Assembly (NCBI RefSeq): GCF_017995515.1
Contig: NZ_JAGOIT010000025.1
Location: forward strand, 1-33,919
Length of the DNA stretch: 33,919 nucleotides
Source of the DNA: Propionivibrio sp.
Lineage (GTDB): Bacteria; Pseudomonadota; Gammaproteobacteria; Burkholderiales; Rhodocyclaceae
Direction of reading: 5' to 3'
The position numbers and the translations under genes were made by a program. Position 1 is the stretch's first letter. Each line of letters opens with the position of its first letter. Below are positions 1-33,919 of this stretch, one piece after another. Below the pieces are notes generated by a model that was given only the letters and a program-made list of their open reading frames with translations, did no database searches and had not been told where the DNA came from.

Positions 1-49
1 ACTTGATCAATATCAGCCGCTTCGAGCCGGGGACCCGGCAGCTGCGTTA

Positions 50-76
50 TTAGCACTCACGCTTAACGAGTGCCAA
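50..76 (-). promoter_or_regulatory. CIRCE operator (HrcA binding site)
   Basis: Inverted repeat TTAGCACTC-N9-GAGTGCCAA. The CIRCE consensus is TTAGCACTC-N9-GAGTGCTAA, so 17 of 18 arm positions match and the spacer is exactly nine. HrcA represses groESL, dnaK or hrcA operons through this site. The element is symmetrical, but the promoter next to it points left, so the regulated gene should start to the left of the window. The AraC gene to the right is transcribed toward the site and is not its target. Confidence 0.9.
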
Positions 77-105
77 TAATAGGGACGGGGTAGGTGAATT
101 TCAAG
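77..105 (-). promoter_or_regulatory. sigma-32-like heat-shock promoter reading left
   Basis: On the minus strand CTTGAAA (105-99) is followed after 14 bases by CCCTATTA (84-77). This resembles the sigma-32 consensus CTTGAAA, 13-15 bases, CCCCATNT. The CIRCE element begins one base downstream of the -10 box, at the expected transcription start, which is the usual arrangement for dual heat-shock control of groESL-type operons. The gene itself lies outside the window. Confidence 0.7.
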
Positions 106-151
106 ACGGGATTTTCTATTTTTTTCGTTGCGCGCTGAAAACGGGCGACGT

Positions 152-1084
152 TCAGCGATCCCCGTCACGTTCGCCACCGGTCTGGCGCCGATACGCCGAC
201 GGCGTCATGCCCATGATTCTGCTGAAGGTCTCGGTGAAGTAACTGCTCCCGGAAAAACCGGTGCGCTGGGCGATCTCGGTCACCGACAGTCTTCCGGCGG
301 CGAGCAGCGAGAGGCTTTCGCGAATCCGGCAGGAGATCGCGTAGCCCATCGGGCTCGTGCGCAGCATGCGCCGGAACAGGCGGCAGCACTCGCCCTCCGA
401 CAGGGCCATGCTCGCGGCAATGTCGGCGAGCGTCATTCGATCGGCGTAACGCGCGTCGATGAATGTCAGCGCGCGCCGCATCCGCTCGATATCGCGCGTG
501 GACTGCAGGCCGTCCCCGATCGTTCCTTTCGCGTTGGGAAGCGTTTCGGAGAACCGATGGATCAAGCGCCAAAGGCCGAGGATCCGCTCCATCGCGTCAA
601 GTTCCCACCCCGGCTCCGCCTCGTCGATCATCGACTGGAAGGTAGCGACCCGATCGAGCAGATCGGCCTGCCACGGCTCGTCGCGTTTCAGATGAACGAA
701 TGCCAGCCGCGGATCAAGGAGCTGCGGCTGGACGAAGTTTCCGAAGAGCCGCGTGCCGGCGAGGCCACCGAGGAGCGCGGGATCGATCCGCACGACCTGG
801 TATTCGCAATCCGCCGCGTGCTCAAGCCAGCCACTGTGGAGCGTGTTGCCGGCCAGATAGACGCCTTCGCCGCGGCGAATCGTGAAGCGCGTGCCATTGG
901 CCTGGAAGGCCATCTCGCCTTCGACGACCCGCTCGAATTCGAGCGCGCCGTGCCAGTGGCAGTCGAATCGACCGCGCGCAAACGTGGATAGCCGCCAAGT
1001 GCTGGCTTGAATCGGGAAGGAGGCGTCGAGCGGGAAGCTGATTTCCCGTTGACGACCGTCCATGCGCAGGGTGAGTTTGTCCAT
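152..1084 (-). CDS. AraC-family transcriptional regulator
   Basis: A 310-aa two-domain regulator. The first part (about residues 25-110) has the pattern of an AraC-type cupin sensor, including the stretch HWHGALEF. The last ~100 residues hold the paired helix-turn-helix of the family: first helix pair around MTLADIAASMALSE, second around SVTEIAQRTGFSGSSYFTETF, then MTPSAYRR, which is the standard end of the domain. The protein is full length for the family. The gene is divergent from the YczE-like membrane protein at 1242 with about 157 bases between them, so it may control that gene, itself, or the glycyl radical operon further on. The ligand is unknown. Family assignment is secure; the target is inference. 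Confidence 0.93.
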   Translation of the reverse strand: MDKLTLRMDGRQREISFPLDASFPIQASTWRLSTFARGRFDCHWHGALEFERVVEGEMAFQANGTRFTIRRGEGVYLAGNTLHSGWLEHAADCEYQVVRIDPALLGGLAGTRLFGNFVQPQLLDPRLAFVHLKRDEPWQADLLDRVATFQSMIDEAEPGWELDAMERILGLWRLIHRFSETLPNAKGTIGDGLQSTRDIERMRRALTFIDARYADRMTLADIAASMALSEGECCRLFRRMLRTSPMGYAISCRIRESLSLLAAGRLSVTEIAQRTGFSGSSYFTETFSRIMGMTPSAYRRQTGGERDGDR

Positions 1085-1241
1085 AGCGGCCGGGAAGCGT
1101 GATGCGTTGAAGCGCAGGATTGTTATTACATTCGCCAGTATTCCGACATTTTTCGCATTGCTCGTAAAACTACAATCAATATATCTGGAAAGATCGATAT
1201 TTCACGACGCACACTGCCCCGACTTCGAGAAAAAAAGCTGC

Positions 1242-1883
1242 ATGAAGGAAAGAACACTCAATATCGCCATGACCGCCGTCGGCATCGCGCTGTGCGGCAC
1301 CTCGGTCGGCATGGCGCGGCACGCCGGCTTCGGCACCGATCCATTCACGGTTCTGGTGACCGGGCTCGACAACCGGCTCGCCCTCGGCTATGGCGTCATC
1401 TTCACGACGCTCGCCGCGCTCTTGCTGGTCGGTGTTTTTCTGTTGAAGCGGCGGCTGATCGGCCTAGCGACGATCTTCACGCTGGTCGGGCTCGGCTTCT
1501 TCGTCGAGAGCTCGTACCAGATCGCCGACCTGCTGATGCCGCATCCGGGCGTCGCGTTGCGCAGCGCCGAGTTGGCCGCGAGCCTTGCCTTGATTTCCCT
1601 GGCGTCGGCGCTGTATTACACCGCCGATCTGGGTGTCTCGCCCTATGACGCGGTCGCGCTCATCCTGGCCGATCGTACCGGCGTGCCCTTTCGCTTCTGC
1701 CGCATCGCTACGGACTCGGTCTGCGTTCTCGTCGGTTTCAGCTTCGGCGCGACGCTCGGCGTCGGCACCATTCTGACTGCGCTGTGCATGGGGCCGCTGG
1801 TCGATCTCTTCAACCGTTGCGTCGCGCAGCCGCTGCAACGCCGCTATTCCCGGCCGCAGCGACTGCAAGCGCAAAGTTGTTGA
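1242..1883 (+). CDS. YczE/YitT-like integral membrane protein
   Basis: A 213-aa hydrophobic protein with about five to six membrane segments. It has the internal pattern of the YczE/YyaS family: a segment with GFGTDPFTVL near residue 30 and a second similar one with DLGVSPYDAVALILADRTG near residue 130, each following a membrane helix. No transport function is established for this family. The ATG at 1242 starts the first membrane segment directly; a longer reading from 1062 would overlap the AraC gene and add an unlikely polar extension. No strong ribosome site is visible, only GAGA 15 bases upstream. It lies 120 bases before the glycyl radical activase on the same strand, so it could carry the substrate or product, but this is inference. 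Confidence 0.75.
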   Translation: MKERTLNIAMTAVGIALCGTSVGMARHAGFGTDPFTVLVTGLDNRLALGYGVIFTTLAALLLVGVFLLKRRLIGLATIFTLVGLGFFVESSYQIADLLMPHPGVALRSAELAASLALISLASALYYTADLGVSPYDAVALILADRTGVPFRFCRIATDSVCVLVGFSFGATLGVGTILTALCMGPLVDLFNRCVAQPLQRRYSRPQRLQAQSC

Positions 1884-1923
1884 TTCACCGCGCAAAGGGA
1901 ATCCTGGGCGACCGACAAACTGC

Positions 1924-1951
1924 TTGACTCGAATTGGTATTCGTACACAAT
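1924..1951 (+). promoter_or_regulatory. candidate sigma-70 promoter of the glycyl radical operon
   Basis: TTGACT (1924-1929, five of six to consensus), 16-base spacer, CACAAT (1946-1951, four of six). It lies 55 bases upstream of the chosen activase start. The downstream dyad covers the spacer and -10 box, which is how a repressor would act. Confidence 0.5.
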
Positions 1952-1957
1952 ACCAAT
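1933..1957. promoter_or_regulatory. 25-bp dyad operator over the glycyl radical operon promoter
   Basis: ATTGGTATT and AATACCAAT form perfect 9-bp arms separated by seven bases (CGTACAC). The dyad overlaps the spacer and -10 region of the promoter at 1924-1951. The likely binder is the GntR/LacI-type regulator encoded last in the same operon (5306), giving substrate-induced self-control. The CGTAC centre recalls the AraR family of such hybrid regulators, but the assignment to this regulator is inference. Confidence 0.65.
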
Positions 1958-2005
1958 GATCAAAGAGGCGCCACCTCGCCTTCGCGCCAACCAATGAGAC
2001 GAGTC

Positions 2006-2884
2006 ATGCAACTGAATGTCTTCCGCAAAGGTTTCAACACTTCGCAGGACGGGCCGGGGAACCGGCTGGTCTATCACCTGCAGGGCTGCAACATGCGCTG
2101 CGCCTGGTGCTCGAACCCGGAAGGGATGGCGCGCAAAGGCACCTTGCTCGTCGATGCGGAAGGTTTGCGCGAAAGCGCTTGCCCGCACGGCGCAATCATC
2201 GGGAAGACGATCGACCGCACGCGTTGCGCATCGTGCGAGACCCGCGAATGCCTGACGATCAACCGCAACCAGAGCATCCGCTGGTCGTCGACGCCCTGCG
2301 ATGTGGAAGCGCTGGTCGTCGAAGCCAGGCGCAGCGTGCCGCTCTACTTCGATGGCGGCGGCGTCACGCTGTCGGGCGGCGAGGTCACCGTCCAGTTCGC
2401 GGCGGCGAAGCGCCTCTTGCAGCACCTGAAGGAAGAGGGCATCCACACCGCGATCGAGACGAACGGCGCGCACCGGCGACTGGGCGAACTGTTCCCGCTC
2501 GTCGACTGCCTCATCATCGACTTCAAGCACCACGACGATGCGCGCCTGCGTGCAGCCACCGGCGTCGGCATCGAAGTCATCAAGCGCAACCTGCGCAAAG
2601 CGCTGGCCGAGCATCCGGACGTGCTGATCCGCATCCCGCTGATCGGCGGTTTCAACGACGCCTCTGCCGATGCGGAGCAGTTCGCGGCTTTCTTCCGGCC
2701 ACTCGACACAGCACGCGCTCGCTTCGAGTTTCTCAGCTACCACGAGTACGGCAAGGACAAATGGGCGCAATGCGGCCTGCCGTACCGGATGGAGCGTATG
2801 AAAAGCGCCTTCGTCGGCAACGAAACCGTCGCGCAATTCCAATCCGTCTTCGCGGCCGCCGGCCTGCACGTCATTCACACTTGA
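2006..2884 (+). CDS. glycyl-radical enzyme activating enzyme (radical SAM)
   Basis: A 292-aa radical SAM protein that should install the glycyl radical in the enzyme encoded 12 bases downstream. The SAM cluster motif CX3CX2C is C28, C32, C35, and the GGE-type SAM contact is in TLSGGEVTVQ. Between them lies an insert with four further cysteines (C59, C74, C77, C82). Most activases of this class carry eight cysteines for two ferredoxin-like clusters, so this one probably binds only one extra cluster. The ATG at 2006 follows a GAGACGAG stretch and places the first strand as in homologues; an ATG at 1994 is possible. A TTG reading from 1934 would begin inside the operator and is rejected. Function is secure; pairing with the next gene is inferred from adjacency. 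Confidence 0.92.
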   Translation: MQLNVFRKGFNTSQDGPGNRLVYHLQGCNMRCAWCSNPEGMARKGTLLVDAEGLRESACPHGAIIGKTIDRTRCASCETRECLTINRNQSIRWSSTPCDVEALVVEARRSVPLYFDGGGVTLSGGEVTVQFAAAKRLLQHLKEEGIHTAIETNGAHRRLGELFPLVDCLIIDFKHHDDARLRAATGVGIEVIKRNLRKALAEHPDVLIRIPLIGGFNDASADAEQFAAFFRPLDTARARFEFLSYHEYGKDKWAQCGLPYRMERMKSAFVGNETVAQFQSVFAAAGLHVIHT

Positions 2885-2896
2885 GGGAGCAAGTTC

Positions 2897-5290
2897 ATGG
2901 GCATTCATTCTGTATATAGCAACGCAGAGATCAGCGCGCTGGCCAAGGCGCGCTTCAAGGAAGAGCGCAGCCTGCAACGCCTCGACGGCTGGTTCCGGGT
3001 GAAGGAAATCCGGCGCGAATGCGACGCGCAATTAGCACAATTCGCCGACCTGCCGCCCGCCTTGAAGACGGCGCGGACGATGCGCGAGGTGATCCGCCGG
3101 CTGCCGATCTCGATCAGCGAGCACGCGATCTTCGCCGGCACGCAGGACGACGCCTTCGCCCGCTCGTACGCGCTGATCAACCCGACCTTCGAAGTCAATT
3201 CCTTCACCGGCTACTGCGATCCGACCGCGGTGTTCGGCGACATCGAGCCGAACGCGGAATTCAGCAAGGAACGTATTGACGACTTGCGCGAGTACGAAAA
3301 GACGCTGCCCTTCACGCAGGCGCTTAACCACGCCTACACGCTCGCCGGCAACGCCACCGAGGAAGCCGTGTTCTTCATCGAACAGGTCACCGGCCACCTG
3401 ATTCCCGACTTCAAGCCGGCGCTCGCCAAGGGCATCACCGGCCTCATCGCCGAGATTGACGCGAAAATCGGCAACGCGACGCCAGCCAAGCGCAGTTATT
3501 ACGAGGCGATGAAGGTCTCGCTCGAATCGATCGTGCTGCTCGCCGACCGCTACGCCGAACTCGCGCACGCCCAGCAGGCCGATGCGACCGGCCAGCACAA
3601 GGCAGCGCTCGCTATACTCGAAGCGACACTGCGCCACGTGCCGCGCAACCCGGCGCGCAACCTGCACGAGGCAATCCAGTCTTTCCTTCTGCTCTGGCAG
3701 GTGATGTGCCTGGAGCAGTCGCCCAACCCGTTCGCCTTCTCGGTCGGCAACGCGGACCGCATTTTCGAACCGTACCGCGCCGCCGAGGACACCGACCGCG
3801 CGAGCAGCGCCTCGCTGTTCAAGCACTTCCTCACCTTCTTCAACGTCGGCGACCGCAGCTGGGCGATCTCGCAGAACGTGATGGTGGGCGGCAAAGCGTT
3901 CGACGGCACCGATCTCACCAATCCGACGTCGTACGCCCTGCTCGACGCCTATTTCGACATGAACCTGCCGCAGCCGATTCTCTCGGCCAAGCTGCACAAG
4001 AACACGCCGTCGGCGCTCTACGAGGAACTCGGCCGCTTCTACTTCTCGTCCGGCGTGCTCACGCCGTCGCTGTTCAACGACGACTCGCTGTTCGACGTCC
4101 TCGCCGCCTCGGGCGTCGCCGCCGAAGACCTCGAGAACTACTCGGTTGCCGGTTGTCAGGAACCGTTGATCATGGGCAAGGACAACGGCAACACGACGAA
4201 TAGCTGGCTGAACCTCGCCAAGATCCTTGAACTGACGCTGCACGGCGGCATCTCGGCGATCTCCGGAAAGCGACTCGGCCTTGATCTCACCTCCGCGAAA
4301 ACGGCCGATCGCGCGACCGAACACCTGTTCAACCTCCGCGAACGCTTCTACGCGCACGTCGAGCATTTCGCCGACAAGATGGTCGCCGCCGCCAACGAGG
4401 CCTCGCGCGCCATCGGCCTCCTGCCAGTGCCTTTCCTGTCAGCTTTTATGGGCGGCATGGAGACCGGCGTCGACATGCGCGACACCAACGAGCAAGGCAC
4501 GAAGTACAACGGCAGCGGCTGTCTGATCCACGGCCTGTCGATCGTCGCCGACTCCTTCGTCGCCATCGACCAGTTCCTGAAGGATCGCCCGCTCGAAGCG
4601 GAGCGCCTGTTGCGCGCGCTGAAGACCGACTTCAAGGACGACGAAGACCTGCGCCAGTACCTGCGCAGCTGCCCGAAGTTCGGCAACGCCATCGAATCGG
4701 TCGACCGCGAAGCCAAGGCCGTCGCCGATCGCATCAGCGCCCTGATCGCCGCCAAGCGCAACTATCTCGGCAATCCGTTCAGGCCCGACTGGAGCACGCC
4801 GTCGACGCACCTGCTCTACGGCCACTGGGTCGGCGCGACGCCGGACGGGCGGCAGGCGCGCGAGATGCTCGGCTACGGCCTCGACCCGCTCTACGGCGAG
4901 GCGCAATCCGGGCTCGGCCTGCGCGTCCTCTCCGGCGCGCAACTGCCGTACAAGGCGATGAACGGCGGCTACGCCTCACACTTCGGCATCAACCCCGGCC
5001 AGTTCCGCGGCAAGACGCTGGCCGACAAGGGTCTCGAATTTCAGCGCAAGGTCGTCGCGCCGCTGTTCACCAACGGTCCCGACGGTGAACCCGGCCCGTT
5101 CTACCTGTACGTCAACGTCACCACGCCGGACACGCTGCGCCAGGTGCTCGCCAACCCCAAGGAGCACGCGCCGAGCGGAATCTATATCATGCGCATCCAC
5201 GGCACCTTCGTGAATTTCCTCGACCTGTCGCCCGAGATCCAGCAGGACATCATCAAGCGGCTCGACCTGGACTCGACCGCCCTGAACTGA
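2897..5290 (+). CDS. glycyl radical enzyme, pyruvate formate-lyase family, substrate unknown
   Basis: A 797-aa enzyme of the PFL/eliminase family; it starts 12 bases after the activase, with GAGGGAG before the ATG. The thiyl cysteine is C420 in VAGCQEP, followed by E422. A Cys-x-Glu at this point is the mark of the eliminase branch (glycerol and propanediol dehydratases, choline and isethionate lyases, usually GCVE), where Glu acts as base. PFL itself has a Cys-Cys pair, so this is not a true PFL. The radical glycine is G769 in MRIHGTFVNF near the C-terminus. The usual signature is R-V-(S/C/A)-G-Y; here the residue before Gly is His and the one after is Thr. Substrate residues cannot be matched to a characterised subgroup. 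It needs anoxic conditions, as oxygen cleaves the radical form. Confidence 0.9.
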   Translation: MGIHSVYSNAEISALAKARFKEERSLQRLDGWFRVKEIRRECDAQLAQFADLPPALKTARTMREVIRRLPISISEHAIFAGTQDDAFARSYALINPTFEVNSFTGYCDPTAVFGDIEPNAEFSKERIDDLREYEKTLPFTQALNHAYTLAGNATEEAVFFIEQVTGHLIPDFKPALAKGITGLIAEIDAKIGNATPAKRSYYEAMKVSLESIVLLADRYAELAHAQQADATGQHKAALAILEATLRHVPRNPARNLHEAIQSFLLLWQVMCLEQSPNPFAFSVGNADRIFEPYRAAEDTDRASSASLFKHFLTFFNVGDRSWAISQNVMVGGKAFDGTDLTNPTSYALLDAYFDMNLPQPILSAKLHKNTPSALYEELGRFYFSSGVLTPSLFNDDSLFDVLAASGVAAEDLENYSVAGCQEPLIMGKDNGNTTNSWLNLAKILELTLHGGISAISGKRLGLDLTSAKTADRATEHLFNLRERFYAHVEHFADKMVAAANEASRAIGLLPVPFLSAFMGGMETGVDMRDTNEQGTKYNGSGCLIHGLSIVADSFVAIDQFLKDRPLEAERLLRALKTDFKDDEDLRQYLRSCPKFGNAIESVDREAKAVADRISALIAAKRNYLGNPFRPDWSTPSTHLLYGHWVGATPDGRQAREMLGYGLDPLYGEAQSGLGLRVLSGAQLPYKAMNGGYASHFGINPGQFRGKTLADKGLEFQRKVVAPLFTNGPDGEPGPFYLYVNVTTPDTLRQVLANPKEHAPSGIYIMRIHGTFVNFLDLSPEIQQDIIKRLDLDSTALN

Positions 5291-5305
5291 GCGCATGATC
5301 TGAGA

Positions 5306-6352
5306 ATGAAAGCCAGCGAAAAAGACCGCCTCTACCGCATCCTCGAAAACAAGATCTGCGAGCGGATTTTTCGCGGCGAGTACGCCGATGGCGAGAACCT
5401 TCCGCCCGAGCGCACGCTCGCCGAGAGCCTCGGCGTCAGCCGCGTCACCGTGCGCAAGGCGCTGGCGCTGCTTGAGGCCGACGGCATCATCCAGCGTGTG
5501 CAGGGCAGCGGCAACCGCGTTGCCCTCTCAGTCGCCGGCTATCCGGGCACGACCGACCTCATCGCCGTCCTCGCGCACGCGCAGAACGTATTTTTCGCCG
5601 AGTTCATCGATTACTTCCAGCGTACGGCGGAACTTAGCGACTCGCTGGTGCTGTTCAAACAGGTGCCGGCCAGCGAGGCGCTCGAAGCGAGCCTGTTCAA
5701 GCTTTTCCAGAAGAACATCCGCAACGCGGTGATCTGGCTTGAGGACCAGCCGGTCGACATGGAAGCGATCCGCCGCCTGCGCGGCCTCGGCATGAACATG
5801 GTGTTCTTCGACGTCGTCACGCGCTCGCCGTACGCCGACGGCGTGCTGCTCGACAACCGGGACGCCATCGCTTCATTGCACGACGCACTACGGAGCAAGG
5901 GGGCGAACCGGATCGGCTACGTCGGCTGGGACAACGCCGCCGTGCTCAGCGCGCGCGAGCGCGAGCAGGCCGCGAGCGAGCAGACACCGACGCCCGCTTT
6001 CGTGCGCCGAATCGACTGGCGTGACAAGAATCACCTCGGACAGATCGCCGAGACGATCGCCGACGAAATCAAACCGGCATCGACGCCGCCTGACGCGCTG
6101 CTCTGCGGCGACGGAGAGATCGGCGTCGCGATCCGCAAGGCGCTGCTCTCGCGCGGACTCGCCGCCATCCGTGTCGCCTCGCCCGACGAGTATCCGGAAT
6201 CGCGCGCGCTCTCGATCACCGTTTACCGGCAGGACTTCGAGAAACTCGCCGAGCAGACCTTCAACTGCCTGCTCGCGCAGAATCGGCCCGGCTGGTCAGC
6301 GTCGGTTTTTCCGATCCGCGGCGAGCTCGTCGAACCCGCCGCAGCGGATTGA
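5306..6352 (+). CDS. GntR-type regulator with LacI-like sensor domain
   Basis: A 348-aa regulator starting 15 bases after the glycyl radical enzyme stop, so co-transcribed. Residues 5-75 form a GntR winged helix-turn-helix (LPPERTLAESLGVSRVTVRK, then a wing with RVQGSGNRV). The remainder has the periplasmic-binding-protein/LacI pattern (start ADLIAVLAHAQ-like strand, RIGYVGWD, DALLCGDGEIGVAIRKAL, ending with a strand of VASPDEYP type). This combination is that of AraR-type repressors that sense sugars or small organic molecules. Its place in the operon suggests it senses the substrate or inducer of the glycyl radical enzyme and binds the dyad at 1933-1957. The architecture is clear; ligand and operator are inference. 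Confidence 0.85.
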   Translation: MKASEKDRLYRILENKICERIFRGEYADGENLPPERTLAESLGVSRVTVRKALALLEADGIIQRVQGSGNRVALSVAGYPGTTDLIAVLAHAQNVFFAEFIDYFQRTAELSDSLVLFKQVPASEALEASLFKLFQKNIRNAVIWLEDQPVDMEAIRRLRGLGMNMVFFDVVTRSPYADGVLLDNRDAIASLHDALRSKGANRIGYVGWDNAAVLSAREREQAASEQTPTPAFVRRIDWRDKNHLGQIAETIADEIKPASTPPDALLCGDGEIGVAIRKALLSRGLAAIRVASPDEYPESRALSITVYRQDFEKLAEQTFNCLLAQNRPGWSASVFPIRGELVEPAAAD

Positions 6353-7204
6353 TTACGCCAACGCCGCCTGCATCAGCGTCGCGAGCGACGTCGTCGGTCG
6401 GCCGATCAGCGCGCTGAGCTGGCGTTGATCGTCGAACAAGCCGCCCTTTGACGCACCGACGTCCGAGTCGGCGAGCAGGTCGGCGATTGGCTCCGGCAGA
6501 CCCGCTCCGAACAGCGCGGCCTTGTAGTCGGCCTCGGGCAGATTGACGTAAGGGATTTGCTTGCCCGACTGGCGGCTCAGTTCAGCTGCGAAGTCGGCGA
6601 GCGTATACGAATCGTCGCCCGCCAACTCATAGACCTTGCCCGCCTGTGCCGGCGCCGTCAGCGCAACGGCGGCCGCTTCGGCGTAGTCGGCACGCGCGGC
6701 GGAAGAAATACGCCCCTCGCCGGCGCTGCCAATGAAGGCGCCGTGTTGCAGCGCTGGCTGTACGCTCGCCAGGTAGTTCTCCGTGTACCAACCGTTGCGC
6801 AGCAGCACGAACGGGAGGCCGGACTCGCGCAGGTACGCCTCGGTTGCCGTGTGCTCGGCGGCCAGACCGAGCGGCGACGTATCGGCATGCAGGATGCTGG
6901 TGTAGGCGAGCAGCGCGACGCCGGCTTGCTTCGCCGCGTCGATGGCGTTGCGATGCTGCGCAGCGCGCTGTCCGATCTCGCTCGACGAGATCAGCAGCAC
7001 TTTCTCAGCGCCCTGGAACGCAGCTACGAGCGAAGCCGGGTCGGTGTAGTCGGCCTTGCGGACCTGAACGCCCAAGGCGGCGAGATCGGCAGCACGCGCC
7101 GGATTGCGCACGGCGGCGACGATCTGGCTGGCAGGCACTTTGGCCAGCAGTGATTGGATGACGAGTCGGCCGAGCTGGCCGGTGGCGCCGGTAATGACGA
7201 TCAT
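6353..7204 (-). CDS. qorB: NAD(P)H:quinone oxidoreductase, QorB/NmrA type
   Basis: A 283-aa atypical short-chain dehydrogenase. It opens with MIVITGATGQLG, the NAD(P) binding glycine motif, followed by AAVRNPARAADLAALG typical of NmrA-like proteins. The YTSILHADTSPLGLAAEHTATEAYL and LLRNGWYTENYL stretches match the E. coli YtfG (QorB) type. The start at 7204 has AGGAGT eight bases upstream; a longer reading from 7243 is not needed. The gene ends directly against the GntR gene (convergent, no gap) and is divergent from an HxlR regulator, the same arrangement as ytfG-ytfH in E. coli. It probably reduces quinones with NADPH. The symbol is assigned by this likeness, without a database check. Confidence 0.8.
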   Translation of the reverse strand: MIVITGATGQLGRLVIQSLLAKVPASQIVAAVRNPARAADLAALGVQVRKADYTDPASLVAAFQGAEKVLLISSSEIGQRAAQHRNAIDAAKQAGVALLAYTSILHADTSPLGLAAEHTATEAYLRESGLPFVLLRNGWYTENYLASVQPALQHGAFIGSAGEGRISSAARADYAEAAAVALTAPAQAGKVYELAGDDSYTLADFAAELSRQSGKQIPYVNLPEADYKAALFGAGLPEPIADLLADSDVGASKGGLFDDQRQLSALIGRPTTSLATLMQAALA

Positions 7205-7254
7205 GGGTGGAACTCCTGTGTGATGTGATGAACGAGCACGCACAGTATCGGATA

Positions 7255-7273
7255 TACTAACTTTTCGTAAGTA
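7255..7273. promoter_or_regulatory. operator candidate between qorB and hxlR-type gene
   Basis: TACTAAC-N5-GTAAGTA, an inverted repeat with six of seven arm pairs matching, in the 88-base gap between the divergent genes. HxlR/YodB-type regulators bind spaced dyads rich in GTAC-like steps, so this is the likely site through which the regulator at 7293 controls both genes. Confidence 0.55.
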
Positions 7274-7292
7274 CGCACCTGGAGGTTAGTGC

Positions 7293-7745
7293 ATGTCCGA
7301 CATTTCAAGCCCAAGCCGCGTGACCGAACGCATCCCGCTCTCCGAACACCTCATGCGCGGCAATCTGTTTGCCGAGGCCTGCCCGTCACGCGAGGTGCTG
7401 AAGCACGTCACCAGCCGCTGGGGCGTTCTACTCCTCGTCGCGCTGATGGCCGGCACGCACCGCTTCAGCGACCTGCGGCGCAAGATCGGCGGCGTCAGCG
7501 AGAAGATGCTGGCGCAGACGCTGCAATGGCTGGAAGCCGATGGCTTCGTCCTGCGTGTGCAGTACCCGGTCGTACCGCCGCACGTCGAGTACTCGCTGAC
7601 GGCGCTGGGCGAGGAGGTTGCTTTGCGCGTGCGCGATCTTGCCGACTGGATCGAGGTGAAGTTGCCGGAGATCATGCAGGCGAAACCGCAAGACGACGCT
7701 GCCGTACCCGCGAACGTGGCGGTTACTACGCACCGGCTTCGGTAA
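7293..7745 (+). CDS. HxlR-family transcriptional regulator (YtfH-like)
   Basis: A 150-aa winged-helix protein. EACPSREVLKHVTSRWGVLLLVAL is the standard HxlR opening, followed by RFSDLRRKIGGVSEKMLAQTL (recognition region) and a wing with PPHVEYSLTALG. Cys29-30 region (EACPS) holds the conserved cysteine used as a redox or electrophile switch in YodB/HypR relatives. GGAGG lies eight bases before the ATG. Divergent from the quinone reductase at 7204, which it probably represses until quinone or electrophile stress. Only one cysteine is seen, so a two-cysteine switch within one subunit is not expected. Confidence 0.9.
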   Translation: MSDISSPSRVTERIPLSEHLMRGNLFAEACPSREVLKHVTSRWGVLLLVALMAGTHRFSDLRRKIGGVSEKMLAQTLQWLEADGFVLRVQYPVVPPHVEYSLTALGEEVALRVRDLADWIEVKLPEIMQAKPQDDAAVPANVAVTTHRLR

Positions 7746-7797
7746 TTCACGAGGGTTGTATGTTGATGAGGCGCTGTGTTCCGCGCCTGACGCGCGG

Positions 7798-7943
7798 CAT
7801 TACTTTCTTTTGTCTTGCCAAAAGAAAGTAAGCAAAGAAAACGCGCGCCCACAGCGTCGCCCGGCTACGCCGGGATCTCTGCGCTGCTCAGGCACAACGG
7901 GAGGGCTGCGGAACTCGGGCTTCGCCCTCAGACAGTCCTCGCC
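7798..7943 (+). repeat. intergenic repeat, copy 1 (with 13-bp hairpin at its outer end)
   Basis: Left copy of a repeat that recurs inverted at 8094-8245. The outer end (7800-7831) is a perfect 13-bp hairpin, TTACTTTCTTTTG, loop of six, then its complement. The inner end (7904-7943) is a ~40-base core running GGCTGCGGAACTCGGGC to GACAGTCCTCGCC that matches copy 2 with only a small loop change. No run of T follows the hairpin, so it is not a classical terminator. Open frames on both strands here are by-products of the repeat. Confidence 0.85.
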
Positions 7944-8093
7944 CTTCTTCCCGTTGCGCCTTGCGCTGCTCGACGACGCAAAGGGCCAATTGACAACCGA
8001 TCGAATAGCGACCGTCTGACGCATGAAATACCGTTCGGTGTGCTTTCCCCCCCTCGTGCAGCGCCGAGCAACGGAGTGGGGCCGGGGGCAGTC

Positions 8094-8245
8094 GGCGAGG
8101 ACTGTCTGAGGGCCAAAGGCCCGAGTTCCGCAGCCGCCCGGCTTGCCGAGTAGCGCAGGGCAGCCGGCAACGCCGGCCGCGTAACGCGGGGGTCGCCTTC
8201 TTTTTGGTGACTTTTTCTTGGCGACGCAAGAAAAAGTCACACGCC
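8094..8245 (-). repeat. intergenic repeat, copy 2, inverted (with 14-bp hairpin at its outer end)
   Basis: Mirror copy of the 7798-7943 repeat. The core is 8094-8135 and the outer hairpin is 8207-8240: GTGACTTTTTCTTG, loop GCGACG, perfect 14-bp complement. The two outer hairpins are alike in design (pyrimidine-rich arm, six-base loop) but differ in sequence, while the inner cores are nearly identical. About 150 bases separate the cores. Confidence 0.85.
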
Positions 8246-8311
8246 GTCAGGGCGGAACACAGCCTCAGCTCTCCGAAGGCGCTTCCTGCTGAGCGCGTGC
8301 CGGTATGAAGA

Positions 8312-9085
8312 TCAGTTCCCGCGGCGTGTCGTATCATCCAACCCGATACGCCCAACGAACGGCAACCGCAACCCCGGACTGTTCAGATCGACACCGAAGT
8401 TCAGGCCGAGCAGGTTGATCTCCAGCCCCTCGCCCAAACCGACATTGACGCCGAGCAAGCCAAGCAACGTCGCCTGCACGCCGCTACCGGAAGACGAAAT
8501 ACCAAGCGGATTCGTGATCGGGCGGTAATCCTTGCCGATCGCATTGGCCGGCAGGTCGAGCTTCAGCGCCGGTACTTCGCGCCCAATGTGCGCCAAAAAC
8601 GTGTTGCTGTTGGGGCCGGGGTACACACGATACGTGTCGGCATACGGATAGCTGGCGATCGCCGCTTCGATCTTGCCGATTATCGCATCGACACCTTCAC
8701 CGCGAAGGTCGACCAAAAGCTGCGGCCGTTCGCCGTACCAGAGGCCGTCGGGCAGCGCGTAGTTGCGCTGGACGACATCCGGCGCGCGCCAGCCGACGAC
8801 GTCGTAGCGCGTGAAGGCCGTCTCGCCGGAACGCTTGAAGACGATCCACGGATGCACCGCGACGTAGCGCCGCCAGCCGTAGGTCGGCGCAACGTACACC
8901 TGCACGATCGCCGTGTCCCGCAAGACGACCGGGTCGGGCGCGATGCCGGCTGAATGGCGGGGCGCCGTGCGCCAGCTGTAGTTCTTCGGGCCGTCGTCGG
9001 TGAGCGAGGCGTTGGCCACGCTGAGCCCGAAAGACAGCGCGACCAATCCCGCGACGAACAACCCGAGCCGCGCCGTCCGTTTCAT
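8312..9085 (-). CDS. DUF3750 domain protein, exported
   Basis: A 257-aa protein with an N-terminal membrane or signal segment (LGLFVAGLVALSFGLSVANA). The body matches what I know of DUF3750: HPWIVFKRSGETAFTRYDVVGW, then a middle PYADTYRVYPGPNSNTFLAHI and a C-terminal glycine-rich part with GLEINLLGLNFGVD. The His-x-Trp and the NSNTF motif give it a papain-like look, but no catalytic function is established. The ATG at 9085 has GGAG five bases upstream; a GTG at 9088 is adjacent. It follows the 1145-aa gene by 12 bases, so it is the second gene of that operon. Role unknown. Confidence 0.8.
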   Translation of the reverse strand: MKRTARLGLFVAGLVALSFGLSVANASLTDDGPKNYSWRTAPRHSAGIAPDPVVLRDTAIVQVYVAPTYGWRRYVAVHPWIVFKRSGETAFTRYDVVGWRAPDVVQRNYALPDGLWYGERPQLLVDLRGEGVDAIIGKIEAAIASYPYADTYRVYPGPNSNTFLAHIGREVPALKLDLPANAIGKDYRPITNPLGISSSGSGVQATLLGLLGVNVGLGEGLEINLLGLNFGVDLNSPGLRLPFVGRIGLDDTTRRGN

Positions 9086-9097
9086 CACCGCTCCACG

Positions 9098-12000
9098 TCA
9101 GCGACCGCCATCCAGCGGCTGCAAACCGATCGTACCGACCAGCGCGGCGCGATACTCGGGCGAGCCGGCGCGCACGCGTTCGGTCTGCGTCTGCGCGCGC
9201 CGCGCGGCAATGCCCAGGCGCGTGACGACGCCGGCGTTGTCCGGCCGGTCGATGAACTCGTAGAGCGAGGCGACGGCGCGGGTCAGACGCTTTTCGTCGG
9301 CGCGCTGCTTGGCGTCGAGCCGCTCGGCGTACCAGTCGCTGGCGAGCACGCTTTCGCGCGTAAACATGGCGCGCAACTCCGGCGAGTCGAGGCCGAGGCC
9401 GCTTTCGCTGCGGCCCTTGGCCATGATCTCGAGCAGTGCCTTGAGCGGCGGGCAAGCCATCGAGATCGTGCCGTCGGCAAAGTAGGACTCTGCAACGCGT
9501 TGATGTGTGGCGACGATGTTGGCCACGCCGTCAACGTAGATGTCCATGTCCTGCAGCTCCGGACGCAGCATCTCGTCGGTGAATACCGAGTGCGGATGCA
9601 GGAAGACGCGGCCGAAGTAGCGGCTGGTGAAGCGCGCCGTGACGCGATAACCGAGGCGGCTGGCGAGCACCGGCTTTCCGTTGTGCTCGAAGTCCTCGAC
9701 GCGTTCCAGCGCGCCTTCTTCGATCAGGCGCTTCGCGTCGCGTTCTTCAGCGCTCATGCGCGCGAAGATCTCCGGCACCAGCAGGCTGATGTCGTGATCG
9801 ACGCGCACGTTCGGCCCGACGTAACCGGCGGCCGACAGCCAGCCGTCGTGACCGGTCAGCGCCAGCGAGACAAAGGCGGCGTTGAGGTCGATGATCGCCG
9901 GCAGCATGTTGAACGGCCCCTTGGTCAGCGCGCCCTCAGAACCCGCGCCGGTCGTCGACGGCGACTTGCCGGTCATCGAGCTGATGTACTCCATGAAGAG
10001 TTCCGGCAGCTCCATGTAGTGCAGCGGGTTGAACGGACACAGCGGGCGGATGCCCTCTTCCGGCGGATTGTTGCGCCGCCCGGTAGCGACCACGTGCACC
10101 GGCGTAACCAGCGGTTCGCTGGAAGGCTGGCGGCGGAAGAGACGCATCGCCAGTTCGGCCGACGCCGTCTCCTTCGGGTTGGCGATGTCGGTACGCAGCT
10201 GCAGGTAGCGCGGATTCTTGGTCGGTTTGCCGTCAACGATGCGCGGGTGCGCCGACGAGACGAAGTACTTCGGCGACGCGTCGTCCGGCGCGTCGGCGGC
10301 GGCCTGGATCAGGCGCTGCATCGGTGCGGTGAAGGCGTTGAAGCCGATTGCGTCGTCGACCAGTTCGCGTGCGTCAGAACCAACCAGCGGCGCGAAGTTG
10401 GACATGAACGAATCCGGCAGCGCGATATCGGCTTCGGCCTGGCCGTCGTAACCGCGATGGATCGCGTCGTCCGGCCGCTGGAAAAGGTAACGCTCGCAGT
10501 TCTTCACATACTTCTGCGACACCTCGCCGAGCTGCCCGCTGACGACGCCGGCCGGAACGACAACGCTCGCCGTGATGTCGTCCTCGGTCTGCACCTTGAT
10601 CGCCGGATGGAAGTCGTGACGCAGGCCGAAGACGCGCCACGAGTTGTCCTTGCCGAAGCCGATGCGCAACGTGTTGACGATCAGCTTGCGGCCGTCGAGT
10701 TTCAACGAGTACCCCTGCCGGCCGTTGATCACGTCGACCGAGTAGTGCTTGCGCCAGTCGTTGCCCCATTCCGGGCGATGGAAGCGTTTGACGACGAAGA
10801 CGAGTTCCTTGACGTGCTGCGGAATCGAGCGCAGCCACTCGTTGTACTCGTCGTTGTATTCGCGCGACGAGGGCGTGAGCAACTTGATGACGCTGCCCAT
10901 CGAGCGCTCGTTGGAGAGGATCAGGCGGTGATCGCTGCCGTTCTTCGCCGGGTCGCGGAAGCGGTCCGAGAAGTCGCGCGCGAGGATGGCGGCGACCGCC
11001 TCCATATCGCTGTCGATGTCCGGCACATAAACGTAGCCTTCGAGAATCGCATCAGACAGCGCTTTCGAGATTTCCGACTTGCCGCCGCCCGATACCGTCG
11101 CTGGCTTGTGGCAGTCGGTCACATCGGCCGAGGTACCGACGAGGTTCCACTGCTTGCGATCGGTGCGCGACGGCTCCATCTGCATGCGGTAACCGTTCGG
11201 CCCCATGTAGGTCTTGCCGGCGAGCATCTTGATCGACGCCGTGCTGCCGTCCGCCTTCGTCCAACACACCGTCTGCGTGCGCAGGCTGTAGGTCGATTTG
11301 GCCGGCACCAGCACGAGATGCGGGTTGAGCTTGTCGAACGCATGACCTTCCGGCTGCGCGACGAAGCGGTCGGCATCGCGCTTCAACACGTCGTCGAGCG
11401 AATACGCGTCGCCCGCCGTCAGATCGGTGTACTCCTGTCCTTCGTTGTAGCTCGGGAAGACGAGCGCACCGCCGGCGTGTTCCTCCTCCGCGAAGCCGTA
11501 GAGGTTGGCCGAGTAGCTGATCTGCGTCTTCACTTCCTTCTTGCAGTAGCCGAAGTAGTTGTCGGCAATCAGCGTCACGACCACGCCACGCGCGTCGCGT
11601 GCGCAGATCTTGAAGGCGTTGCCGCCGTTGTACAGCTCGCTCTCGCTCTTGTAGCACATGCCGTCGCGGCGCTGCCGTTCGGTCGCCGCGTCCCACTGCG
11701 GCAGCCCGAGCAGGTGCTTGGGCACGCCGACCAGATGCGGCGCGAGGATCACGCAGCCGCTGTGCCCGGTCCAGCTGTCGGGGTCGAGCGAGGCGTCGTG
11801 TTCCGGCAGGTAGGGGTCGCCGCCGTTGCCGAAGATCGACTCGACGAAGTCGAGATTGGCGACCAGCGAGCCGGGGACGAAGAAGCGCGTTTCCATGCGC
11901 TTTTCCGGGATGAAGCCGGGCACGCCGGGCACGACCAGCGGACGCAGCTGCAACGAGACGTAGCACGCCGCCGGCACCGGCTCATCGGCCGTGAAGGGCA

Positions 12001-12535
12001 GCCGCATCGATTCGGCCGGTGGATTGAGCGCCAGCGCCAGCAGGCGCGAAAACGCCAGCTTGGGCACGGCGAGCTTGTCATCCGGCACCGGCAGGCCGCC
12101 TTCGACGAGGTGGAAGACGCCGGCCGTCGTGCGCCGGTCGCTCGCCGGGTTGTGCAGCACGCCGTTGCGCAGGCGATAGCTGGAGAGCAGCGGCGACTTG
12201 AAGTAGTCGCCGTTCGCCGGTAGCGACAGGCCGCGTGCAAGACCGGGCTGATCGAGAACGAGCGTGCGGCGCGGCAGCTGCGGCGCCGGGCCGACCTCGG
12301 CCAGATAGTCGGTGAGGAAATTCTGGATGCGCTGGTCGACCGGACACAGGCGGTCGGCCAGCCGGCGGTTCGCCTCGCGCTGGCGCGCCAGGATCGGCTC
12401 CATCAGGCCGGTTATCACAGCGCCATCCGCATCGGCGGCAAGCGGCAGACCGAGCAGGGCGAGGCGCAGGTTGATCGCGGCGTTGAGATCCTGGGGAGCG
12501 ATGGCGGCAGGGGCGAAGCGGTCTGGAGAATTCAT
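9098..12535 (-). CDS. large protein, probable PPi-type phosphoenolpyruvate carboxykinase
   Basis: 1145 aa. Bacterial and Entamoeba PPi-dependent PEP carboxykinases are about this size (~130 kDa), unlike the ~600-aa GTP enzyme. Visible support: K332-K333 in YFGYCKKEVKTQ and H353 in EEEHAGG are 21 residues apart, the spacing of the metal-binding Lys and His in GTP-PEPCK (rat 243 and 264). FPS follows (FPSYNEGQEY), as in the GTP enzyme's FPSACGKTN loop, but the GKT is missing, which fits loss of nucleotide use. A GGGKSE stretch occurs near residue 486. Reaction expected: PEP, CO2 and phosphate to oxaloacetate and PPi, cytosolic. The start at 12535 lacks a clear ribosome site. Divergent from a CbbR-like regulator. 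The family identification is from memory and these spacings, so moderate. Confidence 0.6.
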   Translation of the reverse strand: MNSPDRFAPAAIAPQDLNAAINLRLALLGLPLAADADGAVITGLMEPILARQREANRRLADRLCPVDQRIQNFLTDYLAEVGPAPQLPRRTLVLDQPGLARGLSLPANGDYFKSPLLSSYRLRNGVLHNPASDRRTTAGVFHLVEGGLPVPDDKLAVPKLAFSRLLALALNPPAESMRLPFTADEPVPAACYVSLQLRPLVVPGVPGFIPEKRMETRFFVPGSLVANLDFVESIFGNGGDPYLPEHDASLDPDSWTGHSGCVILAPHLVGVPKHLLGLPQWDAATERQRRDGMCYKSESELYNGGNAFKICARDARGVVVTLIADNYFGYCKKEVKTQISYSANLYGFAEEEHAGGALVFPSYNEGQEYTDLTAGDAYSLDDVLKRDADRFVAQPEGHAFDKLNPHLVLVPAKSTYSLRTQTVCWTKADGSTASIKMLAGKTYMGPNGYRMQMEPSRTDRKQWNLVGTSADVTDCHKPATVSGGGKSEISKALSDAILEGYVYVPDIDSDMEAVAAILARDFSDRFRDPAKNGSDHRLILSNERSMGSVIKLLTPSSREYNDEYNEWLRSIPQHVKELVFVVKRFHRPEWGNDWRKHYSVDVINGRQGYSLKLDGRKLIVNTLRIGFGKDNSWRVFGLRHDFHPAIKVQTEDDITASVVVPAGVVSGQLGEVSQKYVKNCERYLFQRPDDAIHRGYDGQAEADIALPDSFMSNFAPLVGSDARELVDDAIGFNAFTAPMQRLIQAAADAPDDASPKYFVSSAHPRIVDGKPTKNPRYLQLRTDIANPKETASAELAMRLFRRQPSSEPLVTPVHVVATGRRNNPPEEGIRPLCPFNPLHYMELPELFMEYISSMTGKSPSTTGAGSEGALTKGPFNMLPAIIDLNAAFVSLALTGHDGWLSAAGYVGPNVRVDHDISLLVPEIFARMSAEERDAKRLIEEGALERVEDFEHNGKPVLASRLGYRVTARFTSRYFGRVFLHPHSVFTDEMLRPELQDMDIYVDGVANIVATHQRVAESYFADGTISMACPPLKALLEIMAKGRSESGLGLDSPELRAMFTRESVLASDWYAERLDAKQRADEKRLTRAVASLYEFIDRPDNAGVVTRLGIAARRAQTQTERVRAGSPEYRAALVGTIGLQPLDGGR

Positions 12536-12703
12536 GGTCGACTCAATCGGTGGTTTGGAAGTGTGTTGCGCAACTCAGCGTAGCCCGGGCCGGCTCGAAA
12601 TCAAGCCGGGTCGGCGCCATGATGGTCGGGTGCAGTGAAGTTACTGCGACCGTCGGCCGTGCCTTAAGTTTGCGACGCCCGACATTATCGGATACCGCGC
12701 CCA

Positions 12704-12716
12704 TTAAATATAATTA
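12704..12716. promoter_or_regulatory. LysR-type (CbbR-like) binding-site candidate
   Basis: TTA-N7-TTA, fitting the TNA-N7-TNA pattern of CbbR-type boxes, in an AT-rich tract 35 bases before the LysR gene. It lies in the 215-base gap shared with the divergent 1145-aa gene. A perfect 10-bp palindrome GTTGCGCAAC is also present at 12565-12574, nearer the other gene. Nothing else is evident in the gap. Confidence 0.4.
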
Positions 12717-12750
12717 AACAAATTTTGATACCCCATATAGCCGGATTTAT

Positions 12751-13656
12751 ATGCCACGCCGAAGAATCACCTTTCGCCAGCTCGAAACGTTCAGCACCGT
12801 CGCCCGCCTCAACAGCTTCACCAGGGCGGCCGAAGAACTGCATCTGACGCAGCCGGCCGTCTCGATCCAGATCCGCCAGATCAGCGAGACGATCGGGCTG
12901 TCGCTCTTCGAACAGAACGGCCGCGAGATGGCGCTGACCTCGGCCGGGACCGAATTGCTGGCGACGGTGCGCCGCCTCGACGACGTGTGGAACCGTTTCG
13001 AATCGGCGATCGACGGGCTGAAAGGCTTGAAGCGCGGCAAGCTGCGCATCGGTCTCGAAATGACCTCGAAGTACTTCCTGCCGCGCATGCTGGGGGCCTT
13101 CTGCCAGCGCTACCCGGAGATCGCGATCGAGCTGGAAATCGCCAACCGCGAGAAGATCGTCGCCCGCCTGCGCGACAACGAGGACGACTTGTACGTCATG
13201 TCGCACCCGCCGGCCGACATGGACCTCGTCATCCAGCCCTTCCTCAGCAACGAATACGTCGTCGTCGCGCCCGTCGCGCATCGCACCGTCGGCCGACGCC
13301 TGACGCTGCGCGAACTGGCCGATGAATCCTTCCTGCTGCGCGAAGTCGGCTCCGGCTCGCGCCACATCATCGACGAACACCTGCAGGCGAGGGGCATCCA
13401 TCTCAAGGTGCGCCTGTCGCTGGCCAGCAACGAGGCGATCCGCGAGCTGGTGTCGAGCGGCATGGGCCTCGCCGTACTCTCGCGCCACGCGCTCGGCGAG
13501 CACCCGGAACGCGACGGACTCGCTATCCTCGATGTCGACGGCTTCCCGCTCACGCAGCCCTGGAGCGTCGTGCATCTGCGCAACAAGGTGCTCTCGCTGC
13601 CGGCGCAGGCGTTTCTCGACGAGTTGCTTCATAGCGAACCGGTCCAGCCCGCGTAG
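12751..13656 (+). CDS. LysR-family regulator, CbbR-like
   Basis: A 301-aa LysR protein. The N-terminal helix-turn-helix is FTRAAEELHLTQPAVSIQIRQ, followed by the linker helix and a substrate-binding domain from about residue 90. Features such as GLKRGKLRIG, TSKYFLPRMLGAF, ANREKIVARL and ESFLLREVGSGSR are those of the CbbR subgroup, which responds to metabolites of carbon fixation such as PEP or RuBP. No Rubisco genes are in the window. It is divergent from the probable PPi-PEPCK operon, so a role in PEP/oxaloacetate control is a natural guess. The family is sure; the ligand and target are inference. Confidence 0.92.
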   Translation: MPRRRITFRQLETFSTVARLNSFTRAAEELHLTQPAVSIQIRQISETIGLSLFEQNGREMALTSAGTELLATVRRLDDVWNRFESAIDGLKGLKRGKLRIGLEMTSKYFLPRMLGAFCQRYPEIAIELEIANREKIVARLRDNEDDLYVMSHPPADMDLVIQPFLSNEYVVVAPVAHRTVGRRLTLRELADESFLLREVGSGSRHIIDEHLQARGIHLKVRLSLASNEAIRELVSSGMGLAVLSRHALGEHPERDGLAILDVDGFPLTQPWSVVHLRNKVLSLPAQAFLDELLHSEPVQPA

Positions 13657-13687
13657 GCCCTGCGTCACCAAGCGGCGGAAGCCCCCG

Positions 13688-14593
13688 CTACCAGCGAAAC
13701 GATGGCACGGCCCAGTCCGGCAGAACGCCCTCACGACCGACGATGCGCGCCATCGCCGTCATGAGCGTTTCTTGGCTGGCATCGTTCGGGAGCACACCGG
13801 CATGCACGCCGTTCATCACTAGCAAGGTATCGACACCCGCTGCCGCGCCACCGGCAATGTCGTGATGCAACGAATCGCCGACGGCGATCGTCCGGCTGTC
13901 ACCTTGCTCTGCTGCAAGCGCCAGGCAATGCGCGTAGATGGCACGATGCGGCTTGCCGACGTAATGCACAACACCGCCCCGTGCCGTGTAGCGCGCCGCA
14001 ATCGCGCCCGCGCCGGGCTTGAGCCCACCGGGCGTGATGCGCGCGAGGTCGGGATTGACGCAAACGAGCGGGATGCCGCGCCGGACACCGGAGTCGATCA
14101 TCCGATCGTAGTCCGCCATCGGCCGCGCGTCGTCCATGCCGGTCAACAGAACGAAGTCCGCTTCGTCGAGATCGGAAAGGGTAACCGGCAGCCCGATCAA
14201 GAAATCAGGCCTGTCATCACTGGCAAACAGCGCGCATCGTTTGCCAGCCAGCGCGCCACAGAATCCGTCGCCAGACGCCAGCATCCGCCAGGCGATCTCA
14301 CCCGAGGTCACAAGGTGCGAATAGCAGGTTGCCGAAACACCGACGCGACTCAAGCGGCTGGCGCTGTCAAGCGCACGGCGACCGCTGTTGCTGATCAGGA
14401 TCACCTGCTTCGCGGCATCGACCAAGCGTTGCAGGCAGTCGACCACGCCCGGATACGGCGCTCGCCCGTCGTGCAGAACGCCCCACTGGTCCACAAGGAA
14501 CGTATCGTAAAGCTCGGCCACTGCCGACAGGCCATCACGGAATTTCGTCTTGGGCTGAACGCAGCCGTTTTCCATTTTTTGCACGCGACACAC
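13688..14593 (-). CDS. HAD-superfamily hydrolase, class IIA (TIGR01459 type)
   Basis: A 301-aa phosphatase of the NagD-like group. Motif I is FLVDQWGVLHDG (nucleophile D35), with Trp instead of the second Asp, as usual in this subfamily. Motif II is LISNSGRR, motif III VGKPHRAIY, motif IV AVGDSLHHDIAGGAAAGVDT. The substrate is unknown; relatives act on small phosphorylated metabolites. The start chosen is GTG at 14593, because AAGGA lies five bases upstream; the ATG at 14575 has no ribosome site. It is convergent with the LysR gene, 31 bases apart. No operon partner upstream. Confidence 0.85.
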   Translation of the reverse strand: MCRVQKMENGCVQPKTKFRDGLSAVAELYDTFLVDQWGVLHDGRAPYPGVVDCLQRLVDAAKQVILISNSGRRALDSASRLSRVGVSATCYSHLVTSGEIAWRMLASGDGFCGALAGKRCALFASDDRPDFLIGLPVTLSDLDEADFVLLTGMDDARPMADYDRMIDSGVRRGIPLVCVNPDLARITPGGLKPGAGAIAARYTARGGVVHYVGKPHRAIYAHCLALAAEQGDSRTIAVGDSLHHDIAGGAAAGVDTLLVMNGVHAGVLPNDASQETLMTAMARIVGREGVLPDWAVPSFRW

Positions 14594-14995
14594 CTAAATC
14601 CTTCGCCCACTTCTGGCTGCAAGAAACGTTTTCGGAACCTGAATCGTTTGTTTCCTCGATGGATAAGGGTACCATCGGGAGGACCCGTATTCTCAGGCCA
14701 TCGCGCGCCACTGTATGACCCGTACAAAGCACGCGGATGCTTGCCTGCTGACGTGGTAGATGTCCAAGCGCAACCTGTTTGACATCGAGCGCTCATATGT
14801 CGCCCCCGATGACACCAATGGCCTGAGAAACGCAGATGCTTTCGATCTCGGCCTCGGAATGGGTTCGATACGCGACGCAGCCGACCACACTGTCGACGCA
14901 CCGACCGAGGCAGCCTGGAGTAGTGGAACACAGCGTAATGATTCGCGACCGGCACGTCACGCCAAAACAAGGAAGCACTATAACGGCATAAGCAC
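14594..14995. other. 402-base gap with no recognisable gene
   Basis: Several short open frames on both strands, none with a ribosome site or family likeness. It must hold the promoter of the antiporter gene at 14996 and of the HAD gene, but no convincing -35/-10 pair was found. Composition is slightly less GC-rich than the flanking genes. It may be decayed coding sequence, but nothing identifiable remains. Confidence 0.5.
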
Positions 14996-16705
14996 ATGGA
15001 CAATCTGGCACAGATCATTCTCCTCTTGGGCGTAGCCGTTGCGATCATGGTCGCATTTCAACGGTTGCATATTCCGTCGAGCCTCGGTTACCTGCTGGTC
15101 GGACTGATCCTCGGCCCCCATACCGTCGGACCAACGGTGCATGTCCACGAGTTCAAGGCGTTGGCCGAGTTCGGGGTGGTCTTCTTGCTTTTATCGATCG
15201 GCCTCAGTTATTCGCTCCCGCAGTTGAACGCAATGCGGCATCAGATCCTCGGCATCGGTACGTCGCAAGTTGTGCTGACCTTGATCGCTGTGGCCATTCC
15301 GCTCTGGCTCGCCGGCCTGGATGCGGTTGGAGCCTTTGTCGTCGGGGTCGTCTTCGCACAGTCTTCATCTACGATCATCGGTCGTCAGCTGGCAGAACAG
15401 GGCGAGGACAACGCGCCGCACGGGCGGCTTGGCCTGGCCGTTTCGGTATTTCAGGATGTGACCGCAGTACCGTTTCTGGTGATCATTCCGGTGCTTGGCG
15501 CGGCCATCGGAATCGACAAGCTTACCGAAGAGCTTGGCTGGGCCATGGCCAAGGCCGTAATGGCCTTCGCACTCGTTTTCTATGCGGTACGGTGGGCTTT
15601 GCATCCACTCATTCGAATGATCGCCGAGCGTCGTTCTGCTGAGCTATTCACATTGACCGTACTGCTGGTCGTGCTGGCAGCCGCCTGGACGACCAGCAGC
15701 CTGGGCTTATCTCTGGCCTTTGGGGCATTTCTGGCGGGTATGATGCTTGGCGAAACCGAGTTCCGTCATCAGGTCGAGTCCAGCATCCGGCCGTTTCGCG
15801 ATGTGCTGCTCGGCCTCTTCTTTGTCGGTGTCGGCATGCTGATTGATCCGGCGTCACTCCCCCGCATCTGGCATTGGGCCCTGCTCGGCACCGTGTTGCT
15901 TCTGCTCAGCAAGATCGTGGTCGTTGTTCTGATCGTACGTCGCAGCGGTATGGATCCAATCGCCTCATGGCGTACTGCTTTGCTGCTGGCGGTGGGCGGA
16001 GAGTTCGGTTTTGCCCTGCTTGCCATCGCACTGGATGCAAATGCCATCAACTCGGATATCGGCCAGATCGCGCTGACCGCCGTCCTGTTTTCGATGATCG
16101 CGGGAGTCTTGCTGATTCGCTACAACCTCGCGATTGCCAGTCGCCTCACCGGGCCGTCCGCCGAGCCCTCCCTGCATGACGACGCGCTGACGGGGCTGCC
16201 TGCGCCCCAGGTTCTGATCGGCGGCTACGGCCGGGTTGGCCATACCATCGCGGTGCTGCTGAAATCCAGCGGTGTGGCTTTTGTCGCCTTTGACACGGAC
16301 CCGAAGCGGGTGCAGCAAGGGCGTGCCGACGGCTACCCCGTGCTATACGGTGACATTGCCGACCCGGAACTGCTGGCAGCCGCCCGGGCTGAGCTCGCCA
16401 GTCTGGCGATCATCACGGTCGACGCCCACGCCACCTCCCTGAGCGCCATCGCGACGCTGCGCCGACATTGTCCGCACGTTCCCGTGATTGCGCGCGCGCA
16501 CGATCTTGAAGCCAGTTCGGTTCTGATCAACGCGGGGGCGATTCATGCCTACCCGGAGGCGATTGAGGCCAGCCTTCGGCTCGGAGCAACGGCCCTGCGA
16601 CTGCTGAATATCCCCACTGCCGACATTGACCTGATGCTTCAGGACATACGCGACTGGGATTACCAACCCGTGATTGAAAAAACTGTTGAGGAGAACGCCA
16701 AATGA
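14996..16705 (+). CDS. CPA2 cation:proton antiporter, KefB/YbaL-like, with RCK domain
   Basis: A 569-aa inner-membrane protein. About 12 membrane segments fill residues 1-380, with HIPSSLGYLLVGLILGPHTVG and GVVFAQSSSTIIGRQL typical of the CPA2 family. Residues 405-540 form a cytosolic TrkA-N (RCK) nucleotide-binding domain: VLIGGYGRVGH from V406, with an acidic end in FDTDPKRV. The RCK C-terminal domain is absent, as in YbaL-like members. It probably exports K+ or Na+ in exchange for protons, gated by NAD(H) or a similar ligand. No good ribosome site was seen at the ATG. The last codons overlap the stress protein gene by four bases (ATGA), so the two are translationally coupled. Confidence 0.9.
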   Translation: MDNLAQIILLLGVAVAIMVAFQRLHIPSSLGYLLVGLILGPHTVGPTVHVHEFKALAEFGVVFLLLSIGLSYSLPQLNAMRHQILGIGTSQVVLTLIAVAIPLWLAGLDAVGAFVVGVVFAQSSSTIIGRQLAEQGEDNAPHGRLGLAVSVFQDVTAVPFLVIIPVLGAAIGIDKLTEELGWAMAKAVMAFALVFYAVRWALHPLIRMIAERRSAELFTLTVLLVVLAAAWTTSSLGLSLAFGAFLAGMMLGETEFRHQVESSIRPFRDVLLGLFFVGVGMLIDPASLPRIWHWALLGTVLLLLSKIVVVVLIVRRSGMDPIASWRTALLLAVGGEFGFALLAIALDANAINSDIGQIALTAVLFSMIAGVLLIRYNLAIASRLTGPSAEPSLHDDALTGLPAPQVLIGGYGRVGHTIAVLLKSSGVAFVAFDTDPKRVQQGRADGYPVLYGDIADPELLAAARAELASLAIITVDAHATSLSAIATLRRHCPHVPVIARAHDLEASSVLINAGAIHAYPEAIEASLRLGATALRLLNIPTADIDLMLQDIRDWDYQPVIEKTVEENAK

Positions 16706-17622
16706 AGCCCCCCTTGACGATCATTGCCGCTACCGATTTCTCCGAGCCGGCAGGCCGTGCCGTCGAACGCAGCTTTCGACTATCCGGCCTTGTCGGTGGC
16801 GAACTTCACATTCTCCATGGTCTCGAGCTCGACACCCTAGACAGCCTGCGCGAGATGCTTGGAAAAGGGGAGCTTACGGCACTCAAGGCTCGGATGGAGG
16901 CCAACGCCCGCGACCAACTGGATCAGCTGATCAATAGTCTGGCGAATCCGCAGGGCATGGCTGCACACCCTCGCGTCGTTATCGGCAACCCGCTGTCGGC
17001 AATTCCCGCCGAAGCGGACGCGCTGGATGCGGGACTCATTGTTCTCGGCGCTCGCGGCGAGTCCATCCTGCGCTACGCCATATTGGGCTCAACTGCCGCT
17101 CGCCTCCTGCGCAAATCGGTCCGGCGTCCGGTGCTCGTGGTCAAGCAACGCCCGTATGGGGCATATCACAGTGTACTGGTGGCAGTGGACTTCTCACCGG
17201 TTTCAGTGCAGGCGATCCGAATGGCGAGACGACTGGCGCCCGGTGCAGACCTTATCTTGTTGCACGTCTTCGAATTGCCTTACGAGGGAAAACTGACCTT
17301 TGCCGGGGTCGAACCCGATGTCATCCAGCACTACATCCGTAAGGAGCAGGTGCGGCGACGCAAGCAACTTCATCAGCTTGCCGAAGAGGCCGGATTGCAG
17401 CCAACGGCGTACATGACATCGGTGATCCACGGAAACCCCTCGTTGCAAATCGTCTCACAAGAGCAGGAGCAGAACTGCGACCTGATCGTCCTCGGAAAGC
17501 ACGGCGCGCATCTCACCGAAGAGTTACTGCTTGGCAGTGTCACCAAACACGTGTTGGCCGAGTCGCGTGGTGACGTACTGGTCATCTGCGATCCGAGAGG
17601 GCCAACCGATGCCTTTCCTTGA
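16702..17622 (+). CDS. tandem universal stress protein (UspA family)
   Basis: A 306-aa protein of two Usp domains, residues ~1-147 and ~155-300. Each ends with the ATP-binding signature G-x2-G-x9-G-(S/T): GARGESILRYAILGST in the first and GKHGAHLTEELLLGSV in the second. Both signatures are intact, so both halves should bind ATP. The ATG overlaps the stop of the antiporter gene (ATGA), with GAGGAG inside the preceding gene as ribosome site. Coupling to the antiporter suggests it regulates ion transport or links it to energy status; Usp proteins regulate CPA transporters in other bacteria. This role is inference. Confidence 0.92.
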   Translation: MKPPLTIIAATDFSEPAGRAVERSFRLSGLVGGELHILHGLELDTLDSLREMLGKGELTALKARMEANARDQLDQLINSLANPQGMAAHPRVVIGNPLSAIPAEADALDAGLIVLGARGESILRYAILGSTAARLLRKSVRRPVLVVKQRPYGAYHSVLVAVDFSPVSVQAIRMARRLAPGADLILLHVFELPYEGKLTFAGVEPDVIQHYIRKEQVRRRKQLHQLAEEAGLQPTAYMTSVIHGNPSLQIVSQEQEQNCDLIVLGKHGAHLTEELLLGSVTKHVLAESRGDVLVICDPRGPTDAFP

Positions 17623-17865
17623 GCCGGTTGATCCGACCCGTTGATGTTTGAACCCGTCGCCCGTGCAAACCCAATCAACGAAAGAGTCCTCCAGTCCCCT
17701 CTTCCTGGTTCGCGCACCGGCCGACCCCTATGCCGAGCGGCAGCTATGGACAAACTCTTGCATCCTGCAACGATACGGACGCAACTACTTCCCCGACGCA
17801 AATCATCGACCGCACGCGAGTGAATCTCATAAACGGGGGATAATCAGCGCTTGGAGAGAAGAGTC

Positions 17866-19170
17866 GTGACCATCAATAGCAATCCCAACACACATTACGT
17901 GTCGGTCGAGAAACTGCAGATCGGGCTTTACATCCACATCGATCTGCCGTGGTTTCAACACCCGTTCACGCTCAACAGCTTTCGTATCAGCAGCGAAGAT
18001 CAGATTCGCACGCTGAAGTCGCTTGGCAAGCAGCGTTTCCGTTACGACCCCGAGCGCAGCGACGTCGCCCCGGACAGCCCGGCCGAAGCGCCAACCCCGA
18101 CCGAATCGCTGGAGACCGCCCACGAGGCCATTCTGGAAGAGGTCGCACCGGAGTTGGCCGCGAAACAGGAACGCATCCGCATTCTGAACGAGCACCGTCG
18201 CCGTATCGAACAGGTCGACAAGGCGTTCCTGAAAGCCTCCGGCATCCTGCGCAACCTGAATCGCAACCTGATGAACAAGTCCGGCGAGACCTTGCAGGAG
18301 ATGACCGTGCTCGTCGACCAGATGGTCACCGCTTTCCTCGAGCACCCGGAGGTGACGCTGCATGTCATGGGCGAGAAGTTCAGCGGCGTCGAATCGTATT
18401 CGCACAGCCTCAATGTCTCGGTGCTGTGCATGATGCTGAGCAAGGGCCTGGGCCTGACGACGGAACAGGCGCGCGTGCTCGGCTTTGGCGCGTTGCTGCA
18501 CGACATCGGCCTGGCCGAGGTCCCCGACCGCGTGCTCAAGAAGCGGCCGGACGAATACACCAAGCCTGAACGCGATCTGCGCGCCATGCACTGCGAGTTC
18601 GGACTGAAGATCGGCAAGCAGATCGGCCTGGCGCCCGAGGTGCTGGCGATCATCTTCCAGCACCACGAAATGGCGGATGGGACGGGCTACCCGACCGGCG
18701 CCAAGCTCGACAAGATCGCCTTCCCGGCGCGCGTCGTCGCGCTCGTCAATTGCTACGACAACCTGTGCAACCCGGCCGACCTGGCGCAGGCGATGACGCC
18801 GCATGAAGCGTTGTCCTTCATGTTCGGCCAGCGGCGCGCAAAGTTCGACGCGGCGATCCTGCAGCAGATGATTCGCTGCCTCGGCGTCTATCCGCCCGGC
18901 TCGATCGTCGTGCTGTCGAACGAGGCGATCGGCCTCGTCATGTCGGTGAATCCGACCAAGCCCTTGCGTCCCTGGGTCAAGGTTTACGACGACGCGGTGC
19001 CGAAGGACGAGGCGATCCTGCTCAACCTCGAACGGGAAACCGACATCATCATCGCCAAGGCGCTCCGCCCTGCTCTGCTTCCGCCGGCCGTCTACGCCTA
19101 TCTGAGCCCGCGCCAGCGTGTCACCTACTACTTCGACAGCAGCGCGCAAGCGGGCCAGGGGCCGGAATGA
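17866..19170 (+). CDS. HD-GYP domain protein, probable c-di-GMP phosphodiesterase
   Basis: 434 aa. The N-terminal ~130 residues resemble the DUF3391 domain often found before HD-GYP (VSVEKLQIGLYIHIDLPWFQHPF). The HD-GYP domain follows: HD pair H212-D213 in LLHDIGL, and HHEMADGTGYP at 266-276, giving the full HHExx(D)GxGYP signature. It should hydrolyse c-di-GMP. The start is GTG at 17866, with GGAGAGAAGAG ending just before it; a TTG reading from 17851 would put that site inside the gene. The stop overlaps the next gene by four bases (ATGA). Confidence 0.92.
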   Translation: MTINSNPNTHYVSVEKLQIGLYIHIDLPWFQHPFTLNSFRISSEDQIRTLKSLGKQRFRYDPERSDVAPDSPAEAPTPTESLETAHEAILEEVAPELAAKQERIRILNEHRRRIEQVDKAFLKASGILRNLNRNLMNKSGETLQEMTVLVDQMVTAFLEHPEVTLHVMGEKFSGVESYSHSLNVSVLCMMLSKGLGLTTEQARVLGFGALLHDIGLAEVPDRVLKKRPDEYTKPERDLRAMHCEFGLKIGKQIGLAPEVLAIIFQHHEMADGTGYPTGAKLDKIAFPARVVALVNCYDNLCNPADLAQAMTPHEALSFMFGQRRAKFDAAILQQMIRCLGVYPPGSIVVLSNEAIGLVMSVNPTKPLRPWVKVYDDAVPKDEAILLNLERETDIIIAKALRPALLPPAVYAYLSPRQRVTYYFDSSAQAGQGPE

Positions 19171-21986
19171 GCGTCGAGATGAATCGGCTGCTGCTCGAGC
19201 ACGGAAACGAGATCCTTCTGCTCGTCGAACCGGCCAGCCTGACCATCTGTTCGGCAAACGCCGCAGCCACGCGGCACCTCGGCTACTCGCACGAGGACCT
19301 GGTGGGCAAGCCGATCACGGACATCGAATGCGCGCTATCCGACGTGTTCTATTGGGAGGATGTGCGCAATGGCGCTGCCCCCGAGCTGCGCGACGTGGCG
19401 GCCTCGTATCTGCGCGCGGACGGCGAGGTTTTGCAGGCCACCAAGACGATCACCCGTGCCGCGCCCGATTCAACGCTGCTGGTCGTTTGCGCTCTTCCCG
19501 TCGGGAGACTGCAACGCACGGAGCACGAACTCGCGGACCTGAGCGCGCGCTTACGCGCCACGCTCGAAGCGACGGCCGACGGCATTCTGCTGGAAGACCG
19601 ATCTGGCGCCATCCTCAACATGAACCGCCGTTTCTCGCAGCTGTGGCAGATCCCGGAAAAACTGTTGCTGGCGCACGACGACGCAGCGATCTTCGAGTTC
19701 ATGGCCGGACGCATGCACGATCCGGATGCTTACCGCGCGCGCATCGCCGAGATCCAGCCGCACGACGATTTCGAGACGACTGACCTCCTGACGCTGGCCA
19801 ACGGCAACGTCCTGGAACGCAAATCGCACCCGGCACGGCACGGCAGCCTGATCATCGGCCGCGTCTTCTCATTTACCGACATCACCGAGCGCAAGGCCAC
19901 TGAATCGCGCCTCAAGCTGGCCGCCAGCGTGTTCACGCACGCGCACGAAGGCATCATCATCACCGACGCCACCGGTTGCATCGTCGAGGTCAACAACACG
20001 TTCAGCCGCATCACCGGTTACTCGCGCGAGGAAGCGCTTGGGCAGCACGTGCGACTGCTCAAGTCCGGCCACCACGATTCCGCTTTCTATGCCGGGATGT
20101 GGCGCGACCTGATCAAGCTCGGCCACTGGCACGGCGAACTGTGGAACAAGCGCAAGGACGGAACGATCTTCGCCGAGAAGCTGAGCATCGCCGCCGTGCG
20201 CAACGTCGATGGCGAATCCCGCCATTACGTCGCCCTCTTCTCCGACATTACCGAACTCAAGGAACACCAGAATCAGCTCGAACGCATGGCGCACTACGAT
20301 GCGCTGACGGGCATTCCGAACCGTGTTCTGCTCGCCAACCGCCTCGCGCAGGCCATCGCGCAGAGCCAGCGGCACAATCGCGGCCTGGCGGTCGTCTATC
20401 TCGACCTCGACGGCTTCAAGGAAGTGAACGACCTGCACGGCCACGAGACGGGCGACCTGCTGCTGATCGCCATCGCCAAGCGCCTGCGCGATACGCTCCG
20501 CGAAGGCGACACCCTGGCGCGCCTCGGCGGTGACGAGTTTGTCGCGGTCCTCTCCGACCTTGGCGACCAGCAGGAGTGGGCCTGCATCCTTTCGCGCATG
20601 CAACAGGCGGCGGCCGCCCCGGTCAAGGTTCGCCAACACACGCTGCAGCTGTCGGCCAGTCTTGGCGTCACGCTCTTTCCGCAGAATGGCCGGGACGCGG
20701 ATACCCTGCTGCGCCACGCCGACCAGGCCATGTATCAGGCGAAGCAGGCGGGGAAAAACCGCTACCACCTGTTCGACCCCGAGCACGATCGACAGGCCCA
20801 GACGTACCTGGAAGCCCGACGCCATATTGCGGACGCGCTCGAACGGCGCGAGTTCGTGCTGTTCTACCAGCCCAAGGTCAACATGCGTACCGGCGAGGTC
20901 GCCGGCGCCGAGGCGCTGATTCGCTGGCAGCACCCCGAGCGCGGGCTGGTTTCGCCTGGTGAGTTCCTGCCGCTGATCGAGGGCAGCGAACTGATCGTCC
21001 GCCTCGGCGATTGGGTGCTGGATGCCGCGCTGGACCAGATGTCGCGATGGCGGTCGCGTGGCCTCGATCTCGCGGTCAGTGTCAATATCGCGGCCTGCCA
21101 CTTGCAGCAGGCGGACTTCCTCGAGCGGCTGCAGGCCAAGCTCGACGCCCACCCCGACGTGCCTGCCGCGAACCTTGAGCTGGAGGTCGTCGAGACGGCG
21201 GCGCTGGAAGGCGTGTCCCGCATTTCAACGCTGATCGAAGACTGCCGGTCGCTGGGCGTCCGCTTCTCGCTCGACGATTTCGGCACAGGCTACTCCTCGC
21301 TGACCTACCTGCGGCGCCTGCCGGCGAGTGTGCTCAAGATTGACCAGAGCTTCGTGCGCGACATGCTGTGGGATTCCGAGGATCTGGCGATCGTCGAAGG
21401 CGTCATCGGCCTCGCCGCCGCGTTCCGTCGCACCGTCATCGCCGAAGGCGTGGAGACCGCAGAACACGGCGAGTTGCTGCTCCGCCTCGGTTGCGATCTC
21501 GCCCAAGGTTATGGCATCGCCCGCCCGATGCCCGCCGACGCGATCCCCAGCTGGGCATCGACATGGAAACCGGAGCCGACCTGGGGCGCTCGCCGCAACC
21601 TTTGTGCGACGCGCGACGACCTGCCACTGATGTACGCCGAGGTCGAGCTTCGCCACTGGGTCAAATGCGTCGAGTCCTGCTTCGTCAACGCAACCAGCGT
21701 GCAGACGGCCGATCTTTGCGAGTACCGGTTCGGGAACTGGTATCAGGCCGACGGGCAGAATCAGTACGGTCGGCTGACGGCGTTTGGCGCCATCGGCCCA
21801 TTGCAGGAGGCCTTGCTCGCGCTCGGAAAAGAGCTGACGACGTTGTGGGCCGATGGCCACGCCGAGCACGCACGCAACCGCCAGCCCGAATTGCACACCC
21901 TTCGTCACGAACTGACCCAGCACCTGCACGCGCTGCTCGAGGAGAGCGTCGAGGCACGCCAAGTGCTTCGCTTTCCGCTCTTCTGA
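19167..21986 (+). CDS. PAS-GGDEF-EAL c-di-GMP protein with C-terminal CZB-like domain
   Basis: 939 aa, no membrane segments. Order: two or three PAS modules (to ~residue 370; ITGYSREEALGQ is typical), GGDEF, EAL, and a C-terminal ~110-residue domain. GGDEF is intact at 454-458 with an RxxD inhibition site (REGD, 445-448), so cyclase activity is possible. EAL is intact at 582-584, with DDFGTGYSS and VIAEGVET, so hydrolysis is possible too. The last part (ELRHWVKCVESC, CEYRFGNWYQAD) looks like a CZB zinc-binding domain; the His and Cys ligands are there but the usual later HxxxH pair is not obvious. Coupled by ATGA to the HD-GYP gene. The net activity cannot be told from sequence. Confidence 0.92.
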   Translation: MSVEMNRLLLEHGNEILLLVEPASLTICSANAAATRHLGYSHEDLVGKPITDIECALSDVFYWEDVRNGAAPELRDVAASYLRADGEVLQATKTITRAAPDSTLLVVCALPVGRLQRTEHELADLSARLRATLEATADGILLEDRSGAILNMNRRFSQLWQIPEKLLLAHDDAAIFEFMAGRMHDPDAYRARIAEIQPHDDFETTDLLTLANGNVLERKSHPARHGSLIIGRVFSFTDITERKATESRLKLAASVFTHAHEGIIITDATGCIVEVNNTFSRITGYSREEALGQHVRLLKSGHHDSAFYAGMWRDLIKLGHWHGELWNKRKDGTIFAEKLSIAAVRNVDGESRHYVALFSDITELKEHQNQLERMAHYDALTGIPNRVLLANRLAQAIAQSQRHNRGLAVVYLDLDGFKEVNDLHGHETGDLLLIAIAKRLRDTLREGDTLARLGGDEFVAVLSDLGDQQEWACILSRMQQAAAAPVKVRQHTLQLSASLGVTLFPQNGRDADTLLRHADQAMYQAKQAGKNRYHLFDPEHDRQAQTYLEARRHIADALERREFVLFYQPKVNMRTGEVAGAEALIRWQHPERGLVSPGEFLPLIEGSELIVRLGDWVLDAALDQMSRWRSRGLDLAVSVNIAACHLQQADFLERLQAKLDAHPDVPAANLELEVVETAALEGVSRISTLIEDCRSLGVRFSLDDFGTGYSSLTYLRRLPASVLKIDQSFVRDMLWDSEDLAIVEGVIGLAAAFRRTVIAEGVETAEHGELLLRLGCDLAQGYGIARPMPADAIPSWASTWKPEPTWGARRNLCATRDDLPLMYAEVELRHWVKCVESCFVNATSVQTADLCEYRFGNWYQADGQNQYGRLTAFGAIGPLQEALLALGKELTTLWADGHAEHARNRQPELHTLRHELTQHLHALLEESVEARQVLRFPLF

Positions 21987-22020
21987 GCGAAGACCACGAG
22001 GCGGACGAGCCGCTCAGAAG
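21980..22020. terminator. dyad spanning the two convergent stop codons
   Basis: CTTCTGAGCG (21980-21989) and its exact complement (22011-22020), 10-bp arms with a 21-base loop. The left arm contains the TGA of the GGDEF-EAL gene and the right arm the TGA of the TerB-like gene on the other strand. It could act as a shared bidirectional terminator, but there is no T-run on either side, so confidence is limited. Confidence 0.4.
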
Positions 22021-22493
22021 CGCGATTCGGCGTGCCGGTACTGCGCTTGCCAGTTGTCCCGGCTGGCCTCAACGCCGCGCTTTGCACTGACGGTGCGATA
22101 GGTACGATATCCGAGCTTCCAGCAATCGACGACCTGAGCAATCAAAGACGTTTCTTCGCTGACAAGAACGCCATCGCTGCTGATGATGTCGAGCATCATG
22201 GCAAGCGCCAGCTGGCGCAACGCCGGGTTCTTGATGTCGCCAAGCAGACTCCGCACGCACTCGTCGCTCAAATCGTACTGGCCGGTCGGCTTGCGCTTGC
22301 CGCAGGCCAGCAGGTCGTCGCAGAACTCGTCGACGATCTGCTCGAAACGGCAGGGGTCAAGCCGCAGGCGAAAGCAGTACGAACTCCCCTTGAGCACTTC
22401 AAGTTCGCCGGGATCGATTGCACCGTTCGCCAACAACGCCAGCGCCACGACCCGCGTCATGGCTTCAGGACTGTCCGATGGGTAATGCCGCAT
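22014..22493 (-). CDS. TerB-like (tellurite resistance fold) protein
   Basis: A 159-aa protein with two helical repeats of TerB type: VALALLANGAIDPGELEVL near the start and MLDIISSDGVLVSEETSLIAQVV near the end. The second has the acidic xxDG-x4-E site that binds metal in TerB proteins. The start at 22493 is set by a near-perfect AAGGAGGT five bases upstream; a longer reading from 22520 would use up that site. It is convergent with the c-di-GMP gene. The link to tellurite is only by family name; most solitary TerB proteins have no known role. Confidence 0.8.
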   Translation of the reverse strand: MRHYPSDSPEAMTRVVALALLANGAIDPGELEVLKGSSYCFRLRLDPCRFEQIVDEFCDDLLACGKRKPTGQYDLSDECVRSLLGDIKNPALRQLALAMMLDIISSDGVLVSEETSLIAQVVDCWKLGYRTYRTVSAKRGVEASRDNWQAQYRHAESRF

Positions 22494-22754
22494 GAGAGAC
22501 CTCCTTTCAGCACTGTTCAATGTTCAATGATTACCACCTCCATTAGCAGGGGGAGCATGATCATTGTCACGCCACGAACGCATAATTTCCAATTAAACGC
22601 ACACCGCTTTTCATATGTTTTGTTTTATGGATACGTGCTCAAGCAAATCGCGGCTACGATGCCCTGGCCCCGGCCATAGTCGGAACTAATCAACGATCTT
22701 GCTGCCTTGACGCTAGGCCTCACCTTGCACCCAACCTCCCTGATTCAAAGCCCC

Positions 22755-25532
22755 ATGCCCACCCACGACAAAGACCTCCCGCTCCGTGAAGACACCCGCC
22801 TGCTCGGCCGCCTGCTCGGCGATACCGTGCGCGAACAGGAGGGCGACGACATCTTCGCCGCCGTCGAACGCATCCGGCAGACCTCCGTCGCGCTGAACCA
22901 GAACCCGGCGCGCGAGGTCGACCCGGCGGCGCGCGCCGAACTCGAAGCGGTGCTCGACGAACTGCCGCGCGACACGATGATCTCGGTCGTCCGCGCCTTC
23001 AGCTACTTCCTGCATCTGGCCAACATCGCCGAGGACCAGCACCACATCCGGCGCCGGCGCTTCCATGCGCGGGCCGGCTCGGCGCCGCGCGACGGCACCC
23101 TGCAGAAGGCGCTCGACCGCATTCAGGAAGCCGGGTTGCCGGCCGCGAAGCTGCACGACTTCTTCGACCACGCGCTCGTCTCGCCGGTGCTCACCGCGCA
23201 CCCGACCGAGGTCTCGCGCAAGTGCATCCTGCAGTGCCAGCACGAGATCGCCGGCCTGCTCGACCAGCGCGACCGCCTGCAACTCACCCCCGAGGAAGCC
23301 GAGGAGAACGACCTGGCGCTGCGCCGCGCCGTGCTCCGCCTGTGGCGCACGCGCATGTTGCGCCCGACCCGGCTGGCCGTCGTCGACGAGGTCAAGAACG
23401 GCATCAGCTTCTACGACGACACCTTCTTTGCCGAAGTGCCGCGCCTCTACGGGCAGCTGCAGGAGGCGCTGGCCAGGCGCTTCCCGGGCGAGGACTGGAA
23501 ACTGCCGCCCTTCTTCCGCGTCGGCAGCTGGATCGGCGGCGACCGCGACGGCAATCCCTTCGTCACCGCCGACGTGTTGAGAACGGCGCTGCACCTGCAA
23601 TCGACCGCCGCGCTCGACTTCTACCTCACCGAGATCCACACGCTCGGCGCGGAACTCCCGCTCTCGCACTTCCTGCATCCCGTATCGCCGGCCATGGCCG
23701 AACTCGCCGCGCGTTCGCCCGACGCCTCGCCGCACCGCGCCGACGAGCCATACCGGCGCGCGCTGACCGGCATCTACGCGCGCCTCGAAGCCACGGCCAA
23801 GGCGCTCGGTCAGCACGCCGCGCTGCGCCACGCGGTCGGCGACGCGCCGCCCTACGCCTCGGCCGACGAACTCTACGGCGACCTCGCGCTGATCGCCGAA
23901 TCGCTCTCGCAGCAAGGCGCGGCGCTGATCGTCAGCGGCCGCCTGCAACGCGTGTTGCGTGCGGTGCAGGTGTTCGGCTTCCACCTGGCGCCGATCGACC
24001 TGCGCCAGAACTCGGAAGTCCACGAACGCACCGTCGGCGAACTGCTCGCCCGCGCCGGACGCATCGAACCCAGCGCCTACGCGGCGCTCAGCGAAGATGC
24101 GCGCATCGCGCTGCTCGCCGAGGAGATCGCCAGCCCGCGCCCGCTCTACTCGCCGCACATCGACTATTCGGAAGAAACCCAAGGCGAACTGGCCATATTC
24201 TTCGCCGCGCGCGAACTGCGCGCTCGTTATGGCGCCGCCGCGCTGCCCAACGCCATCATCTCGAAGACCGACGGCGCCTCCGACCTGCTCGAAGTCGCCC
24301 TGCTGCTCAAGGAAGCCGGCCTGCTGAAGCCGGCCTCGGCGCCCGAAGAATCGCCGTCACTGGCAATGAACGTCATCCCGCTCTTCGAAACGATCGGCGA
24401 CCTGCGCAACGGCCCGGCGATCATGCAGCGCCTGTTTGGCCTGGCCGCCTATCGCGCACTCGTCACCTCGCGCGGCGACGAGCAGGAGGTGATGCTCGGC
24501 TACTCGGACAGCAACAAGGACGGCGGTTTTCTCACCTCCGGCTGGGAGCTGTACAAGGCCGAGGTCGACCTCGCCCGCGTCTTCGAGCACGCCGGCGTGC
24601 GCCTGCGCCTTTTCCATGGACGCGGCGGCTCGGTCGGGCGCGGCGGCGGGCCGAGCTACCTCGCCATCCTCGCGCAGCCGGACGGCGCCGTCTCCGGCCA
24701 GATCCGCATCACCGAGCAGGGCGAAGTCATCGCCTCCAAGTACGCCAACCCGGAAGTCGGCCGGCGCAACCTCGAAACGCTCGCCGCCGCCACGCTCGAA
24801 GCGACGCTGATCGATCTCGAAGGCAAGACCGAGCCGCAAGCCGACCGCGCCGTGATGGAGCGCCTCTCCGAACTCGCCTTCCAGGCGTATCGCGGCCTCG
24901 TTTATGAAACCGAAGGCTTCAACCGCTTCTTCCGTGAATCGACGCCGATCTCGGAAATCGGCGGTCTCAACATCGGCAGCCGCCCGGCTTCTCGCAAGGC
25001 GTCCGACCGTATCGAAGACCTGCGCGCCATCCCCTGGGTCTTCAGCTGGGCGCAGTGCCGCCTGATGCTGCCGGGCTGGTACGGCTTCGGCACCGCCATC
25101 GAAACCTGGCTCGCGGAAAACCCGGACGGCCTGGAAACGCTGCGCCGGATGACCGTCACCTGGCCGTTCTTCCGCACGCTGCTGTCGACGATGGACATGG
25201 TGATGGCCAAGGCCGACCTCGTGATCGCCTCGCGTTACGCCGATCTGGTGAGCGACCGGGCATTGCGCGACGAAATCTTCGGCCGCATCCGCGCCGAGTT
25301 CGAGCGTACGCGCCGCCACCTCCTCGCCATCGAGCAGCACGACGACTTCCTCGCCGACAACCCGATGCTCAAGCGCTCGATCCGTACCCGCTTCCCCTAC
25401 ATGGACCCGCTCAACCACCTGCAGATCGAGCTGCTGCAGAGGCATCGTTCCGGCGAAGGCGACGAACGCATCCAGCGCGGCATCCACATGTCGATCAACG
25501 GGATTGCGGCGGGGTTGCGGAACAGCGGGTGA
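22755..25532 (+). CDS. ppc: phosphoenolpyruvate carboxylase
   Basis: 925 aa, full length for bacterial PEPC. Catalytic motifs are all present: [12 protein letters not shown] with the essential His at about 149, [44 protein letters not shown], and the C-terminal GLRNSG end with the terminal glycine. It makes oxaloacetate from PEP and bicarbonate in the cytosol, feeding the TCA cycle. The ATG at 22755 gives the standard short N-terminus before the [15 protein letters not shown] helix; a reading from 22707 adds 16 unlikely residues. It stands alone, with no operon partner. With the probable PPi-PEPCK it makes two routes at the PEP/oxaloacetate node within this region. Confidence 0.97.
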
Positions 25533-25627
25533 TACAAGCGTGCCGTGATCGCGGGTTCGCCAGACAAGCCCCTGAACGGGACTTATCCAGCGCGCGAGCA
25601 GATTCAGACGATGGCGTCGGCCAACCT

Positions 25628-26578
25628 TCAGGACGAGGCCGCGCCGCAGACTCCGCCCAATAACGCCGAGCGCGTTACCGGGGCCTGCAGCTGGTCGAGC
25701 CACCATTGCAGCGCTTTGCCCGGACCGGCTTTGCCGCTCTTGCGCCAGGCGTAGCTGGTTTGAACCTGTTGCTCCGCACGCTCGACGCTTTTGACCACCA
25801 GCCGGCCGGAGTCGATGTAGGAATGCGCGAGACAGGTTGGCAAGAATCCCGCGCCCAGCCCTCGCAGCTGCGCATCGATCTTGGCGGGCATGTCGGCGAC
25901 GGTGAAGACGTCCTGCCCGGTCAGCAGTCCAATCGTCAGGCTCGCCCCGTTCCGGTTTGAATCGGCAATCGCGACGGCGCGATGCTGGCGAATATCCTCG
26001 TCCGACAACGGCTCGGGCAGGCGCGCCAACGGATGATGAGGCGCCATCGCGAAGACAAAACTTACCGTTCCCAGCGGTTTTCGCTGCAGATTCGTCTTCG
26101 TGCTGCCATCCATCACGACGCCAACGGCGAGGTCGGCTTGCCCCGAAGTCAAGGCTTCGAGCGTTCCCGATAGCGTTTCACTGCGCAGTTTCAACCGCGT
26201 CGGCGGGTTCAAACGGAAGAATTCCGTGCAAAGTTCCATGACCGTTGCACGATTCACGATGCTGTCGACAGCGATCGTGAGCTGTGGCTCCCAGCCGGTT
26301 GCGACGCGTTTGACGCGGCTGGCCACTGCGTCGATTTCCGACAGCAACCGCGCGCCTTCGCGCAGGAGTTCGGCGCCGGCGTCCGTCAATCGCGCCTGGC
26401 GGGAGCTTCGATCGAACAGCAAGACGTCAAGCGCGTCTTCGATCTGGCGAACCCGGTACGTGAGCGCGCTCGGGACCATGTTGGCCGCGCGCGCGGCCGC
26501 GGCGAAACTGCCGGTGTCCGCTATCAACTGAAGCAAGGCGAGCGAACTCGGGGTAAGCACATCGCGGTACGAGGACAT
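25628..26578 (-). CDS. LysR-family transcriptional regulator
   Basis: A 316-aa LysR protein. The helix-turn-helix is SFAAAARAANMVPSALTYRVRQ, with Thr-Tyr replacing the more common Ser-x-Q-I step, as in the YdhB/YafC-like branch. The substrate-binding domain follows from about residue 95. It lies 61 bases downstream of ribA on the same strand and ends 95 bases from the ppc stop (convergent). No divergent partner gene is present, so the usual LysR target cannot be named. Confidence 0.9.
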   Translation of the reverse strand: MSSYRDVLTPSSLALLQLIADTGSFAAAARAANMVPSALTYRVRQIEDALDVLLFDRSSRQARLTDAGAELLREGARLLSEIDAVASRVKRVATGWEPQLTIAVDSIVNRATVMELCTEFFRLNPPTRLKLRSETLSGTLEALTSGQADLAVGVVMDGSTKTNLQRKPLGTVSFVFAMAPHHPLARLPEPLSDEDIRQHRAVAIADSNRNGASLTIGLLTGQDVFTVADMPAKIDAQLRGLGAGFLPTCLAHSYIDSGRLVVKSVERAEQQVQTSYAWRKSGKAGPGKALQWWLDQLQAPVTRSALLGGVCGAASS

Positions 26579-26639
26579 GGCCGCCCTTTGTGCTCAACCG
26601 GCCGAAAAAATGCCGGCGATCCGCTTGCGGCAGGAAACG

Positions 26640-27320
26640 CTAATCGTTGTCGGCAAACGCGACCTCGCGATCATGGCCAACGAACATGTGTCCGAGTTTT
26701 CTTTTCTTGGTGGCGAGGTAACGGCGGTTCGATGCATTGTGCCCCGCGATCAGGGGAATACGCGCCTCGACGACGATCCCGGCCTGCTCCAGCGCCGACA
26801 CCTTGCGCGGATTGTTCGTCATGAGCCGCAGGGTATTTGCACCCAGGACTTCCAGAATCGGCTTGCATACGTCGTAAAGCCGAAGATCCGCCGGGAAACC
26901 CAGGCGTTCATTGGCCTCGACCGTGTCGGCTCCCCGATCCTGCAGCTGATAGGCCCGAATCTTGTTGGCCAGCCCGATCCCCCGCCCTTCCTGACGCAGG
27001 TAGATCAGGAGGCCGCGACCTTCCGCGGCGATATTCCGCAAGGCGGTTTCCAGCTGCGCCCCGCAGTCGCAGCGCTGGCTGAACAAACCATCGCCGGTCA
27101 GACACTCCGAGTGCACCCGGGTCAGGACAGGCGCGCCATCGGCGATGTCGCCCAGGGCCATTGCCACATGCTCCTTGCCGGTCAAGCGATCGACAAAGCC
27201 GTGCAAACGAAAATCGGCCCACGGTGTCGGGAGATTGCAGGCGCCGACGTATTCCAAAGGAGACGGCGTCTCCCGATTTGCCGACGGTTCAGAGGCTGAT
27301 TGCTGATGTATCGATTCCAA
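26640..27320 (-). CDS. ribA: GTP cyclohydrolase II
   Basis: A 226-aa enzyme of riboflavin synthesis, opening the GTP ring to the diaminopyrimidine. The zinc site is C73, C84, C86 (C-x10-C-x-C in [17 protein letters not shown]). [11 protein letters not shown] is the GTP-binding signature, and the catalytic Arg region is [19 protein letters not shown] is the standard late motif. This is a stand-alone RibA, not the RibBA fusion. No FMN riboswitch was seen upstream. The start is TTG at 27320, with GGAG eight bases upstream; the homologous region begins near residue 22, so a later start is possible. A 16-base palindrome (27310-27325) lies over the start codon. Confidence 0.95.
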
Positions 27321-27393
27321 TCGATGTCTCCAAGTATCCTGTTCGCAGGGTCAGGCAACGCACATCCAACAGAATACCTATCGCCCAAAGACG

Positions 27394-27432
27394 GCCCGGC
27401 GATGAATGACTCGCATCATTCACACGCCGGGC
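27394..27432 (-). terminator. strong hairpin after wrbA, probable terminator
   Basis: GCCCGGCG with its exact complement at the outside, then TGAATGA with its complement inside, loop of six; only a one-to-two base bulge between. It lies 60 bases past the wrbA stop. Read on the minus strand it is followed by TCTTTGGG, a weak T-tract. Confidence 0.55.
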
Positions 27433-27491
27433 GCAAGGGTTGCCGCAAGAACTGCTGCTGTCGTCAATGACGACCGGGTCGTTGGCGTTTA

Positions 27492-28091
27492 TTACCCGAA
27501 CAGTTTACTTGCAGTTTCGGCAATGAGCTTGCCTTGATAGCGTGCGCCATCGAGTTCGATCGCGCTGGGCTGGCGCTGCCCCTGGCCGCCGGCAATCGTG
27601 GTCGCCCCGTAGGGACTTCCGCCGACCACTTCATCCAGCGCCATTTGCCCCTGGAAGCTGTAGGGAAGTCCGACGATCGTCATCCCGAAATGCATGAGGT
27701 TGGTAATGACCGAGAAGAGCGTGACCTCCTGCCCGCCGTGCTGGGTGGCCGTTGACGTGAACGCCCCGCCCACCTTGCCGTTCAATGCGCCGCGAGCCCA
27801 TAACCCGCCCGCCTGATCGAGAAAACTGGCCATCTGGGAGGGCATGCGGCCAAAGCGCGTGGGACACCCGACGATGATTGCATCGTAATCGACCAGGTCA
27901 TTGACGGTGGCGACGGGGGCGGCCTGGTCAATTTTGAAATGTGCCGACTTTGCGATCTCCTCCGGGACCGTCTCGGGGACGCGCTTGACATCAACGCTGG
28001 AGCCCGCCGAGCGGGCGCCTTCCGCGATGGCCTGCGCCATGGTTTCAATGTGGCCGTAGGTCGAGTAATAGAGAACAAGGACTTTGGACAT
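27492..28091 (-). CDS. wrbA: NAD(P)H:quinone oxidoreductase WrbA
   Basis: A 199-aa flavodoxin-like enzyme. The FMN phosphate loop is [12 protein letters not shown] at the N-terminus. [23 protein letters not shown] and [13 protein letters not shown] are specific for WrbA. It reduces quinones by two electrons, avoiding semiquinone radicals, and forms tetramers. GGAG lies about eight bases before the ATG. It is downstream of the pirin gene and the doxX remnant on the same strand; this trio recurs in proteobacteria as a redox-stress set. Its own terminator candidate follows. Confidence 0.95.
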
Positions 28092-28144
28092 AACGTTTCT
28101 CCAGGGTTAACTGCAAGGACTTGCGTGTTTGCTACGGTTGAAAA

Positions 28145-28297
28145 ACGACGCTTTGCACAACGCCATCCACCTGTGCCCCGCACGGCCAGCGTCAATGAGC
28201 CGCCGACAACAGCGGTGTTCTTGAAGAATAGCAACTGCGTCACGAATTGCTGCTCCGCTGGCGCCGATCCATCGGCTTGGAGAAACAGCAAGTCAGC
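28145..28297 (-). pseudogene. C-terminal remnant of a DoxX-family gene
   Basis: Right after the pirin stop, one frame on the minus strand reads PAEQQFVTQLLFFKNTAVVGGS and then LTLAVRGTGGW, which is the end of DoxX-family membrane proteins (PAEQQ, FLKN, GGLLLLA, GxG). DoxX proteins are ~130-150 aa with four membrane segments; here only the last ~50 codons remain, and the frame does not stop where the family does. The first two-thirds are missing. The gene was probably intact between pirin and wrbA and lost its front by deletion. Confidence 0.65.
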
Positions 28298-28303
28298 GGA
28301 CTT

Positions 28304-29005
28304 TCAGGCGGCCAGATCGAATACCAGCACTTCGGCAGCGCGCCCATTGGACAGCGTAATCACGGATTCGCTCTCGAACATGAGCGCGTCCCCCGCATTG
28401 AGTTGCTGGCCATTCACCTCAAGCTCTCCGTGGACAAGGTGGACATACGCTTTACGGGCGGGGTCGATGGCCAGGCTGGCGTGCTCGTCGCCTTCGAACA
28501 AGCCCGCATGGAGCGAGGCGTCGGCATGGATGACGACCGAGTCCTGCGCCCCATCGGGCGACGCGATCAGCCGCAGCTTTCCCCGTTTCTGTACGGCGGG
28601 AATGGTCTTTTGCTCGTAACCGGGTTCAATTCCAATCGCGTCCGGCTGAATCCATATCTGCAGGAAATGGGTGACCAGGCCGTCGGCATGATTGAATTCG
28701 CTATGCCGTACACCGCTCCCGGCGCTCATGCGCTGAACGTCGCCCGGCGGGATCATCGCCACGTTGCCCATGCTGTCCCGGTGTGCCAGCTCTCCCGAGA
28801 GCACGTAGCTGACGATCTCCATGTCTCGGTGGCCGTGACTGCCGAAGCCGGTGCCCGGATCGATACGATCTTCATTGATGACGCGCAGGTTCCCCCAACC
28901 CATATACTCGGGGTCGTAGTACTCGGCAAATGAGAACGAGTGCCGGCTCTTGAGCCAACCGTGATCCGCGTAACCGCGGTGTCGGGATTTGCGAAGCGTC
29001 AACAT
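28304..29005 (-). CDS. pirin family protein (YhhW-like quercetinase type)
   Basis: A 233-aa bicupin. The metal ligands of the N-terminal cupin are visible: H57 and H59 (GSHGHRD), H101 and E103 (GVRHSEF), the same numbers as in E. coli YhhW. YhhW and human pirin have quercetin 2,3-dioxygenase activity in vitro; the biological substrate is unknown. The ATG at 29005 follows AGGAGGT by six bases, so the longer reading from 29080 is rejected. It heads the pirin - doxX remnant - wrbA group. Confidence 0.93.
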   Translation of the reverse strand: MLTLRKSRHRGYADHGWLKSRHSFSFAEYYDPEYMGWGNLRVINEDRIDPGTGFGSHGHRDMEIVSYVLSGELAHRDSMGNVAMIPPGDVQRMSAGSGVRHSEFNHADGLVTHFLQIWIQPDAIGIEPGYEQKTIPAVQKRGKLRLIASPDGAQDSVVIHADASLHAGLFEGDEHASLAIDPARKAYVHLVHGELEVNGQQLNAGDALMFESESVITLSNGRAAEVLVFDLAA

Positions 29006-29180
29006 GAACAGACCTCCTGGTTGATGAAAGTCATTGTGTGCGGAATCACGCGGGCGGCGATTCTCGAAACTTGATGACATCGTTCAAATATTTCGAACGA
29101 CAGGCCGGACACTCAACTCGCCGCGCCACGACTCGAGCCAACCTCAAAACCTCAGAGTCTGTGGAAAAACTCAAAGCCGA

Positions 29181-29274
29181 CCACAGAGGCACAGAGGCGC
29201 AGAGGAAACGCAGAGAAAAACACAGTTTCCAAAGATTCTCTCTGCGAAAACTCTGCGCCTCTGTGCCTCTGTGG
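29181..29274. repeat. large palindromic repeat with 24-bp perfect arms
   Basis: Arms 29181-29204 and 29251-29274 are perfect complements, built of CACAGAGG-type units (CCACAGAGGCACAGAG and so on). Inside, CGCAGAGA (29209-29216) pairs with 29239-29246, so the structure can extend to a long hairpin with a short loop. Repeats of this CCTCTGTG type occur scattered in many bacterial genomes; function unknown. It lies in the gap before the nucleotidyltransferase gene, on its left flank. Confidence 0.9.
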
Positions 29275-29358
29275 TGGGTGTTTCGGCATTTATTCACAGC
29301 CTCTGACTTCAACCACAACGAACATGCCGGAAAGGCGACGCTTACCACGAACCCAGTG

Positions 29359-29439
29359 TTACCCCACGAAAATTGCTGTTATGGGGTAATTTTCACGGCG
29401 TGGTACGATTACCCCATAAAACAAAAATCTATGGGGTAA
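29359..29439. promoter_or_regulatory. array of four TTACCCCA half-sites
   Basis: TTACCCCA at 29359 and 29409, and its complement TGGGGTAA at 29382 and 29432. They alternate in orientation and form two dyads, each with half-sites 23 bases apart, the two dyads 50 bases apart. The last half-site ends three bases before the ATG of the nucleotidyltransferase gene, and the third covers the -10 region of the candidate promoter. This is the pattern of an operator for a dimeric or tetrameric repressor. Confidence 0.75.
29392..29420 (+). promoter_or_regulatory. candidate promoter of the nucleotidyltransferase gene
   Basis: TTCACG (29392-29397), 17 bases, CATAAA (29415-29420), each four of six to the sigma-70 consensus. 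The half-sites at 29382, 29409 and 29432 lie around and over it. The short leader would carry no strong ribosome site apart from GGGG within the last half-site. Confidence 0.4.
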
Positions 29440-29442
29440 TTT

Positions 29443-30477
29443 ATGGAGTCGAGATTATTTCGTGAACATGAGTTGGCTTTCCGCACTCAGTATGCCGAGC
29501 TCAAGGAACGAACACTCGCAGCTGGTGACTTGCTGCCGGGAACGCCCGGTTCGCTCGCTTTGCGTTCCGGGACGGGTTATCCGTACTGGTATCGCGTCTA
29601 TTACCCCGTTCCGGGGAAACAGCAGGAAGACCTGATCTGCAAGGACGGCAATGCCGCAGCGCTGGAAGAAATGCGCGAACGGATGGCGTTCAGCGAGTGG
29701 GCGTCCATTCAGGTCTCGTCGTTGCGCAAACTGGGATTTCAGGTGGCCGACAAATCAGTCGCCCGCGTGCTCGTGGAGCTTCACAACCAGCGTGCTTTTG
29801 ACGCAGGCCTGGTTCTGGTGGGCACACTTGGCTACATGGCCTGCCTGAACGAAGTCGGGGCCATTGCGGTAGCCTCCCGGACATTGGATGTGGATCTGGC
29901 GCGTCGTCAGCAGCTGAGGCTGGGTGTCCTGCGACCATTTCTGGACACCATGCACGCCACCGGTTTGCCCTTTGTGGCCGTGCCGGGGTTTCCATCGTCA
30001 GCACCTTCAACTTCGGTAAAACTGCCCGGCGTTCAAGGACTTCGGGTGGACGTTCTGGCACCCGGCTCGGTGCTGGGCGCTGCGGTCAGCGTCCCTGAGC
30101 TTCAATGGACGGCGCAGGCCGTACCTTTCTACGACTATCTGCTGGATGAAACGGAACCCGGTGCCATGCTGGCGGGAAACCAGTGCATTCCGATACGCCT
30201 CCCTCAGGCAGCACGGTTTGTCTGGCACAAGCTCTATTCGAGCACCCAGAGAAGCGGCTTCCCGGAAAAGGCGGCGAAGGATCAGCAACAAGCGTTGGTC
30301 CTGGGTGCAGTGCTTGCCGAGACAGACCCCGTCGCCCTCCGAGACGCCGGCAAGGAAGCGCCGGCTGCGATGCTTGATCCTGTCAGGCCATTCTTCGATA
30401 CGCTGCTTCGTCGCGTAGGCGGCCATCCGGAACTGAGTGATGTTTTGCGCGAGTGCCTGGGCGGCGACCGATCGTAA
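29443..30477 (+). CDS. GSU2403-type nucleotidyltransferase-fold protein
   Basis: A 344-aa protein. It has the minimal nucleotidyltransferase core: helix-turn with VGTLGYMACLNEVG (G127-T128) followed by TLDVDLAR (D149 and D151), the DxD that binds metal, about 20 residues later; a late H262-K263 (FVWHKLY) is also typical. This matches the GSU2403 group (PF12281) as I know it, whose function is unknown. The N-terminal 110 residues are rich in aromatic residues (GYPYWYRVYYP) and may bind the acceptor. The gene stands alone, between two repeat elements, with lower GC than its neighbours and four half-sites at its promoter. No antitoxin-like partner is adjacent. Probably acquired by transfer. Confidence 0.75.
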   Translation: MESRLFREHELAFRTQYAELKERTLAAGDLLPGTPGSLALRSGTGYPYWYRVYYPVPGKQQEDLICKDGNAAALEEMRERMAFSEWASIQVSSLRKLGFQVADKSVARVLVELHNQRAFDAGLVLVGTLGYMACLNEVGAIAVASRTLDVDLARRQQLRLGVLRPFLDTMHATGLPFVAVPGFPSSAPSTSVKLPGVQGLRVDVLAPGSVLGAAVSVPELQWTAQAVPFYDYLLDETEPGAMLAGNQCIPIRLPQAARFVWHKLYSSTQRSGFPEKAAKDQQQALVLGAVLAETDPVALRDAGKEAPAAMLDPVRPFFDTLLRRVGGHPELSDVLRECLGGDRS

Positions 30478-30538
30478 CAATCATCCAGTCCGGATTGTCC
30501 ATCTGAGAGGGGCGCCACAAGGAATCTCAATACGTGGG

Positions 30539-30696
30539 CCTATTGAGAATCGTAGATGTAACTGACGACCTATCGACCGTTCGTGGTGAGCTTGTCGAAT
30601 CCTGTCCTGAGCCTGCCGAAGAGCATGAACGGGTCTGAAGCGAGGGCATCCCGCCCTTCGACAGGCTCAGGGCGAACGGTAGAGCGCTGTCAGCCA
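30539..30696 (+). repeat. REP-like element, copy A
   Basis: About 158 bases, repeated in inverted form at 32147-32311. It opens with CCTATTGAGAATCGTAG, then a CCGTTCGTGGTGAGC arm (30577-30599) and closes with the matching TTCGACAGGCTCAGGGC arm (30657-30679), so it is itself a hairpin-forming element. The first 58 bases differ from copy B at only three positions; the middle has diverged. Confidence 0.85.
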
Positions 30697-30727
30697 CTAC
30701 TACGAAACTCAATAATCGCGGCGAACA

Positions 30728-30747
30728 TCAAACCTGAAACGGTTTGA
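30728..30747. promoter_or_regulatory. dyad upstream of the efflux operon
   Basis: TCAAACC-N6-GGTTTGA, perfect 7-bp arms. It lies about 160 bases before the adaptor start, and a TTGAAA (30744-30749) overlaps its end. A TetR-type operator for the pump operon is possible, but no regulator gene is in view. The rest of this gap, apart from the repeat, shows nothing clear. Confidence 0.4.
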
Positions 30748-30904
30748 AATATCTGTCACGCCTGCTGACATTCCTCTGAATCACTTTTTATCGAGAATCG
30801 TTCCCGGTTTTCTTTGAATGCGTTCGTCGTTTTCGGGCACTTCGGCCCGCGAGACGCACGCGACGCACCAACGATTCGATCCCCGATTCAGCAAGGAGTT
30901 TCCC

Positions 30905-32143
30905 GTGCCCCCCGTTCTCCACAGCCATCGGCTGCGCGCTTCGCTCGCGCTGCTTTTCGCCTCCTCCAGCCTCATCCTCGCCGGCTGCAACGACAGCCAG
31001 TCGGCCGTCAACACCGCGCCGAAAGACCCGGAGGTCGGCGTCGTCACGCTGGCGCTGCAGTCGACAACCCTGAAAAGCGAACTCGCCGGACGCACGGCGG
31101 CGCAGATGGTCGCGCAGATCCGGCCGCAGGTCGGCGGCATCGTGCAGAAGCGCGCCTTCACCGAGGGCGCGATGGTGAAAGCCGGCGATCTGCTCTACCA
31201 GATCGACCCGGCCAGCTATCAATCGGCGCAGGCCAGCGCGAAAGCCAGCCTGGCCCGCGCCGAAGCGACCGCCGCGGCAGCGAGGCTAAAGGCGAAGCGG
31301 CAGGCCGACCTGTTCGCCATCGAGGCGATCAGCCAGCAGGACAACGAGGACGCGCAGACGGCGCTGCAGCAGGCCGAGGCCGACGTCGCCTCGGCGCGCG
31401 CGGCGCTGGAGACGGCGACGATCAACCTCGAACGCACGCGCATCGTGTCGCCGATCGCCGGCCGCGCAGAAACCTCGACGGTGACGCCCGGCGCACTCGT
31501 CACGGCGAATCAGGAGACGGCGCTGACGACCGTGCAGCAGCTCGATCCGATCTACGTCGATATCCCGCAGTCGAGCCTTGAAGTCCTTCAGTTACGCAAG
31601 GCGCTGGCCAGCGGCTCACTCAAGAGCGAGGGCGACGCCGCACGCATCCAGCTCGTGCTGGAGGACGGCAGCACCTACGCACACGAAGGCAAGCTGCAGT
31701 TCGCCGGTGTCACCGTCAACACGACGACCGGCGCCGTGACCTTGCGCGCGCTGGTTCCGAACCCCGAGCATCTGCTGATGCCCGGCATGTATGTGCGGGC
31801 GCGTCTCGACAAGGGCACGGACCCCGAAGCGCTGCTCGTGCCGCAGCCGGCGATCGGCCGCGACAACACCGGCAAGGCCACGGCGCTGGTGGTGACGCCG
31901 GAGAACAAGGTCGAGCAACGCAAGGTCGAGGTCGCCGAAGCGATCGGCACGAACTGGCGCGTGACCGACGGCCTGAAGGCCGGCGAGCGCGTCGTCGTCG
32001 AAGGCTCCAGCAAGGTGCGGCCGGGTCAGAGTGTGCGTGTGGTCGATGTGCCGGTCGTCACTGGCGCGACGCCAAGCGACGGTGCGCAGACGAAGGTTTC
32101 GGCCGCTGCAACCACCGTCGCCGCGAACGATAGAGGTTCATGA
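30905..32143 (+). CDS. RND efflux periplasmic adaptor (AcrA/MexA family), lipoprotein
   Basis: 412 aa. Start is GTG at 30905, with AAGGAG six bases upstream; the longer reading from 30818 adds an unlikely extension before the signal. The signal ends in a lipobox, LILAGC, so Cys28 is lipidated and the protein anchored in the inner membrane. The lipoyl half-motif (IRPQVGGIVQKRAFTEGAMVKAGDLLYQID), a coiled-coil hairpin of Ala/Gln/Glu repeats (about 105-175), the second lipoyl half (TRIVSPIAGRAE), beta-barrel and membrane-proximal domain follow. It joins the RND pump to an outer membrane channel. The gene is bracketed by inverted repeats A and B, and its stop lies four bases before copy B. Confidence 0.93.
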   Translation: MPPVLHSHRLRASLALLFASSSLILAGCNDSQSAVNTAPKDPEVGVVTLALQSTTLKSELAGRTAAQMVAQIRPQVGGIVQKRAFTEGAMVKAGDLLYQIDPASYQSAQASAKASLARAEATAAAARLKAKRQADLFAIEAISQQDNEDAQTALQQAEADVASARAALETATINLERTRIVSPIAGRAETSTVTPGALVTANQETALTTVQQLDPIYVDIPQSSLEVLQLRKALASGSLKSEGDAARIQLVLEDGSTYAHEGKLQFAGVTVNTTTGAVTLRALVPNPEHLLMPGMYVRARLDKGTDPEALLVPQPAIGRDNTGKATALVVTPENKVEQRKVEVAEAIGTNWRVTDGLKAGERVVVEGSSKVRPGQSVRVVDVPVVTGATPSDGAQTKVSAAATTVAANDRGS

Positions 32144-32146
32144 AAA

Positions 32147-32311
32147 TGACTGACAGCTTTCCATTCCCGTTCGCCCTGAGCCTGTCGAAGGGCGGCGTAC
32201 CCTCGCTTCGGGCCCGTCTGTGGTTCGATGCCCCGAAGGAAATCCCCTTGGGGGACAAGCTCACCACGAACGGTAGATCGGTCATCAGTTACATCTACGA
32301 TTCTCAATAGG
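32147..32311 (-). repeat. REP-like element, copy B (inverted relative to copy A)
   Basis: About 165 bases, the mirror of 30539-30696, lying between the adaptor stop and the pump start. Arms at 32167-32189 and 32254-32273. It separates two genes that are normally adjacent, so it was probably inserted into the operon. It adds a potential hairpin to the message between adaptor and pump. Confidence 0.85.
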
Positions 32312-32318
32312 AAACATC

Positions 32319-33919
32319 ATGGCCCGCTTCTTTATCGACCGACCCATCTTCGCGTGGGTCCTCGCCATCCTGATCATGATCGGCGGCGCGCTGTCGATCC
32401 ATCAGCTCTCGCTCGAACAATACCCGGACATCGCGCCGCCGCAAGTCTCCGTCTCTGCCACCTACAACGGCGCGTCGGCGAAGACCGTCGAGGATTCCGT
32501 CACGCAGGTCATCGAGCAGCAGATGAAAGGACTCGACCGCCTGCAGTCGATGTCGTCGAACAGCACGTCGAGCGGCCGCGCCCGCGTCACGCTCAGCTTC
32601 ACCGCCGGCACCGATTCCGACATCGCGCTGATGCAGGTGCAGAACAAGGTGCAGCAGGCGATGTCACGCCTGCCTCAGGCCGTGCAGAGCCAGGGGGTCA
32701 CCGTCACCAAGTCCGGCGAGGAGAACCTGCTCGTCGTCTCGCTGTATTCCGACGACCCGAGCGTAACGTCGGTCGATATCGGCGACTACGTTTCGTCGAA
32801 CCTCGTCGATGTGATCAGCCGTATCGACGGCGTCGGCGAAGTGCAGACCTTCGGCTCCGGTTACGCCATGCGCATCTGGCTCGATCCGGGCAAGCTGGTG
32901 AAGTACGCGCTGATTCCGTCCGACATCACCTCGGCGCTGACCGCGCAGAACACGCAGGTCTCAGCCGGCCAGCTCGGCGGCCTGCCGGCGCCATCGGAGC
33001 AGTTGATCAACGCGACGATCTCGGCGCGCAGCCGCCTGACGACCGTTGAAGAATTCGAGAACGTGGTGATCAAGTCGGCAAGCGACGGCACGATCATCCG
33101 TCTGGCCGACGTCGCGCGCGTCGAACTCGGCGCCGACAACTACTCGGTCGTCGGCCGCCTCAACGGCAAGCCGACGACCGGCATGGGCATCCGCCTCGCG
33201 GCCGGCGCCAATGCGCTCGGCGTCGCCGATGCCGTCAAGGCCAAGATCGCGGAACTCGAACCGTATTTCCCCAACCAGATGCACTCGATCATCCCCTACG
33301 ACACGACGCCGTTCGTCAAGGTGTCGATCGAGGAGGTGGCGATCACGCTGATCGAAGCCGTCGCGCTCGTCGTCGCCGTGATGTTCCTGTTCATGCAGAA
33401 CCTGCGCGCGACGCTGATACCGGCGATCACCGTGCCGGTCGTCCTGCTCGGTACCTTCGGCGTGCTCGCCGCGTTCGGCTACTCGATCAACACGCTGACC
33501 ATGTTCGGCATGGTACTGGCCATCGGCCTCTTGGTGGACGACGCGATCGTCGTCGTCGAGAACGTCGAGCGCCTGATGACCGAGCGCGGGCTGGAAGCGC
33601 GCGAGGCCACGCGCGAGTCAATGAAGGAAATCACCGGCGCGCTGGTCGGCATCGCGCTCGTGCTCTCGGCGGTGTTCATCCCGATGGCCTTCTTCGGCGG
33701 CTCGACCGGCGTCATCTACCGCCAGTTCTCGATCACCATCGTTTCCTCGATGCTGCTCTCGGTCTTCGTCGCGATGACGCTGACACCGGCCTTGTGCGCC
33801 TCGCTGTTGCGCCTCGCTGACGTCGATCACCACGCCGACGCCAAGCCGCACGGACCGATCCAGCGCTTCTTCGCCTGGTTCAACCACTCGTTCATCACGG
33901 GGAGCGCCCGCTACGAGAA
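32319..33919 (+). CDS. RND multidrug efflux pump, inner-membrane transporter (HAE1 family), partial
   Basis: The first 533 residues of a ~1040-aa pump; the gene runs off the right end. It opens with [17 protein letters not shown], the first membrane helix of AcrB/MexB-type pumps. The large periplasmic loop follows, then helices 2-5. [22 protein letters not shown] contains the two adjacent aspartates of the proton relay (D407, D408 in AcrB). It should export hydrophobic drugs, dyes or solvents with the adaptor. The ATG has only a weak GGAAA upstream, provided by sequence next to repeat copy B. Confidence 0.95.

Follow-up and report, generated by a model that had tools for sequence, protein, structure and literature searches.

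A glycyl radical enzyme from Propionivibrio belongs to a deep, apparently uncharacterised clade with a RIHGT radical site and a probable role in anaerobic sugar breakdown

Results

Genes and features of the locus

The window analysed here is a stretch of 33,919 nucleotides from a Propionivibrio sp. assembly (GCF_017995515.1, contig NZ_JAGOIT010000025.1). It contains a gene for a glycyl radical enzyme (GRE), a kind of oxygen-sensitive radical enzyme, preceded by a gene for a radical SAM activating enzyme and followed by a regulator gene:

1934..2884, + strand: radical SAM activating enzyme (activase); TIGR02494, 195.8 bits against a cut-off of 174.35; CX3CX2C in GCNMRCAWC
2897..5290, + strand: GRE of the RIHGT clade, 797 aa; open reading frame, PF02901, family loci, tree, AlphaFold2, Foldseek
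4151..4165, + strand: thiyl-site motif GCQEP (C420, E422), residues 419-423; 50-row alignment, 80 of 80 loci
5192..5206, + strand: radical-site motif RIHGT (G769), residues 766-770; 50-row alignment, RIHGTF in 79 of 80 loci
5306..6352, + strand: regulator combining a GntR DNA-binding domain with a LacI-type ligand domain; Pfam; such a regulator stands at +1 in 9 of the 76 loci, the window among them

The GRE frame opens with ATG and is intact, running for 797 codons without an internal stop. The activase frame begins at 1934 with TTG; comparison with relatives makes the ATG at 2006 the likelier start. Judging by its domains, the regulator probably senses a sugar-like ligand. Upstream of the activase lie an AraC-type regulator (155-1084, - strand) and a gene partly resembling the membrane protein YczE (1062-1883, + strand; 97.8 bits, below the cut-off of 205). 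At 8954-12535, two overlapping frames on opposite strands (1089 aa on +, 1145 aa on -) both lack a Pfam match. Promoter and terminator scans yielded results near chance level. GC content stays between 0.60 and 0.67 across positions 1-12000 without a step at the GRE gene and, by that measure, does not indicate recent foreign DNA.

The protein has the fold of a GRE and falls outside the modelled classes

The only Pfam match of the 797-aa protein is the PFL-like domain PF02901 (351 bits, cut-off 24.3). An AlphaFold2 model (mean pLDDT 82.6, pTM 0.89; pLDDT below 50 at residues 635-675 and 766-770) was best matched by Foldseek to the B12-independent glycerol dehydratase 1r8w (TM 0.79, 23% identity), which was also the top hit of a solved-structure search (192 bits). 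Glycerol dehydratase, propanediol dehydratase, HplG, HypD, PflD and CutC matched the fold nearly equally well (TM about 0.78-0.81; identities of 19-24% for the best entry per enzyme type). Superfamily traits present are the PFL-like domain and fold, a catalytic glycine near the C-terminus, a catalytic cysteine and a partner activase. The sequence-only reading had taken the gene for a real GRE, and the domain and fold matches bear this out; the 23% identity to glycerol dehydratase also lies far below the 60% at which that reading would have assigned the protein to a characterised enzyme.

Eleven NCBIfam models matched with E-values up to 0.001. The best, for the broad PFL2-3 subfamily, reached 233.9 of the 678.2 bits required, and the protein fell far below the cut-off of every equivalog among the matching models: HypD (182.6 against 1100), CutC (141.8 against 1050), PFL (74.5 against 994), the two sulfopropanediol dehydratase models (177.4 and 164 against 1000), and the indoleacetate (98 against 1100) and hydroxyphenylacetate (32.8 against 1150) decarboxylases. 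The PRK09983 model for PflD gave 180.5 bits against 1109. Membership in an NCBIfam-modelled GRE class was rejected on these scores.

Catalytic residues are conserved within altered motifs

Aligned with reference GREs, G769 and C420 coincide with the radical glycine and the catalytic cysteine, so that an aminoacyl radical enzyme was rejected as an assignment. C420, E422 and H167 are kept in this alignment, including against glycerol dehydratase, and H167 falls on the histidine of the GH found in several eliminases; GCQEP thus retains Cys-x-Glu, as first noticed from the sequence. By contrast, both flanks of G769 differ from all aligned references. According to PMC11528403, the fingerprint commonly used to recognise GREs is RVXG[FWY], with which only the R and G of RIHGT agree. 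As this is an identification motif and the catalytic glycine is present, the protein is still filed as a GRE.

The motifs are indeed unusual, as had been claimed for both the Gln of GCQEP and for RIHGT. Among 49 other GRE open frames collected, 42 carry RVxG[FWY] within their last 130 aa, and RIHGT is absent from all seven exceptions. Five of these are PFL-type with the radical domain in a separate short frame, one (L130) lacks its C-terminus and one (L138; G066, contig C1, 3254358-3255905) is another GRE frame of unusual type, its radical site reading RLGGM. The five PFL-type frames (L115, L119, L120, L122 and L128, in G059, G066, G061, G063 and G060, respectively) are 682-721 aa long and end before the radical motif; just downstream on the same strand, a frame of 85-100 aa contains RVSGYAVNF, which amounts to a split PFL in five Clostridia.

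Chance was rejected as the origin of the motifs, GCQEP being found in 80 of 80 family loci and RIHGTF in 79; the remaining locus (L101) is incomplete, the query having matched only up to residue 752. In the 50-row alignment, residues 418-424 (AGCQEPL) and 766-775 (RIHGTFVNFL) are invariant. Both motifs serve, on sequence grounds, as clade markers of this GRE family. The spacing between C420 and G769 is 349 residues, within a family range of 339-350; for six reference GREs the same script gave 310 for a PFL-type enzyme, 322 for E. coli PflD and for the PflD-like protein of the window genome, 331 for HypD, 335 for a BSS-like protein (labelled by eye) and 345 for YbiW. The spacing is at the long end of the range and not abnormal, in keeping with the initial description of it as normal.

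Pocket residues are altered. The His-Ser pair and the Asp of glycerol dehydratase, which we take to be substrate-binding positions, align with F279-A280 and T434, and these dehydratase positions are therefore not matched. Ahead of the R320-S-W-A-I-S-Q stretch the protein lacks twelve alignment columns, and a three-residue insertion precedes the radical loop. With C420, E422 and H167 kept and the dehydratase positions and gaps changed, the eliminase machinery appears to be present in a pocket that looks rebuilt. The protein is almost certainly a working GRE, to judge from its residues, and the view that the gene is probably functional gains from the invariance of R766, G769, C420 and E422 and from the adjoining activase.

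The RIHGT proteins form a deep clade

A family search, with one genome per species, yielded 109 relatives, of which the best 80 were used. These share 57-65% identity with the query, except for one fragment at 89% (L079). Clostridia (Oscillospiraceae, Lachnospiraceae and others) make up most of these 80, and many of the genomes stem from gut samples; Anaerolineae and Akkermansiaceae are represented by single MAGs, and Propionivibrio-like members also occur. Some GRE match was present in 19 of 59 relatives searched, and an ortholog in only one, the congeneric G002, where it lies on two contigs (82% and 89% identity).

When 64 GREs (16 rows of the family plus 48 others, among them PFL-type, PflD, YbiW, HypD and unclassified ones) were placed in one tree, the family rows formed one clade with an SH-aLRT of 100. 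Its stem measures 2.7 changes per site, similar in length to the 2.96 of the PFL-type clade. The tree is of a quick kind with long branches, of which the program warned, and we confine our claim to the unity and depth of the clade. Grouping with PflD, YbiW or HypD was rejected on the separate position of the clade. The RIHGT clade is thus, by sequence, a deep and apparently uncharacterised branch of GREs. A description of it was not found in the open-access (PMC) literature, to which the search extended, subscription papers lying outside it; superfamily trees already in print may well include the clade without naming it. RIHGT turns out to be common, within a subgroup of its own in which no characterised member was found. 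The earlier suggestion of a separate class accordingly stands as a phylogenetic statement; a separate substrate class would be an extrapolation from the tree, the altered pocket residues and the gene context.

An entire clade, mostly from gut Clostridia, escapes the motif commonly used to recognise GREs, and the changed residues on either side of its radical glycine offer a natural experiment on how much change such a site can accommodate.

A sugar kinase and an isomerase-like protein often adjoin the GRE

Neighbours were counted at 76 loci, namely the window and 75 of the 80 relatives (L030, L079, L087, L089 and L090 lacked a called GRE frame and were excluded). The activase stands at -1 in 66 of them, a count that omits the window's own, which the gene caller missed. 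An FGGY kinase of about 450 aa occurs in 51 loci, in 43 of them at +1, and a mannose-6-phosphate-isomerase-like (ManA-like) gene in 29, at +2 in 26; a ROK regulator family is present in 17. A kinase cluster is lacking from 25 loci and an isomerase cluster from 47, some loci being cut by contig ends. Median gaps are short: 14 bases for the activase (66 pairs), 9 for the kinase (43) and -4 for the ManA-like gene (27). The kinase is FGGY by Pfam and lies under every NCBIfam kinase cut-off (XylB, 106 against 380.25), and the ManA-like protein exceeds two Pfam cut-offs while remaining below that of NCBIfam (86.1 against 116.2). At L093, the kinase and ManA-like parts form a single 852-aa protein adjoining the GRE.

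Among 291 class-mates of genome G062, the GRE is present in 14 and the kinase in 30, including all 14 GRE genomes (Fisher p = 5.6e-16, a value that ignores kinship and comes from a centre genome picked for carrying both genes). Of the 16 genomes of this class with the kinase only, 14 regions were examined. The kinase is fused to GH32 at L189 and adjoined by a GH32 gene at L182; a DUF2961 neighbour was assigned by Pfam at L185 and by near-identical starts at L183, L184 and L187, and neither type of neighbour was seen in the remaining 8 of the 14 regions. DUF2961/GH172 is reported to include enzymes acting on difructose dianhydride and D-arabinan. Kinases with and without a GRE did not form two clades, and their intermixing suggests that they may share a substrate type.

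Other arrangements occur. At L029 and L031-L034, the GRE is instead accompanied by a xylulokinase (479 bits against 380.25 at L034), polyol-dehydrogenase-like proteins and ribose-type ABC genes; the GRE was present in 3 of 98 relatives of the L029 genome. L092 has the order activase-GRE-kinase-ABC ATPase-permease-binding protein, the transporter being of the ribose type. GH38 genes lie beside the GRE at L071, L077, L081 and L100 and, by eye, at L096 (a truncated gene after the GRE), and farther away at L069 and L078. A GH2 gene (L086), a GH32-like gene (25-26%; L062) and a DUF2961-like gene (50%) with a GDSL hydrolase (L098) were also found nearby, as was a fructose-6-phosphate-aldolase-like gene at L032-L034, a weak match (35-36%) on the opposite strand in one group of relatives. 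There were 144 other co-directional neighbours, of which 20 were chosen for a Pfam scan and a few more scanned or matched otherwise; many of the 20 have non-sugar assignments (ArgJ, Cys/Met metabolism, FemAB, DNA methyltransferase, amidohydrolase).

The window genome and its relative G002

At the window locus, no kinase or ManA-like isomerase gene lies nearby. No FGGY kinase of the partner type was found in the window genome, where the two matches reach 25% (a glycerol kinase) and 28% identity; other FGGY proteins exist there, the best with 30% identity to the G002 kinase. A Pfam search of this genome revealed one other GRE, on contig C134 (L001 of G000), a PflD homolog (PRK09983, 1348.9 bits against 1109). 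PflD is a type reported to open 1,5-anhydromannitol-6-phosphate, and its occurrence in a Propionivibrio-like bacterium is unexpected.

In G002, the nearest relative (L140; contig C36, 975-14886), the activase and GRE genes come last in a same-strand series that also encodes a regulator of the RpiR type, a hydrolase with the lactamase fold, an SDR, a 2-hydroxyacid dehydrogenase and an aldolase of the KDPG type; genes in the divergent direction encode an FGGY kinase, ribose-type ABC proteins and a GPI cupin. Across the 76 loci, the SDR and the aldolase each have one match and the lactamase-fold gene has none; nor was the lactamase-fold gene found in the window genome. For these reasons, this sugar/sugar-acid set is not used as main evidence.

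Discussion

Proposed function

Since genes for a sugar kinase and an isomerase of sugar phosphates often adjoin it, the GRE probably serves anaerobic sugar catabolism. The best explanation, to which we give an even chance as a whole, is a C-O eliminase that acts before the kinase in breaking down a sugar, sugar alcohol or anhydro-sugar of the mannose/fructose type. Its parts differ in strength: by analogy the enzyme is likely to be a C-O eliminase, a sugar-type substrate is somewhat less firmly favoured, and action ahead of the kinase is a tentative proposal, slightly less probable than not.

By superfamily precedent, the activase would generate a radical on G769 that passes to C420, whose thiyl radical would abstract hydrogen from a carbon bearing OH; E422 and H167 would then assist loss of the neighbouring C-O substituent, by dehydration or ring opening, to give a carbonyl compound. 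Gene context suggests as substrate a sugar, sugar alcohol or anhydro-sugar alcohol of the mannose/fructose type, presumably unphosphorylated given the ribose-type ABC uptake genes at some loci. The keto-sugar product would be phosphorylated by the adjoining FGGY kinase (xylulokinase-type in some Lachnospiraceae loci), after which an isomerase-like protein would often act. Such a route would be the kinase-after-radical counterpart of that of E. coli YbiW/PflD. In the window genome, where the dedicated kinase was not found, another FGGY kinase would have to serve.

On the order of steps, the evidence points both ways. ABC transporters favour a GRE acting before the kinase, while the 6-phosphate precedent of YbiW and PflD favours the reverse. 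Coupling to the isomerase points to a true hexose as the kinase substrate and so speaks against the simplest YbiW-like 1-deoxy product; an ordinary isomerase would not act on a 1-deoxy sugar phosphate, the product type of YbiW/PflD, which weighs against the best explanation. The strongest competitor, which we consider unlikely, places the GRE after the kinase and isomerase, on a phosphorylated hexose or anhydro-hexitol phosphate. YbiW and PflD convert 1,5-anhydroglucitol-6-phosphate and 1,5-anhydromannitol-6-phosphate to 1-deoxyfructose-6-phosphate, according to PMC12441222 and the PDB titles 8id0 and 8id7, and the kinase and isomerase-like protein are coupled, once by fusion (L093). However, the RIHGT clade stands apart from PflD and YbiW in the tree, the transporters at some loci bring in unphosphorylated substrate, and homologs of FrwB, FrwC and PtsA, representing one PTS type, the FrwB query being short, were not found among the neighbours.

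Glycerol fermentation offers a precedent for paired oxidative and reductive branches, the latter using a dehydratase. By this model, one branch would oxidise and phosphorylate a polyol while the GRE dehydrates part of it as an electron sink. L029 and L031-L034, which join xylulokinase, polyol-dehydrogenase-like proteins and ribose-type ABC genes to the GRE, fit such a polyol dehydratase; yet they represent one Lachnospiraceae group, and the commoner layout of GRE, kinase and isomerase-like protein has no dehydrogenase, making this quite improbable. A non-sugar substrate, with kinase, isomerase and glycosidases as incidental neighbours, is very improbable: the window locus does lack a nearby kinase or isomerase gene and several neighbours at other loci are unrelated to sugars, but the kinase accompanies the GRE in 14 of 14 genomes, at short gaps, and the window's regulator is of a sugar type. 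Least credible of all is a loss of radical formation: although the flanks of G769 are unlike all aligned references, R766, G769, C420 and E422 are invariant in 50 rows and an activase adjoins the GRE in 66 of 76 loci.

Returning to action before the kinase, a bolder version, which we advance as speculative and on the improbable side, is that the RIHGT clade constitutes an unrecognised class that uses a radical for C-O chemistry on an unphosphorylated hexose, hexitol or anhydro-hexitol and hands its product to a dedicated FGGY kinase and the ManA-like enzyme. If true, gut Clostridia would possess a second radical-mediated sugar route, possibly even one in which a mannose-type pyranose is ring-opened by a radical mechanism and so isomerised to a ketose. 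In either form, the operon partners narrow the candidate substrates to a short list, which makes this orphan GRE clade directly testable.

Comparison with known systems

Glycerol and 1,2-propanediol dehydratases (1r8w, 9rco) share with the RIHGT enzyme the GRE fold (TM 0.79-0.80), Cys-x-Glu, the conserved histidine and the activase. In contrast, identity to glycerol dehydratase is only 23%, RIHGT replaces RVAGY, and F279-A280 and T434 occupy the positions of its His-Ser pair and Asp. The E. coli anhydrohexitol-6-phosphate lyases PflD and YbiW are likewise GREs encoded near sugar genes, and a logic may be shared in which a keto-sugar is made that enters glycolysis; they are separate in the tree, have a PTS where a kinase is found here, and show 24% (PflD) and 19% (YbiW) identity in the fold alignment. 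The aminoacyl radical enzymes of PMC11528403 also depart from RVXG[FWY]; they carry Ala, Ser or Thr where a GRE has its radical glycine, whereas in the RIHGT enzyme the glycine is kept and its flanks are changed.
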